Positions 1 to 64,000 of a DNA stretch of 64,000 bases are shown piece by piece. The position numbers and the translations under genes are program-made. Origin of the DNA: Varunaivibrio sulfuroxidans (lineage in GTDB: Bacteria > Pseudomonadota > Alphaproteobacteria > Rhodospirillales > Magnetovibrionaceae); contig NZ_CP119676.1 in assembly GCF_029318635.1 (NCBI RefSeq), positions 2,741,001-2,805,000 of the forward strand. The letters run 5' to 3'. Under the pieces are notes generated by a model that saw only the letters and a list, made by a program, of their open reading frames with translations, did no database searches and was not told the DNA's origin. Position 1 is the first letter of the stretch, and each line of letters begins with the position of its first letter.

Positions 1-1
1 T

Positions 2-127
2 TCGTCCAATTCCGTCGAGGCGCACATCTCCAGACTGAGGAAACGCCTGAATAACGCAGGGGCCAGCGTCTCGATCCATACCTTGCGCGGGGTTGGGTAT
101 CTCCTCTCCGAGGGAAGCGAGGGCTAG
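2..127 (+). CDS. Response regulator, C-terminal fragment (OmpR/PhoB type)
   Basis: Only the last 41 codons lie in the window; the gene begins upstream. The visible residues include VEAHISRLRKRL and TLRGVGYLL, the recognition helix and wing of the OmpR/PhoB winged-helix DNA-binding domain. It ends 11 bases before the histidine kinase start, so the two are almost certainly one two-component operon. The receiver domain is not visible, so the signal cannot be named. Confidence 0.85.
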   Translation, partial: SSNSVEAHISRLRKRLNNAGASVSIHTLRGVGYLLSEGSEG

Positions 128-138
128 GTTTTTCAGTC

Positions 139-1053
139 ATGGTCCAGCGCATCATCCTCAATGCCGTAATGACACTCCTTGCCTTGTGTCTTTTTGCGGT
201 CACGTGTGAATTTTTTCTGCAAGAACAGGTCAAGCTTTTCCTCTACGGGCATTGCCAACCCGAACCCATGGCGGTGCACATCAACCATATCGTCGTTGCG
301 ATCGTTTTTTCGGCCTTGGCGATCGTGATTTCGAGTTTTCTTAATTTTCGCTATGCCCGCGACTTACAGCGCTCCGAAAAAGCGCTTAAGGCGAAGGTCG
401 AGCGTCACCGCAATTTCGCCGCCGATGTCGCCCATGAATTGCGCACGCCGTTGGCCGTTTTACGCGCCAATATCGACGCTCTGGACATCACGCGTCCGGC
501 GCCGCTGGACGCCCTGCGGCATGACGTCGCCATCATGTCGCGTATCGTCGAGCAACTGTTGGCGCGCACTCGGCTCGATTCGATGGTCATCGCGGTCAAT
601 GAACAGGCCGATCTGGCCGAGGTCAGTCGAACGATCTCCGCTTTTCTTGCGCCCTACGCCATTAGCGAAGCCCGCTCCTTGGAGGTCATCGGTGCGGAAA
701 CCCCCCTGATCGTCCGAGGCAACGCCCCCGCGCTGGAACAGGCGTTGTGCAACTTGATCGAAAACGCCATCAAATATTCTCCCCGAGGCACAAAAATTAT
801 CTTAGAGGTGCTCGCCGGAGAAAAAGAACATGTCATCATGGTCAGCAATCGGGGGCGCGGCATTCCCGAAGGCATGCGCGAATCCATTTTTAAACGCTTC
901 TTGCGTGCCGATCGGCGCGGTGGTGGAGCGGGTTTAGGACTTTCGATCGTGCAAAGGGTCATGGAAATGCATGGCGGGAAAGTGACCGTTGAGGACGCGC
1001 CCGGCGGGGGAGCGCGGTTTTCCTTGCGTATTCCAGTGCAAGGTTCCCGCTAG
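139..1053 (+). CDS. Sensor histidine kinase
   Basis: A 304-residue inner-membrane histidine kinase, the partner of the regulator just upstream. A membrane segment occupies about residues 8-26 and a second about 47-65, with only a short loop of some 20 residues between, so there is no large periplasmic sensor. The H-box FAADVAHELRTPL carries phospho-acceptor His99. The N-box (LCNLIENAIKYSPRG) and the GAGLGLSIVQRV G-box of the HATPase domain are intact. HAMP is not obvious. It resembles short QseC/TctE-type kinases. The ligand cannot be deduced. The ATG start has only a weak ribosome-binding site, consistent with translational coupling to the regulator. Confidence 0.9.
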   Translation: MVQRIILNAVMTLLALCLFAVTCEFFLQEQVKLFLYGHCQPEPMAVHINHIVVAIVFSALAIVISSFLNFRYARDLQRSEKALKAKVERHRNFAADVAHELRTPLAVLRANIDALDITRPAPLDALRHDVAIMSRIVEQLLARTRLDSMVIAVNEQADLAEVSRTISAFLAPYAISEARSLEVIGAETPLIVRGNAPALEQALCNLIENAIKYSPRGTKIILEVLAGEKEHVIMVSNRGRGIPEGMRESIFKRFLRADRRGGGAGLGLSIVQRVMEMHGGKVTVEDAPGGGARFSLRIPVQGSR

Positions 1054-1329
1054 GGGGAAAAATTTCCGTAATGTGTGAGACAAACTTCCTTGTTGTCAGG
1101 AAGTTGTAAGGTTCGCCTGTCACATAGGCCCTTGAAACACGGTTTTGGGGCCTGAAAGATATGCTTCACGGGGGTTACGGGGAAATGACGCCTTTCTGGT
1201 TAAGAGGGTAAACGCACTACAAATTTGTTGGCTGAATTTTTTTTAAGGGCGTACCGCAAGGCGCGTGACCCTTATCCCGTCTTGGTTTTCGTTTGAGAAT
1301 TAAGCAAAGGCCAGCGGCCGAGGGAGAAA

Positions 1330-1500
1330 AAGAGAGGCCGGAGAGTTTCGAGTCATGGCTCCGGGGGGCGATTTTTTCGTACACGCGCCTGGGGTCGCGG
1401 AGAATGCCGTGGTCTTATGTCAGAGTCTGGCGCCCCAGGGATCACGGCAGCAGCCACCGTCAGATAGCGTGGGCCGCCTTCTGACGGTGGCGTCTTTTTC
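1330..1500 (+). ncRNA. Candidate structured RNA ending in an intrinsic terminator
   Basis: No coding gene is credible between 1054 and 1715. On the plus strand the segment contains a hairpin (CCGGAG near 1338 with CTCCGG near 1360), then two interleaved helices: 1388-1394 can pair with 1433-1439 and 1406-1414 with 1440-1448 (one G-U pair), the arrangement of an H-type pseudoknot or of two mutually exclusive folds. A strong terminator hairpin follows at 1453-1491. The terminator lies over 400 bases after the kinase stop, so it may end an independent small RNA or a long leader-like tail. No known RNA family was recognised. Confidence 0.4.
1453..1498 (+). terminator. Rho-independent terminator
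   Basis: The 12-base arms GCCACCGTCAGA (1453-1464) and TCTGACGGTGGC (1480-1491) pair perfectly around a 15-base loop and are followed by a T-rich run. The minus strand has no T-run after the stem, so it acts on plus-strand transcripts. Confidence 0.75.
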
Positions 1501-1530
1501 GGCGAGGTTCGACGTTTCGCGGAAGTTCGA

Positions 1531-1671
1531 CGTCCCGCAGGGCGTTGTGAAAAACGTTCCGGGAACGTCGTCGAAGACTTTTGAAAGTGAACGGCACTTC
1601 CGGCAAGTCTTCTCCTAGGTCTGTGACATTTTTCACAAACCAGGCGTATCGGATTAATAGGTCCCGACCCT
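1531..1671. repeat. Partial copy of the 267-bp MITE-like repeat (family A)
   Basis: This segment matches the right half of the complete element at 40728-40994: a CGTCCCGCAGGG start, the GTCGTCGAAGACTTTTG core, GTGACATTTTTCACAAACCA and a diverged end (GGTCCCGACCCT instead of GGTCCTGACCCT). The left terminal repeat is missing. It lies just past the 3' end of the SLC13 transporter gene. It has no open reading frame of its own. Confidence 0.8.
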
Positions 1672-1715
1672 AGCCGAAGCCTTTTTCCGTGTGTCATATG
1701 CGTATGCACCGTATT

Positions 1716-3260
1716 TCAGTTCCAGGTGACGAGAAACGCGCGCGCGAAAATGGCGGTGTATCCGCTGATCAGCAAAATCGCCCCCAGGTTCACCAGTATC
1801 CCCGCGCGCGCCATATCCCAGATGCGCAGATGTCCGCTGGCGAAAACGACCGCATTGGGCGGCGTCGCGACGGGCATCATAAACGCGCAACTGGCGCCGA
1901 TGACCACGGGAAGCGCCAGCACCATGGGGGCGATGCCCAGGTTTTCGCCGAGCGAGGCGATAATCGGTAAAAATGTCGCCGTGGTGGCGGTGTTGCTGGT
2001 CAATTCGGTTAGAAAAACGGTGACGCTGGTCAGGAGGACGCCGAGAATTAGTGGCGGGAACACGGCAAGACCGTGCAATGCCTCGCCGATCCAAACGGCC
2101 AGTCCGCTGGCGGCAACGGCGTCGGCGAGGGCGAGTCCGCCACCGAAAAGGATCAGAATTCCCCACGGTAGGCGGCGTGCGGTCGGCCAGTCGAGAAGTC
2201 CCCCCCCTTCCTTGAGGCGGGCGGGGATCAGAAATAGGCAAAGTCCCGCCGTTATGGCGATCCCGGCATCGCTCAGGGAAAATACGCTCGTCAGCTGATT
2301 TATGAGGGGCCGGGTAATCCAGAACAGCGCGGTGACGACAAACAGGACGAGCACGCTTTTTTCCGGCCCGCTGATGCGCCCTAAACTTGCCCGTTCACGC
2401 GCGATCACGTCGGTGGCGGCGGTGATGTCCAGTTCGTGAAGGCGATAGATAAAACGGGACAACAGGATCCATGTCATTATCAACAGAGCGAGCGAAAGCG
2501 GCAGGGCAAAGGCCATCCATTGGGCGAAGCCGATAGAGATTGCGTACCGCTCGGCCATGAAGGCGGCGAAGAACGCATTGGGCGGGGTGCCGACCAGCGT
2601 TGCGATACCGCCAATGCTACAGCCGTAGGCCGTGCCTAAAAGCAGCGCCTGGGCGAAATGACGTCGCCTTTCCTCCGGGACCGTGTCCCGAAATGCCGGC
2701 AGGGGGCGTGGGGAACGGGAACGCTCGTCGGGGGTGATGACGCGGATCACCGATAGCGCGATCGGCAACATCATCACCGCTGTGGCGGTGTTGCTGATCC
2801 ACATGCTAAGACCCCACGATACCGCCATGAACCCCGCGAGAACGGCGGGTGGACGGGCGCTGATCCGCGCCAGAACCAGCACGGCGATACGTTTGTGCAG
2901 CCCCCAGCGCTCCACCGCCAAGGCCAACATGAACCCTCCCATAAAAAGAAAAACCAGGGGGTTGGCGTAGGCGTGGCTGACCTTGTCCAGGGGGATGATC
3001 TTCAGAGCGGGGAAAAGGACGATGGGCAGCAGGGCGGTCGCCGCGAGGGGGATGGCCTCGCTCGCCCACCACAGCGCCATCGTCAGGGCGATGGCGGCGG
3101 TCTTCCAGGCGGTGGAAGATAGTCCAAGAGGCGGGGCGAAAATCGCCGGGGCGAGCAGGAAGGCGAAACCGAGCAGCAACACGCCGATCCGCCGGGCGGC
3201 GGCGAAAGGCGTCGCGGGGGACGCGATGGTGGGGGGTGGCTGGTTCATCTCCGGGATCAT
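1716..3260 (-). CDS. SLC13/DASS-family anion (probably dicarboxylate or sulfate) transporter
   Basis: A 514-residue inner-membrane carrier with about 11-12 hydrophobic segments. Two copies of the family signature are visible: SNTATAVMMLPIA in the first half and SNTATTATFLPII in the second, where the Asn-Thr pairs form the sodium and substrate site in VcINDY-type proteins. Members carry di- or tricarboxylates or sulfate, usually with sodium; the substrate cannot be fixed from sequence. It is transcribed alone. A second ATG four codons inside is an alternative start. Confidence 0.88.
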   Translation of the reverse strand: MIPEMNQPPPTIASPATPFAAARRIGVLLLGFAFLLAPAIFAPPLGLSSTAWKTAAIALTMALWWASEAIPLAATALLPIVLFPALKIIPLDKVSHAYANPLVFLFMGGFMLALAVERWGLHKRIAVLVLARISARPPAVLAGFMAVSWGLSMWISNTATAVMMLPIALSVIRVITPDERSRSPRPLPAFRDTVPEERRRHFAQALLLGTAYGCSIGGIATLVGTPPNAFFAAFMAERYAISIGFAQWMAFALPLSLALLIMTWILLSRFIYRLHELDITAATDVIARERASLGRISGPEKSVLVLFVVTALFWITRPLINQLTSVFSLSDAGIAITAGLCLFLIPARLKEGGGLLDWPTARRLPWGILILFGGGLALADAVAASGLAVWIGEALHGLAVFPPLILGVLLTSVTVFLTELTSNTATTATFLPIIASLGENLGIAPMVLALPVVIGASCAFMMPVATPPNAVVFASGHLRIWDMARAGILVNLGAILLISGYTAIFARAFLVTWN

Positions 3261-3408
3261 AGCACCATTGACGAAAAAAAGCCGCGCCGTTCCGCCTCTT
3301 CGGGGGCGATGGAAAGTCTATCGCGGATTATTTGGCTGAGTTTTTTTTGTTTATGGATTTTAAAGCGCGGCGAGCGCATTTTATCGAAAGGAAAAGGAAT
3401 GCCATTTG

Positions 3409-4095
3409 ATGAATACGCCCCCCGCATTGCGTCTCGCTGTTTTCGATTGTGACGGTACCTTGGTTGACAGCCAACAGGCGATCGTCGATGCCATGCGCCG
3501 CGCCTTCATCAAGCACGGTCATGATCGCCCTCGCCCCGAGGATGTCCGTTCCATGGTGGGGTTGCCGCTGATCGAGGCGATTTCGAGGTTGCTCCCGGAG
3601 CACCCACATGAGCGTCACCAAAATGTATGCGAAAGCTATAAGGACGCCTTTTCCCAATTGCGTCGGGCGGGTCGCGTTCATGAGCCGCTTTACGAGGGGG
3701 CGATCGAGGCGATCGGGGGGCTTGAGCGCGCCGGCTGGCTGCTTGGCGTGGCGACGGGAAAATCGCGCCGTGGCCTGGACGCCACCATCGGAACGCATGC
3801 CTTGGAAGGACGCTTCGCCACGCTTCAGACCTCAGACAGCGCCCCCGCCGGGAAGCCGGCGCCGGATATGATGTTACAGGCGCTGCGTGAGACCGGGGTC
3901 GAGGCGCGCGCCGCCGTCATGATCGGCGATACCACCTACGACATGGAAATGGCCCGTAATGCCGGCGTTCGTGCGATCGGAGTCGCCTGGGGATATCATG
4001 ATCCGGCGGCCTTGCGCGATGCCGGCGCACACTGCGTAATCGCGCGCTTCGCCGATTTGACGGGGGTCTTGGACGCGATGATGGAGACGGCGTGA
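3409..4095 (+). CDS. gph: HAD-superfamily phosphatase, phosphoglycolate phosphatase-like
   Basis: A 228-residue cytoplasmic HAD subfamily IA hydrolase. Motif I is FDCDGTLVDS with both catalytic aspartates, motif II is the GVATGKS stretch, motif III the lysine in PAGKPAPDM, and motif IV is MIGDTTYDMEMA. The cap domain lies between motifs I and II. The family removes phosphate from small molecules such as 2-phosphoglycolate; exact substrate specificity is inferred. The ATG at 3409 is preferred over a TTG one codon earlier, with AAGGAAAAGGAA upstream as ribosome-binding site. The stop overlaps the start of the AsmA gene. Confidence 0.85.
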   Translation: MNTPPALRLAVFDCDGTLVDSQQAIVDAMRRAFIKHGHDRPRPEDVRSMVGLPLIEAISRLLPEHPHERHQNVCESYKDAFSQLRRAGRVHEPLYEGAIEAIGGLERAGWLLGVATGKSRRGLDATIGTHALEGRFATLQTSDSAPAGKPAPDMMLQALRETGVEARAAVMIGDTTYDMEMARNAGVRAIGVAWGYHDPAALRDAGAHCVIARFADLTGVLDAMMETA

Positions 4096-6188
4096 TGCGC
4101 AGAGTGTTAAAAATTGCGGGCGTGACGATGTTGCTGGTCGTCGCCGTGGCGGTATCCGCCGTGGTGATGCTGTCGCAGATGGATTTCAATCGTTTCAAGG
4201 ACACCATCAGCGCCGAGGTCAAGGCCGCCACCGGCCGCGATCTCAAGATCACGGGGAATATCACGTTGAAAACGGCGCTGACGCCGACTCTAAGCGTCGA
4301 TGGCGTAACCTTCGCCAATGCTTCCTGGAGCCAGACTCCCACCATGGCTACGGTGCGTCATGTCGAGGCTCGGTTGGACTTGTGGCCGCTCTTATTGGGG
4401 ACCGTTCATATTCAGCATTTGGCGATAGACGGGGTTACCATTTTGGCGGAAGTCGGCGCCGATGGAAAGGCGAACTGGGAATTTCCCTCGGTTTCCAGAA
4501 CGCCGCCGGCGGAGAATACGGCGGACATGGGCGCCCCATCCACGGGAGAAGGCGTCTTCGTGCCCCGTATTAGCGACATTGCGATGCGCAATGTGCGGGT
4601 GCGCTTTGTTAATCATCGCGACGCCCAGGATGTGACATTGTCCCTGGACCGTCTGAATGCGCGCGCGCAAACCTACGACGCGCCGATCCGTTGGGATGTT
4701 CTGGGCCGCTTGGGCGACGCCGAGGTCGCCGCGGTGGCCAGAACGGGCTCGTTGCGTCAATTGCTCGAAAGTGGCCGCGAAACGTTCCCCGTTTATCTCG
4801 AACTCAAGGGGCCCGGTCTTTCCGTCAAGATGGAAGGGGGCGTCGATCAACCCGCCCAAGGCTTGGGGGTGGATATCGCGGTTTCGGCGCAGGTCATGAA
4901 CACCCAGCGTTTGGCGCGGGCGCTGGGCGCGAGTATGCCGGTCGTGGCCGAGACGACGGTGAACTTCAATCTTAAGGGGGCGGGCGCGCATTACGGATTC
5001 GGAGATATCGCCGTTCATTCCGGGCGCAGCGATCTTGGGGGGCGGCTGGATGTCGATTTTTCAGGTGCGCGCCCAAAGTTGACCGCCGACCTCACGGCGG
5101 TGCGCCTGGACCTGGATCAAATTTTGCCGGGGTGGGACGGTGCGTCCACCGCGACGGATGTGAGCCAGGGGGGGGCGCCGGACAAACGGCTTTTTTCCGC
5201 CGCGCCGTTGCCGTGGGGGATGCTTAAACAGGTTGATGTCACAGCCTCGATCTCTCTGGGCAAATTGATAGCGCACCGCACGGAGATCGATCATGTCGAG
5301 GCCCAGTTCGCCATCAGTGACGGCGAACTGAACAGCAAAACGCTTTCGGCGGAGCTGGGCGGAACGAAAGTTGACGGCGTGCTTAGCGCCAGCGTGGCGG
5401 ATCAGGAACCTCGCCTGGCTTTGCGCCTGGAAAGCCGTGCGCTGGATGTCGGTTCCATGTTGAAGCTGCTGGGTCAACCGCCGTACCTGGATCTTAAGCT
5501 CGACGGCGATATCGACGTTCACGGAACGGGGCGATCCGTGCGGCAGATCATGGCGACCCTGGGGGGGCGGGTGCTGTTGGTGGGCCGCGACGGGCGTCTC
5601 AACGACACCACGTTGCAAGCGGCGATGACCGGCTTGCAGAACGTCCTGCCTTGGATCAACGACCAAAACGCCACCGCCATCAACTGTACGGTCGCCCGTT
5701 TCGACGTTTACCGAGGTCTGGCGACGGCCCAGGCCTTGATGATGGATACCACCGCTTTGGATGCGTGGGGGCGGGGAAGCGCCGATTTGCGTGATGAGAA
5801 ACTGGATTTTTCCGTTTCGACATCGGCGAAAAATGTCAGTTTGGCGAAACTGGCGCTGCCCTTTAAAATACAGGGCACGTTCCTAGAGCCCAAGGTTACC
5901 ACGGATGTCGGCGGGGCCGTGGCGGGCGCATTGGGGGTCGTGGGCGGCGTGTTGTCCACGCCGGCGCAGTTGTTGGGGTCGCTTGTCGGCGCTCGGGGCG
6001 ACGCGACCGCCCTGAGCGCGTCCTGCCTGAAGGCGCTTGGGAACGCGTCTGGACAACCCAAGACGCCGGAAACGTCCCGGCCTGGAAACGCATCCCCGCG
6101 GACACCGCAAAGCACCCCCCTAAACCTGCCGTCGGGCGATCTGGGTAAAGGTGTCGAAGGCCTTGTCAAGGGGGTGATAGGGCGCTAA
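4095..6188 (+). CDS. AsmA-family protein
   Basis: A 697-residue protein with one N-terminal membrane anchor (about residues 5-27) and a long periplasmic part. The N-terminal segment after the anchor (FNRFKDTISAEVKAATGRDL, then ITLKTALTPTLSVDGVTFAN) is typical of AsmA. The C-terminal AsmA region spans roughly residues 400-600. Known members are long bridge-like proteins that affect phospholipid transport to, and assembly of, the outer membrane. The last 60 residues are rich in Pro, Thr and Ser. Its ATG overlaps the phosphatase stop by one base, so the two are translationally coupled. The precise lipid role here is inferred. Confidence 0.88.
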   Translation: MRRVLKIAGVTMLLVVAVAVSAVVMLSQMDFNRFKDTISAEVKAATGRDLKITGNITLKTALTPTLSVDGVTFANASWSQTPTMATVRHVEARLDLWPLLLGTVHIQHLAIDGVTILAEVGADGKANWEFPSVSRTPPAENTADMGAPSTGEGVFVPRISDIAMRNVRVRFVNHRDAQDVTLSLDRLNARAQTYDAPIRWDVLGRLGDAEVAAVARTGSLRQLLESGRETFPVYLELKGPGLSVKMEGGVDQPAQGLGVDIAVSAQVMNTQRLARALGASMPVVAETTVNFNLKGAGAHYGFGDIAVHSGRSDLGGRLDVDFSGARPKLTADLTAVRLDLDQILPGWDGASTATDVSQGGAPDKRLFSAAPLPWGMLKQVDVTASISLGKLIAHRTEIDHVEAQFAISDGELNSKTLSAELGGTKVDGVLSASVADQEPRLALRLESRALDVGSMLKLLGQPPYLDLKLDGDIDVHGTGRSVRQIMATLGGRVLLVGRDGRLNDTTLQAAMTGLQNVLPWINDQNATAINCTVARFDVYRGLATAQALMMDTTALDAWGRGSADLRDEKLDFSVSTSAKNVSLAKLALPFKIQGTFLEPKVTTDVGGAVAGALGVVGGVLSTPAQLLGSLVGARGDATALSASCLKALGNASGQPKTPETSRPGNASPRTPQSTPLNLPSGDLGKGVEGLVKGVIGR

Positions 6189-6238
6189 AACGCCAGAAAT
6201 AGAGTCCGTCGCCGCCTTGAGACCGTCGTGAGAATTTC

Positions 6239-6937
6239 ATGAGTAAGCGCCGTTACGCCGATGTCGCCGTTGTTCCTCACGACGGCGTATTTTCCATCGC
6301 CTTGGATGGGCGCACCGTCAAAACCCCTGGTGGGGAGGTGTTGGCGGTGCGCACCATGACGCTGGGCGACGCCGTCGCCGGAGAATGGCGCGCCCAAGGT
6401 GAGACCATTTTACCCGCCACCATGCCTCTGACCCGCTATGCCAGCACGGCGATTGACCGCATCGCGCCGGCGCGCGGACGTATCATCGACGCGATGATAC
6501 GTCACGTCGATACCGACGCGCTGTGTTACCGCGCCGAGGACCCCACCGACCTGGTCGCACGGCAAAGTGCGCGGTGGGACCCGGTCCTCGACTGGGCGCA
6601 AGACAGGTTCGCCGTGCGTTTCACGGTTGCTCGGGGGATCATGCCTGTTCAGCAACCCGATACCCACCATCGGGCGCTGCGCGCGTATGTGTCGGGGTTT
6701 CGTGATCTAAGCCTGACGGTGTTGGGCGATCTGGCGGAGATGACGGGTTCGCTCATCATCGCCGCCGCCGCCGCCGAGGGCCACTTTGATGCGGAGCAGG
6801 CTTTCGCGCTTTCGCACCTTGACGAAACCTATCAAATCGAACGTTGGGGGCAAGACGAAGAGGCGCGAATCCGCCGGGATAACGTGAAAACGGACATCGG
6901 CCATGCCGTGAACGCGCTGGCCCTGGATAGGGACTGA
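6239..6937 (+). CDS. ATP12-family F1-ATPase assembly chaperone
   Basis: A 232-residue protein of the ATP12 family, found in alphaproteobacteria and mitochondria, where it binds the free F1 alpha subunit during ATP synthase assembly. Recognisable features are the N-terminal RYADVAVVPHDGVFSIALDGR, the PATMPLTRYASTAID segment, the LCYRAEDPTDLVARQ stretch and the C-terminal SHLDETYQIERWGQDEEA. The length is typical. It lies 50 bases after the AsmA gene and probably belongs to the same transcript; co-occurrence with gph is common in alphaproteobacteria. The role is inferred from the family. Confidence 0.9.
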   Translation: MSKRRYADVAVVPHDGVFSIALDGRTVKTPGGEVLAVRTMTLGDAVAGEWRAQGETILPATMPLTRYASTAIDRIAPARGRIIDAMIRHVDTDALCYRAEDPTDLVARQSARWDPVLDWAQDRFAVRFTVARGIMPVQQPDTHHRALRAYVSGFRDLSLTVLGDLAEMTGSLIIAAAAAEGHFDAEQAFALSHLDETYQIERWGQDEEARIRRDNVKTDIGHAVNALALDRD

Positions 6938-6960
6938 CGGAGAGGCCGCGGTGCGATGGT

Positions 6961-7557
6961 TTAGGTTTCGTTACGCTGCGCTTCTTGGGAAGGCTCCGCA
7001 TCGCCGGGGTCGTCGATTTGGTGGCGCATGATCAGGGGCAATTGTAGGGCGCTGAACAAAACGGTTAGCGGCATTACCCCGAACACCTTGAAATCAACCC
7101 AAAAATTCGTGGTCTGGGTGCGCCAGACGTATTCGTTGGCCAGCGCCAGGAAAAGAAAGAAAAAGGCCCAGCGCCACGTCAATTTGCGCCATCCCCCCTC
7201 GTCCAGGTGGATCGCGCCCTGCAGGGCGATTTTGAACAGATTTTTGCGTAGGGCCAGCCCCACAAACAGCGCCGTGGCGAACAGGGCGTTGACGATGGTC
7301 GGTTTGAGCTTGATGAAGGTATCGTCCTGTAAAATCAAGGTCAAACCGCCGAACACCAGGATGAACGCCCCCGCGATTAGGGGCATCGCCGGAATGTGCC
7401 GACCGTTGAAATAGGCATACCCCAGCGACGCTACGGTGGCGATCATGAAGGCGAACGTGGCGTAGAAAATATCGGCGCGGGCATTGACGACAAAGAACAA
7501 GGCCAGAGGGCCGACCTCCATCGCGATGCGCTGAAATGCTTTTTTGTTATGTGCCAT
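6961..7557 (-). CDS. yciB: YciB/IspZ-family inner-membrane protein (septation protein A)
   Basis: A 198-residue protein with five or six membrane segments. It shows the family pattern: MEVGPLALFFVVNARADIFYA at the start, FNGRHIPAMPLIAG in the middle, and the signature WRKLTWRWAFFFLFLALANE followed by FWVDFKVFGVMPLT. YciB acts in cell-envelope and division-site integrity in enterobacteria and is required for septation in Shigella; the biochemical activity is unknown. It is convergent with the ATP12 gene, with 23 bases between the stops. Confidence 0.92.
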   Translation of the reverse strand: MAHNKKAFQRIAMEVGPLALFFVVNARADIFYATFAFMIATVASLGYAYFNGRHIPAMPLIAGAFILVFGGLTLILQDDTFIKLKPTIVNALFATALFVGLALRKNLFKIALQGAIHLDEGGWRKLTWRWAFFFLFLALANEYVWRTQTTNFWVDFKVFGVMPLTVLFSALQLPLIMRHQIDDPGDAEPSQEAQRNET

Positions 7558-7724
7558 CGTCTGCGATCATAAGGCGTGGGCGGGCTTTTCGCTAGTGCAA
7601 ATGCACGGCGCGCGTGGTATCAAAAATAACGATTTTCCCCACCGAACGGTTAAAAATGGTCCTCACGACGGGACATCTCGCGGGAAAAATTCGTGGTATC
7701 GCAGCGACGATGAGGGGGATGTCC

Positions 7725-9257
<1,533 letters not shown>

Positions 9258-9300
9258 AGCGCCGATTTGGGATCGGAGAACGTGGGAACGGTGCGGGGCG

Positions 9301-9528
9301 ATGATGACGGAACGGCTGGCGCGTAAGGAAGATACGCATAAGGAAAAATTGAGATGCCTGGGTCGTTTCGCCGCGCAATTGGCGGGAATTCTGTTTTTGA
9401 TTGCGGCGGCGCTGGTCGTCAATCTGGCCTACACGCCGAGGATCCCGTGGTTTGTCGTCGTCCTGCTTGGCGGGGCGTTCGTGATCGTTTCCAAAGCGCG
9501 CAAGGTTATGGCGTTGTTCGATGCGTGA
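9301..9528 (+). CDS. Small two-helix membrane protein between pccB and pccA
   Basis: A 75-residue protein (74 if the second ATG is used) with two hydrophobic helices, about residues 23-43 and 50-66, joined by a short turn containing NLAYTPRIPW. No domain was recognised. It sits between the two propionyl-CoA carboxylase genes, on the same strand and probably the same transcript. It could be a membrane anchor or simply a neighbour; the sequence does not say. Uninterrupted reading frame, plausible hydrophobicity and operon position support it as a real gene. Confidence 0.6.
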   Translation: MMTERLARKEDTHKEKLRCLGRFAAQLAGILFLIAAALVVNLAYTPRIPWFVVVLLGGAFVIVSKARKVMALFDA

Positions 9529-9567
9529 GTGGGCGCAAATCAAAAAGTAAAAAGGGAGGTGGCGTCC

Positions 9568-11661
9568 ATGGCGCCGAAGTCAGATAAAACGGTCGGTGGC
9601 GTTCGCAAGACGACGGGTGCGAAACAGGGGGTGAAGAAAAGCCCCGTGAAAAAAAACGTGCGTAAGGACGGCGTTCGAATTCGTAAAATTTTGATCGCCA
9701 ACCGCGGCGAAATCGCCTGTCGCGTCATCCGCAGCGCCAAGGGCATGGGAATCAAGACGGTGGCGATTTATTCCGAGGCCGATCGCGACGCCCTGCATGT
9801 GATCGAAGCCGACGAAGCCGTGTGCGTCGGGCCGGCGCCGTCGGCGCAAAGCTACCTCAATATCGCCGCCGTGATCGCCGCCATCAAGAAAACCGGCGCC
9901 GACGCGGTTCATCCGGGGTATGGTTTTTTATCCGAGAACGCCGCGTTTTGCCGCCGCTTGAAACGCGAGGGGGTGACGTTCATTGGTCCCGATCCCCGCG
10001 CCATCAAGGCGATGGGCGATAAAATCGAATCGAAAAGGTTGGCCGAAAAAGCCGGAGTCAGCACGGTGCCCGGGTTTGACGGCGCTTTGCGCGACACCGA
10101 TCACGCCATCGAGGTGGCGGCGGCCATCGGCTATCCGGTGATGATCAAGGCGTCGGCGGGCGGCGGCGGCAAGGGCATGCGTATCGCCAGGGACGAGGCG
10201 GACGTCCGCGAGGGTTTTCCCGCCGCCGTGCGCGAGGCCAAGTCCGGCTTCGGCGATGACCGGGTTTTCATTGAAAAATATATTGAAAACCCGCGCCATA
10301 TCGAAATTCAAATCATGGCCGACAGGCAGGGGAATATCGTTCACTTTGGTGAGCGGGAATGTTCGATCCAGCGCCGTCATCAAAAGGTCGTCGAGGAAGC
10401 GCCCAGCCCCTTCATCACCCCCGAAACCCGCCGGGCGATGGGGGCGCAGGCGGTGGCCTTGGCGCGCGCCGTGGATTACGTCTCCGCCGGGACGGTGGAG
10501 TTCATCGTCGATCAACGGCAGAATTTCTATTTTTTGGAAATGAACACCCGCCTGCAGGTGGAACACCCCGTGACCGAGCTGGTCTATGGCGTCGATTTGG
10601 TCGATCTGATGATCCGTGTCGCCCAGGGGGCGCCGCTGGGGATCGTCCAGAAAAATATCCGCCCCAAGGGATGGGCCATTGAGACGCGAATTTACGCCGA
10701 GGACCCGTTTCGCGGGTTTCTACCCTCGGTCGGACGTCTGGTGCGCTACCGGGCTCCCGGCGAAGAGGGCGGCGTGCGGGTGGACAGCGGCGTCTATGAG
10801 GGCGGCGAAATTTCGATCCACTACGACCCGATGATCGCCAAGTTGATTACATACGGTGAAACCCGTGCACTGGCGATCGCGCGGATGCGCCTCGCCCTGG
10901 ACGCGTTTTACATTCGCGGCGTGCGCCACAACATCGCCTTCCTGGCGGCGTTGGTCGGGCACCCCCGCTTCAACGAGGGGAGGTTATCGACCGATTTCAT
11001 CGTCGAGGAATATCCAGACGGCTTCAGTTCCGCCGACGTCGTTCATGACGATCCCGTTATTCTCGATATTGTCGCGGTGTGCATGCACCGCGCCTATCAG
11101 GCGCGTGCGGCTCAAATTTCCGGACAATGGGCCAACCATGAACGCGCCGTCAGGGACGACTGGGTGATCCTTGCGCCGGGGCGGCGGACACGGGCGACGG
11201 CGCGCATCGTCGAGGGCGGTTTCGAGGTGGCGGTCGGCAAGAAAACCCATCGGGTGGTCACGACCTGGCGTTTGGGCGAGGGAATGTTCGAGGCGCGCAT
11301 CAATGACGCCTTTTATTGCGTGCAGGTCGAACGCTTGAATGTCGGCTATCGATTGATTAACTCGGGAAGTGAGGCTGATATCCGGGTGTTGTCCGAACGC
11401 GCGGCGCACCTGAGCGGCTTGATGGTGGATAAGCCGGGTCGAGATGTGTCGAACCTCCTGATCTCGCCGATGCCTGGGCTTCTTGTCGATCTTAGGGTGG
11501 ATGTCGGGCAGAGCGTGAAGGCGGGGGACGAGATCGCCGTTATCGAGGCGATGAAAATGGAGAATGTTCTGCGCGCCGACAAAGACGGTGTGGTCAAAAC
11601 CGTTCACGCGCAAAAAGGCGAGAGCTTACGCGTCGATCAGACGATCGTGGAGTTTGTATGA
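9568..11661 (+). CDS. pccA: Propionyl-CoA carboxylase alpha (biotin carboxylase/carrier) subunit
   Basis: A 697-residue subunit that carboxylates its own biotin with ATP and bicarbonate. Order: a lysine-rich tail (residues 1-35), the biotin carboxylase N-domain beginning IRKILIANRGEIACRVIR, ATP-grasp with ASAGGGGKGMRIA near residue 197, the carboxylase C-domain with RIYAEDPFRGFLPSVG, a BT-like linker region, and a C-terminal biotinyl domain with EAMKMEN, where Lys663 is the biotin site. GGGAGG-type ribosome-binding sequence lies before the ATG at 9568; an upstream GTG at 9529 is less likely. The basic tail is longer than usual and echoes the tail of the next gene. Confidence 0.95.
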   Translation: MAPKSDKTVGGVRKTTGAKQGVKKSPVKKNVRKDGVRIRKILIANRGEIACRVIRSAKGMGIKTVAIYSEADRDALHVIEADEAVCVGPAPSAQSYLNIAAVIAAIKKTGADAVHPGYGFLSENAAFCRRLKREGVTFIGPDPRAIKAMGDKIESKRLAEKAGVSTVPGFDGALRDTDHAIEVAAAIGYPVMIKASAGGGGKGMRIARDEADVREGFPAAVREAKSGFGDDRVFIEKYIENPRHIEIQIMADRQGNIVHFGERECSIQRRHQKVVEEAPSPFITPETRRAMGAQAVALARAVDYVSAGTVEFIVDQRQNFYFLEMNTRLQVEHPVTELVYGVDLVDLMIRVAQGAPLGIVQKNIRPKGWAIETRIYAEDPFRGFLPSVGRLVRYRAPGEEGGVRVDSGVYEGGEISIHYDPMIAKLITYGETRALAIARMRLALDAFYIRGVRHNIAFLAALVGHPRFNEGRLSTDFIVEEYPDGFSSADVVHDDPVILDIVAVCMHRAYQARAAQISGQWANHERAVRDDWVILAPGRRTRATARIVEGGFEVAVGKKTHRVVTTWRLGEGMFEARINDAFYCVQVERLNVGYRLINSGSEADIRVLSERAAHLSGLMVDKPGRDVSNLLISPMPGLLVDLRVDVGQSVKAGDEIAVIEAMKMENVLRADKDGVVKTVHAQKGESLRVDQTIVEFV

Positions 11662-11670
11662 GGAACGTTT

Positions 11671-12111
11671 ATGCCCGGGGATAAAAAAAGGCCGGAAAAG
11701 GGCGGCAATGTTGTAAAATTCACCCCACGACGCAAAAAAACACCGACGGGACGCATCTCGTCTCGAAAAGGGGGGGCGAAAAAAAGGGATTCTCCGCTTT
11801 CCCCCAAGGGATTTGAGCGCCACGAAAAAGTTATGAAGGTGAAATTCACGGGACCCGGGGTCGATGGCGTCTTTGCGCAGGCGGTGGCCGACCGGGCGCA
11901 GCTTCTGGGCATGGATGGCTGGGTGCGGGTGCGTGGTCATGACGGTTCGGTCGATGCATTGTTCGCAGGGGATTGCGGCGGCATTCAGCGGATTTTGGAG
12001 TTTGTCCGCGGCGCCGACGAGGGACCGGCGTCAATGGTGCGTATCGATGAAAAACCGTTGCGTGGCGATGAGCCCATTTGGACCGAATTTCACCTCCTTC
12101 CCCCGACCTGA
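11671..12111 (+). CDS. Acylphosphatase-fold protein lacking catalytic residues, with lysine-rich N-terminal tail
   Basis: A 146-residue protein. Residues 1-55 are rich in Lys, Arg, Gly and Pro and look disordered. Residues 56-146 align with acylphosphatase: GPGVDGVFAQAVADRAQLLGM against the usual GRVQGVGFR segment, and GWVRVRGHDGSVDALFAG against GWVRNRxDGxVEAxxxG. The catalytic Arg is Ala69 and the catalytic Asn is Val87, so it is unlikely to hydrolyse acyl phosphates. It starts nine bases after the pccA stop and precedes a second acylphosphatase gene with intact residues. A binding or regulatory role is possible but not shown. Confidence 0.7.
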   Translation: MPGDKKRPEKGGNVVKFTPRRKKTPTGRISSRKGGAKKRDSPLSPKGFERHEKVMKVKFTGPGVDGVFAQAVADRAQLLGMDGWVRVRGHDGSVDALFAGDCGGIQRILEFVRGADEGPASMVRIDEKPLRGDEPIWTEFHLLPPT

Positions 12112-12168
12112 CGTCATCGTGGGTGCGAAATCGGCATCGAAAAAGCAGCGTCGAATATGAGGCGGCGG

Positions 12169-12495
12169 ATGAAGACAGAGACCATCAAAACCCTCCGGCT
12201 GCGCATTGAAGGACGGGTTCAGGGCGTCGGGTTTCGCGCTTGGACACGGGCCGAGGCGCGCTCCCGGGGTATTGGCGGGTGGGTGCGCAATCGCCGTGAC
12301 GGCGCGGTCGAGGCCTTTTTTTGCGGCGCGCCCCAGGCGGTTGATGAAATGGCGATGCGTTGCCGTGAAGGGCCCGCATGGGGCAAGGTTTCGCGGGTTG
12401 TCGAACTTTTCGATGATGCGCAGGGGGGCCTTGCGCCGTCTCCGTCGTCTTTATGCGCGGACGATGCGGATTTTACCATACTGGAGACCGTGTAG
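12169..12495 (+). CDS. acyP: Acylphosphatase
   Basis: A 108-residue enzyme that hydrolyses carboxyl-phosphate bonds in small molecules. The signature GRVQGVGFRAW contains catalytic Arg23 and GWVRNRRDGAVEAFFCG contains catalytic Asn41. The ATG at 12169 is preferred over the one at 12157 because GAGG lies six bases upstream, although the longer form cannot be excluded. The gene follows a catalytically degenerate paralogue and the propionyl-CoA carboxylase genes, and is probably the last of that transcript. A C-terminal extension of about 15 residues goes beyond the usual fold. Confidence 0.88.
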   Translation: MKTETIKTLRLRIEGRVQGVGFRAWTRAEARSRGIGGWVRNRRDGAVEAFFCGAPQAVDEMAMRCREGPAWGKVSRVVELFDDAQGGLAPSPSSLCADDADFTILETV

Positions 12496-12643
12496 CGCAT
12501 TTTGTGCGGAAGTGCGGATATCACAAAACGGTATAGCGCGCGAAAGGTCTACCTTATCCGGATCGCTATAAACTGAGCGTTTCAAGAAATGCGCGGACGG
12601 TGGGGCGTGGTAAAAAATCAGTCGTGGGACGGGTACGTGGGCG

Positions 12644-13321
12644 ATGAAACTTTTATTGATCGAAGACGACGATGAAACGGCGGCCTACCTGAGCAAGGGG
12701 TTGGGCGAACAAGGCCACATGGTCGAGCGTAGCGCCAACGGCAAAGACGGATTGTTTTTGGCGGCCTCGGAAAACTATGATGTTCTGATTGTCGATCGCA
12801 TGCTGCCCGGTCTCGACGGATTGGCCGTGGTCAAGACCTTGCGCGGGGCGGGCGTTAAGACGCCGGTGCTTTTTTTGACGACGATGGGCGGGATTGACGA
12901 TCGGGTCGAGGGTCTGGAATCGGGCGGTGACGATTACTTGACGAAACCGTTCGCGTTTTCCGAATTGCTCGCCCGCCTGAACGCCTTGTTGCGTCGCCCG
13001 CACATGGCCGATCAGTTGACCGAGCTGTCGGTGGGAGGGTTGCGCATGGATCTTTTGAAACGCACCGTGACCCGCGATGGCCGGGCGATCGCGTTGCAGC
13101 CTCAGGAATTTCGCCTTTTAGAGTATCTTTTGCGTCACGCCGGGCAGATTGTGACCCGAACGATGCTGCTGGAAAATGTTTGGGAATTTCACTTCGATCC
13201 GCAGACCAATGTGGTCGAAACGAATATCAGCCGACTGCGCGCCAAGATCGACAGGGAATTTGACTGTGAACTTATTCGAACCGTCCGCGGGGCGGGATAC
13301 AGCCTTCGCGCGTTTGATTGA
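12644..13321 (+). CDS. OmpR-family response regulator
   Basis: A 225-residue regulator. The receiver domain (about 1-115) has the acidic pair EDD at 7-9, phospho-acceptor Asp51 in DVLIVDRMLPG, and the conserved Lys in LTKPFAF; the usual LTA segment reads LTTMGG. The winged-helix DNA-binding domain (about 125-225) includes ETNISRLRAKID and TVRGAGYSL. It is transcribed with the following kinase, whose GTG start lies inside this gene, 56 bases before its end. The sequence does not reveal the target genes. Confidence 0.92.
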   Translation: MKLLLIEDDDETAAYLSKGLGEQGHMVERSANGKDGLFLAASENYDVLIVDRMLPGLDGLAVVKTLRGAGVKTPVLFLTTMGGIDDRVEGLESGGDDYLTKPFAFSELLARLNALLRRPHMADQLTELSVGGLRMDLLKRTVTRDGRAIALQPQEFRLLEYLLRHAGQIVTRTMLLENVWEFHFDPQTNVVETNISRLRAKIDREFDCELIRTVRGAGYSLRAFD

Positions 13322-14738
13322 GACGCCCCGGCGTTATGTGACGACTGCGCATTTTCGGCTGACTTTGATTTTCGCGGTGGCGTTTTCCCTATCGGTCGCC
13401 GTTCTTTTCGGCGTTATTTATTGGACCGCGGGCAGCGCCCTGCGCAAGCAGGCCGGCGAAACGGTGATGCGTGACGTCGCCCTGTTGCGCGATGTCTACA
13501 AACACCAGGGCGAAAAAGAATTGGCTTTGGAAATAGAAAGCCGTTCTCAACCGTCGATGCGCGCCGATTTGTATTACCGATTGCAAAGCGTTTCCAAGGG
13601 TCTGATCGCGGGAAATTTCCCCGAAGCGCCGGCGGTGTTGGGGTGGTCCATAGTCGAAAGACCCTTACCCGAAAGCCTGCGCGGCGAAGATAAACCGCCC
13701 AGCGCGCGCGAAGGGTATTCGGTTTTTTTGTATGGGGTTCGCCTTTCCGGTGATTTGAGGTTGTGGGTAGGGTATGACAACCACCCCATTTTTGAGGCTC
13801 AAGAAGCGATTGTGCGCGCCTTCATTTGGGCCTTCGCCGTGACCATCGTTCTCGCGTTGACGGGAGGGATGTTTTTAAGCTGGCGCTTTCTCAAACGCAT
13901 CGACGATATCAACCGCACCTTGAAGTCAATCAATGCCCTGCGCCTGAACGACCGGTTCACGGTGCGCGGCAGCGGCGACGAATTGGACCGTTTGGCGCTC
14001 AACTTGAACGCCATGCTGGAGCGTATACAGCACTTGATGGACGGCATGCGCCAGGTTTCCAGCGATGTCGCGCACGATTTGAAAACGCCCCTCAGCCGTC
14101 TGCGCCAGCGTCTTGAGGCGGCGCAACGCGACGCCAAGACCGCCGCCGATTACGACGCCGCCATTCAGGGGGCGCTGGATGACGCCGACGGCATTCTCAC
14201 CGTTTTCGCAACCTTGCTGCGGATCGCTCAGATCGAGGCCGGGGGGCGTCGTCTGGCCTTGGGCGCGGTCGATTTGTCGACGGTCTGTTCGGCCATCGCC
14301 GATGCTTACGCCGCGGTCGCCGAAGATAAGAACCGGGACCTGACCTGCACCATAGATTCCGAGGTCGCCATTCGGGGCGACCGCGACATGATGATGCAGG
14401 CGCTGGTCAACCTGCTGGAAAACGCCCTGAATTATTCGCCCCCCGGGGGACGCGTGCACATCGCCCTGCGCAAAGAGGAAAAAGCCGTCTCGCTCTGTGT
14501 GTTCGACGACGGCCCGGGTATACCGCCGGACGAGCGGGATAACGTGTTCCGTCGTTTTTATCGCCTGGAGCGTAGCCGCTCGACTCCGGGTAGCGGCCTG
14601 GGGTTGGCGATCGTCAAGGCGGTCAGCGATCTGCATGGCGCGCGCATTGTCTTCAAGGACGACGACGAAAGGGGCTTTGGCGTCTGCATCCGTTTTCAGG
14701 GGGATGGGTTCCCCCCGCTTGCGGGCATGGCTGGCTGA
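13266..14738 (+). CDS. Sensor histidine kinase partner of the preceding regulator
   Basis: A 490-residue kinase if started at the GTG at 13266, which has AGGGAA eight bases upstream and overlaps the regulator by 56 bases. A membrane helix (about 34-57), a periplasmic sensor region (about 58-180) and a second helix (about 187-208) are followed by HAMP. The H-box [15 protein letters not shown] carries His270; N-box [16 protein letters not shown] and G-boxes DDGPGIP and [12 protein letters not shown] are intact. Its 3' end overlaps that of lipB on the other strand by 43 bases. The stimulus is unknown. Confidence 0.9.
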
Positions 14739-15481
14739 GGCGGGGATGGGGCGACGAGGCTGGAGGCGTCCACCGTTCGATAACCAAAAACGCGGGTGAA
14801 GGTCCGGCGCAACTCGGCATCGACGTCCGCCATGGTGGCGTCGATGCCCAAATCCCGCAGCGACGTCACGCCGTGTTCGCGAATGCCACACGGAACGATC
14901 CCGGAAAAATGTCCGAGGTCCGGGGCGACGTTCAGGGCCATGCCGTGAAAACTGACCCAGCGGCGCACCCGCACCCCGATCGCCCCGATTTTGTCTTCGC
15001 GGGGCAGGGCCGCGTTTTGGCGCGCGACCCAAATGCCGACGCGTCCCTCGCGCCGTTCGCCGACGACGGAAAATTGGGCGAGGGTGTCGATCATCCACTG
15101 TTCCAGGTCGCGCACATAGGCGCGCAGGTCGCTGGCGCGCCATTTCAGATCCATCATTACGTAGACCACCCGCTGGCCGGGACCGTGATAGGTGTATTGG
15201 CCGCCTCGTCCGGCGGCGTAGACCGGGAAACGTCCGTCGTCGAGTAAATCGGCGCGGTGGGCGCTGGTGCCGGCGGTGTACAGCGGCGGGTGTTCGACCA
15301 GCCAGATCGCGGGGGCGCAGCGCTTGTCGCGAATGGCTTTCACCCGCGTTTCCATGGCGGCGACGGCGTCGGGATAGGCGACCAATCCGGGGGCGACGAT
15401 CCATTCGACCGCGCGCGGCGCGTCGTCCGGAGATGGGGCCGATTGGGGCAAAAAGGATGATGACTGATCGCGCTTGTGCAT
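14696..15481 (-). CDS. lipB: Octanoyl-[acyl-carrier-protein]:protein N-octanoyltransferase
   Basis: A 261-residue cytoplasmic enzyme that moves an octanoyl group from acyl carrier protein to lipoyl domains, the first step of lipoate synthesis. The substrate-pocket segment [18 protein letters not shown], the catalytic lysine in DKIGAIG (Lys164) and the catalytic cysteine in GIVPCGI (Cys198) are all present. The ATG at 15481 is preferred to an ATG 13 codons earlier because GGGAAAGG precedes it. The C-terminal 25 residues are Pro- and Ser-rich. The gene stands alone, convergent with the kinase gene. Confidence 0.94.
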
Positions 15482-15634
15482 AAAACCTTTCCCTAGAACT
15501 GCGATGCCGCTTGATTGCAACGAAAGTATTTGCTATCTCCCCTCCATGCAATGGCGCGCCGGGCGGAAAATCGATTAAATTTCCGAAGATTCCCATGGGG
15601 TTTCCCATTAAGGCGCGCTGCGGCGTTTGGCTAT

Positions 15635-15721
15635 GCGGTCGTGGCGGAATTGGTAGACGCGCAGCGTTGAGGTCGCTGTCCGGTAACACGGGTGGAAGTT
15701 CGAGTCTTCTCGACCGCACCA
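15635..15721 (+). tRNA. tRNA-Leu (anticodon GAG)
   Basis: An 87-base tRNA with 7-bp acceptor stem (GCGGTCG with CGACCGC), D-arm GGCGGAATTGGTAGACGC, anticodon loop TTGAGGT in a GCAGCG/CGCTGT stem, a long class II variable arm and the GTTCGAGTC T-loop. The CCA end is encoded. A strong terminator follows six bases later. Confidence 0.95.
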
Positions 15722-15727
15722 TTTACA

Positions 15728-15774
15728 AAGCCCCATTTCGGTTCCTTTTGAGGTCTTCCGAAATGGGGCTTTTG
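15728..15774 (+). terminator. Rho-independent terminator after tRNA-Leu
   Basis: A 14-base inverted repeat (AAGCCCCATTTCGG and CCGAAATGGGGCTT) with a 16-base loop, followed by TTT. It ends the tRNA transcript. Confidence 0.85.
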
Positions 15775-16015
15775 TTTGGGAATGAGGGCGGGACGTGTTC
15801 TCGACTGCGGCATTTTTGGCAATTTTATGAAGCCTCTATCGGGAACGCTGGGATCTGGCCTAATATACGAGATGAAAAACGGGCGCTTTTTTAGAACGAC
15901 GCCGTAGGTTGGGGCGCGGTCGAATAGGTTTAAATGTCACTCTGCGTCGCCGCCGCGGCGTCCGCGCGTGTGATATACATATCGGCGTGTCGGATCGTTG
16001 GTAGGGAGAGGTTTC

Positions 16016-17503
16016 GTGACGCAATCACAGCACGACGGCCCACAAACCCCGAAAGATGACCCACATCATGCTCCCGGCGATGGTTCCCCGGGCGCCCCCC
16101 TCCACCGTGACGATCCCTCGTCCGAGGGTGGGGAGGGCCAAACCGAAACGGCCTTGAACCCGTCCGGCTTTTCGGCTCGAATAGCCTCGGCGCTCGGCGA
16201 TGACGATCGCGCGGGGGTTCTCGCCCTTTTCACGCAGATGCATCCCGCGGACGCGGCCGATGTTCTCGAACAGCTCAGTTTCGATCAGCGCCTCGCCGTG
16301 CTCTCGATCGTTCGTGACACGTTCGATCCGGAAATTCTTTCCGAATTGGACGAAACGGTTCGTGATGAAGTTATCGAACAATTGGGGTTGGGGCGTGTCG
16401 CCGAAGCGATCGCCGAACTGGAAAGCGACGACGCCGTCTATGTTCTTGAAGAACTGGACGAAAAAGATCAACAAACGGTTCTGGAGGCGATTCCCGACAG
16501 CGATCGCGTGCTGATCGAAGAGGGGCTGGCCTACCCCGACGACAGCGCCGGGCGCTTGATGCAGCGCGAGGTAATGACGGTCCCTTTATTCTGGACGGTC
16601 GGGGAAGCCATTGATTTCATGCGCACCAGCGCCGAGACGGAACAATGGCAACTGCCCGACATCTTTTACGATATTTTCGTCGTTGATCCGAAGCGTGTCC
16701 CGATCGGGCGGATCGCCCTTAGCATGCTGCTGCGTTCGAAACGCCAGCTTCCCGTGGCCGATATCATGTCCGCGGTAATGCATCCGATTTCGGTGGAAAC
16801 CGATCAGGAAGACGTCGCGCACTTGTTTCGGCAACGCGATCTGGTGTCGGCGCCGGTCGTCGATGCGGCGGGCCGCCTTGTCGGGGCGATTACCATCGAC
16901 GATGTCGTCGATGTCATCGACGAGGAACACGAGGACGATATTCTGCGCATGGGCGGCGTGCGTGAAGACGATCTGTACAGCGCGACGATGGCGACGACGC
17001 GAACGCGGTTTTCATGGTTGTTAATCAATTTGTTGACGGCTATTTTGGCGTCCTCGGTGATCGGCGTTTTCGCGGCGACGATCCACCAGATCGTCGCCCT
17101 GGCCATCCTCATGCCGATCGTGGCGTCGATGGGCGGAAATGCCGGGACCCAGACTCTGACCGTCGTCGTGCGCGCCCTGGCGACCAAGGAATTGACGTCC
17201 ACCAATACCCTGCGCCAGGTTAGCAAGGAACTGATGGTGGGCGCGGTCAACGGGGTGTTGTTCGCAGTCTTGATGGGGGGCGTGGCATGGGCATGGTTCG
17301 CCAGTCCCATGATCGGAATCGTGATCGCGTTGGCGATGGTGGTCAACATGATCGTCGCCGGTTTCGCCGGGGCGACCATTCCCCTGGGGTTGGAGAAAAT
17401 GGGTGTCGATCCGGCGATCGCCTCTAGTGTTTTTTTAACGACGGTGACGGATGTTGTCGGTTTTTTGGTTTTTCTCGGGCTGGGGACGTTGTTCCTCCTG
17501 TGA
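16016..17503 (+). CDS. mgtE: Magnesium transporter MgtE
   Basis: A 495-residue magnesium channel. A hydrophilic N-terminal extension (about 45 residues) precedes the MgtE N domain of helical repeats (MHPADAADVLEQL, ESDDAVYVLEEL), then two CBS domains (LMQREVMTVPLFWTV and VADIMSAVMHPISVETDQED) that sense cytoplasmic magnesium, then five membrane helices with the pore segment MPIVASMGGNAGTQTLTVVVRALA. The GTG at 16016 is chosen for its AGGGAGAGG ribosome-binding site; a TTG six codons upstream is the alternative. It stands as a single gene. Confidence 0.94.
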   Translation: MTQSQHDGPQTPKDDPHHAPGDGSPGAPLHRDDPSSEGGEGQTETALNPSGFSARIASALGDDDRAGVLALFTQMHPADAADVLEQLSFDQRLAVLSIVRDTFDPEILSELDETVRDEVIEQLGLGRVAEAIAELESDDAVYVLEELDEKDQQTVLEAIPDSDRVLIEEGLAYPDDSAGRLMQREVMTVPLFWTVGEAIDFMRTSAETEQWQLPDIFYDIFVVDPKRVPIGRIALSMLLRSKRQLPVADIMSAVMHPISVETDQEDVAHLFRQRDLVSAPVVDAAGRLVGAITIDDVVDVIDEEHEDDILRMGGVREDDLYSATMATTRTRFSWLLINLLTAILASSVIGVFAATIHQIVALAILMPIVASMGGNAGTQTLTVVVRALATKELTSTNTLRQVSKELMVGAVNGVLFAVLMGGVAWAWFASPMIGIVIALAMVVNMIVAGFAGATIPLGLEKMGVDPAIASSVFLTTVTDVVGFLVFLGLGTLFLL

Positions 17504-17603
17504 GCGCGATGCTGTGAGTGCGATACCATTTCTTAAGTTCGGTCCGAGGCCGCGACGCGCCACGGCAAGGATACCCTGGTAAAACGAAAAAGGAGATCGA
17601 TCA

Positions 17604-18287
17604 ATGAGCACGATTTTAATTACCGGGGCGAACCGGGGGATCGGATTGGAATTCGTCAAGCAGTATCTGGGCGATGGAGATAAGGTCATCGCCACGTGCC
17701 GTGAGCCGAGTAAGGCGCAAGGTCTTTCGGCTTTGTCGGGGTCGCTTGACGTTTTGTCCTTGGATGTCACCGATATCGTCCGAATTCGCGAGGTGGCGCG
17801 GACCCTTCGCAAAACCGCGATCGATGTGTTGATTAACAATGCCGGTGTTTATGGGCCGCGCCCGGCGCCGTTTGGGTCCATCGACCTGGACGACTGGGTG
17901 GAAACCGTGCGCATCAACGCGATGGCGCCCCTGAAGATATGCGAGGCCTTTGTTGAGCACATCGGGTCCTCGAAACAGAGAAAAATCATCGCGATCTCCA
18001 GCAAAATGGGCAGCCAAGGCGACAACACGTCCGGTGGATCGTATATTTATCGCTCCAGCAAGGCCGCGCTTAACGCCGTGATGCGCAGTCTCGCCGTCGA
18101 TCTTGAGGGTCGCAAGATTAGCGTCGCAATGCTTCACCCCGGTTGGGTGCGCACCGATATGGGCGGCGCCAGCGCCGCGATCGACGCCGAGCAGAGCGTC
18201 CGCGCCATGCGCGAAGTCATCGCCGGGTTGACCTTGGCGTCGAGTGGGCGGTTTTATAATTATGACGGAACGGAAATTCCCTGGTGA
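17604..18287 (+). CDS. Short-chain dehydrogenase/reductase
   Basis: A 227-residue NAD(P)-dependent oxidoreductase of the SDR family. The Rossmann nucleotide motif TGANRGIGLEF is at residues 8-18, NNAG follows at about 75, the catalytic Ser is in KIIAISSKMGS and the Tyr-Lys pair is in YRSSKAAL. It is most like the CsgA/C-factor subgroup of short SDRs, judging from the length and the HPGWVRTDMGG motif; substrate unknown. GGAG lies before the ATG. A strong terminator follows, so it is probably monocistronic. Confidence 0.9.
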   Translation: MSTILITGANRGIGLEFVKQYLGDGDKVIATCREPSKAQGLSALSGSLDVLSLDVTDIVRIREVARTLRKTAIDVLINNAGVYGPRPAPFGSIDLDDWVETVRINAMAPLKICEAFVEHIGSSKQRKIIAISSKMGSQGDNTSGGSYIYRSSKAALNAVMRSLAVDLEGRKISVAMLHPGWVRTDMGGASAAIDAEQSVRAMREVIAGLTLASSGRFYNYDGTEIPW

Positions 18288-18317
18288 CGTGGGCGTGGTT
18301 CTCCGTCTCGGCGTGTC

Positions 18318-18338
18318 CGGGGTTCTCACCCCGTTTTT
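18318..18338 (+). terminator. Rho-independent terminator after the SDR gene
   Basis: The hairpin CGGGGT/ACCCCG with a 4-base loop is followed by TTTTT, 30 bases after the stop codon. Confidence 0.75.
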
Positions 18339-18367
18339 ACGCCCCGTTTTTACGTTGGGTCCCCTAA

Positions 18368-18790
18368 ATGACGCAGCATCTTTTGAAACTCGCCGTCGGC
18401 GTCGATGACAATGACCATCTTTCGCGGATACAAAAGGAACGCCTACAAAAAGAGGGCGTCCTGCGCCATTTCACGCGAAACGCCCCGCGTCGCCGGGAGG
18501 ACGTTTTGGATGGAGGATCGCTCTACTGGGTCATCCGTGGCGTTATTCGCGCACGTCAGCGCCTCGTCGATATCGAAAGCGGCCTGCGCCGCGAGGATGG
18601 CGCGCCGCTGTGCGCCTTCGTGCTTGACCCCAAACTTGTGCGCACGCAGCCCGTTTCCTTCCGCCCGTTCCAAGGGTGGCGCTATTTAAGCGAAGAAAAA
18701 GCCCCCAAGGACCTAGATGCGTCCATGGCCTCCGCACAGGATATGCCGGAGGAAATGGCGCGTGAATTGCGGGTGTTGGGGCTCTTGTAG
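18368..18790 (+). CDS. DUF1489 family protein
   Basis: A 140-residue cytoplasmic protein that matches the alphaproteobacterial DUF1489 family in its pattern: LLKLAVGVDDNDHL at the start, LDGGSLYWVIRGVIRARQRL in the centre, and RPFQGWRYLSEEKAPKDL near the end. The family has no established function. It has its own upstream space after a terminator and is followed by about 310 bases without a gene. Confidence 0.82.
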   Translation: MTQHLLKLAVGVDDNDHLSRIQKERLQKEGVLRHFTRNAPRRREDVLDGGSLYWVIRGVIRARQRLVDIESGLRREDGAPLCAFVLDPKLVRTQPVSFRPFQGWRYLSEEKAPKDLDASMASAQDMPEEMARELRVLGLL

Positions 18791-19100
18791 GGTGCGTGGA
18801 AAATGGTGCTTCCGCATGCGTTGGAGATGGTATTTGTCCATTTTTCAAGGTTGGAGCTATACTTTTCACGCGCCTCTGTCTCAAATGGTTTGTATCGTGC
18901 GGTGCGGTGCGGTGTGGCGTTGTGCGGCCCGGGCCTCGCCGGAGGGGGGGCAATCGGTTCGTGCCGTCCTCCTCGTCTTGTGGTAGGGTTCTGCGGAGCG
19001 GTCTTGTGCTTTGGGGCATATGTTTCTGGAATAACCCCTCGTAACATCCCATATGCAACGTCGGTCCATCTGCGGTGCGGGTGGAAAATGGTAGAGCGGA
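18791..19100. other. Intergenic region upstream of the CheY-like gene
   Basis: No convincing gene on either strand. A GTGCG/GTGCGGTGCGGT simple-sequence stretch lies at about 18897-18915. The last part presumably holds the promoter of the CheY-like gene, but no clear consensus box was seen. Confidence 0.5.
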
Positions 19101-19667
19101 ATGGCTGAATACGACCTGACAAGATTGAATTTTCTTATCGTTGATGACAACAAGCATATGCGTGCCCTTGTCAAAAGCATTCTGCACGCTTTGGGGGTGA
19201 AGAACGTTCTTGAGGCGCAGGACGGCGCCGATGCATTCAAGGAATTGCGCCATTTTCCCGCGGACATGATTATTTGCGACTGGAACATGTCTCCCCTCGA
19301 CGGCCTCGACTTCGTGCGCTTGGTGCGTACCGGCGCGGATAGCCCAAATCCCTTTGTCCCCATCATCATGTTGACCGGACACACGGAAATGAACCGGGTG
19401 ATGGAGGCGCGCGATTCGGGCGTGCACGAATTTCTCGCCAAGCCGATATCGGCGAAGAAATTGTATTCGCGGATCCGTTCAATTATCGAGCAACCCCGTC
19501 CCTTTGTTCGCGCCGGGCTGTATTTCGGCCCCGATCGGCGGCGAAAAACAAACCCCAATTACTCGGGACCGGAAAGACGCAAGGAAAACCAGGGCGAATC
19601 TTCTTCTTCACAGGAAGAGCCCGGGGAGCTTTCCCAAGATGAGGTGAATGCCCTTTTGAACGGGTAA
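19101..19667 (+). CDS. CheY-like response regulator with FliM-type C-terminal peptide
   Basis: A 188-residue protein. The receiver domain (about 10-130) has acidic pair DD at 15-16, phospho-acceptor Asp60 in MIICDWNMSPLDG, Thr in IIMLTGH and Lys in FLAKPIS. No output domain follows. The rest is a hydrophilic tail with FGPDRRRK and SGPERRKE, then a final LSQDEVNALLNG (177-188). That ending strongly resembles the N-terminal CheY-binding peptide of FliM (LSQxEIDALLNG). The neighbouring gene encodes an HPt protein, so both probably belong to one phosphorelay, perhaps linked to motility. The tail is visible; the link to FliM is inferred. Confidence 0.88.
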   Translation: MAEYDLTRLNFLIVDDNKHMRALVKSILHALGVKNVLEAQDGADAFKELRHFPADMIICDWNMSPLDGLDFVRLVRTGADSPNPFVPIIMLTGHTEMNRVMEARDSGVHEFLAKPISAKKLYSRIRSIIEQPRPFVRAGLYFGPDRRRKTNPNYSGPERRKENQGESSSSQEEPGELSQDEVNALLNG

Positions 19668-19770
19668 GGGGCATGACCGTCGATGTGTTCATAAAAAGTT
19701 CCGGTTTTTGAGTTGCGGGCGGCGCCCGTACGTGTGATGGCGAATACAAAGAGTTAAGAAAGGTCGGCCA

Positions 19771-20268
19771 ATGGCAGAAGATGATGCGACGCTCCCACAA
19801 ATCATAAATCCACCCAATACCCTACAAGGGAAAATTTCCAAGGGGGGCGCGGGCGCTGTCGATCTGGCGGCGTTGGAACGGGCCGAACAGGTCATCGCAA
19901 ATCTGGCCGGCGATTACCTCCTGTGGGCGGAAGATGATTTGGTTCGTCTGGAAAAGGTGTTTGGCGATCTCAAGGCGAATCCGGGGGGAAGCAAAGATAA
20001 AATCCATGAAATTTTCCAAATTTCCCATGATATGAAAGGCCAAGGCGGGAGTTTTAACTACCCGCTGATGACCGCCGTCGGCGACCGTTTGTGCCGGCTG
20101 GTGGAAAAATGGGAAAAAGCCGGCAAGAAGGAAATCGAGATGATCGGTCTGCACGTCAATGCAATGAAATTGATCATCTCTCAACGCATGGAGGGCGACG
20201 GCGGGCCCGAAGGGCAAAAATTGCTCAATGGATTGACCTTGATGGTCAATAAATTTTCCGGCGGGTAA
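19771..20268 (+). CDS. HPt domain protein
   Basis: A 165-residue protein with a histidine phosphotransfer domain (about 70-160). The signature IFQISHDMKGQGGSFNY places phospho-accepting His86, followed by the usual Lys-Gly. A hydrophilic N-terminal part of some 35 residues has no recognised domain. It lies 103 bases after the CheY-like gene, on the same strand, and likely shuttles phosphate to or from it. A bidirectional terminator follows. Confidence 0.82.
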   Translation: MAEDDATLPQIINPPNTLQGKISKGGAGAVDLAALERAEQVIANLAGDYLLWAEDDLVRLEKVFGDLKANPGGSKDKIHEIFQISHDMKGQGGSFNYPLMTAVGDRLCRLVEKWEKAGKKEIEMIGLHVNAMKLIISQRMEGDGGPEGQKLLNGLTLMVNKFSGG

Positions 20269-20382
20269 TCCTCCTGCAAGGTGATGGGGCCGTTTTACAT
20301 GGTGTGGTCATGCGGCGTAATTGGGCGGAACGCATGGTCTGGCGTGGGCGTTTTCTCGAGATACGGATGATTGCGAGAAGAT

Positions 20383-20423
20383 AAAAAACACCTGCCGGCA
20401 ACATGTTTCCGGCAGGTGTTTTT
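20383..20423. terminator. Bidirectional rho-independent terminator
   Basis: A near-perfect stem (AACACCTGCCGG with CCGGCAGGTGTT) is flanked by an A-run on the left and a T-run on the right. It serves both the HPt gene and the convergent cupredoxin gene. Confidence 0.88.
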
Positions 20424-20461
20424 CGTTTGATCGCGCGCCGGGGCGCGCGGCTCGGGGTGGG

Positions 20462-20899
20462 TTACTTTACCGTAAAATACTCGTGCATGCCCGCCATGAA
20501 GTGGCCGGGTTTGTTGCAGAAAAGCTCGTAAAGTCCAGGGGTAAGGTTGAGCGTCAGGGTGCCGGTTTTGCCGGGGTCGGTTTCGGAAATTTCACCCAGG
20601 GAGGAAATTTTATCCTCGGGGATGCGCCCGGAATTGGCGTCGTAGGGCAATTTTTCGTTTTTGTTCTTGACCCTTACGACCAACATTTCATGAACGGTGC
20701 CGTCCTGTGATGTGTTGGTGCCCTGAAAGGTGATTTTTCCGGCCGGCGCGCTGTGCCGCGAAAGTTTGAGTTTCATGTTCATGCCGTCGTTCCACATTTG
20801 AACCTTGACAATGGTTTCCGCCGCCTTCGCATCCTGGACGTGCACCAGGGTAAGGCTCACCCCAAAAGCGAATAGGGCCAAAATCAGGTATTTTTTCAT
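20462..20899 (-). CDS. Periplasmic cupredoxin
   Basis: A 145-residue secreted blue-copper protein. A signal peptide (MKKYLILALFAFGVSLTLVH, cleaved near ...AKAAE) precedes a single cupredoxin domain. The type 1 copper ligands are visible: His70 in TVHEM, then Cys128, His133 and Met138 in FCNKPGHFMAGM. The partner in electron transfer is unknown; no oxidase or reductase gene is adjacent. The ATG at 20899, with GGGAGAG upstream, is preferred over one six codons earlier. Confidence 0.9.
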   Translation of the reverse strand: MKKYLILALFAFGVSLTLVHVQDAKAAETIVKVQMWNDGMNMKLKLSRHSAPAGKITFQGTNTSQDGTVHEMLVVRVKNKNEKLPYDANSGRIPEDKISSLGEISETDPGKTGTLTLNLTPGLYELFCNKPGHFMAGMHEYFTVK

Positions 20900-21902
20900 A
20901 TTAAAGCTCTCCCTCATGATAGAGTCTCTCCCTCATTTTTTTATGTTTCTTCAAAGGTTACGATGATGCCTAACTCGAAGCATTAAGCCGGCATAGTGGT
21001 CAAATTCGGCGTGCTTTGTTCTTTTCCTCGGAGAAAAAATGTAAAATCGTCTCTTTGCGCCTTTTCTCCGAGTCCCTCGATGTTTCGTCCCCTTTTCGTC
21101 AAGAAAAGTTTTGCAATGAGAAGTCACCTAACGCTCCGGCGGTGATGCCGGATATATACGCCTGCGGTTGTCGAGGACTGACCAAGCCGGAGTGGCTTAA
21201 CCTTGCAGCGGGTGCCTCCCTCTAAAGCACAAGATGCACGCTTTCCCCCATCATGCCCCGGAATGCTTTTTAGGCGTGGGAGCGCGGGGGGGCGTCTCCT
21301 TTAATGTTTTTTTTATTATGCGGGGATTTTTTAATTTATCAAGGAATAATCTAAATTATTTAAAACAAGATTCACAAAAAATGCAAAAAATAGACTTAAT
21401 TACCATTATAGCTAAAGATTAGTAATGTCTTATATGCTTTATATTTGCTTTGTTATTTAAGTTTTTTATTATATTACTATAACCTAATTAATAAATAATA
21501 ATTTTTAAAAAATTATTATTTATTAGATAAAGCTATCTCATTATTTTTTTAATTAAACATTATGAAATATTTTATATGTTCCGCTCGATATAAAATTATG
21601 AATAAGTATTCTTATTATTCTAATTTTACTTTTAGGGTGTTGTGGGCGCGTCCGTTGGTTGGGGTCGTTTATTTTATGTGAATATGGATGTTGCGTGGCC
21701 TGTGCGAGTTATTCTCGTGTTGTGGCGCGGTTTTTTAAGTTGTGGGCTTTTGGCGTCGCCGTCATGTCCGCGCATCGGAGGCTCCCGTCGCGGCGCAAGG
21801 GGGGGGCTCAGCGTGCTTTTCCTCTACAAGGTTTTGGCGTACTGTCCGGCGTTCGCGTTTCGGCCGGCGATGCTTGCGATGACAAGGAGCCTCTTTTTCA
21901 TT
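20900..21902. other. Long intergenic region with an AT-rich core
   Basis: About 1 kb without a convincing gene. Roughly 21310-21640 is strikingly AT-rich compared with its surroundings and contains the palindrome at 21489-21525 and a small AGATA/TATCT hairpin just after it. Open frames here have unlikely composition. The switch back to GC-rich sequence near 21640 is abrupt. Confidence 0.6.
21489..21525. repeat. Perfect 37-bp A+T palindrome
   Basis: Two 18-base arms made only of A and T (left arm TAATAAATAATAATTTTT, right arm its exact complement) are separated by one base. It lies in the AT-rich region between the cupredoxin and the small membrane protein gene. It could form a cruciform or bind a nucleoid protein; function unknown. 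Confidence 0.75.
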
Positions 21903-22172
21903 ATGGCGTGGATGAAAACTATTTTTGAAGCACCGTTTCGGGGGCTTGCCGTTATGGTTCATGTTTACGCCACCAATCGGCGTTGGGTGGCGGCGCGCAT
22001 GGCGGCCCCCCGCGCGCGCGCGCTTATGAAGGGGGCCATCGCGGTGACGATGGTGGTCTGGATCGTGATCTGGTTGGTCGCCGGTGAGCGGCAACGCGCC
22101 CGATTGACCGAGGCCATGAAATCCTTTTGGGCGCCGCCCACCCAATCGATCGAGACCGATACATCAAAGTGA
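21903..22172 (+). CDS. Small single-pass membrane protein, hypothetical
   Basis: An 89-residue reading frame with AAGGAG ten bases before the ATG at 21903. Residues 50-68 form one hydrophobic helix (AIAVTMVVWIVIWLV), preceded by a basic stretch rich in Arg and Ala. No family was recognised. Codon use in this part fits the genome, whereas the upstream extension of the same frame does not, which supports the internal start. A second ATG three codons in is also possible. Confidence 0.45.
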   Translation: MAWMKTIFEAPFRGLAVMVHVYATNRRWVAARMAAPRARALMKGAIAVTMVVWIVIWLVAGERQRARLTEAMKSFWAPPTQSIETDTSK

Positions 22173-22255
22173 GCGGTTCTTCGAGGGGCATTTCTTAAAA
22201 AGACAAGCACACGGGAGGGCGTTCGAGAGGGGGAGGGCGCCCGAGGCGGAAAATC

Positions 22256-22699
22256 TTATCCTCTGTTCTTCAGTCCATGCTCTTGTGGGGCGCACATCAC
22301 GCGCGCCAAGGGTTGGGGGGCGCTGTTTTCTCCGGCGCGCGTCATGTATAGATAGACGCTCTCGGTCGATGGCAATCGCGGCTCATGGGCGTGAAATGTC
22401 GCACTTTGTCCTTGTTTGAGACGCAGGCTACGGGATGGAAGCGATGTGGCCATGCGCGCCGCCTTCAGGGTGAACACGGCGCGGCGAGAAAAATCATCGC
22501 CAACATTCCTGACTCGAAATCCGGGTGCGCCTTTGTAACACAGGGGGCGAATGTCCAGGTTGTGGATTTTCGATATCTCTTGATGTCGTGCTTCGCCCGA
22601 TGTCACAGTGGCGTGTGCCGTTGAGGAAAACGCCGCCAGGAGCGCCAATAAGGTCGCGCTCATCAAAGATTTTCCAAAACGGCATACTGTATTTTGCAT
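22256..22699 (-). CDS. Secreted hypothetical protein
   Basis: A 147-residue protein with a signal peptide (about residues 1-29, with LMSATLLALLAAFSSTAHA) and a mature part of about 115 residues. Two cysteines (in IRPLCYKG and ARVMCAP) may form a disulfide. The mature part reads like a single beta-rich domain (GFRVRNVGDDFSRRAVFTL), but no family was recognised. The ATG at 22699 is chosen because it gives a clean signal peptide; the frame extends upstream through a tandem DNA repeat. Confidence 0.6.
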   Translation of the reverse strand: MQNTVCRFGKSLMSATLLALLAAFSSTAHATVTSGEARHQEISKIHNLDIRPLCYKGAPGFRVRNVGDDFSRRAVFTLKAARMATSLPSRSLRLKQGQSATFHAHEPRLPSTESVYLYMTRAGENSAPQPLARVMCAPQEHGLKNRG

Positions 22700-22718
22700 T
22701 TTACGCCTCGCGACCTTG

Positions 22719-22767
22719 GCTTTTTTAAAACTAAGTGGGGGGGCTTTTTTAAAACTAAGAGGGGGGC
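22719..22767. repeat. Tandem repeat, two units of about 24 bp
   Basis: Two adjacent copies of GCTTTTTTAAAACTAAG followed by a G-run lie just upstream of the secreted-protein gene. They differ by a single T/A change plus one base in the G-run. They may be part of the promoter region. Confidence 0.7.
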
Positions 22768-22855
22768 GGATTCGGGCGGAAACCCCCCTTCGCGCCCCGG
22801 AGGTCAAAATTACGACCTAGGCATGATTGGGGTTTGATCGAGGTGTGAACGGATT

Positions 22856-23614
22856 GTGACTGAACCTGGCGCCGAAATGAGCCGAAGCATCTTGATTGTC
22901 GAGGATGATGAATTCGTGCGCGCGCTCATCGCGCTTTATTTGGAAAATGCCGGATATCGGGTTGTCCAGGTTGGTTCCGGACATGACATGTTCATCGCGT
23001 TGGAAAAAGCCCCGGCAGATCTCGTTTTGCTGGATTTGAATCTGCCCGATGAGGATGGGATCGTGTTGGCGCGCAAATTGCGCGCGCGTTCCGGTGTGCC
23101 CCTGATGATCCTTACGGCGCGCGAGCATAGCGGAGATCGGATCGCCGGGTTGGAGGTGGGGGCCGATGATTATGTCACCAAATCCGTGGCTCCCGAGGAA
23201 TTTTTATTGCGGGTGCGTAATTTATTAGCGCGCCGGGCGGGCGCGGGAGCTTCCGTGCCGGCGGCTTCGCGCGCAGGGAAGGCGCGCATGCCGTTGGTCT
23301 TTGCCGGTTGGTTGATGGACCTGGATGGTTTTACCCTCACCGCGCCGGATGGGCGGGATGTGGCCTTGACGCCAGGGGAATTTGCCCTTCTCGGCGCGCT
23401 GGTGCGTCAATCCGGGCGGGTTTTGAGCCGCGGTCAGCTCCTTGATGCGCTCAGCGGGTGCGATGATGGCCCTTCCGATAGAATGATCGACGCATATATC
23501 AGCCGGATTCGCAAAAAAATTGAACGTGACCCTAAAAATCCAGAATTTATTCTGACGATTACGGGGGTCGGCTACAAATTCAATCCGCATACCCAAAAAA
23601 CGCCCTCCGTCTAA
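22856..23614 (+). CDS. Orphan OmpR-family response regulator
   Basis: A 252-residue regulator without an adjacent kinase. The receiver domain has EDDEF, phospho-acceptor Asp60 in DLVLLDLNLPDEDG, Thr in LMILTARE and Lys in YVTKSVAPEE, where the residue after Lys is Ser in place of the usual Pro. The winged-helix domain ends with IDAYISRIRKKIERD and TITGVGYKF. It resembles TorR/ArcA-type regulators. The start may be this GTG or the ATG at 22877, seven codons in. Targets are unknown. Confidence 0.9.
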   Translation: MTEPGAEMSRSILIVEDDEFVRALIALYLENAGYRVVQVGSGHDMFIALEKAPADLVLLDLNLPDEDGIVLARKLRARSGVPLMILTAREHSGDRIAGLEVGADDYVTKSVAPEEFLLRVRNLLARRAGAGASVPAASRAGKARMPLVFAGWLMDLDGFTLTAPDGRDVALTPGEFALLGALVRQSGRVLSRGQLLDALSGCDDGPSDRMIDAYISRIRKKIERDPKNPEFILTITGVGYKFNPHTQKTPSV

Positions 23615-24093
23615 ATTTTTCTCCCCGCTCAGGTCCGCCCGGGCCTGCCTAAGTTCGCCCCGTCGTACGCCGTACTTGGAGGGAGGGCGTCTCGTCGCCG
23701 CGTCCGTAAAGGCGCCAAGAGCGATAACGGCAATCCGCCAAAGAGTGTAATGATATATAAACAATGCAACTATATAGTTGATTGGCGGATCATATTGTGT
23801 TTCATTCCTTGAATACATCAATATGTATGCGCGTGAGTTGTCGCGCACGGTTATCTATTCAGGCGTGTGCGGCGTGATCCAAGAGGGGCGGATTCTGAAA
23901 GGAAAAGAAATATTGGACTGAACGAGCGATGAAAACATGACTCCGTTGTCGATTTGCCGCGCCTTGCTTTAGGGACCGTGGCGTTGGGTATCCGCCTTCT
24001 CGGGCGCCGCGCCGGTGGTGGCCGCAACAAGGGTGGCGACGGTGTTTTTTATGGTTATCGGAACGAAGCCTCCAAAATGAATAGGACGTCATC
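23615..24093. other. Intergenic region with a 14-bp palindrome
   Basis: No gene is supported on either strand. CAACTATATAGTTG at 23767-23780 is a perfect palindrome in a locally AT-rich stretch and could be an operator. The region precedes the heme-oxygenase-like gene, so its promoter should lie here. Confidence 0.5.
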
Positions 24094-25170
24094 ATGCAAA
24101 CTGAACTGTATTCGACCTTTATGACCGTGTACCGGGCGGACGACATTAGCGTCGTGCTGGATACGCCGGAAAAAAACGAGGTGTTTTTCACTGCGATCGA
24201 GCGGGTGGTGCATAAGGCCTTTCTGTTGAATGACGATGCGGCGCTTTTGAGCGTGCACCGCATTCTTTTTGAAATATATTTCACCACGATCGCGCGCCCG
24301 TCGCCGGAAATCAGCGTCAACCAAAATCATCCGGTGATCGCACGGGTGCGCCATATGATCGAGCAGCGTTGGTTGGTGTCTCTACGGGAAAAATTGGGAA
24401 GCGAGTTGCGCCGGGCGGTTCACGGCGACGACGCGGATTTCATCCATTGGGTCGCTCAGTTGGCGAAAGACGCGAAATTGGAAGAACATCCGCTGTTCGA
24501 TTATTTGGGGTCGAACGAATCGTCTCTGGAAGATTTTTACACCTTCTTCAAGTTTGAAGGGCTTGTCGCCAGCACGTTCGTCGATTTGGTCGCCCTTTCG
24601 GTGGTCGGCAACGGGGGCAGCGCCCTCATGGAAACGGCGAGCAATCTTTTCGATGAACTGGGCAGCGGAGATCCGAAACAGAAGCATACCAATTTGTACC
24701 GTCAGTTGGTGCGGCTGTTCGAATCCAATGAGGCCCAGTTGTCGGACATGGACATCGTCGAACTGTCCACGCGTCTTTTCGATTGGCGTGGGTATGCCGG
24801 GTTCAACCTGTTTATGTGCTTCGCCACCAATCGTTCTCAGTATTTCGAGAATATCGGATGTTTGGGATTCGCCGAACTGGTCGATCCCGTGGTGCAGAAT
24901 TTGATCGTCAGTCTCAGCCTAGGTAAGGGCATTCGCGCCGAAAACTTGAATTACTACAGCGATCATGGTGCGTTGGACGTGGAGCACGGTGAGGGTTGGT
25001 TATCCAATGTCATCGCCCCGGCGGTTACCGCGTACCCCAACATCAAGGAAAAAATAGCCTTTGGCGTGTTGTGTCGATTGGATACGTCGAGGAGGTATTT
25101 CGACAGTATTTACGAGCGCGTTGCGGGGGTCACGCCGGCGGTGTTGGACCGCGCCGTCAGCGGACAGTAA
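24094..25170 (+). CDS. Heme-oxygenase-like iron-containing redox enzyme family protein
   Basis: A 358-residue cytoplasmic, mostly alpha-helical protein resembling the heme-oxygenase-like diiron oxidase family. Recognisable parts are the SSLEDFYTFFKFEGLVAST helix, the ENIGCLGFAELVDP segment and the ALDVEHGEGWLSNVI helix near residue 290, whose Asp, His and Glu fit metal ligands. Characterised relatives use two iron ions to oxidise or cleave small substrates. No substrate genes lie nearby and the gene is single, ending in a strong terminator. The family call is from the motif pattern only. Confidence 0.65.
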   Translation: MQTELYSTFMTVYRADDISVVLDTPEKNEVFFTAIERVVHKAFLLNDDAALLSVHRILFEIYFTTIARPSPEISVNQNHPVIARVRHMIEQRWLVSLREKLGSELRRAVHGDDADFIHWVAQLAKDAKLEEHPLFDYLGSNESSLEDFYTFFKFEGLVASTFVDLVALSVVGNGGSALMETASNLFDELGSGDPKQKHTNLYRQLVRLFESNEAQLSDMDIVELSTRLFDWRGYAGFNLFMCFATNRSQYFENIGCLGFAELVDPVVQNLIVSLSLGKGIRAENLNYYSDHGALDVEHGEGWLSNVIAPAVTAYPNIKEKIAFGVLCRLDTSRRYFDSIYERVAGVTPAVLDRAVSGQ

Positions 25171-25223
25171 AGCGTGTCGCCCTGGGGGGCGAAAGCCTTC
25201 GTGGTGGCGAAGAACGCGAGGCG

Positions 25224-25258
25224 AAAAAAGGCCGCCCATCTTTCGATGGGCGGCCTTT
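25224..25258. terminator. Bidirectional rho-independent terminator
   Basis: A 13-bp stem (AAGGCCGCCCATC with GATGGGCGGCCTT) with a 4-base loop, preceded by an A-run and followed by TT. It separates the convergent heme-oxygenase-like and tupA genes. Confidence 0.85.
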
Positions 25259-25299
25259 CGATGTTTCCGTCGCGCCCCAGCCGTGCGGTAAAGTGGGGG

Positions 25300-26124
25300 T
25301 TACCCGTTATTGGCGTCCGGCGTGAACAAAAGCTTGCCGTGCAGGCGGTACGCCCCGATCGTTTTCTGGCCTTCCGGCGAGATCAGCCAATCGATGAAAG
25401 TCTGGCCGTCTTTGGCTTTAACTTGGGGGAATTTTTTCGGATTGACCAAAATGACGCCATAGGGGTTGAACAGGGCCTTGTCTCCCGCGCACAAGATTTT
25501 CAGGTCGGCCTTGTTTTTGAAGCTGATCCAGGTGCCCCGGTCGCTCAAGGTATAGGCGTTCATGGATGCGGCGGTGTTGAGTGTCGCGCCCATGCCCGAA
25601 CCCGTGGACCGGTACCAGGTCCCCGAAGCCTTATTGACATTGACGTCGGCTTTTTTCCACAACTCGTTCTCTTTTTTGTTGGTTCCGCTGTTGTCGCCCC
25701 GGGAAACGAAGGGAAGTTTGGCGGCGGCGATTTCCTTAAGCGCCCGGGCGGCGCTTTTGCAGCCCTTGATATGGGCGGGGTCGGTTTTCGGGCCGACGAT
25801 GATGAAATCGTTATACATGACGCCGTAACGCCGGACACCATACCCTTCGGCGACAAATTTTTCTTCCGACGGGCGATGGTGAACGAGTAAAACGTCGGCA
25901 TCGCCATTTTTCGCGATGCGGATGGCGTGTCCTGTGCCTACCGCGACGACGTGTACATGGATTCCGGTTTTTTTAGTGAAAATCGGAAGAAGATAATCCA
26001 AAAGTCCGGAATTTTGCGTCGATGTCGTAGACGCGACGGTGATGAAGCGCTCGGCGGCCCCGGCCGGGATCGCCGCGGCGCTGAGGATTAGGGCGAGTAG
26101 CGCTCCGAAAAAAGTTTTTTTCAT
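25300..26124 (-). CDS. tupA: Tungstate-binding periplasmic protein of an ABC transporter
   Basis: A 274-residue secreted solute-binding protein. A signal peptide (about residues 1-23, ending AGA) is followed by the TupA signature TTSTQNSGLLDYLLP, AVGTGHAIRIAKNGDADVLLVH and RGDNSGTNKKE. TupA proteins bind tungstate very tightly and deliver it to TupB/TupC. Neither the permease nor the ATPase gene is in the neighbourhood. The gene is divergent from a modE-like regulator, with a ModE-type operator between them. AAGGAATT lies before the start. Confidence 0.92.
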   Translation of the reverse strand: MKKTFFGALLALILSAAAIPAGAAERFITVASTTSTQNSGLLDYLLPIFTKKTGIHVHVVAVGTGHAIRIAKNGDADVLLVHHRPSEEKFVAEGYGVRRYGVMYNDFIIVGPKTDPAHIKGCKSAARALKEIAAAKLPFVSRGDNSGTNKKENELWKKADVNVNKASGTWYRSTGSGMGATLNTAASMNAYTLSDRGTWISFKNKADLKILCAGDKALFNPYGVILVNPKKFPQVKAKDGQTFIDWLISPEGQKTIGAYRLHGKLLFTPDANNG

Positions 26125-26199
26125 GATTTAAATTCCTTGGCTGGACCAAAAATTTGAAATACGGGGCGGCGAAGTTGTGAACCTTAGAGAAATCAATCG

Positions 26200-26223
26200 C
26201 GTTGTGATATTATTAGCATAACG
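26200..26223. promoter_or_regulatory. Probable ModE-type operator
   Basis: A 24-base imperfect palindrome with ends CGTTGTG and CATAACG and a 10-base centre. The ends and the overall length match the molybdate-responsive ModE operator of the E. coli modA promoter as I recall it (CGTTAT...ATAACG). It lies between tupA and the modE-like gene, so it may control both. Confidence 0.6.
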
Positions 26224-26325
26224 GCGGCATCCTCACTCACGTCAACGACGGTTGTCAAGACGCGTGTTTTGTTATTGTTTGTTCGGGGCGCGTTAATTGG
26301 CGGGCTTCGAAAGGAGAGGGGCGAC

Positions 26326-26691
26326 ATGTCGAGCGAGGAAACGCTAAATCTGCAGCTGCGGCTTAAAATACGTCTTGAAAATGGGACGATTGGGCCAGGC
26401 AAGATCGCCCTTTTGGAGCATGTGGAGAAGGAGGGGTCGATTTCCGCCGCCGGGCGGGCGTTGGGTGTGCCGTTCCGCCGTGCGTGGCTTTTGATAGAGA
26501 CGCTAAACCAAGCCTTAGGGCGGCCCGTCGTGCAGACGACGCAAGGAGGGCGTTCGGGAGGGGGGGCCAAACTCACGCCTCTCGGCGCACGGGTCGTCGC
26601 CTTGTATCGCGGCGCGCAGGCGCAAACAGACGCCCTGCGAGTGGAACTGCGTGAATCTTTGGCGCGCGCGCTAGACGCCCCGGATTCGTGA
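26326..26691 (+). CDS. ModE N-terminal-type winged-helix regulator
   Basis: A 121-residue DNA-binding protein matching the N-terminal winged-helix domain of ModE (KIALLEHVEKEGSISAAGRALGVPFRRAWLLIETLN, followed by TTQGGRSGGGAKLTPLG). The C-terminal molybdate-binding Mop domains are absent, as in many short ModE-like regulators. The ATG at 26326 is chosen because GGAGAGGGG precedes it. Its neighbour tupA and the operator suggest control of oxyanion uptake; how the metal is sensed is unclear. Confidence 0.85.
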   Translation: MSSEETLNLQLRLKIRLENGTIGPGKIALLEHVEKEGSISAAGRALGVPFRRAWLLIETLNQALGRPVVQTTQGGRSGGGAKLTPLGARVVALYRGAQAQTDALRVELRESLARALDAPDS

Positions 26692-26810
26692 TGGATTTCA
26701 TCTTCGCAGCGCTGCATCCCGTGGTAAGGCCACGCCGGCATTTTAAAGCCGGGCGGTTCTGTCCGTCGCGCCGCGTTCTCTTGCGCTTACGCTGCCTGTA
26801 GTTAAGGGAG

Positions 26811-26842
26811 AAGCCCCCTTTCCAACGGGGAAAGGGGGCTTC
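26811..26842. other. Strong hairpin between convergent genes
   Basis: AAGCCCCCTTTCC and its near complement GGAAAGGGGGCTT form a stable stem between modE and the glycine-rich protein gene. Neither side has a clear T-run, so it may act as a weak terminator or an RNA-stabilising hairpin. Confidence 0.5.
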
Positions 26843-26876
26843 CGCAGCGGTTATGGTAGGGTAAAAAGGGGGCTAA

Positions 26877-27416
26877 TTACCGCATACCACCACCGTGTCC
26901 ACCACCGCTTGAACTCCCGGATCCGCCGCCGGAACCTCCGCCAAAGCCGCCGCCGGAACCTCCGCCGATGCCGCCGCCGGAACCTCCGCCGATGCCGCCG
27001 CCGGAACCGCCATGACTGGCGCGTTCACCGTAGATGCTGGCGCCTCGGCCAAAGAGGCTTTTCGCTTTAGCGTGTTTTTCCTGTGTTTTTTGGGTGTTTT
27101 CAGCGACGTTTGGCGTGTTTGGAACGCCGAGAAGATCCTTCTTTTCCTGAATCCGCGCCTTAATGGTCTCGCGCAGCGCCCGCGTCAGGTCTTGACGCTC
27201 TTGGGCGCTCTTGGCGTTTTGCATTTGCGCTTGGTACTGCTGTTTTTCGGCGGGAGTTAGCATTTGCTCGCCGGGAAACGTCGCCAAATTTTGAACGTCG
27301 GTGGCGCCCGTTGTCGGCGTGGTCGCCTCCTGGGCGTGGGCGTAAATCGGCCCCGCTAAAATCAACGCCAGGGCGGCGAAGGGAAGGTGGGTCAGGGGGA
27401 AACGAGAACGTGTCAT
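26877..27416 (-). CDS. Secreted protein with a glycine-rich repeat tail
   Basis: A 179-residue protein. A signal peptide (ending near IYAHAQE) precedes a helical, Gln/Lys-rich central region (residues 50-110, EKQQYQAQMQNAKSAQERQD) that could form a coiled coil. Residues 135-179 are almost wholly Gly and Ser, with repeats SGGGIGGG, ending GGGHGGGMR. The ATG at 27416 has AAGGAGAG upstream; the frame's earlier start at 27464 falls in an operator. It is divergent from the DUF6502 gene across three palindromes. The tail closely resembles that of the DUF5666 lipoprotein nearby. Function unknown. Confidence 0.75.
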   Translation of the reverse strand: MTRSRFPLTHLPFAALALILAGPIYAHAQEATTPTTGATDVQNLATFPGEQMLTPAEKQQYQAQMQNAKSAQERQDLTRALRETIKARIQEKKDLLGVPNTPNVAENTQKTQEKHAKAKSLFGRGASIYGERASHGGSGGGIGGGSGGGIGGGSGGGFGGGSGGGSGSSSGGGHGGGMR

Positions 27417-27447
27417 GAGGCTCTCCTTGAGTGAGGAAGTAATAAAT

Positions 27448-27464
27448 ATGGGAAAATTTCCCAC
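27448..27464. promoter_or_regulatory. Palindromic operator 1
   Basis: ATGGGAAAATTTCCCAC, a 17-bp near-perfect palindrome (GGGAAA/TTTCCC core), in the divergent region between the glycine-rich and DUF6502 genes. Its centre lies 35 bp from that of operator 2. Confidence 0.65.
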
Positions 27465-27482
27465 TTATGATTTTTGTTATAT

Positions 27483-27499
27483 GCGGGAAATTTTCCCAC
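27483..27499. promoter_or_regulatory. Palindromic operator 2
   Basis: GCGGGAAATTTTCCCAC, the same core GGGAAA-T-TTTCCC as operator 1. Its centre is 35 bp from operator 1 and 29 bp from operator 3. Confidence 0.65.
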
Positions 27500-27511
27500 G
27501 TCAATAAGAAA

Positions 27512-27528
27512 GTGGGATTGATTCCCAC
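27512..27528. promoter_or_regulatory. Palindromic operator 3
   Basis: GTGGGATTGATTCCCAC, a 17-bp palindrome with outer GTGGGA/TCCCAC arms shared with the other two. Together the three form an array that probably binds one dimeric regulator. Confidence 0.6.
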
Positions 27529-27593
27529 AATAAATTCACTTACCTATACATTGTAGGGTGGCGGTTTCATCCGGCGCGGGGTGTTTTCACCCC

Positions 27594-28466
27594 ATGCGTG
27601 GGGCCGCTTCCGTTTCGTCATCGAAGGGTACGGGTCCTCAAGTGCAGTCGATCGAACCGCCGAAAGCCTATGTTGGCGCTCTGAAATTTTTGCTGCGTCC
27701 CTTGGTGCGCGGGTTAATCGCCCATGGGATGACGTTCCCCCATTTTTGCACGCTCCTGAAGTCGGTTTTCGTCGATGTCGCCGGGGAGTTCACGGTCGAG
27801 GGGAAGCGCCTGACCGACAGCAGGGTCAGCTTGATCACCGGCGTGCATCGCAAAGACGTGAAGCGCTTGCGAGAGACCCCGCGCGATGCGATCGTCCGAT
27901 CGCCCTACGTCACGATCGGCGCCCAGGTGGCGGGGCATTGGACGGGCCGGGCCCCTTATCTGGACGACGCCGGCGCGCCTCGGGCGTTGCCGCGCAGCGG
28001 TCCGGTTTCGTTCGATTCCTTGGTGGAAAGTATCAGCAAGGATTTACGTTCCCGCACCTTGCTCGATGAATGGCTGCGCCAAGGCATGGTGACGCTCGAC
28101 GACGGGTTGGTCCGCCTTAACACGCAATCGTTCATTCCCAATCGGGGGTTCGACGATCTGGCGTATTATTACGGACGTAATCTTCACGATCATATCGCCG
28201 CCGCCACGCACAACCTGGAAGGCGGGACGCCGCCATTTTTGGAACGGTCTACCTATTATGACGGCTTGACACCCCGGTCGGTGGCCGATTTGGAGGCGCG
28301 CGCGCGCGCGATCGGAATGGACGCCCTGGTGAAGATGAACCGCGAGGCGCTTCATCTTGCGCGTAAGGATGACGGAAATCCCGACGCGACCCTGCGGATG
28401 AATTTTGGCGTTTACTTTTTCAAAAGCGAAAAGGATGCGCCCATGGACAAGGACGACAAGGAATGA
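27594..28466 (+). CDS. DUF6502 family protein, possible DNA-binding regulator
   Basis: A 290-residue cytoplasmic protein of the DUF6502 type. The N-terminal third reads ALKFLLRPLVRGLIAHGMTF, then RLTDSRVSLITGVHRKDVKR, which looks like a helix-turn-helix with the recognition helix in RKDVKRLR. The C-terminal part (FDDLAYYYGRNLHDHIAAATHNL) has no known fold. Its stop overlaps the start of the DUF5666 lipoprotein gene by four bases, and this pair is, to my knowledge, recurrent in proteobacteria. The start is uncertain: ATG 27594 directly follows a small hairpin GGGGTGTTTTCACCCC, and a GTG at 27558 is also in frame. It may autoregulate through the three palindromes upstream. Confidence 0.78.
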   Translation: MRGAASVSSSKGTGPQVQSIEPPKAYVGALKFLLRPLVRGLIAHGMTFPHFCTLLKSVFVDVAGEFTVEGKRLTDSRVSLITGVHRKDVKRLRETPRDAIVRSPYVTIGAQVAGHWTGRAPYLDDAGAPRALPRSGPVSFDSLVESISKDLRSRTLLDEWLRQGMVTLDDGLVRLNTQSFIPNRGFDDLAYYYGRNLHDHIAAATHNLEGGTPPFLERSTYYDGLTPRSVADLEARARAIGMDALVKMNREALHLARKDDGNPDATLRMNFGVYFFKSEKDAPMDKDDKE

Positions 28467-29656
28467 GAGCCTCGCGATATCCGGCGATTTTGGCGCTCGG
28501 CATTCTCTTGGGGGCCTGTGCGCCGAGCGCCTCAAACCGTCTTTTTTCGGCCTCGATCGAGGGGGGGATCGGGGGGACCGGAATGGAATTTTGGCGAGGA
28601 GGAATCGGGGGCACCGGCATCGTCGGCACGATTACCGGCTTTGGCAGTATTGTCGTTAACGGAATGCATGTCGCCTATGATCCGAAAATGGCGTTGAACA
28701 CGATCATCGAGGGTCAAACGGCGGCGAGCCTAAGCGTCGGACAACTGGTGGCGGTCGAGGCGCGCCGGGAGGGGGGGCGTCTGACGGCTCGTGCGATCGA
28801 AGTGCGTTACCAAGTCGCCGGCCCTATCGATGCGATTGATGTAAAAGCTTCACGGTTGCGCATCATGGGACAAATCGTGCACCTCCCGCCGCGAATCCGG
28901 TTTGATCCGAAGTTGGGCGCGCGCCCTGGGGGGATTGCGGATTTGCGTGTCGGTGAAGACGTGATGATCAGTGGTCTGCGCCATGGGACCGTGATCGAGG
29001 CGGGATATGTGGCGCACGCGCCCCGCGCCGATTTCGCCGCCCTCTTGGGTTCCGTTTCAGCGGTCGCCAAAAACGCCGTTATCGTTAATGGTCGGCGCGT
29101 TTTGGTCGGCCCGTCGGGGACACGCTTGAAAAAGGGCGATATCGTGCGCGTTGTTGGGCGCTTGGCGGGGGGTGTGATGCGGGCGCGTCGCATCGACGTG
29201 CAACCTAAGACACCTTTCGGCGGGCGGGTAACGCGCCTTTCCTTGGAAGGGTACGTCAATCGCCAGGGCGCGCCGTCGATCGACAATCTTCCGTTCGATT
29301 CCAGTGCGCTTCGCGGCGCGGAACTGCGAAACGGAAAACGTGTCATCGTTTTCGGCGTTGTCGGAGAAGGCGGCGCAGGCGGCTTTAAAGTTCTGCGCAG
29401 TTTCGATCCCAAAGCCTTCGACGGCGCGCCGGGCGCGCCGACTCCGCAGGCCGCGGCGAGGGCGAAACAAGAAGAAGGTTCTCGAAATACGAGGCATAAG
29501 TCAGTTTTCGGCGGCGCGTCGAAGTGGGGGGGACGCAATTCCAGTGGGGGCGCGGCGTCGGATGGCGGGCGCGGCGGCGGTGGAAGTGGCGGAAGCGGCG
29601 GAAGCGGCGGAAGTGGCGGAAGCGGCGGAAGCGGTCACTCTGGGGGAATGCCCTGA
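28463..29656 (+). CDS. DUF5666 lipoprotein with Gly-Ser repeat tail
   Basis: A 397-residue predicted lipoprotein. The signal peptide ends in the lipobox LLGAC (Cys19). Next come GGIGGTGMEFWRGGIGGTG and the DUF5666 repeats, each a small beta-barrel-like unit: VGTITGFGSIVVNGMHVAYD (residues 54-73), LLGSVSAVAKNAVIVNGRRV near 195 and a further unit near 255. The last 60 residues become Gly/Ser repeats (GGSGGSGGSG), ending HSGGMP. The gene overlaps DUF6502 (ATGA). A function for the family is not established; an envelope-associated role fits the lipoprotein signal. Confidence 0.82.
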   Translation: MRASRYPAILALGILLGACAPSASNRLFSASIEGGIGGTGMEFWRGGIGGTGIVGTITGFGSIVVNGMHVAYDPKMALNTIIEGQTAASLSVGQLVAVEARREGGRLTARAIEVRYQVAGPIDAIDVKASRLRIMGQIVHLPPRIRFDPKLGARPGGIADLRVGEDVMISGLRHGTVIEAGYVAHAPRADFAALLGSVSAVAKNAVIVNGRRVLVGPSGTRLKKGDIVRVVGRLAGGVMRARRIDVQPKTPFGGRVTRLSLEGYVNRQGAPSIDNLPFDSSALRGAELRNGKRVIVFGVVGEGGAGGFKVLRSFDPKAFDGAPGAPTPQAAARAKQEEGSRNTRHKSVFGGASKWGGRNSSGGAASDGGRGGGGSGGSGGSGGSGGSGGSGHSGGMP

Positions 29657-29691
29657 GCCTCGTGGATTGACTCCGACTTTTCGATTCTGAA

Positions 29692-29722
29692 ACGCCGGGT
29701 CGCGTCCCGACGGTGTTTTTTT
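29692..29722 (+). terminator. Rho-independent terminator after the DUF5666 gene
   Basis: ACGCCGGG with CCCGACGGT forms a stem with one mismatch, followed by seven T residues. A second small stem CCCGCC/GGCGGG lies at 29753-29768. Confidence 0.65.
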
Positions 29723-29848
29723 GATACGGTTTAATTTTCTCCAACAAAACACCCCGCCTGTCGGCGGGCTTTCTTGCCTCGAATAAACCACCGGACTGGG
29801 GACGGTGTCCGTAGGGCTTCTCGGCTCGGGGCGGTTTCCGTGGGGCGT

Positions 29849-31927
29849 TTATGCGCCTTCTTTGTTTTGTGGCGGTGGGCGACGGCCTCGACCCGATTGT
29901 TGGGTCAGGAATTTTTGCGTCTTGTGCTTGCGCCCGGCGCGCGCGCCCTCGCCGCCTTTGCGCCCGGTTCCGGCGGGTTGCCAAGCGGGGATCAGGTGGC
30001 GTTTCGACGGTCCGATTAGGTCGGCGCGCCCCATGCGTTTCAAGGCGTCGCGCAGAAGCGGCCAATTTTCGGCGTCGTGGTAGCGCAGGAACGCCTTGTG
30101 CAAGCGACGTTGTTTCAGGCCCTTGGCCGTGCGCACGGTGTCTTCATCGCGCCTGCGCACGGGGCGTAATGGATCGCGTTCGCTGTAATACATCGCCGCC
30201 GACAGGGACATCGGCGAGGGCAGGAAGGTTTGCACCTGATCGGCCCTAAAACCGTTTTTCTTGAGCCAGAGGGCGAGGTTCATCATATCCTCGTCGGAGG
30301 TGCCGGGATGGGCGGCGATGAAATAGGGGATCAGGTATTGTTCCTTACCGGCCTCTTTCGCCGCCGCATCGAACATCTGTTTGAAGCGATCGTAAGCGCC
30401 GATCCCCGGTTTCATCATTTTCGATAACGGGCCGCTTTCGGTGTGTTCGGGGGCGATCTTCAGGTAACCGCCGACGTGGTGCTTGACCAATTCCTTGACA
30501 TAGCGCGGACTGCGCACGGCGATGTCGTAGCGCAATCCCGAGGCGATGTGCACCCGCTTGACGCCGACAATGGCGCGCGCCTTGCGGTAAAGGTCGATCA
30601 GGGGGTCGTGGTTGACGTTCAGGTTTTTGCAGATGTCGGGATAGACGCACGATAGCCTGCGGCAGAGGCTTTGCGTTTTATCGTCCTTGCAGGCGAGGCG
30701 GTACATGTTCGCCGTCGGTCCGCCCAGGTCGGAAATGGTGCCGGTGAAGCCCTTGACTTTATCGCGGATCTCCTCGATCTCGCGCAGGATGGAGCCTTCC
30801 GAGCGATTTTGAATGATGCGTCCCTCGTGTTCGGTGATCGAACAGAACGAACAGCCGCCGAAACACCCGCGCATGATGTTGACGGAAAAACGGATCATCT
30901 CCCACGCGGGGATGCGGGCGTCGCCATAGGCGGGGTGTGGCGCGCGGGCGTAGGGCAGTTCGAAAACGCCGTCCATTTCCGCCGTCGTCAGGGGGATCGG
31001 CGGCGGGTTCAGCCACAATTCGCGATCGCCATGGCGCTGCACCAGGGCGCGCGCGTTGGACGGATTGCTTTCCTGGTGCAATATCCGCGACGCCTGGGCG
31101 TAAAGAACGGGATCGTCGCGGACGGTTTCATAGGCGGGCAGGCGGACGACGTGGTGAAGATCGCCACCGGCGGCGGTGGGGCGCAGTTTGGCGCCGGTGT
31201 GCACGCCGTCACCCTCGTCGATGGCCGTGGCGTCGATCATCGTCCATCCTTCGGGGACGGCGTCGCGGGCGAAGGCGGTGCCGCGAACGTCGGTCATGTC
31301 GCGCGGGTGTTCTTTCTTGCCCGCGCGGTGCGCGATCTCGACGATGGCGCGTTCGGCGTTGCCGAACACCAGCAGGTCGGCCTTGCTGTCGAACAGGACG
31401 GACCGGCGCACCTTGTCCGACCAGTAATCATAATGGGCGATCCGGCGCAGCGAGGCCTCGATCCCGCCGATCACGATGGGGACGTCCTTGTACGCCTCCC
31501 GGCAGCGCTGCGCGTAGACGATGACCGCCCGATCGGGGCGTTTGCCGCCTTCGTCGTTGGGGGTGTAGCTGTCGTTATGGCGCAGGCGGCGGTCGGCGGT
31601 GTAGCGGTTGACCATCGAATCCATGTTGCCGCCGGTGACCCCGAAAAACAGATGGGGACGTCCCAAGGCGGTAAACGGCTCGGGGTGAGACCAGTCGGGT
31701 TGGCTGAGTATTCCGACTCGAAAGCCCTGAGATTCGAGAACGCGACCGATCACCGCCATCCCGAAGCTGGGGTGATCGACGTAGGCGTCGCCGGTCACCA
31801 GAACGATGTCGCAACTGTCCCAACCCAACCGCTCCATGTCTTCGCGCGAGGTCGGTAAAAAGGGAGAAGTGCCGAAGCGGCTCGCCCAATACTTGCGGTG
31901 CGAAAATATATTCTTTATTTTTTTCAT
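29849..31927 (-). CDS. ygiQ: YgiQ-family radical SAM protein
   Basis: A 692-residue protein of the YgiQ family. The N-terminal part [34 protein letters not shown] is diagnostic. The radical SAM cluster motif is [18 protein letters not shown] central B12-binding-like fold precedes the SAM domain, and the C-terminal extension ends with a basic, low-complexity tail rich in Arg, Lys and Gly. Substrate and reaction are not established. The ATG at 31927 ([18 protein letters not shown]) is preferred to an upstream ATG because the latter would add a hydrophobic leader foreign to the family. Confidence 0.92.
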
Positions 31928-32191
31928 TCTATCGACCGGTTGAAGGGTGGCGCAAAAAATCCGAGGAACCATGTCTGCAGGGTTGCAAAATAGGGCCGCT
32001 TCCCCTAAAAGGCCATAAAAAAGACCTGTAGTGCCCAAAGAATGCTCCCTAAATGTGTGTTGAGCATTGGTTCTTGTCGTTACGGAGGTCTCTGGCCAAG
32101 CCTGCGCCAGAGGGGTGATACGCTCTCTCGCACATGAGATTTCGAGTATCGTTTAATTAAGCGCCCATTAAAGTATTAAAAGTTAGACGAT

Positions 32192-34021
32192 ATGAAACGG
32201 TTTTCACTTCAACTTCGTACATTATTATTTTTCGCGATGCTCTTCGTGTCCATTCTCCCCGTTGTCGTCCTTTCCGTTTGGGCGCAACATTCCGCCATGA
32301 ACGGGGAAATAGAGACCGTCAAAGAGAAGCATCTTTTGTTGGCGCAAAACCTGACTCAGTCACTCGGTCGTTACGTTAAGGATGTGCGCCTTGTTTTTGC
32401 CTTGGCGGCGCAAAACCTGGATTTTTCGGGGCCGCCCGCGGGCATTGAAAAAACGCTGCGTGGATTGCGGGTGCGCTCCGTTCGCGAGGTCGATCGTTCC
32501 GGGCGACTCGTTCGCAGTATTTGCGGTTTCAATTGTTCTCGGGGGGATGGTTTTTCCGCCGCCGTTTTTCGTACCCTGACGAAAGCGCGCGCCCGCGCGA
32601 AGGCGGTCCCGGGGCGCGTGGTTCTTAGCAATATTTTCAGAAACGCCCAGGGTGAACCGACGGTTTTCCTGCTGATGGCGAAGCCGGGAGAGCGCGTCGT
32701 TATCGGCGAATTGGCGACCGATCACATGATTTCCCTGCAGCACTTGATATCTTTCGGTGGGCGTGGTCATGCGGTCATCGTCGATCGCGTGGGAAGAGTG
32801 ATCGCCCACCCTTACCCCAGCTTCGTCGCCGAGATGAAGTCATTGTCGGCATTGAACATCGTGCAGGAAATGATGCGGGGAAAAAGTGGGGTCGGTATTT
32901 TCTATTCTCCACATTCAAAAGAAAAAATGATCGCAGGATTCGCCGTCGTCCCCGGCGTCGGCTGGGGTGTGATGGTCCCGCAGCCCTACGCGGAACTCGA
33001 GGCCAAGGCGCGGGCCCTGCGCTGGGCGGTGTATGCGATCGCCGCCCTGGGCGTCTTGATGTCGATCGCGATCAGTTGGGGGATGTCGGGACTGTTGTCG
33101 CGTCCGTTGCGCGCCGTGGTGCGAACCACGGACCGCATCGCTCGGGGCGCTCTGTCCTCGCGGGTCGAGGCTTTGCCCCGGTTCAGCCCCCGCGAAGTGA
33201 TCCGCCTGGCGGCTTCGTTCAATCACATGATGGATGAAATTCACGCCAATACGATCAAACTCGCCGCGTTGACGAAAAAGGCCAATGCCGCCAATCGGGC
33301 GAAATCCAATTTCCTGGCCGGCGTCAGTCATGAATTGCGCACGCCGCTGAACGCGATTTTAGGCTTTTCCGACGCCATCCGAAATCAAATTTTCGGCCCG
33401 ATGGGAAACCCGCGCTATGTCGATTATGTCGAAAACATTCATGGCTCAGGGGCGCATCTTCTCTCTTTGGTCGATGATCTTATGGATATTTCTTGTTTGG
33501 AAATCGGTCAGCTTAAGCTGGAGGAACGGACCGTTCTTATTCCAGACTTGGTGCGACCCACGCTGGAACATGCGCGCGCCGCGGCAGCCGATAAAGAAAT
33601 CCGGATCGAGACGGCGATCGCCCCGGATATACCGGCCTTGCATTGCGATGAGCGCCGGGTCCGCCAAATTTTGACCGTCTTGCTCGCCCATGGCGTGTTG
33701 CGTTCGCCCGAGGGAGGTACGGTACGCCTTAACGTGATGTTCGATCAAGGCGATCGGGTGCGCTTCTCGGTCGCGGACGAGGGACGGGAGTTGCATCCCG
33801 GAGAAGCGGATAGTCTTCTTTTACCGTTTTATCTGGCGGACAACGGAGTCGCCCGTGGTCAAGGCGGCACCGGCCTGGGGCTGTCTTTGTCGAAGGCGCT
33901 CATGGAAAGTCATGGTGGGACGTTGCGCATCGCCTCATCGACGGCGGCGGGGCTGGTGGTCGAGATTATCTTCCCCGCCCAGCGTACGGTGGATATCGCC
34001 GAGGTCGAGACGGGTGCCTAA
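32192..34021 (+). CDS. Cache-HAMP sensor histidine kinase
   Basis: A 609-residue membrane kinase. A membrane helix at about 10-32, a periplasmic Cache-like domain to about 280 (with GRVIAHPYPSF and GWGVMVPQPY), a second helix near 285-305, HAMP, then the H-box FLAGVSHELRTPLNAILGF with His380. The G-box GTGLGLSLSKALMESHGG is intact, but the N-box reads RQILTVLLAHGVLRSPEGG, lacking the Asn that normally holds magnesium-ATP, and DxGxG reads DEGREL. Catalytic activity may therefore be weak or absent. No regulator gene lies next to it. Confidence 0.88.
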   Translation: MKRFSLQLRTLLFFAMLFVSILPVVVLSVWAQHSAMNGEIETVKEKHLLLAQNLTQSLGRYVKDVRLVFALAAQNLDFSGPPAGIEKTLRGLRVRSVREVDRSGRLVRSICGFNCSRGDGFSAAVFRTLTKARARAKAVPGRVVLSNIFRNAQGEPTVFLLMAKPGERVVIGELATDHMISLQHLISFGGRGHAVIVDRVGRVIAHPYPSFVAEMKSLSALNIVQEMMRGKSGVGIFYSPHSKEKMIAGFAVVPGVGWGVMVPQPYAELEAKARALRWAVYAIAALGVLMSIAISWGMSGLLSRPLRAVVRTTDRIARGALSSRVEALPRFSPREVIRLAASFNHMMDEIHANTIKLAALTKKANAANRAKSNFLAGVSHELRTPLNAILGFSDAIRNQIFGPMGNPRYVDYVENIHGSGAHLLSLVDDLMDISCLEIGQLKLEERTVLIPDLVRPTLEHARAAAADKEIRIETAIAPDIPALHCDERRVRQILTVLLAHGVLRSPEGGTVRLNVMFDQGDRVRFSVADEGRELHPGEADSLLLPFYLADNGVARGQGGTGLGLSLSKALMESHGGTLRIASSTAAGLVVEIIFPAQRTVDIAEVETGA

Positions 34022-34035
34022 AAAAACGGCGCGGT

Positions 34036-35088
34036 CTATGGCTTTTCCATAGAGGGGGCTTCGGCCTCTCTTCGTATCGGAACAGAGGCGTTTTCGAACG
34101 GATGAAGATTGGCGATAAACTGTTCCGTGCAGGCCGCCCACGAGTAGCGCCCGGCGAGGGCGCGGCAAGTTTCGGCGGGAATGCCGAGGGCCTTTAGAAC
34201 GGCGGTGCGCAGGTCCTCGTCGAGAACGCCGGCGTCGGTGCCGCCGATGACATCCAAAGGCCCCGCCACGGGGTAGGCCGCGACCGGCACCCCGGAGGCC
34301 AACGCTTCCAGCAGGACGAGGCCGAACGTGTCGGTGCGGCTGGGAAAAACGAAAACGTCCGCCGCGGCGTAATGGCGCGCCAAATCTTCGCCGCTTTTCA
34401 TGCCGACGAAGCGCACTTCGGGGTGGCGTTTTTGCAAGTGCGCCATTTGGGGTCCGTCGCCGACGACATATTTCGTGCCGGGCAGATCCAACGAGAGGAA
34501 ATCGTCGATGTTCTTTTCCACGGCGATGCGTCCGACATACAGGGAAATCGGGCGGGGACCGCTCAGGAACTGTTTGTCCCGGGGGTGAAACATCTTGGTG
34601 TCAACGCCCCTGGACCAGCGGCGAATACGGGTAAATCCGCGCGCCCTCAGGTCGTCCTCGATGCTTTGCGTCGCCACCATGATCGCCGACGAGGGATTGT
34701 GAAACCAGCGCAGGAAGCGATAGCTCCAGGCGCAAGGGATACGAAAGCGTGAATGGATGTATTGCGGGAAACGGGTGTGATAGGCGGTGGTGAACGGATG
34801 CCCGCGTTTCAGGCAATAGCGCCGGGCGGCAACCCCCAAAGGGCCTTCCGTGGCGATGTGAATGGCGGCGGGCATGGCGTCTTCGATTAGCTTCGTCAGT
34901 TTCCCCCCCGGGGCGATGGCGAGGCGAATTTCCGGGTATGTCGGGCAGGGGATGCTCGAAAAGCGGTCCGGGCCGATGACGACGGCCTCATGCCCGTGTT
35001 CCTTCAACCCGTTCCTGAGCGTGTCGATCGTGCGAACGACACCATTGACTTGAGGAAACCAGGCGTCCGAGATAATGACGATGCGCAT
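34036..35088 (-). CDS. GT4-family glycosyltransferase
   Basis: A 350-residue cytoplasmic or membrane-peripheral glycosyltransferase with a GT-B fold. The N-terminal domain begins MRIVIISDAWFPQVNGVVRT, and the donor-binding C-terminal domain contains YVGRIAVEKNIDDFL and the EX7E motif region PSRTDTFGLVLLEALASGVPV. Members such as plant-type SQD2 and mannosyltransferases glycosylate lipids. Its 5' end overlaps the 3' end of the phosphoesterase gene by 85 bases. The cluster with a lipid kinase across the divergent gap suggests membrane-lipid synthesis; acceptor and sugar are unknown. Confidence 0.88.
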   Translation of the reverse strand: MRIVIISDAWFPQVNGVVRTIDTLRNGLKEHGHEAVVIGPDRFSSIPCPTYPEIRLAIAPGGKLTKLIEDAMPAAIHIATEGPLGVAARRYCLKRGHPFTTAYHTRFPQYIHSRFRIPCAWSYRFLRWFHNPSSAIMVATQSIEDDLRARGFTRIRRWSRGVDTKMFHPRDKQFLSGPRPISLYVGRIAVEKNIDDFLSLDLPGTKYVVGDGPQMAHLQKRHPEVRFVGMKSGEDLARHYAAADVFVFPSRTDTFGLVLLEALASGVPVAAYPVAGPLDVIGGTDAGVLDEDLRTAVLKALGIPAETCRALAGRYSWAACTEQFIANLHPFENASVPIRREAEAPSMEKP

Positions 35089-35891
35089 GCTGTGTGTTCA
35101 CCCATGATCGACAGGTCGCGAACGTCCGACCAGTGCAAAATGTCAATGTGTCCTTTATCGTCTTCCACCAGGGCGGTGCAGCTTTCCACCCAATCTCCCG
35201 TGTTGCAGTAGATGACGTCGCCCATTGGGCGCTTTTCGGCGCAGTGGATGTGGCCGCAAATGACCCCATCGACATTGCGCGCGCGCGCCGCCGCGGCGAC
35301 GGCGTCTTCATAGCGGCTGACATATTCGACGGCGTTTTTGACTTTTTTCTTGAGGAAGGCGGACAACGACCAGTACGGGAAGCCAAGGCGCCGGCGGGCG
35401 ACATTGAACCAATGATTGACCGCTAGCGCCGCGGTGTAGGCGCTGTCGCCCAGATAGGCGAGCCACTTGGCGAATTTGACGACGCCGTCGAATTGATCGC
35501 CGTGCAGCACCAGATAGCGTTTGCCGTCGGCGGCGACGTGGATGGCCTCGTTCACGACGGAAACCGACCCGAAATTGTGATTGGTGAAATCGCGAAAATT
35601 TTCGTCGTGGTTGCCGGGAACGTAGATGATCCGCGTACCCTTGCGCGCCTTGCGCAGCAATTTTTGAACGACGTCGTTATGGCTTTGACACCAATACCAA
35701 GACCGCTTCATGCGCCAGCCGTCGATGATGTCGCCGACCAGATACAGAACATCGGATTCGGTGTGCTTGAGAAAATCCAACAACATTTCCGCCTGGCATC
35801 CGCGTGTGCCCAAATGAATGTCGGATATCCAAATGGTACGGTATTTCTTGACGGGGAACGTCGCCTGAGGTGTCGGTATGGGCCCGTGCAT
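35004..35891 (-). CDS. UDP-2,3-diacylglucosamine diphosphatase-like metallophosphoesterase
   Basis: A 295-residue metallophosphoesterase. The metal-binding motifs are ISDIHLG, VGDIIDGW, PGNHDENF, VLHGDQFD and GHIHCAEKR. This layout fits LpxH-like enzymes, which cleave UDP-2,3-diacylglucosamine in lipid A synthesis, but the gene may instead act on another phospholipid precursor. The gene precedes, and by 85 bases overlaps, a glycosyltransferase gene in the same direction, so their expression is coupled. The final 45 residues, after the overlap begins, are of low conservation. Confidence 0.85.
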   Translation of the reverse strand: MHGPIPTPQATFPVKKYRTIWISDIHLGTRGCQAEMLLDFLKHTESDVLYLVGDIIDGWRMKRSWYWCQSHNDVVQKLLRKARKGTRIIYVPGNHDENFRDFTNHNFGSVSVVNEAIHVAADGKRYLVLHGDQFDGVVKFAKWLAYLGDSAYTAALAVNHWFNVARRRLGFPYWSLSAFLKKKVKNAVEYVSRYEDAVAAAARARNVDGVICGHIHCAEKRPMGDVIYCNTGDWVESCTALVEDDKGHIDILHWSDVRDLSIMGEHTACASSLSRTPGFLKSMVSFARSTRSGTG

Positions 35892-36088
35892 AATTTTGAC
35901 CTATCGAACAGTTCGTGCTTGCTTCGTATTCGTTGGCCAATGTTGAGTGTATATTTGTATTTTTGTCTATATGTAGATGGTTGATTGGCGATCATTTGAT
36001 AAAAAATTTATATTTGTAGAATAAATAGATCACACGACCTTCATAAAAACGCCACGAAACACCAGGACTAGTTGTATCCGCCGCAGGT

Positions 36089-37072
36089 GTGGAGGATCTC
36101 TTGGACCAGCCCAAAGATAAAAGACCGAAAAATAAAAGGCGTGTCTTCATTATTCATAATCCGATGGCGGGATGGCGACGGGGGGCGCTTTTCGAAGAGA
36201 CCGTCGCCCAGCTTGAACGGGAAGGCTGCTCTACCCACCTGTGCGAAACCGAAAAACCCGGCGACGGTGAAGAATTGGCGCGCGGCGTTTTGCGCGACGC
36301 GTGGGATGTCCTGGTGGTCGCCGGGGGTGACGGCACCATCAACGAGGTCCTCAACGGCATGCATGACGCATCGCCGCCGTTGACGGTAATTCCCTTGGGG
36401 ACGGCTAATGTCCTGGCTTTGGAATTGGGGGTGATTAATGGACGTCGCGCCGACCCCGTTCGTATCGCTCGCTTGATCGCTTACGCTCCGGCGCGTGCAT
36501 GCCGTTTGGGCGAAGCCAACGGCAGACGTTTCGCCCAAATGGCGGGCATCGGTTTCGACGCCTTCGTGGTGCGTTCTGTATCGATCGAATTGAAGCGCCG
36601 CTGGGGTAAACTGGCTTATGTTTGGCGCAGTTTGATCGGCGCTTTCTTGTACGCCGGTCATCACTATCGCGTCGAAATCGATGGTGTGCCTTATCGAGCG
36701 AGCGCCGTCGTTATCGCCAATGGCCGTTATTATGGCGGGCGCTTCGTTTGCGCCCCCGAGGCTCGCTTGGACGTGCCGGGGCTTCAGGTTTGCCTGTTTG
36801 AAACGCCGGGGGCCGGGGCGGCGCTGCGTTATTGTGCGGCTCTGGCCTTGGGTCTTTTACATCGCTTCGGCGACTTTCGGGTCGTCTCCGCGCAAGCGGC
36901 GCGCGTCATTGTCGCGGCGGAAGGGCCGGGGACGGAAAGCGCGCCGGCGTTGGGGGATCCGGTGCAATGCGATGGCGATATCGTGACCAACAGTCCGTTG
37001 ACGGCGGCGGTAAGCGCCCTGACGGTCGAGATGATCGGCGACTGGGAAAATGTCCCTATGTATCGAGATTAA
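36089..37072 (+). CDS. Diacylglycerol kinase-family lipid kinase
   Basis: A 327-residue cytoplasmic lipid kinase of the DAGK/YegS type. The N-terminal region has RRVFIIHNPMAGWRRG and the ATP-binding VVAGGDGTINEVLNG motif, then VIPLGTANVLALELG. A C-terminal beta-sandwich domain includes VVIANGRYYGGRF. Known members phosphorylate diacylglycerol, ceramide or sphingoid bases; the substrate is unknown here. The annotated start is GTG 36089, but TTG 36101 has GGAGG five bases upstream and is a good alternative. It is divergent from the phosphoesterase/glycosyltransferase pair. The stop codon abuts a MITE end remnant. Confidence 0.86.
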   Translation: MEDLLDQPKDKRPKNKRRVFIIHNPMAGWRRGALFEETVAQLEREGCSTHLCETEKPGDGEELARGVLRDAWDVLVVAGGDGTINEVLNGMHDASPPLTVIPLGTANVLALELGVINGRRADPVRIARLIAYAPARACRLGEANGRRFAQMAGIGFDAFVVRSVSIELKRRWGKLAYVWRSLIGAFLYAGHHYRVEIDGVPYRASAVVIANGRYYGGRFVCAPEARLDVPGLQVCLFETPGAGAALRYCAALALGLLHRFGDFRVVSAQAARVIVAAEGPGTESAPALGDPVQCDGDIVTNSPLTAAVSALTVEMIGDWENVPMYRD

Positions 37073-37086
37073 GAGGTCCTGACCCT
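37072..37086. repeat. Terminal remnant of MITE family A
   Basis: AGAGGTCCTGACCCT, the outer 15 bases of the family A inverted repeat, directly follows the lipid kinase stop codon (the last A of TAA is the first base). The rest of the element is missing. Confidence 0.6.
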
Positions 37087-37122
37087 AATGCACGTTGACA
37101 TAATTTGCCGATGTTGCGCGGT

Positions 37123-38343
37123 TCATTTTTTCAGGGGCGTCGGTCGGTTCGGCGCCATGACCATAAAGGTCAGCGCCATCGCCAGCGACAGGACCAAAAA
37201 TGCCGTCACGAGCACGCCAAGTCCGGGGTGTAACAATTTGATGAAGATCGCACTTGATGCGAATCCGCCGGTAAAGACCAGGAAGCCGTACATCGCGCTG
37301 GCGCTTCCGGCTATCTTGGGGAAGGGGCGCAGGCTGGCGGCGATAGAGTTGGCGAATATCAACCCCAACCCTGCATAGGTAAGAAACATAACCAGGGCGA
37401 GCCCGACCCCATTCATCAATCCCCATCGGTGCATGAGAACTGAAATTCCGCTCGTCAGGACAATCACAGCCATCCCCAAACTGGTCACCCTGCGCACGTC
37501 GAGCAGGGCGATCAGGCGGCTGTTCAGAAACGATCCGAGCATGTAACCGAACGAGATGAACAGCAATATCCATCCGTAAATCACAGGGGATGCGCCCCAT
37601 TTCACCTCGAACAAAAAGGCGCTATAGGCGTTGAAAATACTAAAAATACTGAACAACGCCGAGAGGACGAGCATGTTGCCGCCGAAGGTCTTGTTGCTCA
37701 ACACGGTTTTATAGGCATGGAAGGGCGCTTTCAAGGAGATCGGTCCCGCTTGGGTATGCTTGTTGGTTTCCGGGACGCGGGAGAAGACATACACGCTCAG
37801 GAGTATCGAAAGCGCAACCAGGAGCAGAAAAATGGACCGCCAGCCGAGAAAATTCTGAATATAGCCGCCGATCATTGGGGCCGTCGTTGGCACCAACGCC
37901 CATGCCATCGCCATGTATGACGATATCCTAGGCAGCTCGTCCGAAGAGAAACAGTCCCTCATTATCGACCGCGCCGACACGCTGGCGGTGCCGATTCCAA
38001 CCCCTTCGCAGAGGCGGAAAAAGAGCAACCATCCGGCGGAATGCGTGAGGACGCAGGCGATCGTCGATACCGTGAATAAAGGAAGTCCGAAAAAGAGGAC
38101 CGCGCGTCGGCCGTAATGATCGGAAAGCGGTCCGTAAAACAGTTGGGAAAAGCCATACCCCAAAAGGAATAGCGACACCGTGAGCTGAATGACCGCGCTG
38201 TTGACATTAAAGTCGGAGGCCATCGCGGGCATCGATGGCAAGTAGATATCGATCGAAGCTTGCCCCATGACGATAAGCGTTAGTATTAGGAAAATGGCTT
38301 CACCCCGAGCCAAAGCGCGGTCGTCTAATGCTCGTCTGGTCAT
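37123..38343 (-). CDS. MFS drug-efflux transporter, Bcr/CflA type
   Basis: A 406-residue inner-membrane antiporter with 12 hydrophobic helices. The first helices include MGQASIDIYLPSMPAMASDF, a Bcr/CflA signature, and the loop motif GPLSDHYGRRAVLFFGLPLF between helices 2 and 3. Members export drugs such as bicyclomycin or chloramphenicol, or small metabolites, with protons. The ATG at 38343 has AGAGGGTG upstream. The gene is monocistronic. Exact substrates are not predictable. Confidence 0.9.
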   Translation of the reverse strand: MTRRALDDRALARGEAIFLILTLIVMGQASIDIYLPSMPAMASDFNVNSAVIQLTVSLFLLGYGFSQLFYGPLSDHYGRRAVLFFGLPLFTVSTIACVLTHSAGWLLFFRLCEGVGIGTASVSARSIMRDCFSSDELPRISSYMAMAWALVPTTAPMIGGYIQNFLGWRSIFLLLVALSILLSVYVFSRVPETNKHTQAGPISLKAPFHAYKTVLSNKTFGGNMLVLSALFSIFSIFNAYSAFLFEVKWGASPVIYGWILLFISFGYMLGSFLNSRLIALLDVRRVTSLGMAVIVLTSGISVLMHRWGLMNGVGLALVMFLTYAGLGLIFANSIAASLRPFPKIAGSASAMYGFLVFTGGFASSAIFIKLLHPGLGVLVTAFLVLSLAMALTFMVMAPNRPTPLKK

Positions 38344-38775
38344 GTTGTCACCCTCTTTAAAACGCCATGCCGTGCGCCACGCACCTCGAACGCCCGATCC
38401 GTCATGTGATCCAAGCAACACGGACCGTTCGCGTCCATCGGACTCGCTCGGTCCTCCTTAAGAGGTCGGCGAATCTAGGGCGCAAAAAACGAGCGAATGC
38501 GGTATGGAGGCCTAAATTTGAGAAGAAGTTCGCCACCGGCGGCGCGAGAATGAAACGAGATATCCATTCGGTCGAGGCGCATGGGCGCCGCAGGAGGGAC
38601 AGTGCACGATTTTGTGGGGTGTGTCAATTTAGGCGTGCAACGTCAAGGGGGGTATCGCTCCTTGGTCGTGTGCCCAATTATGATATGGAAATGTCATGAG
38701 CAAATTTGCGCGCTTGCGGTGTTCCATTAAGTGAGCACACGACTTTGGTGTTTGCCCTTTCGTTGCGTAGGCCCT
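38344..38775. other. Intergenic region between the MFS exporter and FTR1 genes
   Basis: The two neighbouring genes point in the same (minus) direction. No convincing gene, repeat or terminator is visible here; the exporter promoter should lie at the left end. Confidence 0.4.
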
Positions 38776-39573
38776 CTAGGAGCGGCTTATGCTGGCCGTT
38801 GGGCGCATTGCGGGCAACCTCAGAACCACGGGGACCAGACAGATCACGATGAGTTGCATGGCGAAGCCCTCCCACGAAGGGCTGGCCCCGATGTTGATCA
38901 GCCATTGCGGCAGGTTGTCATTGGTGAAGCCCCACCAGCCGAGCTCCTGAAACGCTTGCGCGCTCTGCCCGAGGAAGTTCACCGCCATGTAGAACAAAAA
39001 TACGGCGGTGAAGGTGAAGAACGGTTTCAGCGGCAGGCGCACCGCCATCGTGCGCACAATCAGGAAAAGGACGGTCAGCGCGCCAAAGCCTACGACGAGA
39101 CCGAGGACAAACGAAAAAGACCAGCCGTTTTCGCCATTGGCCACGGCTTGAAGGAACAGCACGGTTTCCGCGCCCTCGCGGAAAACGGCGAGAAATGCGA
39201 CCAGTCCCAGGGAAATTAAATTGGTCGAGCGTTTCAGCGCCAAATCCACCTGGCCGCGCAGATACCCCTGCCATGCGGCGCCGTCGCGTTTGGAAAAAAG
39301 CCAGCCGCTGACGTAGAGCATGATCAACGCCGCCACGACCAGGGTCGCGCCTTCGAGGACGTCGTTGTGATTGCCGTCGAAATAGGTGGCGAAAACGTAT
39401 GCCAGAATGATGCTGGCGATGATTCCGGCGCCGCCGCCAATATAGAGGACGCGCGTTTTTTCGGGGGCGTTGACGCGCGTGAGGTAGGACGCCAGAGCCG
39501 CAATGATCAACAGCGCCTCGGCGCCCTCGCGAAATAGTATCAAGGCCGTTTGGCTGAGGGTCACATACGACAT
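38776..39573 (-). CDS. FTR1-family high-affinity iron permease
   Basis: A 265-residue inner-membrane permease with seven hydrophobic helices. Both iron-binding REGxE motifs are present: LFREGAEALL (first helix) and VFREGAETVLF (fourth helix). The family carries ferric or oxidised ferrous iron, often with a periplasmic partner such as EfeO or a cupredoxin, none of which is adjacent. A near-perfect Fur box lies about 150 bases upstream, so iron repression is expected. The ATG at 39573 has AGGAAAGG upstream. This is a bare FTR1 domain without the periplasmic N-terminal extension of some members. Confidence 0.92.
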   Translation of the reverse strand: MSYVTLSQTALILFREGAEALLIIAALASYLTRVNAPEKTRVLYIGGGAGIIASIILAYVFATYFDGNHNDVLEGATLVVAALIMLYVSGWLFSKRDGAAWQGYLRGQVDLALKRSTNLISLGLVAFLAVFREGAETVLFLQAVANGENGWSFSFVLGLVVGFGALTVLFLIVRTMAVRLPLKPFFTFTAVFLFYMAVNFLGQSAQAFQELGWWGFTNDNLPQWLINIGASPSWEGFAMQLIVICLVPVVLRLPAMRPTASISRS

Positions 39574-40034
39574 AATCTTTAACCTTTCCTGCCTTTGACG
39601 GGACGGACAGTGTGGGAACGTCCTGTTTTCTACGATGTCACCGTAAACGCGTTCTCTTATCGCTTTTTGCTTCTGCGCGGCGCTTTTTCCCAAGCGGGTT
39701 TATTAAGGAATATATAATATGCAATTGATAATGATTTTCAAAAACAAAGTCAAGTATTTTATCGCCCCATCATCACAGGGGACCGGTAAACCACGTCCCG
39801 TGGCCTCTCGCCACTTGAATTCCATGCAACCCCCATGCCGAACCCTTGTAAGGCTCGCGCCTTGCCGCCAGGGGAGAAAATGTGCGCACGCGCAGAGGCG
39901 CAAAAAGGGTTCTCCGCGTGATGCCGTCGTGCACGATACAAGCAATCAACACCCACGGGCGTTGTTGGAAAAGGGACGGCGACGTTCGATACCCGACAGC
40001 AATCGGATGTGACGGGGGGCTTTACTAGGGATAT
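39574..40034. other. FTR1 upstream region
   Basis: Holds the Fur box and an AT-rich stretch at about 39700-39770 likely to contain the FTR1 promoter. Nothing else is supported between here and the TetR gene. Confidence 0.5.
39726..39740. promoter_or_regulatory. Fur box
   Basis: TGATAATGATTTTCA matches the 7-1-7 Fur consensus TGATAATnATTATCA at 14 of 15 positions, counting the central G as free. It lies upstream of the FTR1 gene. Alphaproteobacteria may use Fur or Irr, so the regulator is inferred. Confidence 0.75.
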
Positions 40035-40661
40035 TCACGCGTCCGTATAAGGCACATCAAGGATAAAGGCGTAATCCCTGCGGACGAGAACGTCGAGCAT
40101 CTCGCGGGGAATTGACGTGTCGGTTATAAACTGGATAAAGCGCGCGTTATGAATGTTGTAAAAGATCTCGCCCGGGGAGGGGTGTCCGCGTCCGCCGTCG
40201 CGTCTCCTGCGTTCCGGCGTGGCGACGCAACCACATAAAAGCGCCTTTAACTCCCGAGCAATCCTGAAATAGTCGTGACCGAGTTCGGGACGCCCCTCGA
40301 CGATACTTGTGGCGATCGTATGGCGCCAAATGGCGCGGCCCAGGTCGGCGAGGGCGTGGTCGTTGACCGTCGTCGAGAGACGGCACAATGCATCCAACGC
40401 ATCCATCGACGTTTTTGCGGGTTTCGGTGCGACATTTTTTATTTTTTCGATCAAGATTTGGCCGCTTCGTGCGGCCAGGGCTAACAAAAGCCCTCCCTTT
40501 GTTCCGTAATAGTTGTAAATTGTCACGGCGGAAACATCAGCGATCGCGGCGATCGAATCTATGGTCGCATTCTCAAAACCATGTTCCAGAAAATTTTGGC
40601 GCGCGGCATCTAGAATGCGGTTCCGCCGATCTTTCTTATTGCGCTCTCGTAAATTGGTCAT
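40035..40661 (-). CDS. TetR-family transcriptional regulator
   Basis: A 208-residue dimeric repressor. The N-terminal helix-turn-helix reads ATIDSIAAIADVSAVTIYNY, residues about 33-52, preceded by RNRILDAARQNFLEHGFE. The C-terminal ligand domain has no recognised match; it includes a cysteine-containing ELKALLCGCVATPE segment. It lies next to a complete MITE and is not directly adjacent to an obvious target gene, so the ligand is unknown. Confidence 0.9.
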   Translation of the reverse strand: MTNLRERNKKDRRNRILDAARQNFLEHGFENATIDSIAAIADVSAVTIYNYYGTKGGLLLALAARSGQILIEKIKNVAPKPAKTSMDALDALCRLSTTVNDHALADLGRAIWRHTIATSIVEGRPELGHDYFRIARELKALLCGCVATPERRRRDGGRGHPSPGEIFYNIHNARFIQFITDTSIPREMLDVLVRRDYAFILDVPYTDA

Positions 40662-40727
40662 GTTGAAATTTATTAAGTTGTCTTTGTCGCGATTGGGTCA
40701 TGGGCTTAGGGATGGTAGAATTTTGCT

Positions 40728-40994
40728 AGGGTCAGGACCTCTTCATCTGATGCGTCTGGCAGAGATGAATTTAAGTGTGGGTTAGGCGGAGAACCCGCCG
40801 CAATGGCCCTCATTGCAAGGATTTTCCAACGACATCCGCGCTTAAATTCATCCCGTCCCGCAGGGATTTGTGAAAAATGCCCCAGGAACGTCGTCGAAGA
40901 CTTTTGAAAGTGAACGGCACTTCCGGCAAGTCTTCTCCTAGGCTTGTGACATTTTTCACAAACCAGACGCATCAGATGAAGAGGTCCTGACCCT
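40728..40994. mobile_element. Complete MITE-like element, family A (267 bp)
   Basis: A non-coding element bounded by perfect 32-bp terminal inverted repeats starting AGGGTCAGGACCTCTTCATC. Further nested inverted repeats lie inside (ATGAATTTAAG at 40764 against CTTAAATTCAT near 40841, TTTGTGAAAAATG against CATTTTTCACAAA, and GAAGACTT against AAGTCTTC), so the whole can fold into one long hairpin. Partial copies occur at 1531, 37072, 43283 and 59688. No transposase is present; mobilisation in trans by a matching IS is presumed. Confidence 0.85.
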
Positions 40995-41376
40995 TGAATA
41001 AAAGTCACCGTGATTGCGTCCCCAGGCAAGTAAAAAATTGAGCGAGGATGGATGGATTGACGGAAAAAGTTTTTTTACGGGCGACGGGGCGTGTATTTGC
41101 GCGCGATGGGGGTGGGTTTTTTCTCCTGAGTACTCGACCGATGATGTGGGGGGGGCGCTCCGGGGGTTTGCGCGTCGTTTTAACGCTCTTTATTTTTCGA
41201 ATGCGACCGCGCCGGTTGTTTTGTGTCTGCGCATTGTTTTGTGTCTGCACATTGTTTTGTGTCTGCGCATGGGGGGGGCGCCCACCCGCCGAAAAGGCCC
41301 GTCGAGACCGTTTTTAGGCAGGTGGACGCCCCTTGTTTCGCCCGTTTCGCTCGATTTACATGCGCCGCGATGGGGA
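40995..41376. other. Intergenic region downstream of the MITE
   Basis: No convincing gene. It contains the tandem repeat at 41218-41271. The radical SAM gene ends at its right edge. Confidence 0.4.
41218..41271. repeat. Tandem repeat, three units of 18 bp
   Basis: Three units of GTTTTGTGTCTGCGCATT, with one base changed in the second and the last base in the third. It lies just after the 3' end of the cbpB-like gene and has no coding role that can be seen. Confidence 0.8.
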
Positions 41377-42789
41377 TTAGGCGATATCAAAAAGGCTGAG
41401 TGCGCCGTCGTCCCAGCCGTCCCATAGGAAATCGTCCTCGCACCGATCGGCGATCAGGCGGAAGGCGTAGCGCGCTTGTTCCTTGTAAAAGGTGCAAAAT
41501 GCGCCGATCCGGTCCATCGCCCCGTTCATTTCATGGGCCTCGGCGGGACAGGGCGCGCCGCAGAAGTGGCGAATCGAACACCCGGCGCAGGCCGGTATCG
41601 CCTCGCAGGTCCTTTCGGTGACGGCGCGAAACGGCGCGCTGTCCAAAACCGACGGGATGTCGTCGGTGAACAGGTTGCCGCCGTTGAACGCCGGTAGGCC
41701 GATGAACTCGCTGCATGGGAACAGATCGCCCCCCGCACCGAGGGCGAAGAAGCTGCGCCCGCCGCCGCACGGCGAAATATCGCACATCAAGCGCCGCGCC
41801 GTCGGGGCCAGCATGGCGATCAGGATGTTGGCGAAATTGGCGACCACCATCTTGCGTCCGGTCTCGCGGTAAAGTCCATGACTGCGTTCGAGCGCGGCGA
41901 TGAAGCGGGCGGCGAGATTTTCCTCGTGCGAACGCAGGGGGCGCGCGCCCGCCATGGTGCAGCGCAGAACGTTCAACATGCAGGTCGGAACCTCATTTTG
42001 GTGCAAAAAGTCCACCATCTCGATCAAATGGTCCTGGTTTTCGCTGCTCATGGTGCAGATCACGCTCCAACCCTCGTAACCGCGCAGGCGCGCCATGGCG
42101 GCCTCGACGGCATCGAAAACGCCGCGCCCGCCCCAGGTTTTGCGGGTTTTGTCGGCAATGGCGCTTTGCGCGGCGTCCAGCGACAGGCCGACCGAACAGC
42201 GCATCTCCTTTAGGAAGGCCACCGCGTCGTCGTCCAGCAAGGTGGCGTTGGTCTGCACGCCGAAGCGGAAATCGTCGCGAAAAGCCTCGATGCCTTTGAA
42301 GACGGCGTCGCGGTTCAGTAACGGTTCGGCGCCGTGGAAAATAACTTGAGGCAAGCGGCCCTCGGGGACGGTGGTGGCGAAATAGTCCTTCAGACGGGCG
42401 AGGGCGTCGATCAGCTTATGCGCCGACATATGTTCGCCGTGTTTGCGCATTTCGCCGGGGATATAGCAGTAAGAGCAGTTTAGGTTGCACCGCTCGGTGG
42501 GATTGAAATAAACGGCCGACGGTTTCAGATGAAAGCGCAGCATGTCCATTTCCCCGTTCAATGTCTCATGGGTGTCGTCGTAAAGACGGCTGAGACGGGG
42601 AGGGATCGCCGTTTTCGCATGGTTCGATGTGTCCACCAGGGCCCACAACGCGCTGTCCGGTTCGATCAGCGCCCGATAGCGCGGATGGTCGATGTCGAAG
42701 ACGTGAAACCGGGGCGGCGCGTCGGCCGCTCCGCGGTGGTCTCGGGTCCTTTCGGAGCCCGAGACCGCGGCTTTGTCAAACGCGTTCAT
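41377..42789 (-). CDS. cbpB: Radical SAM/SPASM peptide-modifying enzyme, CbpB-like
   Basis: A 470-residue enzyme. The radical SAM cluster motif is TERCNLNCSYCYIPGEM (Cys101, Cys105, Cys108). A C-terminal SPASM domain binds auxiliary iron-sulfur clusters with cysteines in CDISPCGGG, LFPCSEF, ACAGCSIRHFCGAPCPAE and AFCTFYKE. Its ATG overlaps the stop of the 65-residue peptide gene (ATGA), the pair sits behind a cobalamin riboswitch, and this layout matches what is annotated as CbpA/CbpB, a peptide-modifying system whose product is not characterised. The chemistry on the peptide is unknown; similar SPASM enzymes make thioether or C-C crosslinks. Confidence 0.85.
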   Translation of the reverse strand: MNAFDKAAVSGSERTRDHRGAADAPPRFHVFDIDHPRYRALIEPDSALWALVDTSNHAKTAIPPRLSRLYDDTHETLNGEMDMLRFHLKPSAVYFNPTERCNLNCSYCYIPGEMRKHGEHMSAHKLIDALARLKDYFATTVPEGRLPQVIFHGAEPLLNRDAVFKGIEAFRDDFRFGVQTNATLLDDDAVAFLKEMRCSVGLSLDAAQSAIADKTRKTWGGRGVFDAVEAAMARLRGYEGWSVICTMSSENQDHLIEMVDFLHQNEVPTCMLNVLRCTMAGARPLRSHEENLAARFIAALERSHGLYRETGRKMVVANFANILIAMLAPTARRLMCDISPCGGGRSFFALGAGGDLFPCSEFIGLPAFNGGNLFTDDIPSVLDSAPFRAVTERTCEAIPACAGCSIRHFCGAPCPAEAHEMNGAMDRIGAFCTFYKEQARYAFRLIADRCEDDFLWDGWDDGALSLFDIA

Positions 42790-42983
42790 TGCGGAACCTG
42801 TCGATCCATCAAAATGTAATGGGACAGTCCGGTCCCGTCTGCGTCGCACGATTTGCGCCGGGCGATCAGGGGGGAGATCAGAGGGGCGCCTTGGGTTTCG
42901 TCGCGGACATCGGCGGCGGGGTCATCGACGGCGGAATTTTCCCGGGTCGGCGTGGTGGATACGGAGGTCGAGGTGTTGCGCAT
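42786..42983 (-). CDS. cbpA: Candidate RiPP precursor peptide, CbpA-like
   Basis: A 65-residue peptide. The N-terminal part (1-40) is Ser/Thr- and Asp-rich with PLISPLIARRK near its end, typical of a leader. The probable core has Cys46 in SCDADGTGLSHYILMDRQ, the only cysteine. GGGAG lies about eight bases before the ATG. The stop overlaps the CbpB-like start by four bases, so the two are co-translated, and a cobalamin riboswitch lies upstream. I recognise the C-terminal GTGLSHYILMD pattern as typical of the CbpA family. Whether the peptide is cut or exported is not visible. Confidence 0.8.
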   Translation of the reverse strand: MRNTSTSVSTTPTRENSAVDDPAADVRDETQGAPLISPLIARRKSCDADGTGLSHYILMDRQVPQ

Positions 42984-43083
42984 TGGTCATCTCCCGTGAC
43001 AAATAAAAAAAGGGCCTCAGCAGACGCACGCGCCCACCGATTCCCTTTGCCATCGGGTATCGACCCTTAAGGTTCCATTTTTC

Positions 43084-43232
43084 CGGTTCGTCTTCTGGCT
43101 TTCGGGCGAATAATGAAGGACTGGCCTTCCCAATCGGCGTCGCCGATCAGTGACCGGGCGTAAAGCCCACATCCCCCAAACCCGATTACAGCGGCGGGAC
43201 CGCCACGGACTTTCACCGTGTTCCGTTAACCG
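43084..43232 (-). promoter_or_regulatory. Cobalamin riboswitch
   Basis: Read on the minus strand, the leader has the conserved cobalamin aptamer elements: CGGTT (P1), GGTGAAAGTCCGTGGCGGTC, CCGCCGCTGT, GCCAGTCCTTC and the B12 box AAGCCAGAAGACG, closing with AACCG. It lies about 100 bases before the CbpA-like start. The segment between contains a run of seven T residues after GAGGCCC, which may be a terminator controlled by the aptamer. Cobalamin binding should turn the operon off. Confidence 0.9.
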
Positions 43233-43282
43233 TGAGTACAGGGATAAAACCAACCCGTCGAAAAATCAAGGAGAACGCCTCC

Positions 43283-43423
43283 CGTCCCGTAGGGATTTGT
43301 GAAAAATGCCCCACGAGCGTCGTCGAAGACTTTTGCGAGTGAACGGCTCTTCCGGCAAGTCTTCTCCTCGGCTTGTGACATTTTGCACAAACCAGACGCA
43401 TCAGATGAAGAGGTCCTGACCCT
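43283..43423. repeat. Partial copy of MITE family A
   Basis: Matches the right half of the complete element, including the GAAGACTTTTG core and the full right end CCAGACGCATCAGATGAAGA. The left end is missing. Together with the bordering TAG, its right end sits at the DMT transporter stop codon, and the copy lies between that gene and the cobalamin riboswitch. Confidence 0.85.
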
Positions 43424-44459
43424 AGTGTGCGTGGCGGTGGTGCTCATCGGGATAATGGGAATGCGAGTGCCGTACGGGCTCGTGTCTGTGGCGATGAATA
43501 TGAGATCCATCGGGGTGGGTCTCGTGGTCGTGCTGGTGGTGTTTATCATCGTGGACATGGGCGTGCGTGTGTTCCACCGCGGCGTGTTTATGCTCGTGTG
43601 CGTGGTTCTCCGTAATGTGAAGCCAAACCCCGAAGGCCATCAATCCACCGGCGAAAACAAGCGAGAAGCTTACCGTATCGCCAAGCAGAGGGACGGATAT
43701 GATTGCCCCGACAAAGGGGGCGGTGGAAAAATACGCCGCCGCTCTGGATGTGCCGAGTTCCCGCAAGGCCAGCACGAATAACGCAAGACTGACGCCGTAC
43801 CCTAAAAAACCGACGACGCCGGATAGTGCAAGGGTTGGAATTGAGGGGATGTTCGCGCCTAACAGGAGGGCGAGAAAAACGTTGGTCGCGCCGGCGACGA
43901 GCCCTTTGATCGCGGAAATCTGGAACGGGTCCGATAGCGAAACCTTTCGCGTCAGGTTGTTGTCTATGCCCCAACACAAGCACGCCGCCAATATGGCCAA
44001 CGGGGGCCAGGGGGAACGCACGGCGATCGTTCCCGTCCACGAAAGGACGACGGCGCCCGATACGATGGCCGCCATGCCCAGCGCGATGCGCCGATCGAAG
44101 TTTTCTCGGAAAACCCACCACGCGAGGAGAGCCGTAAAAACCCCCTCCGCGTTGAGCAAAAGCGAGGCGGCGGATGCGGACGTTCCCGACAAACCCCACA
44201 TGAGAAAAACGGGACCGGCGATACCTCCCGTGACGACGGCGCCGGCCATCCATGGCCAGTCGGAACGGGTCAACGCGTCACCCCGAGAGGCGCGAACGAT
44301 CCTGACAATGGAAAGGCCGATCCCCGAACCAAGATAAAGAAGCCCGGCCAAAAGCCACGGGTTCGTGTCCGCCAGCAACATTTTCGCCAACGGCGTGCTG
44401 GCTCCGAAAAGAACGGCGGCGGCGAACGCAAAAGCAATTCCGATACGATCAAGCTTCAT
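43422..44459 (-). CDS. DMT-superfamily transporter (EamA type) with histidine-rich tail
   Basis: A 345-residue inner-membrane protein with two EamA repeats, about ten helices in residues 1-280 (ILAACLCWGIDNNLTRK in the second repeat). The last 65 residues are a cytoplasmic or periplasmic tail with about 25 histidines, ending HSHSHYPDEHHRHAH, a motif I associate with metal exporters and metal-linked DMT proteins. It sits directly upstream of the cobalamin riboswitch and the cbpAB genes, same strand, so a cobalt or nickel role is a reasonable inference but not shown. The ATG at 44459 is chosen since the preceding frame contains tandem DNA repeats. The stop codon lies in a MITE end. Confidence 0.85.
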   Translation of the reverse strand: MKLDRIGIAFAFAAAVLFGASTPLAKMLLADTNPWLLAGLLYLGSGIGLSIVRIVRASRGDALTRSDWPWMAGAVVTGGIAGPVFLMWGLSGTSASAASLLLNAEGVFTALLAWWVFRENFDRRIALGMAAIVSGAVVLSWTGTIAVRSPWPPLAILAACLCWGIDNNLTRKVSLSDPFQISAIKGLVAGATNVFLALLLGANIPSIPTLALSGVVGFLGYGVSLALFVLALRELGTSRAAAYFSTAPFVGAIISVPLLGDTVSFSLVFAGGLMAFGVWLHITENHAHEHKHAAVEHTHAHVHDDKHHQHDHETHPDGSHIHRHRHEPVRHSHSHYPDEHHRHAH

Positions 44460-44508
44460 GATGCCGTCCAACGCGTCAAATCCGCGCGCCGCCCACGGCC
44501 GCGCTTCC

Positions 44509-44553
44509 AATTGAGAGCAATTTAATTGAGAGCAATTTAATTGAGAGCAATTT
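44509..44553. repeat. Tandem repeat, three units of 15 bp upstream of the His-rich transporter
   Basis: Three identical units of AATTGAGAGCAATTT. Each unit holds an inverted repeat AATTG/CAATT with a 4-base spacer, so the array could be a multi-site operator. It lies 50-94 bases upstream of the transporter start. Confidence 0.8.
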
Positions 44554-44674
44554 AAAGGAAGAGCGTCTATCTCCCAAGGGGTTTTAATGCGCAGGCGAGG
44601 GGCGTTCGAGGCCACCCGACATCGCATGCCCATCGGAACCATGAGCGAAGCGAATTGGCGTGAGATTTAAAAAA

Positions 44675-44762
44675 TGGCGGAGAGACAGGGATTCGAACCC
44701 TGGGTACGCAAGCGCACAACGGTTTTCGAGACCGCCCCGTTCGACCACTCCGGCATCTCTCC
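44675..44762 (-). tRNA. tRNA-Ser (anticodon CGA)
   Basis: An 88-base class II tRNA: acceptor GGAGAGA with TCTCTCC, discriminator G and encoded CCA, D-arm GCCGGAGTGGTCGAACGGGGC, anticodon loop CTCGAAA, long variable arm, and T-arm GGGTTCGAATCCC. Confidence 0.95.
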
Positions 44763-44924
44763 GCAGCGTGGCCTTGCCGAGTGGACCCGGCAGGGGGAAC
44801 GGGGCGCAACCTAGCCGAAACGATGATCCGTTGCAAGCGGGTCAATGAAGAAGAGCACCGTTCTTTTTCGGGGGGCGGTTTTCGCCATTTTTGGGGGTGA
44901 GTTTAGGGGCATGTGGAAGAAATG

Positions 44925-45355
44925 AGATCAGACGGTCTGTAAGCCGGGTTCTGTCCCCGCCCGAAGGCGATGGATGACCATTCATCTGGGACGTTCGTTA
45001 CCGAACGCCTCGCGCGACACACCCGAACGACAGCGCGAAAGCCCGCCTGCGGGCCGAAGCCCGCGCGCCGTTCCTACTCGGTCTTGCTCCCGGTGGGGTT
45101 TACCGTGCCGCCCCCGTTGCCGGGGGCGCGGTGCGCTCTTACCGCACCCTTTCGCCCTTACCCGCCGCCTGCCCCGCGTGGGGAACCCCAAGGGGAACCC
45201 GTCGGGTCGCGGGGCGCGCATGGGCGGTTTGCTTTCTGTGGCACTTTCCCTAGGGTCGCCCCCGCCGGGCGTTACCCGGCACCGTGCTTCCGTGGAGCCC
45301 GGACTTTCCTCCCCCCGCCCGAAGGCGGGGAGCGGTCATCCAACCGTCTGATCTC
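44925..45355 (-). ncRNA. rnpB: RNase P RNA, class A
   Basis: The catalytic RNA of RNase P, which trims the 5' ends of tRNAs. Read on the minus strand it opens GAGATCAGACGGTTGGATGA, continues with GGGGGAGGAAAGTCCGGGCT and CCCTAGGGAAAGTGCCACAG, all class A signatures, and closes with the P1 partner GACCGTCTGATCTC at the far end. A sigma-70-like promoter precedes it. The tRNA-Ser gene lies downstream. Confidence 0.95.
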
Positions 45356-45362
45356 AGGGCGC

Positions 45363-45390
45363 AAAATAAGCGCAATCTTCCCCGCGTCAA
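45363..45390 (-). promoter_or_regulatory. Predicted rnpB promoter
   Basis: On the minus strand TTGACG (45390-45385) and TATTTT (45368-45363) are separated by 16 bases, and the -10 lies seven bases from the RNase P RNA 5' end. The fit supports a sigma-70-type promoter. Confidence 0.65.
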
Positions 45391-45440
45391 GCTCCGATTG
45401 ACGCCAGCGGATATAACCGCGTCAAGCTCCGATTGACGCC
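45382..45440. repeat. Two direct 24-bp repeats at the rnpB promoter
   Basis: The same 24-bp sequence, with core GTCAAGCTCCGATTGAC, occurs at 45382-45405 and 45417-45440, 35 bp apart. Each core is itself an inverted repeat (GTCAA/TTGAC), and the first copy contains the predicted -35 box. Confidence 0.75.
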
Positions 45441-45496
45441 GGCGGGCGCCGACCGAGGCACAGTGAGGGCGCCGGGCGACGGCCCGCCCTTGTGTC

Positions 45497-45631
45497 CTAG
45501 TGGATCGACTCCGACGTTTCGCTCCCGCGAACCATCGGGCCGACCACTATCTATCTTTTTGTTGCAGTTTGATTTCTTCACACATTTGTGTCCAATTGCA
45601 TCGGACTCAAATGTTAAACTCAAACCACTAG
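45497..45631. repeat. MITE family B, copy 1 (135 bp)
   Basis: A 135-bp element starting CTAGTGGATCGACTCCGACG and ending CTCAAACCACTAG. A second copy at 49083-49217 differs at a single base. The ends share CTAGTGG in inverted orientation, and CTAG at each end suggests a target duplication. No open frame. The last bases overlap the stop codon of the diguanylate cyclase gene. Confidence 0.85.
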
Positions 45632-47124
45632 GTGAGGACAACCGTGTTGCGCGTTTCCTTGGCGCGATAGAGCGCCTTATCGGCGTTGATATAAAGCAGT
45701 TCCTTGTTGAAAGTACGATCGCCCGTGCTCAGGCAGGCTCCGATGGAGATCGTGACATAGGGGCTGACGTCACTTTTTTCGTGAGCGATCTGCGTCGCTT
45801 CGACACTGGCGCGCAAGGCTTCGAGAAAAGCCGCCGATTCCTCGCACGACAGGCCGGAAAAAAGTATGGCGAATTCCTCGCCGCCGATCCTGAAAGCGTA
45901 GTCGGTGGGGCGTTTCATGTTCTTTTTTAAGATGCCTCCGATCGTCCTCAGGACGCTATCGCCATTGGGGTGACCATAAAAATCATTGTATTTCTTGAAA
46001 TAATCAACATCCAAAATGGCGAGGGTCAGGGACGTCTTGTTGCGTTGGGCGATTTTGACTTCCCTGTCGACAATTTCTTCATAACGCCTGCGATTGTACA
46101 ATGCCGTCAACTGATCGGTCAGCGATAACTTCTTATTGGTGGCATCGTGCAGGATGTTGGAATAGCCCTCGGGCTCGTAGCTGTCGGCCTTGTCGCTTAA
46201 AATTGGAACGATGATCGATGCCGCCCATTTTACCGACCCATCGCGCAGCACCCGCTTTATTTCCCCCGACCAGCGCGCGCCGGTTTTAATCGTTTTCCAT
46301 ATCTCGTTGATGGTTTGCCCGCCATCGGACGTATTGACGAAGAAATTTACGTGCGTATTTAAAATATCGTCCTTTGAAACACCTAAAAATCGGCACAGTG
46401 CGTTGCTGATGTCAAGGACTCGGCCCTTTTTGTCATAGGTGCACATTAGGATATTTTGATCGATCAGGTGGGCGCGACGGGCGTTAGCCCGGTCGGTGGC
46501 GTTCAAATCGTGAAGAACCAGCATGGCGACCACGAGCGAGGCTCCAATGGTGGACATCACCAAAATGCTGAGGATAAAAAGCGTCCGTCTTTCATTCTCC
46601 ATGGCGCGCAGGTGAAAGGACTCGGCCTTGTGCGCCGCGAAATCAACCAATTCCTGGGTTTCCTTGTCCAGGACATCGACATGCGCCGCGTCGCGCCCCC
46701 TGATGAGGGCGAGGGCCGCCTTGCGGTCGCCCTTGCGGGCAAGAGCGATGATTTGGTCGCGAATGGGTTTCCAGGCGACAAATGCGCGATGGACCCGTTG
46801 GACGATCGCCATGTCCCCCAAAAACCGATCGAACAACACATTGAACTGTTGAAGCACGATCTGTTCGTGGGCGTCGATCCGTTCGACGATGCCGTCCACC
46901 TGGCTTTTATTTTCCGCCAGAAGGATGTCATGCATATCGCGATGCATGGCGAATAAATTGATTTTGACGTTCTTCGCCGCGTTGCTGACGGCAAAGGGGT
47001 GACGGTAGATATTGTCCACATCGCCGGTCATTTCCCGCATCTTGCCGACGGAAAAAAACCCCAATCCGGCAAACAGGAGAATAATGACGGCGAACCCGAG
47101 GGCGGTTGTTCGGTGCTTAAGCAT
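45628..47124 (-). CDS. Diguanylate cyclase with 4HB-type sensor and PAS domain
   Basis: A 498-residue membrane enzyme that makes cyclic di-GMP. A membrane helix (about 8-27), a periplasmic four-helix-bundle-like region (about 30-185), a second helix (about 190-210), a PAS domain (about 225-330, with LMCTYDKKGRVLDISNALC), and a GGDEF domain. The active site is RIGGEEF, intact, preceded by RPTD, a match to the inhibitory RxxD site five residues before GGEEF. The C-terminal stop lies inside a MITE end, so the last residues may differ from the ancestral ones. Stimulus unknown. Confidence 0.92.
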   Translation of the reverse strand: MLKHRTTALGFAVIILLFAGLGFFSVGKMREMTGDVDNIYRHPFAVSNAAKNVKINLFAMHRDMHDILLAENKSQVDGIVERIDAHEQIVLQQFNVLFDRFLGDMAIVQRVHRAFVAWKPIRDQIIALARKGDRKAALALIRGRDAAHVDVLDKETQELVDFAAHKAESFHLRAMENERRTLFILSILVMSTIGASLVVAMLVLHDLNATDRANARRAHLIDQNILMCTYDKKGRVLDISNALCRFLGVSKDDILNTHVNFFVNTSDGGQTINEIWKTIKTGARWSGEIKRVLRDGSVKWAASIIVPILSDKADSYEPEGYSNILHDATNKKLSLTDQLTALYNRRRYEEIVDREVKIAQRNKTSLTLAILDVDYFKKYNDFYGHPNGDSVLRTIGGILKKNMKRPTDYAFRIGGEEFAILFSGLSCEESAAFLEALRASVEATQIAHEKSDVSPYVTISIGACLSTGDRTFNKELLYINADKALYRAKETRNTVVLT

Positions 47125-47404
47125 GGCCCTCCTTGTTGTCCCGGCGCGGCGCCAAAGATTTGGGCGCCCGTGCGATCACTCCCCGGCCAAGCGTTAGGAC
47201 CTGCTGTTTCCGCCCGGCGACAAGGGGTAAATCACATACCACCATAGGCCACGATGAGGTCGCGATCTCGTTGCTGGTGAAACTTATTATAGCAGTAACC
47301 CCCGGTGCGGGGGAGTTTTTTACGTCGTCGAAAGGTCTTTTTGGATGGTCGGAGATTATCTTCGCCGCCATTTTTCGTGTGCGCGCGGCGCGTCCGGTCC
47401 GCTG

Positions 47405-48076
47405 TCAGGAGGGTATCAGGTCAAGCAAGCCGACCAGGGCGCCGAGGGTGTCGGGGTCGGCTTGGCCGGTGACGTTGTCGGGGCGAAAGTGCCTCTGGAA
47501 AGCGCGCACCGTGGCGGGAAAATTTTTGATTTCATAGCCGTATCCACTGAAAATCGCGCGCGCGCGATCGGGGGGCGCCGGATGGGGCGTTACCCCTACG
47601 GGCCATAACCCAATGCCGGCTTCGGCCAGGCGCGCCCAATCGAAAAATTCCCCCGGGTCGGTTTTTCGCGTGGGGGCGACGTCGCTGTGTCCGACGACGT
47701 TGCGCGCGGGAATGGGGTGGCGCGATAGGATGGCGCGCGATATCTCGATCAAGGATCGCATTTGCGCCTCGGGGAAGGGGCGATACCCCCATTCATGGCC
47801 GGGGTTGACCAACTCGACGCCAATTGACCGGGCGTTGATTTCGATACTGCCGCGCCACCACGCCACCCCGGCGTGCCAGGCGCGTTTATCCTCATCGACC
47901 AGGCGGTGGACGACGCCGTCTTCGTCGATCAGGTAATGGGCGCTGACCCCGGCGGCAGGATCGCACAAGCGGGTCAAGGCGTCGCGCGCGCTCTGCATGC
48001 CGGTGTAATGGAGCACCAGCATGTCGATTTGGGTGTCCTTCGCCCGGGCGTCGAAGTTGGGCGAAAGGGCGGTCAT
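47405..48076 (-). CDS. N-acetylmuramoyl-L-alanine amidase, AmpD type
   Basis: A 223-residue amidase that cuts the amide bond between muramic acid and the peptide in cell-wall fragments. The Amidase_2 domain shows LVLHYTGMQSARDAL with a zinc His, the HWHAG-like RAWHAGVAWW segment, SIGVELVNPG and GHSDVAPTRKTDPG, which supplies the second His and Asp ligands. A C-terminal peptidoglycan-binding domain follows (about 160-220, FPATVRAFQRHFRP). No signal peptide is visible, which suits recycling in the cytoplasm. Its start overlaps the stop of the TerB-DnaJ gene by four bases. Confidence 0.9.
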   Translation of the reverse strand: MTALSPNFDARAKDTQIDMLVLHYTGMQSARDALTRLCDPAAGVSAHYLIDEDGVVHRLVDEDKRAWHAGVAWWRGSIEINARSIGVELVNPGHEWGYRPFPEAQMRSLIEISRAILSRHPIPARNVVGHSDVAPTRKTDPGEFFDWARLAEAGIGLWPVGVTPHPAPPDRARAIFSGYGYEIKNFPATVRAFQRHFRPDNVTGQADPDTLGALVGLLDLIPS

Positions 48077-48825
48077 TTCAAGCCTCTTTCTTTCTTGATC
48101 GTGTCGTAGGCGCCGTTGATCGCCGTCATTTTTTCGTTGGCCAGTTCGATGAATTCCTCGGGCAAACCCTGGGCCATCAACTTATCGGGATGGTTCTCAC
48201 GAATGAGCTTGCGGTAGGCGTTCTTGACGTCTTGGTCCGAAGCCTCACGCGGGACGCCGAGAACGCCGTAGGGATCCGCGCCTGCGCCCGCCGTGAACGC
48301 CGCGCGCAGGCGTTCGACGACCGAAGGGTCGAAACCGAAGATGCGCGCGATATTGGTGATAAATTCCAATTCGGAAGGGTGAACGACACCATCGGCCTTG
48401 GCTATGTGAAACAAGCCGCCCAACAGTTCCTCCAATACGGCGGGTTGATCGCGAAACATGGCGGCGATCTGACGGGCATAGACTTCGTATCCCGCGGTAT
48501 CCGTTTTGGCTTGGTCGAAAATGCGCCCGACATTTTTCATTTCCTGGGGGGGGATGCGAAAGACTTCCTTGAATGCGCGAATTTCATCGCGCGTGACCCG
48601 TCCGTCGGCCTTCGCCATTTTGGCGCTTAACGCAATCACGGCAATGGTGAAGGCGACTTGGCGTGTGGCGGCCCCGGCCTCGGAGTGGCCGTCGCCGTGT
48701 GGAAGTTCCGCGCCGGCGCGCATTTTGTCCACGGCGTGTCCCGCCGCCGCGCCGAGAAGCGCGCCGAGGGGGCCGCCCAGGGCGAACCCGGCGACGCCCC
48801 CGATCATTTTTCCCCATATACTCAT
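48073..48825 (-). CDS. TerB- and DnaJ-domain co-chaperone (DjlA-like)
   Basis: A 250-residue protein. It opens with a Gly-rich hydrophobic segment (MIGGVAGFALGGPLGALLGAAAG) that may be a membrane anchor. A TerB domain (about 50-170, with KMAKADGRVTRDEIRAFKEVF) is followed by a C-terminal J domain (YGVLGVPREASDQDVKNAYR and the HPD motif in RENHPDKLMA). J domains stimulate DnaK, so a co-chaperone role near the envelope is likely. Start chosen for the family's usual opening MSIWGKMIGG; it overlaps the amidase gene downstream. Confidence 0.9.
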   Translation of the reverse strand: MSIWGKMIGGVAGFALGGPLGALLGAAAGHAVDKMRAGAELPHGDGHSEAGAATRQVAFTIAVIALSAKMAKADGRVTRDEIRAFKEVFRIPPQEMKNVGRIFDQAKTDTAGYEVYARQIAAMFRDQPAVLEELLGGLFHIAKADGVVHPSELEFITNIARIFGFDPSVVERLRAAFTAGAGADPYGVLGVPREASDQDVKNAYRKLIRENHPDKLMAQGLPEEFIELANEKMTAINGAYDTIKKERGLK

Positions 48826-48915
48826 GATGTCACCTTGGAATTTACGTAAATTCTTGCGGATTTTCGGCGCGCCCGACCGCGATCTGACTGAAAAATAAAC
48901 GAGTGCGGTTTTTTG

Positions 48916-48949
48916 GCAAGTCCGTATATGGAGCAAGTCCGTATATGGA
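48916..48949. repeat. Tandem repeat, two units of 17 bp
   Basis: Two identical adjacent copies of GCAAGTCCGTATATGGA lie about 90 bases upstream of the TerB-DnaJ start, possibly in its promoter. Confidence 0.75.
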
Positions 48950-49082
48950 GACGGTGTGGCCGGGGGGCGAAAAGATTTGGTGTGAGGCGCGTCGCCGCCG
49001 CCGAGCGGGACAAACACGGGGGCTTGGGTTCTGTCAATGCGTACGCTATAACATTGATCTTGGCGTTACGAGAATTATTCTT

Positions 49083-49217
49083 CTAGTGGATCGACTCCGA
49101 CGTTTCGCTCCCACGAACCATCGGGCCGACCACTATCTATCTTTTTGTTGCAGTTTGATTTCTTCACACATTTGTGTCCAATTGCATCGGACTCAAATGT
49201 TAAACTCAAACCACTAG
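49083..49217. repeat. MITE family B, copy 2 (135 bp)
   Basis: Matches copy 1 at 45497 except for one base (A for G at the 31st position). CTAG at both ends. It lies upstream of the TolC-like gene, whose reading frame runs back into it, but the annotated start lies outside it. Confidence 0.88.
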
Positions 49218-49321
49218 GTGCGTTCCAAAGTTGGTCCCCGCAGCAATCTGCGCTTTGTCGAAGGGACTTTCTCGCCGTTCCGCCCATCGCTTGCCTTCGT
49301 CGTCCGGTAGGGAGTTTTGAT

Positions 49322-50647
49322 TTGTTTCGCAGTGCGTCATTCCTGGTTGTTGTGGGCCTGGTTGTTGCGGGGCTATCGGTGTGGACGGGCGCACCGGCGC
49401 GCGCCGACACGCTGGTTTCCGAACTGCGGGGGCTTTTGCAAAACTACCCCCGGATTAAACAGGCGGAAAAAGGATTGCAGTCGAAGCGCTATGACATCGA
49501 CAAGGCGGAATCCAAAAATCTTCCCCAGGTTTCCATGCAACTCGATCATGGTCCCGAGCGCGTCGACACCCCGGCGCAGAGGGCGTCTCATCCGGGCGAC
49601 ACGTGGCAGCGTCCCAAAACGACGGCGAGCCTGACGGTCACGCAGCGTGTTTTCGACGGTCAGGCGGTCAGCGCCGAAATTCGTTCCGCCGAACTCGGCT
49701 ATCGGGTGACCGGTATGTCGCTTGAGGGGACGCGCCAGAACACCATGTTCGAAGGTATAAAGGCGTACATTAATGTTTTACGCCAGCGCCGCCTGGTTGG
49801 TATGGCGCGGGACAACGAAACAACGATTCAGCATCAATTGAATTTGGAAGACGAGCGTGTGCGCCGCGGTTCCGGCGTCGCGGTGGATGTTTTGCAGGCT
49901 AAGTCGAGGCTCCAAATCGCCAAGGAACGTCGCGTCGGTTTCGAGGGCGCTCTACAAAATGCGATCGCCGCCTACCAACAGCTTTTCGGGCATGCTCCTC
50001 AGTTGAGCGCCATGGTCGATCCCGCGCCGCCGCCCGAGATGATCCCCAGTTCGCTGGCGCGGGCGATCCAAATCGGGCTTAAGGAGAATCCGGTCATCAA
50101 CAATGGGGCGTTGACGGTCGAGCAGGCGCACGAACGGGAACGTTTGGCGCAATCGGCGCTCTATCCGACGATTGATTTGGTCGGCAGCGCCAATTATGAA
50201 AAAAATACAGGCGCTATTCTCGGGACTCAGCGCGATCAATCGGTGGTGTTGCGGGCGAACTGGAACCTCTTTTCCGGCTTCGCCACCCGGGCCGACATGG
50301 CCCAGGCGGCATTTGACTACCGGGCAAGTAAAGACAATCGCGATTATTTGGCGAGCAAGGTTATCGAACAGGCGAAAATCGCCTGGCATACTCTGTTGAC
50401 GGCCCAAGAGCGGACCCGATTGTTGGCCAACGCGGTGAATATCGCTTCGGAGGTTTTCGCCTCGCGCAAGAAATTGCGCGCCGCGGGGAAGGAAACCGTT
50501 ATCAATGTCCTCGACGCCGAGAACGAAGTCAGCAACGCGCAAATCAACTATACCTCCGCCGCTTATGATCAGCGTACCGCCGTTTATCAACTTTTGTTGG
50601 CGATGGGGCGGCTGAACAATGATTTTCTACTGATGGAAAAACACTGA
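49322..50647 (+). CDS. TolC-family outer-membrane channel
   Basis: A 441-residue outer-membrane efflux protein. The TTG start at 49322 is chosen because AGGGAG lies about seven bases upstream and it yields a clean signal peptide (to about residue 28, ending ARA). Two TolC repeats follow; the coiled-coil parts carry QTTIQHQLNLEDERVRRGSG-like and VFASRKKLRAAGKETVINVL sequences. It resembles the type I secretion/AggA-LapE subgroup. No inner-membrane ABC or membrane-fusion partner is encoded nearby, so its partner must lie elsewhere. The gene follows a MITE. Confidence 0.9.
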   Translation: MFRSASFLVVVGLVVAGLSVWTGAPARADTLVSELRGLLQNYPRIKQAEKGLQSKRYDIDKAESKNLPQVSMQLDHGPERVDTPAQRASHPGDTWQRPKTTASLTVTQRVFDGQAVSAEIRSAELGYRVTGMSLEGTRQNTMFEGIKAYINVLRQRRLVGMARDNETTIQHQLNLEDERVRRGSGVAVDVLQAKSRLQIAKERRVGFEGALQNAIAAYQQLFGHAPQLSAMVDPAPPPEMIPSSLARAIQIGLKENPVINNGALTVEQAHERERLAQSALYPTIDLVGSANYEKNTGAILGTQRDQSVVLRANWNLFSGFATRADMAQAAFDYRASKDNRDYLASKVIEQAKIAWHTLLTAQERTRLLANAVNIASEVFASRKKLRAAGKETVINVLDAENEVSNAQINYTSAAYDQRTAVYQLLLAMGRLNNDFLLMEKH

Positions 50648-51506
50648 CGCCATAGAGGGCGGGACCGTCTCCCTCCATGGGGGCATGCCTTGATTTTCGC
50701 CGTCCTGCGGAACGTGCTCCGCCTCTTCTCTCTATGCGTCCGACGTGCGCCCGGCCCGAGTCACCTCCATGGGATTCCCCGGGGCATCCCCATGGGATTC
50801 TCGACCCCATTTTTATTATTTTTCTTTAAAGCAGAATTGTACGCTTTGTGGTGAGCGGACTTACCGAACGTTGAGCTTCAGTCTTGAATCCGAGTATTTT
50901 TTTATGCACGTAAAAAATATTTTTTGCATGGCGAAAAAGCAACCCTTAGGGGATCTTTTTTAAAATTCTAAGCCCCCGCATACGTGCACGCCGAGTGCTT
51001 GGCGTGGTCTCGACCTTGGGTTGTCGGGCATTCCTTTTCTCTGCTTTCGCGTATAAAACGACGAATTATTTAACGATTTGGGAATTATATATTTCGAATG
51101 AATTTAGAAGTGAAAATTTATTGCGTCACCGTCATAAACGGCTTTGTCGGGGCGAGGGCCAATCGAGGCGAGGAGCGGCGCAACCTTAAAGGGCGAAACA
51201 GCGTATGGCGGGGCTGGGGCGCGCGCCATGAAAATCCGATAGGTGCTTTATTCTAAGTCCATTTTAGGCTTGCGATGGGTTGTCGGATTACGATAAAGAC
51301 GGTGATGATTGAAAAATAATTATATCAAATCAAAAGGTTAGAAACGTCTCAGAGTTTTATCGAGTTCTCTGTGTTTCTTAAGTTTTAAAGAGTATTCACG
51401 ACCGGCAATCACCAAACCACAGATCAGCTAAAAGCGTTTTCGACACGTTCTTTCGGCGGCGCAATTTCGAACAGTGCTGAGACTTACATGAAGCAGGGGA
51501 TGACTC
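50648..51506. other. Long intergenic region before the chemoreceptor gene
   Basis: About 860 bases without a convincing gene. Roughly 50810-51130 and 51240-51380 are AT-rich against a GC-rich background. A repeated CCATGGGATTC motif occurs near 50767 and 50790. The chemoreceptor promoter should lie toward the right end. Confidence 0.5.
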
Positions 51507-53504
51507 ATGCGGCCCACTTTTTTGTCCAAAATCAAGCTGACGACTAAGACCACATTGGTGACACTGGCGCTGATCGTGCTGTCAACCCTCGCCGCCGGGG
51601 GGGGGGCGGTTCTCGAAATCAAACACGAGATGAAGCGCTCCGTCATCGAACGCCAGGACAGAAGTCTTCGTGTCGCCGCCACGGTGATGCAATTGTCGCG
51701 ATTGCCGATTGTCGTGCGGCGTTCGAAGACGGGCGATCTGACGCGGATCATGATGGATCAGTTTCCTTACTTCGGAAGCCATAGCTTGATCGACAGCATC
51801 GGCGATATGACCGATGAGACGGCGACTATTTTTCAGTGGGACGAAAAAACAAAAAATTTCGTGCGCAAAACGACGAATATCGTGGGACCCGACGGTAAGC
51901 GCGCGGTGGGCACGGTGTTGAATAAAAATGGTCCCGTCTATCCGGCGATGCTGGCGGGCAAGACCTATCGCGGCGAAGCGACGATTTTGGGTAAGGGCTA
52001 TTACACGATCTATATGCCGATCTTCAGTCCCTCGGGAAAGGTCAACGGTATCCTCTATGCCGGTGTCTCCAAGTCCGAGATCGAAGCCATGATGAAAAAT
52101 GTGTCCACGACGCTGTTGCTCACGATCTTGGTGGCGATGGCGATTTCCGTCGCCCTGGCGCTGGTTATTTTCCGCTTTATGTTGAAACCGTTGCCGCGTC
52201 TTTCCGAGGCGCTGGGGCTTCTTGCGGAAAACAGCCTGGAAGAGGACATTCCGTACCAAAATCGTCATGATGAAATCGGCGTGATGGCGCAGGCCATGGA
52301 GAAATTGCGCGTCGCCGTGAACGAAGCTTTCCGTCTTGGTCAAATGGTCGAGGTGCAGCCCGCCCGCGTCATGATGTGCGACCCGGAAAGCCTGAAAATC
52401 ACTTACGCCAACAAGGCGGCGAAAGACCTGATCGCCCGCATGGATCACCCGATCGCGGATAATGTCGAAGGCATTATCGGGGCGACGGTGACACGCTTCC
52501 ATAAAAACGAGAACGTTGTGCGCGATCTTCTCACCAATCCCGAGCGGTTGCCCTACAAGGGCAAGTTCACCATGGGTGGGATCACCATCGAAAATCATAT
52601 TACGGCGATCTACGACGCCAAGGGGCGCTATCTCGCCTCGATGCTGAACTGGGAAGACGTCACCAAGTACGTTCAAATGAGCAACGATTTCGAGAAAGCG
52701 GTCAAAGCCGTAACGGAGCATGTCGCCGAGGCCGCCCAGGAAGTGCAGAACGAGACGGCCCAACTCGAAACGGCTGCGGCGGCTACGGATAGTTATTCGC
52801 AGACCGCGGCGGCGGCGGCGCAGCAGGCCTCGGCCAATGTGCAGACCGTCGCCTCGGCGACCGAAGAATTGACCTCGTCGATCGAGGAAATCAGCCGCCA
52901 AGTTTCCAACGCCACACGGATGGCGTCGGAGGCTAAGGACGCCGCGACGAATACATCGGCGCTGATGACGGAGTTCGAGGCCATGGCGGGGCGCATCGGC
53001 GAGGTCGTCGAATTGATCACGACGATCGCCGATCAGACCAACCTGCTGGCGCTTAACGCGACCATCGAGGCGGCCAGGGCCGGCGATGCGGGCAAGGGCT
53101 TCGCCGTGGTCGCCAACGAGGTCAAGAATCTCGCGAAGCAAACATCCAAGGCCACCGACGAAATCGCCCGTCAAATTGGTGAAATGCAATCGCAAACGGG
53201 GACCGTGGCGCAATCGATCCGGGGGATTTCCGTGCATATCCAGGGCGTCGATGAAGTCGCCGCCTCGGTCGCTTCGGCGGTCCAAGAGCAATCGGCGGCA
53301 ACCAACGAAATCGCCCGCAATGTCGAAGAGGCGGCGCGCGGAACCGAGGCGGTTTCCGCCAACATCTCGGAAGTTGCGGAAAAGTCACGGGAATCGAACG
53401 CCGCCCTGGGGCAGGTTCGCGAGGCTTCGCAAGCCCTGTTGGGCGAGGCGGATCACCTACGCAAGGGCGTCGATGAATTCTTGGAGTTCATGCAGAAAGC
53501 CTGA
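51507..53504 (+). CDS. Methyl-accepting chemotaxis protein
   Basis: A 665-residue chemoreceptor. A membrane helix (about 14-36), a periplasmic Cache-type domain (about 38-200, with [20 protein letters not shown]), a second helix (about 205-225), HAMP, then a cytoplasmic PAS-like segment (about 285-390, with [20 protein letters not shown]) and the signalling domain with [21 protein letters not shown], the conserved hairpin tip. The terminal part has no CheB/CheR pentapeptide. A strong terminator follows. The ligand cannot be predicted. Confidence 0.92.
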
Positions 53505-53528
53505 TTTTTTAAGACGGCTCGTTTTTTG

Positions 53529-53563
53529 CGCCCCGGCCCTATCGTGCGGCCGGGGCGTTTTTT
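53529..53563 (+). terminator. Rho-independent terminator after the chemoreceptor gene
   Basis: CGCCCCGGCC and GGCCGGGGCG pair perfectly (loop of nine) and are followed by TTTTTT. Confidence 0.9.
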
Positions 53564-53610
53564 CGTAAATTTCTTCTGTTGTCGCCGCGTCACGGGCTAT
53601 ATAGGACGCC

Positions 53611-54090
53611 ATGAACGGTTCTGCCGAATATATCACGCCGCAAGGCCTCGCCCGCCTGAAAAAGGAACTCGACACTTTGTGGGAACAAGAACGTCCTGCG
53701 GTCGTGCGCACGGTGCACTGGGCCGCGGGCAACGGCGACCGATCGGAAAACGGTGATTACATCTACGGCAAGAAACGTCTACGCCAAATCGATTCCCGCG
53801 TTCGATTTCTGCGTAAACGGCTGGAAATCTTGACGGTGGTTGATCCCGCCGGGCAGAAAAATCGCGACCGAGTCTATTTTGGCGCCACGGTGACGGTCGC
53901 CACGCAAAGTCATCCATCGCGCACCGTCACCCTTGTCGGTCGCGATGAAATCGACACCGATAAGGGACACATCAGTATGTTCTCGCCGATCGGTCGGGCA
54001 TTGATGGGCAAGACCGTCGGGGCCTGGGTTGTCGTGGACACGCCGTCGGGTGAAGACGAGATCGAAATTTTAGATATCGCCTATCCTTGA
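53611..54090 (+). CDS. greB: Transcription elongation factor GreB
   Basis: A 159-residue factor that enters RNA polymerase and stimulates cleavage of backtracked RNA. The N-terminal coiled coil contains YITPQGLARLKKELDTLWEQ and the tip residues GDRSENGDYIYGKKRLR with the acidic Glu/Asp pair. A globular C-terminal domain follows (VTLVGRDEIDTDKGHIS, GRALMGKTVGAWV). The length and GKKRLR favour GreB over GreA. Its 3' end overlaps a minus-strand gene by ten bases. Confidence 0.95.
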   Translation: MNGSAEYITPQGLARLKKELDTLWEQERPAVVRTVHWAAGNGDRSENGDYIYGKKRLRQIDSRVRFLRKRLEILTVVDPAGQKNRDRVYFGATVTVATQSHPSRTVTLVGRDEIDTDKGHISMFSPIGRALMGKTVGAWVVVDTPSGEDEIEILDIAYP

Positions 54091-54320
54091 CGGGTGGCGT
54101 CCTTGGCGGTTTTGCTCGCCGCCCGCCAAGTGCTGATCATCAAGATCGCCGCGCACCCCAGGAAAAACAGCACACCGATGAACGCCGTGGCCGCACCCGT
54201 CATTGCGGGCAGCAACACCAGGGCGAGAAAGGCGGTCCAGGCGACGATGGCCAACGAAAAAGAGACGTCGTCAACGAACATGGAAAACAGTTCGCGCAAA
54301 ATTAGGCGCAGTCCCGTCAT
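54081..54320 (-). CDS. Small membrane protein beside the FTR1-like protein
   Basis: A 79-residue protein with two hydrophobic helices (about 22-43 and 45-63: IVAWTAFLALVLL and FIGVLFFLGCAAILMI). No family was recognised. It is transcribed with the FTR1-like gene: its start overlaps that gene's stop by four bases, so the two are coupled and may act together in the membrane. Overlaps the end of greB by ten bases. Confidence 0.65.
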   Translation of the reverse strand: MTGLRLILRELFSMFVDDVSFSLAIVAWTAFLALVLLPAMTGAATAFIGVLFFLGCAAILMISTWRAASKTAKDATRQG

Positions 54321-55084
54321 GACGCGGTCTCCCGCGGGGGGGCGCTAGGTACCGTGGTCCGGCCCCGACAAAGACGGACGGAAAGTATCGCCGTCACCCA
54401 AAATCCAAAAATAAGCCACAGAATGGAAAGATCCTCGCCGGGCCAGGAAATGCCCAGTCCCGTCCCAATCCAGAACACCCCGAATCCCGATAAGATCACC
54501 CCCACCGCGAATTTCAGGGTATTTTCCGGCACCCGGGATAATGGCCGGTGGATCGCGACGCCCAATATGACGACGACAAGAAGGGCCGCGCCCGCGCCCA
54601 CCGAGGCCGCGATAAGGGCGCCGGTGGGTGCGCCGACGGCGATGACGATAAAAATAACTTCCAACCCTTCCAACACCACGGCCTTGAAACTGCCGATCAG
54701 GGCGATCGCATCCCAAGGGCCATGGGTGGGGGCTTGCGTCTTCAATTCGGCGGTTTCGCGCTTGAATATGGCGGTTTCATCATGAATTTTGAGAATTCCG
54801 GCGGAACGCAAAATCGCCTTGCGTAGCCAACGCATGCCGAAAAGCAGCAAAAGAATGCCGATCGCAAGCTGAAGCAACGAGATCGGAAGCGCGCCGAGCA
54901 AAGGTCCAAAGGCGGCGGCCAACAAGACCAAAAAGACCACTCCAGCCGCCGCACCCAGCAACGCGGATCGCCAGCCGCGCACGGCGCCGATGGCCAGCAC
55001 GATGGTCAAGGCCTCGACGAACTCGACCAAGGAGGCCAGAAATGCGGCGGAAACAGCCGCGCTGGAATGGGCCAGACCGATCAT
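54317..55084 (-). CDS. COG4280-like membrane protein, distantly FTR1-like
   Basis: A 255-residue inner-membrane protein with about seven helices. The segments EFVEALTIVLAIGAVRGWRS in the first helix and LEGLEVIFIVIAVG in the middle recall the two REGxE helices of FTR1 iron permeases, with acidic residues at matching positions but without Arg. This suggests a possible metal carrier, which is inference. The ATG at 55084 has AAAGGAA upstream. It is coupled to the small membrane protein that follows it. It was not assigned a substrate. Confidence 0.7.
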   Translation of the reverse strand: MIGLAHSSAAVSAAFLASLVEFVEALTIVLAIGAVRGWRSALLGAAAGVVFLVLLAAAFGPLLGALPISLLQLAIGILLLLFGMRWLRKAILRSAGILKIHDETAIFKRETAELKTQAPTHGPWDAIALIGSFKAVVLEGLEVIFIVIAVGAPTGALIAASVGAGAALLVVVILGVAIHRPLSRVPENTLKFAVGVILSGFGVFWIGTGLGISWPGEDLSILWLIFGFWVTAILSVRLCRGRTTVPSAPPRETAS

Positions 55085-55569
55085 GGAGTTCCTTTCGGGG
55101 CCGCCCGAATGGGGGGGAATGACGGCGCGAAGACTATCACGGTGGATATCGGCGGCGCAAAAGTTATGTTGTCGGGGCATGGCTGAGGTGCGTGGGGGTG
55201 TCATGTCTACCCTCGATTTTACGCTCGCGGTGCGTGCGTCCGAAAATTAGACCGGATGGTAAAGGGGCAAAAAGTATCGAAAACACCCCACTTTTCTAGG
55301 ACGTCCGGGGCTTTTTCGGTTGCCGTCCGGGGGCGCCGTTTGAGGACATGTCGGGGAGGTGTCGATCGCCCTATTTCCCGTCGGCTTCATTGCGGCCAAA
55401 CGGTGGGGATTTGCACACGATAATAATAACGGTTAGAGTTCCGTGAGGTTTTCGCATGATGCCGGATACGCGCCGCCTTGCAAACCTCGCCCACGGTGTT
55501 TCAGGCGCGACTCACACACCTTCGCCGGGTGCGTCTCACATAATTACATTCTCGGAAAGTCAGTACGTT
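55085..55569. other. Divergent region between the FTR1-like and cytochrome bd genes
   Basis: About 485 bases without a convincing gene. Both flanking promoters should lie here. I looked for an FNR or ArcA-type box ahead of cioA and found no clear match. Confidence 0.5.
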
Positions 55570-56958
55570 ATGGATTTGTTCGACCCAGTATTCCTGGCAC
55601 GCCTCCAGTTCGCGTTCACCATCAGTTTCCATATCGTTCTTCCCGCCTTTTCCATTGGTTTGGCGAGCTATCTCGCGGTCCTTGAGGGCCTGTGGCTGAT
55701 AACCAAACGGGATATCTATCTCAGCGTTTTTCAATATTGGCTAAAGATTTTCGCCATCGTCTTCGCCATGGGGGTCGTTTCGGGGATCGTTCTCAGTTAC
55801 GAATTCGGCCTGAATTGGAGCGTCTTCTCCGACAAAACCGGCCCCGTGATCGGCCCCTTGATGGGCTATGAGGTGATGAGCGCGTTCTTCCTTGAGGCCG
55901 GGTTCCTGGGCGTGATGTTGTTCGGTCTGAAAAAAGTCGGCCCCAAGGTCCACTTCATGGCGACCCTGATGGTGGCGCTGGGCACCCTGGCCTCGGCGTT
56001 TTGGATTATCGCCGTCAACAGCTGGATGCAGACCCCGGCGGGGTACGCCATCAATCCCGCGGGGCAATTTGTCCCGGTCGATTGGTGGGCGGTAATTTTC
56101 AATCCCTCGTTTCCCTATCGCCTTGTGCATATGGTGTTGGCGGCCTATTTGACGACGGCCCTGGCGGTCGGCGCGGTCGGCGCGTGGCACCTATTGAAAG
56201 ACCGCGAAAACTTGGCGGCGCGGGTAATGTTCTCGATGGCCATGGGGATGGCGGCGTTCGTTGGCCCACTGCAAATTTTGGCCGGCGACATGCACGGCCT
56301 GAACACGTTGAAGCATCAACCGGCCAAGATCGCCGCCATGGAGGGTCATTTCGAAACCCAGAAGGGCGCGCCGTTGATCCTGTTCGGATTGCCCAACATG
56401 GCCAAGCGCACCGTCGAGTACGCGGTGCAAATTCCACACCTGGGTTCGGAAGTGCTGACCCACCAATGGAACGGCGAGATCAAGGGACTGGAGGCCTTCC
56501 CCCGCGGCGACTGGCCCGACGTGCCGATCGTATTTTGGAGCTTCCGGGTGATGGTCGCCATCGGGTTTGCGATTTTCGCCCTTGGTTTCTGGAGCTTCGT
56601 GGCGCGGCGCAAGAAGCGGCTGTTCACCGACGTCCGCCTCCACTGGGCGGCTTTGGCGATGGGACCCGCCGGATTTATCGCCGTTCTCGCCGGCTGGGTG
56701 ACGACCGAGGTCGGACGTCAGCCCTACACCGTGTACGGTCTGTTGCGGACCGCCGATTCGGCCTCGCCGCTGGGCCTCGCCGCCGTCGGGGCCTCCCTAT
56801 TGGGGTTTGTGGTCGTTTATCTCGGGGTGTTTGCGTCGGGCTTTTTCTACATCGGCCGTCAGATGAAAAAGACGCCGTGGCGAAATCCCGACCCGGCTTC
56901 TCCGCAGAATGATTCAGGCGTTCACGCGGAGACAGAGAAAGTGGAGGGTGTGCTCTGA
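55570..56958 (+). CDS. cioA: Cytochrome bd-type quinol oxidase subunit I (CIO type)
   Basis: A 462-residue inner-membrane subunit that holds the hemes and oxidises quinol to reduce oxygen. Features include MDLFDPVFLARLQFAFTISF with an early His ligand, GYEVMSAFFLEAGFLG, the short Q-loop, and GWVTTEVGRQPYTVYGLLRT, the pattern of cyanide-insensitive oxidases rather than long-loop CydA. The ATG at 55570 is preferred to upstream ATGs that lack family similarity. The cioB start overlaps its stop (TGATG). The enzyme would let the cell respire at low oxygen or in the presence of cyanide or sulfide. Confidence 0.93.
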   Translation: MDLFDPVFLARLQFAFTISFHIVLPAFSIGLASYLAVLEGLWLITKRDIYLSVFQYWLKIFAIVFAMGVVSGIVLSYEFGLNWSVFSDKTGPVIGPLMGYEVMSAFFLEAGFLGVMLFGLKKVGPKVHFMATLMVALGTLASAFWIIAVNSWMQTPAGYAINPAGQFVPVDWWAVIFNPSFPYRLVHMVLAAYLTTALAVGAVGAWHLLKDRENLAARVMFSMAMGMAAFVGPLQILAGDMHGLNTLKHQPAKIAAMEGHFETQKGAPLILFGLPNMAKRTVEYAVQIPHLGSEVLTHQWNGEIKGLEAFPRGDWPDVPIVFWSFRVMVAIGFAIFALGFWSFVARRKKRLFTDVRLHWAALAMGPAGFIAVLAGWVTTEVGRQPYTVYGLLRTADSASPLGLAAVGASLLGFVVVYLGVFASGFFYIGRQMKKTPWRNPDPASPQNDSGVHAETEKVEGVL

Positions 56959-57965
56959 TGGTCATTGATTATCCTCTAATTTGGGCGTTGCTGATCGCCC
57001 TCGCCGTTCTTATTTACGTCCTGCTCGATGGTTTCGACCTTGGGGTCGGCATCTTGTTTCCGTTCGCCGAGGGCGAATCCTCGCGCGACCAGATGATGAA
57101 TTCCGTCGCTCCAATCTGGGATGGCAACGAAACGTGGCTGGTGTTGGGCGGTGGGGGGCTGTTGGCGACCTTTCCATTGGCTTATGCGGTGATTTTGCCG
57201 GCGCTGTACGCCCCCCTCGTCGTTATGCTCTTGGCGCTGGTCTTGCGTGGGGTGGCGTTCGAATTTCGTTGGAAAACGCGGCGTTTCCTCCCGGTCTGGA
57301 ATGTCGCCTTCGCCGGCGGCTCGGTACTCGCCGCGCTCTGCCAGGGAATTGTCCTGGGGGCATGGGTGCAGGGTATCGCCTACGCCAACCGCGCTTACGC
57401 GGGGGGGAGCTGGGATTGGTTGACCCCGTTTAGCGTGCTCTGCGGCGTCGCCCTGGTGTGCGGATACGCCTTGCTGGGCAGCACTTGGCTGATCTTGAAA
57501 ACCCAGGGCGCGTTGCAGGTGCGCGCCTACGTTTGGGCGCGGCGCGCCGCCGCCGGATTGTTGGTGATGATCGTGCTGGTCAGCGTCTGGATGCTGCTGC
57601 TCGACCCGCGCTTCGTGACACGTTGGTTGAGCGGGGTCGCCGCCGTCTATGTTTTCGTCGTCCCGCTTTTGGTGGTTGCGGTGGGGCTTGTACTGTTTCG
57701 CGCACTGGCCAATTTCGACGACGTCATTCCCTTTTTCGCGGCGCAGAGCTTGTTTTTACTGTCCTATATCGGCCTCGGAATCGGTGTTTTCCCCGATATG
57801 GTGCCGATGCGCATCACCATTTGGCAGGCCGCCGCTCCGACCGTCAGCCTGAAGTTCCTCCTGATCGGCGCGGCCTTCCTGCTGCCGATCATTCTCGGCT
57901 ACACCGCCTATTCGTACTGGGTGTTCCGCGGCAAGGTGAAGCCGGGCGAGGGGTACCACGATTAA
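56958..57965 (+). CDS. cioB: Cytochrome bd-type quinol oxidase subunit II (CIO type)
   Basis: A 335-residue subunit with eight or nine membrane helices, required for assembly of the bd-type oxidase. Family features: LLDGFDLGVGILFPF, NSVAPIWDGNETWLVLGGGGL in the first third and VPMRITIWQAAAPTVSLKFL near the end. Coupled by overlap to cioA. The small CydX-like peptide was not found directly downstream; the next gene is psiE. Confidence 0.94.
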   Translation: MVIDYPLIWALLIALAVLIYVLLDGFDLGVGILFPFAEGESSRDQMMNSVAPIWDGNETWLVLGGGGLLATFPLAYAVILPALYAPLVVMLLALVLRGVAFEFRWKTRRFLPVWNVAFAGGSVLAALCQGIVLGAWVQGIAYANRAYAGGSWDWLTPFSVLCGVALVCGYALLGSTWLILKTQGALQVRAYVWARRAAAGLLVMIVLVSVWMLLLDPRFVTRWLSGVAAVYVFVVPLLVVAVGLVLFRALANFDDVIPFFAAQSLFLLSYIGLGIGVFPDMVPMRITIWQAAAPTVSLKFLLIGAAFLLPIILGYTAYSYWVFRGKVKPGEGYHD

Positions 57966-58132
57966 ACCTGATTTTTTGGGCGTTTTGGGTGTGGCCTTTT
58001 TTCTCGCTCTCTCCCGCTTTGGTGGCCGAATCTTCCTTGAGGGCGTATAGTCATCATGAACTATGGGCAATAGGTTCCGATCCTAGACCCATCGGCGGCG
58101 CGGGTCCGCGCGAAATTGGTGATGGGGATGGC

Positions 58133-58603
58133 ATGACCGACGACGACGAAACATTGCGCCAGCACGAACCCGGCCACGACCTCCATCTTGAGCACGAAGA
58201 CCCGACTATACGCGTTCTCCACCGGATCATTCGCGTCGCCGTCAAGGTTCTTGCGGTGTTGATGGTGATGGTCATCGTGTGGGGCATAGGGGACGTCGTC
58301 TTCGTGCTCTACCAGCGCGTCACGGAACCGCCCTTCATGCTGTTGCAGATCAGCGACATCCTCGCCACCTTCGGCGCGTTTCTCGCGGTGTTGATCGCGA
58401 TCGAGATATTCATAAACATCAGCATGTACCTCAGCACCAACGTCATCCCGGTGCGCCTCGTCGTCGCCACCGCCTTGATGGCGATTTCGCGGAAGGTCAT
58501 CATTTTCGACTACGAACGGATTACGCCGCATTATATTTACGGTACGGCCAGCGTCGTCCTGGCGTTGGGGATCACATACTGGCTGATCACCCGGCGCAAT
58601 TGA
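58133..58603 (+). CDS. psiE: PsiE-family protein (phosphate-starvation-inducible E)
   Basis: A 156-residue inner-membrane protein with four helices (KVLAVLMVMVIVWGIGDVVF; LLQISDILATFGAFLAVLIAIEIF). The C-terminal stretch VPVRLVVATALMAISRKVII-like region and DYERITPHYIYGTASVVLAL match PsiE. The family is induced by phosphate starvation in E. coli; function otherwise unknown. The ATG at 58133 has GGGGATGGC before it. It lies about 170 bases after cioB. No Pho box was seen. Confidence 0.85.
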   Translation: MTDDDETLRQHEPGHDLHLEHEDPTIRVLHRIIRVAVKVLAVLMVMVIVWGIGDVVFVLYQRVTEPPFMLLQISDILATFGAFLAVLIAIEIFINISMYLSTNVIPVRLVVATALMAISRKVIIFDYERITPHYIYGTASVVLALGITYWLITRRN

Positions 58604-58950
58604 TGGGCGCCTTTCAATCCCATCTTCAGAAAATATGGGCACGGAAGATAAGCCCATTCGTACTAAGTTCGACAGACATCTTAATCGTCTTTGGAACGAA
58701 TACCCCTCCATGAGATATAAACGATGCTTCGTGTTGTGTGTTCCGTCGTCACATCTTAAGCCCCATCCTAAAATACGGCTTGTGATTGGTTTTGGTTCAA
58801 TGGACGGGGGGCAAATTTTCAGGAATACGACGGCCCCACATTTTTTATTTTACCGATTCCGGTCGCTTCGACCCTTTTCGCGCGCGGTCTTTTTCGGTTG
58901 ATATCCGTGCCTATGGGGTAAACTGAGGTGATCACATGGTCCTGGCCGTA
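58604..58950. other. Intergenic region after psiE
   Basis: About 350 bases between convergent genes. No gene, repeat or strong terminator hairpin was found. Confidence 0.4.
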
Positions 58951-59664
58951 CTATGGCGTGGGAAACACGCCGCCGTTGCGGATATCCGAGAGTGTGGCGC
59001 GAACGCCTTCCTTGCCGCCGTGCCGCCGAATCCAGAGAGAGACATCGCAAAAGGCTTCCGCATACATGCTTCCGCCCGGCTTTCCGGCCTGCCGTCTCCA
59101 TTCACGCGTATTCGCCGGGAGATCGAAGAAACGTTTCCCCCCACAGCCCTCGCCGCCGGATTTGGAACGCGGCAGATAACGTTCGTCCCCGGAGATCAGG
59201 ACCGCGAGCCCCTCATTGAACCATGCCGGAACGGCGTTTGTTAGCATCGCCCAAAAGCCTATGCGACGGTTGAGTTCGATGTGCGCGAACTCATGGGCAA
59301 GGATTGTCCCATTGAGCCCCCTCGGCGAAATATAAACGAAGGCGGCGCCATACGTCATGGCGCGTGCGCCCCGTCCGCCGAGCCGTCGGTCGCAATTATC
59401 GGTGAAACAAACCAAAAGGGTCGGTCGATGATGAAACGCGCCGTAAAAAGAGCCGACCTTTTCTTCGGCTGTGGAAACCGCAGCCAAGAGCAAATCCTTC
59501 TGTGCTCGGGACGTATCTTCGACATAAAGCCCCCGCCCAAGGTGAGAGAGGCCATAGCACGACGGGCAAAGATAGGCTGTAACCGCCGGAAACGCGCTGA
59601 CGGCGCCTCCCAGACAGAGGGCGCAAACCACGCCGATAACACCGAAAAGATGGCTCGCTTTCAC
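58951..59664 (-). CDS. Secreted zinc-metallopeptidase-like protein
   Basis: A 237-residue secreted protein with a signal peptide (about 1-24, MKASHLFGVIGVVCALCLGG). The zinc motif is HEFAHIELNRRIG, followed about 20 residues later by WFNEGLAVLISGDE, the Glu ligand of the gluzincin (MA clan) pattern. Six or so cysteines (in LCPSCYG, LVCFTDNCDRR, EGCGGK and EAFCD) suggest disulfides. The substrate is unknown. It lies alone between psiE and a MITE copy. Confidence 0.7.
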   Translation of the reverse strand: MKASHLFGVIGVVCALCLGGAVSAFPAVTAYLCPSCYGLSHLGRGLYVEDTSRAQKDLLLAAVSTAEEKVGSFYGAFHHRPTLLVCFTDNCDRRLGGRGARAMTYGAAFVYISPRGLNGTILAHEFAHIELNRRIGFWAMLTNAVPAWFNEGLAVLISGDERYLPRSKSGGEGCGGKRFFDLPANTREWRRQAGKPGGSMYAEAFCDVSLWIRRHGGKEGVRATLSDIRNGGVFPTP

Positions 59665-59687
59665 GCGAAGAATCCATATTCGTTTCT

Positions 59688-59749
59688 AGGGTCAGGACCT
59701 ATTAATCTGCTGCGTCTGGTTTGTGAAAAATGTCACAAGTCTAGGAAAA
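59688..59749. repeat. Terminal copy of MITE family A
   Basis: AGGGTCAGGACCTATTAATC with the following GCGTCTGGTTTGTGAAAAATG matches the left end and nearby internal stem of family A, with a few changes. The distal half is missing. Confidence 0.75.
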
Positions 59750-59837
59750 GGCCTGTCCATCCGGCGTCGTCGCCGGCGTTGACCCGGGTTCCCCGATCAT
59801 ATACGGATGTGCTTTCGTTGTCCCGTGACCTGTTCGT

Positions 59838-60746
59838 TCACCCGTCCATTCGTTCGCAGCCCGGGGCGGCGTTGAAGTAGCCGTCGCAGAAATCGGCGGC
59901 GGGGTTGAGCGCGGCGAGGCGGGCGCGGGCCTCCTCGGGGGCGATGGTTCCGGCGCTGAGGTCCCGCACGATGGCGGCGACGGAGGGCATGTCGGTGTTT
60001 TGGTGCGGCGATAGGCGTAAGCGGGAAACACCCATGGATTGCAGTTCGGCGATGTGCGCGCCGAGGTCGGTATAGGCGTGGGATAGAGTTTGCACCCCGT
60101 TGACCGCCAGGAAGGGCTTGCCATCCAGGGTTTCGACCTCCATGCCGTCGGGGTCCTTGGCGCAGACGTACTGGCAGCCGTCCTTATGCAGATCGTGGGC
60201 GCGGGCGTGATAGCAGCGCGCCGAGATCGCCAGGGGTAAGCGCCCGAAGACCAGCACCTCGAGCGCGGTGGGCGCGTCCTTGGCTAGGGCGGCGATGGCG
60301 TCCCGGCCCAATTCGACGGGCAGGCAGACCGACCGCGCTCCACGGGCGGCGAGAAACGCCAGCGTGCCTTCGTTATAGACGTTGACGAAGGGGCCGATGG
60401 CATGGGGCCGCCCGCTGAGAAGCGCGGTGGCCGAGACGTCGTTGGCCTCGACCGTGATGTTGTCGTCGTCCATTGCGGCCAAGTCGCGGACGCTCTGCAT
60501 CTCGCGTTTGGTCATGATCAACGCCAGCGTCGATAACGTGACCTGCTTGTCCGCCGCCAACAGGCGTTCGATGACGTCGCCGATATAGGGTTCGAAAAAG
60601 GGCGTGCGCTTGGAACAGACCACCTCGCCGACGCAAACCTCGTCAACATCGGCCTCGTCGGCGATACGAAAATAGAAGTCCCGCCAGGCCTCCGGGTCCC
60701 AATTGTAAAGGACCGGACCCATGACCAGGGTTGTGGGGTGGCTCAT
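59838..60746 (-). CDS. ubiV: UbiV, oxygen-independent ubiquinone biosynthesis protein
   Basis: A 302-residue U32-family protein that, with UbiU, hydroxylates the ubiquinone ring without oxygen. The four cluster-binding cysteines fit VCSKRTPFFEP (one) and SARCYHARAHDLHKDGCQYVCAKD (three). The ATG at 60746 (SHPTTLVMGPVLYNWD) is preferred to an ATG five codons upstream because of GGAG spacing. Last gene of the ubiT-ubiU-ubiV run. Confidence 0.93.
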   Translation of the reverse strand: MSHPTTLVMGPVLYNWDPEAWRDFYFRIADEADVDEVCVGEVVCSKRTPFFEPYIGDVIERLLAADKQVTLSTLALIMTKREMQSVRDLAAMDDDNITVEANDVSATALLSGRPHAIGPFVNVYNEGTLAFLAARGARSVCLPVELGRDAIAALAKDAPTALEVLVFGRLPLAISARCYHARAHDLHKDGCQYVCAKDPDGMEVETLDGKPFLAVNGVQTLSHAYTDLGAHIAELQSMGVSRLRLSPHQNTDMPSVAAIVRDLSAGTIAPEEARARLAALNPAADFCDGYFNAAPGCERMDG

Positions 60747-60786
60747 CGTTTTCTCCGTCACTGTCCGGTGGCGCCCGCGCCCAGTT

Positions 60787-61776
60787 TTAACGCCAGGTTT
60801 TTTGGTACGCGCCAGCTGTTTTTTGTTGGCCTTCGGTAATCGCCGTCAGGTCGGACGGGGCGCCACGGCCGCCACCTTCGGCGATGGCGTCAACGGCGCT
60901 GCGGAACGAGGCGGCGACCTGGGCGATATAGGCCTTGCCGCGCTGGCGGCCTTCGATTTTCAAGGCCGAGACGCCCGCCGCGGCCAGTTCGGGCAGGATC
61001 GAGGCGGCGTTCAAGCTGACCGGGTCTTCGAATAGGTACGATATCTTGCCCCCGGCCTTGAAGCGACCCTTACACAGGGTCGGGTAGCCGGCGGCCTCGC
61101 CCTGTTCGAAAATGTTGATGGTGAAATCGCCGAGACGCGAGATCATGCGATCGCCGTCTTCCTCGTAGCGCACCGCGCAGGCCGGCGAGCAGACGCCGTT
61201 GACGTTGGGCGATTGCCCGGTGACGTAGGACGACAAGGCGCAGCGTCCCTCGGCCATCACGCACAGGCCGCCGAAGACGAAGACCTCGGTCTCGACCGAA
61301 ATTTCCTTGTTCAACGCGGTAATTTCCCCCAGCGTCAGGACACGGGGCAGGACCACCCGCTTGACGTCGAAAGTGTCGGCGTAAAAGCGGATCGATTCCG
61401 GGTTCGACGCCGATGCTTGGACCGATAGATGGCGACGCAGGTCGGGATGTTTTTCCGTGGTGTAGGCGAGCATGCCGATATCGGCGAGGATTACCGCATC
61501 CACGCCGAGCGCCGCACCGTCGTCAACCGCCTGAAACCAGGGGTCCGGGTTGCCCGCTTCGGGAAAGGTGTTGATCGCCAGGAAAATTTTACAATTGCGG
61601 GCGTGGGCGTACGCCAGGCTTTGCTCCAACTCGGGGCGGCTGAAGTTGAGGCCGGGAAAATTGCGCGCGTTGGTGGCGTCGCGAAAGCCCATGTAAACGG
61701 CGTCGGCGCCGTTGTCCACGGCGGCCTTTAGCGCTGCGGGCGTGCCTGCGGGACAAACCAGTTCCATGGCGCTCAT
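60787..61776 (-). CDS. ubiU: UbiU, oxygen-independent ubiquinone biosynthesis protein
   Basis: A 329-residue U32-family partner of UbiV. It opens MELVCPAGTPAALKAAVDNG, and the iron-sulfur cysteines lie in FGGLCVMAEGRCALSSY and VNGVCSPACAVRYEED, with one further Cys in the TLCKGRFKAGG region. UbiU and UbiV form a heterodimer with two [4Fe-4S] clusters and use prephenate as oxygen donor in E. coli. Coupled by a 4-base overlap to ubiT upstream, 40 bases from ubiV downstream. Confidence 0.94.
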   Translation of the reverse strand: MSAMELVCPAGTPAALKAAVDNGADAVYMGFRDATNARNFPGLNFSRPELEQSLAYAHARNCKIFLAINTFPEAGNPDPWFQAVDDGAALGVDAVILADIGMLAYTTEKHPDLRRHLSVQASASNPESIRFYADTFDVKRVVLPRVLTLGEITALNKEISVETEVFVFGGLCVMAEGRCALSSYVTGQSPNVNGVCSPACAVRYEEDGDRMISRLGDFTINIFEQGEAAGYPTLCKGRFKAGGKISYLFEDPVSLNAASILPELAAAGVSALKIEGRQRGKAYIAQVAASFRSAVDAIAEGGGRGAPSDLTAITEGQQKTAGAYQKTWR

Positions 61777-62357
61777 GGCGTTTTCCCCCCGTGCCGTGAG
61801 GCCAGCAATGATGACTGCAAAAGTTCGAGATCCCGGCGCGCCCGCTCGAACAGGCGTCCCCCGGCATGGGCCAGGCCGTGCAGAGGTCGAGACAACGGGC
61901 CGAAGGAGGGCAGGATGGTTTCGATGAGGTTGACCTCGGCGCCATCGACGGCGTTGCGCAGGGCGAGCACGGCTTCGGTGTCGCCCTCGATGGTTAGGGT
62001 GCGCGAAAAAAACAGGGCGTCGCCATCAATGCGCCCTTCCAAGAGATCGAGCAGACTCATCAAGGGGCCGCGAATGGTGGCGGCGGTGGGCCGCGTTTTT
62101 TCATGCGTCACCTCAACGTTCGCCCCGGCGCCGTCGGCGTCCAGAATAAAGGCGAAAGGCAAATCGCAGGGGTCGATGAAGTAAGTCGGGTCGGACAACT
62201 GTGAAAGGCGGTCGAATAAATCCGGTTGAGTCTGGTGAAAACGCCGGAAGGCCCTATCCACAAGGGGTTGAAGCAGTCGCGGTGAGAGGGGTCGCGCGGC
62301 GATTCCGGCCAGCAGAACCGGCGTAAACGGCGGTGGGGTTCCATGCTGAGGAAACAC
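61773..62357 (-). CDS. ubiT: UbiT, SCP2-domain ubiquinone biosynthesis accessory factor
   Basis: A 194-residue SCP2-type lipid-binding protein that presents the hydrophobic ubiquinone precursor for oxygen-independent synthesis. The SCP2 fold spans about 50-135 (CDLPFAFILDADGAGANVEV; GRIDGDALFFSRTLTIEGDT). It is first in the operon and overlaps ubiU by four bases. The set indicates that ubiquinone is made under anoxic or low-oxygen conditions too. Confidence 0.9.
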   Translation of the reverse strand: MFPQHGTPPPFTPVLLAGIAARPLSPRLLQPLVDRAFRRFHQTQPDLFDRLSQLSDPTYFIDPCDLPFAFILDADGAGANVEVTHEKTRPTAATIRGPLMSLLDLLEGRIDGDALFFSRTLTIEGDTEAVLALRNAVDGAEVNLIETILPSFGPLSRPLHGLAHAGGRLFERARRDLELLQSSLLASRHGGKTP

Positions 62358-62736
62358 GGCGCGGCTCCTTGTCTGGTTGGTGCGAAGACAATGTCGCGGC
62401 GATGATCACATAGCGCAAAAATATTACAAGCATTATATGTTAAAATTATTCTGATATTACGCCTAACATCATATAAAACAATAAATTATATTGTTTTTTT
62501 CTTCCTTTTTGGGGGCTGTTCTCCTGAGGTCGCCCCCCGATCGGCGCGGGTATAATTTCCCCATTTATCCCCCTGTCTGAAAAGGATATTGCACAGGAGA
62601 CGTTCAACGCCAAGATATATACCAACGGATAAGAATCCGACCGGGAAAACGTGTGCGCCGCGACCGGCGGCACGGGGGCGGTTTATCCCGGGCCATAGGA
62701 CGCCCGGGCCATAGGATGATCGAGTGGGTAATTTTC
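62358..62736. other. Divergent region between ubiT and a sensor kinase
   Basis: Locally AT-rich at about 62405-62520. An 8-bp stem (AAACAATA/TATTGTTT) followed by T's at about 62476-62500 looks like a weak terminator. No clear FNR site (TTGATnnnnATCAA) was found before ubiT. Confidence 0.45.
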
Positions 62737-64000
62737 ATGATACTGCCGGATGTTAACATTTCGTCATCAGGTGCGCGTCACACGCCCGCCAACGAGGAAA
62801 CGCCCGTGACGGAAAACGCGGGTTCCCCAGCCGGGTTACTGGCTCTTGTGCAGTCTCTCAACAATGCCTTCGCCGCGTCGTTGGACCTCGACACGACGCT
62901 TGAAACGGGGGTGCGTGAAATCAAGGAGCACCTGCACGCCGAGGCTGCATCGTTGTTTTTGATCGATATCGATACGGAAGAGAACGTGTGTCAGGCATGT
63001 TCGGGCCCGGTAGATATTTTCGGCATGCGGCTGCCGTCCGGCGAAGGCATTATCGGGCGGACCCTTCGCGAGCGCGCCCCCCTGATCGTGGATAACGTCA
63101 GTGCGGACCAGCATTTTTCGAGGAGGGTCGATGAGGCGACCGGGTTTAAAACGCTGTCGTTGCTGTGTGCGCCGATGATTATTCAGGGTGTGGCGATCGG
63201 CGTTCTCGAGGTTGTCAATAAATTAGGGGGGCGTCCATTTTCCGAACAAGATCGCATGACGCTGTCCGCCTTGGCGGCGACGACGGCGATGGCGGTGCAC
63301 AACGCGCGCCAAGCCTCCGATCTTGTCGATAAGGAAGCAGTGGTTAAGGCGTCGAAGGCGAAAACGGATTTCGTTTCCTCCCTCAGCCACGAACTGAGGG
63401 CGCCCCTCAACACGGTCTTGGGGTTCGCGCAGCTGTTGGAAAGCGACCCTCTGGTGGAGGCGCATCCGCATCTTTCGTTATCCATTGGGCAAATACGAAA
63501 GGGCGGAAAACACCTGCTGTTCTTGGTCGATGAAATTCTCGATCTGGCGAAAATAGAGGCTGGTAAATTAAAGGTTCATATCAGTGAAATTGTCGCTTAC
63601 GACGCGATGGAAGAATGTCTGGGCATGATCGGTGAAATGGCTCGGGAGCGCGGAATTTCCGTGCATAATAAAATAGGTGAGGGCGAGGCGCCCATTTTTT
63701 TGGCCGATGCGGTGCGTTTTAAGCAGGTCATTCTTAACCTTCTGACCAACGCGATTAAATATAACGTCGCCGGGGGCAAGGTTATCGTGTCTTGTGCGCA
63801 AACCGGCCATGGCATGCTCCGTTTCTCCGTCGCCGACAACGGATCGGGAATCCCTTCTCGGCTACAGCAGGCGGTCTTTCAGCCCTTCACCCGTTTAAGC
63901 GAGGACGCCGCCAAAATCGAAGGGACGGGAATCGGTTTATCGATCAGCCAAAAGCTGGTCGATTTGATGAACGGCGTCATCGGCTTCGAAAGTGAAAATG
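62737..64000 (+). CDS. GAF-domain sensor histidine kinase, 3' end outside the window
   Basis: 421 residues are visible and the frame runs off the end. The ATG at 62737 has GAGTGGG upstream. A GAF domain (about 45-180, SLFLIDIDTEEN to NKLGGRPFSEQD) leads to the H-box DFVSSLSHELRAPLNTVLGF (His near 220) and an HATPase domain with the N-box VILNLLTNAIKYNVAGG and DNGSGIP and GTGIGLSISQKLV boxes intact. No membrane segment is seen, so it is a soluble sensor. A receiver domain could follow beyond the edge. Divergent from ubiTUV. Confidence 0.88.
   Translation, partial: MILPDVNISSSGARHTPANEETPVTENAGSPAGLLALVQSLNNAFAASLDLDTTLETGVREIKEHLHAEAASLFLIDIDTEENVCQACSGPVDIFGMRLPSGEGIIGRTLRERAPLIVDNVSADQHFSRRVDEATGFKTLSLLCAPMIIQGVAIGVLEVVNKLGGRPFSEQDRMTLSALAATTAMAVHNARQASDLVDKEAVVKASKAKTDFVSSLSHELRAPLNTVLGFAQLLESDPLVEAHPHLSLSIGQIRKGGKHLLFLVDEILDLAKIEAGKLKVHISEIVAYDAMEECLGMIGEMARERGISVHNKIGEGEAPIFLADAVRFKQVILNLLTNAIKYNVAGGKVIVSCAQTGHGMLRFSVADNGSGIPSRLQQAVFQPFTRLSEDAAKIEGTGIGLSISQKLVDLMNGVIGFESEN

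Follow-up and report, generated by a model that had tools for sequence, protein, structure and literature searches.

The window analyzed here is a stretch of 64,000 nucleotides (G000:C1:2741001-2805000) in the genome of Varunaivibrio sulfuroxidans, which consists of a single contig of 3.07 Mb. Read 5' to 3' on the minus strand, it contains a cobalamin (corrinoid) riboswitch aptamer (43249–43068), the gene cbpA for a 65-aa precursor peptide (42983–42786), and the gene cbpB for a 470-aa radical SAM/SPASM peptide maturase (42789–41377). The two genes share the four bases ATGA (42789–42786). A preliminary description of this DNA had reported the peptide frame, the overlap, the enzyme, and the riboswitch, and all were found as claimed. 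The aptamer matches RF00174 (cmscan, 70.3 bits against a gathering threshold of 31.5, E = 2.6e-15) and lies upstream of the pair in sense orientation. The proposed family assignment is also borne out, with CbpA scoring 54.9 bits against TIGR04164 (cut-off 35) and CbpB 681 bits against TIGR04163 (cut-off 375), such that membership is near certain. The pair thus belongs to curated, already named families, and the family itself is not new. Compared with the NCBIfam TIGR04164/TIGR04163 loci, both proteins are far over the curated cut-offs, the gene order is identical, and there is no essential protein difference, although the N-terminal extension of the CbpA in the window is longer than in most TIGR04164 members. 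A literature search found no paper that describes the CbpA/CbpB families, their product, or its role, in agreement with the earlier statement that the product lacked a description.

Several other elements lie near the pair. A MITE-like repeat with inverted ends of 34–39 bp (40726–41001) and a half copy of it (43280–43425) flank cbpAB, and the cbpA promoter should lie inside or adjoining this half copy. The possibility that cbpAB is a mobile cassette between 34-bp inverted repeats was rejected, because the repeat family occurs in about 24 near-full copies and additional fragments in the genome (65 matches) and its position here is likely a coincidence. Farther upstream are an EamA-family transporter gene (43422–44642), whose product has a His-rich C-terminal tail and is possibly metal-related, a tRNA gene (44678–44762), and a class A RNase P RNA gene on the minus strand (44924–45351). 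The EamA gene had been put forward as the pair's own transporter, but it is not kept beside cbpAB in other loci; a homolog recurs only about 5 kb from cbpAB in two of them, and the gene was dismissed as a dedicated transporter.

The distribution of cbpB is patchy. Of 297 genomes from the order, 25 carry a hit above the cut-off; for the phylum, the figure is 11 of 398, and among 18 genomes searched from the window's own family, only this one has the gene. More loci were found in Rhodoblastus, Azoarcus/Aromatoleum, Planctomycetota, Verrucomicrobiota, Magnetococcales, Chlorobaculum, and sulfate-reducer lineages. In the CbpB phylogeny, the window homolog groups with the alphaproteobacterial set on a long branch. 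Azoarcus sp. Aa7 has two cbpA-cbpB loci on separate contigs (L003 and L007), and the Methylovirgula plasmid pHY1 carries cbpA-cbpB about 1.8 kb before pqqA-pqqD-pqqE and without a riboswitch (L116:4795-9744). Clustering of the genes within about 10 kb on both sides of cbpB in the fetched loci (in which the c2-type clusters took in spurious reverse-strand frames) revealed no neighbor conserved with cbpAB. In particular, neither an exporter nor a protease or immunity gene is conserved in these flanks, and the same holds for the dedicated export/uptake genes looked for as a sign of a secreted metallophore. In divergent loci the neighbors are related to cobalt or B12. In L010 the pair follows CobD/CbiB, in L061 it precedes CobS-CobT, and in L088 CobD and CbiA are close by. 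In L013 it lies between CobN, a TonB receptor, and cbiMNQ, with riboswitches ahead of the receptor gene, the cbi block, and cbpA itself. Cobaltochelatase was considered as a partner and rejected, as CobN is absent from cbpAB genomes outside the order. Moreover, the presence of cbpAB does not track that of CobN, CbiM, or NrdJ.

The preliminary description had tied the peptide to cbpB-like genes, and this association holds. A CbpA orthologue precedes cbpB in all 50 testable loci, which represent several phyla, and TIGR04164 is over the cut-off in 35/35 genomes with TIGR04163 and in none of 20 relatives without it. The orthologues share a C-terminal core with the consensus [VI]IAxR[KR]x-C-xxxG-x-GLSH[YF]xL, which in the window corresponds to residues 39–60 (LIARRKSCDADGTGLSHYILMD; 42804–42869) as delimited by column counts and codon-position differences. 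In 42 distinct peptide segments, GLSH and the L three residues on do not vary, and H is followed by Y or F. Codon-position differences are 0.107/0.072/0.316 in the core versus 0.485/0.451/0.633 directly upstream, indicating purifying selection at the protein level that acts on the core and does not extend to the N-terminal part. At 31 residues, the L018 precursor is the shortest, with about ten ahead of the Cys. As had been noted, the window peptide has a single Cys (residue 46) preceding GTGLSHYILMD. Conservation of this Cys among homologs, which had been named as a check, holds for 49 of the 50 loci and fails in one, a Chlorobaculum MAG in which Lys replaces Cys (L013:8807-8941), yet the CbpB of this MAG retains all invariant residues. 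This natural variant provides a useful test of the crosslink considered below. Comparisons of CbpA with solved proteins gave only chance antibody matches.

Among 40 CbpB homologs, the CX3CX2C motif (residues 101, 105, and 108) and eight Cys of the SPASM region (336, 341, 359, 401, 404, 410, 414, and 432) are invariant. The AlphaFold model of CbpB (pLDDT 86.3) has its best structural match in CteB, a SCIFF thioether maturase (PDB 5WGG/5WHY; Foldseek E = 3e-21, Z = 34.7, rmsd 3.2, 379 aligned residues), with a sequence identity of about 20%. The CteB alignment spans model residues 25–450, including the N-terminal region, whereas alignments with anSME and ChlB begin only near residue 86. The part of CbpB from residue 25 to 86 therefore corresponds to the N-terminal peptide-binding region of CteB, an RRE. 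The ranthipeptide maturase PapB is the next-best family model, and CbpB scores 124.8 bits against it (NF047865), below the curated cut-off of 340. The difference from the CteB and PapB systems extends to the substrate, as CbpA has a single Cys and a GLSHY core. A PapB-type crosslink between Cys and Asp/Glu was rejected as a general rule, since the acidic residue after the Cys is not kept in L010, L011, L014, and L018. We infer that CbpB, with its CteB-like N-terminal peptide-binding region, would modify the C-terminal core of CbpA. The modification is probably an intramolecular crosslink in which either the near-invariant Cys or the SH[YF] stretch, itself invariant, takes part, and it may be of the thioether or the C–C type.

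For the riboswitch, an aptamer was found before cbpA in 47 of 49 loci and in 34 of the 35 cbpAB genomes searched. These 34 genomes have 121 cobalamin riboswitches, of which 34 are before cbpA and 29 before cbiM. In 16 of the 34, including the window genome, cobalamin riboswitches are present solely before cbpA and/or cbiM. In one genome without cbiM (G152), the other riboswitch precedes NicO, and TonB receptors and cobalt importers in cbpAB genomes are also preceded by riboswitches. Another such riboswitch lies ahead of an OprB-family porin gene (L090:2939-4357), which is possibly involved in cobalt/corrinoid uptake across the outer membrane. These patterns show that the cbpAB pair is a member of the cobalt/B12 regulon, and the link to cobalt and cobalamin drawn in the preliminary description is upheld. 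Exceptions do exist. The aptamer is lost in G008/L061 while the hairpin and terminator described below are kept, in L010 the pair has no aptamer of its own and comes last in a run of cob genes, about 9 kb downstream of a riboswitch, and the Methylovirgula locus has neither aptamer nor hairpin. B12 control is therefore usual and not obligatory.

What is new here is how the leader RNA is built, an anatomy conserved across several phyla. All leaders with an aptamer contain a P13 hairpin whose stem covaries and whose loop, GAUGGNAAA, is complementary to the aptamer loop L5. This hairpin is present in 48 of 49 testable leaders, a count that, like the other leader counts below, is not made up of independent cases because the leaders are phylogenetically related, and 88.7% of the cells in its stem are paired. 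In 21 leaders, the covariation is 0.439, compared with 0.233 for shuffled and at most 0.192 for slid alignments. In several leaders the hairpin starts about 20 nt or less past the aptamer, a spacing that leaves no room for another hairpin and makes it the only candidate for P13. In the window, L5 is UCCCG (43195–43199), the hairpin is CGAUACCC-GAUGGCAAA-GGGAAUCG (43038–43062), and the L13 UGG complementary to L5 is at 43052–43050. Further cobalamin riboswitches of these genomes, examined for comparison, lack the hairpin, and it has no credible match among Rfam elements; searches for the motif elsewhere in the genomes gave a few extra matches. The idea that GAUGGNAAA marks the start of a hidden leader ORF was discarded, as the ATG and frame are not kept.

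A U-run is present in 24 leaders, that of the window among them, and in each the 3' arm of P13 shares bases with the 5' arm of an intrinsic terminator with a predicted stability of -20.8 to -39.2 kcal/mol. In the window, the terminator (AAAGGG...GGCCCUUUUUUU; 43005–43048, -23.2 kcal/mol) takes up seven of the nine nt of the P13 3' arm, such that the two structures are mutually exclusive. The overlap fraction (0.93 observed versus 0.64 in shuffles) is a weak discriminator, and terminator stability is the stronger test: the terminator beats all 40 shuffles in 21/21 distinct leaders, again including the window, for which the fold z-score of the leader is -3.6. In L017, the overlap is just two of five nt. 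About half of the leaders, those of a Magnetospirillum-like family and Rhodoblastus, lack a U-run. In the 21 of these that were folded, a competing hairpin takes 5–10 nt of the P13 3' arm and might work at the level of translation or in another way.

Corrinoid riboswitches are textbook OFF switches, and most known cobalamin riboswitches repress. The one natural ON switch of this kind is reported to respond mainly to cobinamide. This sole experimentally shown activating corrinoid riboswitch, that of A. halodurans cobT, uses P13 as an antiterminator, and its bulged kissing loop GCCCG/UGGC stabilizes P13 on corrinoid binding; the P. megaterium metE switch, which represses, has a P13 that coexists with the terminator (PMC10653944). 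A phrase search of the literature found no second activating corrinoid riboswitch. As in A. halodurans cobT, the P13 3' arm of the cbpA leaders doubles as the terminator 5' arm and L13 UGG(N) is complementary to L5 XCC(C)G, with the GCCCG/UGGC pair of the Azoarcus/Aromatoleum leaders being identical to that of cobT. The leaders differ from cobT in that they control a RiPP pair, occur in Gram-negative phyla, and have a sign that is a prediction. Two marks of an activating riboswitch are present in the window, namely a P13 that structure prediction makes mutually exclusive with the terminator and L5–L13 complementarity, the latter partial at the fourth pair and unmatched there in the window (U with C). 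More generally, L13 UGG complements CCG or CCA of L5 in the aptamer-bearing leaders. At the fourth position, G-C is found in 6/6, A-U in 4/5, and U-A in somewhat more than half of the rest; about one third of the leaders are unmatched there. In two leaders L5 is UCCCA, which also pairs with the L13 U. The N of L13 is never G in cbpA leaders, and the C175G (UGGG) mutant of A. halodurans cobT has higher expression than the wild type (PMC10653944).

Gene content, conservation, hairpin covariation, and the predicted overlap are all features of the sequence, and from them we infer the sign of the switch, by analogy with the single tested riboswitch of A. halodurans cobT, and the role of its product. 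With corrinoid bound, L5 would kiss the UGG of GAUGGNAAA and stabilize P13; because this hairpin shares its 3' arm with the 5' side of the terminator stem, it would act as an antiterminator and transcription would continue, so that corrinoid would turn cbpAB ON. For the U-run leaders, including the window, we regard ON-type regulation as likely. The predicted sign is then opposite to that of the riboswitch ahead of the cobalt-importer gene cbiM in this genome. That cbiM riboswitch also belongs to RF00174 and is assumed to be of the repressing type, but differs from the cbpA leader in having an ordinary P13 (loop GUAUAGGGGU) without a competing downstream terminator.

Alternatively, the cbpA leader may be an ordinary repressing riboswitch, with cbpAB made in B12 scarcity and the peptide scavenging cobalt or corrinoid, a role that the preliminary description had suggested. 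The prevalence of repression among known cobalamin riboswitches, the cobalt importers and TonB receptors behind the other riboswitches of these genomes, and the potential of the CbpA Cys and His to bind metal would all suit such a peptide. However, a P13 and a terminator that exclude each other form an activating arrangement, no transporter or export gene is conserved, and one lineage has Lys in place of Cys. Given this leader anatomy and the ordinary cbiM P13 lacking a competing terminator, a scavenging peptide made in scarcity is disfavored and we consider it unlikely. Slightly less likely still is a reading in which the GAUGGNAAA hairpin is an element distinct from L13/P13, for example an antiterminator site bound by a protein, with the aptamer acting otherwise. 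Conservation of the loop past UGG to A12 and AAA, and retention of the hairpin in the U-run-less leaders and (with the terminator) in G008, which lacks an aptamer, are consistent with a separate element, but the loop complementarity to L5, the partial covariation, and its place as the first hairpin past the aptamer argue for P13. Finally, an exported signal or antimicrobial RiPP for which B12 control is only a nutritional cue is improbable: many radical SAM/SPASM RiPPs are antimicrobial, and the patchy distribution and the plasmid copy in Methylovirgula are in line with this, but none of exporter, protease, and immunity gene is conserved, and the peptide is single-copy with a near-invariant, non-diversifying core.

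The reading that we prefer is a stand-alone two-gene RiPP operon under corrinoid-riboswitch control. The lack of a conserved exporter, protease, or immunity gene and the very short leaders in some lineages make an intracellular product most likely, and this product would help handle or use cobalt/corrinoid when plentiful. A role in corrinoid/cobalt handling is by itself plausible, at somewhat less than even chances, and as a whole the corrinoid-ON operon with an intracellular product for times of plenty is the account that we find moderately probable. With comparable, better than even confidence, the cbpA leaders may form a widespread class of activating corrinoid riboswitches that spans Alpha- and Betaproteobacteria, Magnetococcales, sulfate-reducer lineages, Chlorobiota, Verrucomicrobiota, and Planctomycetota, with a RiPP made on B12 sufficiency and a sign opposite to that of the cobalt-importer switch. 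If so, a conserved ON-type family would mean that some bacteria read B12 sufficiency as a positive signal. The function of this orphan RiPP would then have to be sought alongside B12 and not in its absence, and corrinoid addition would be the condition for seeking the product.
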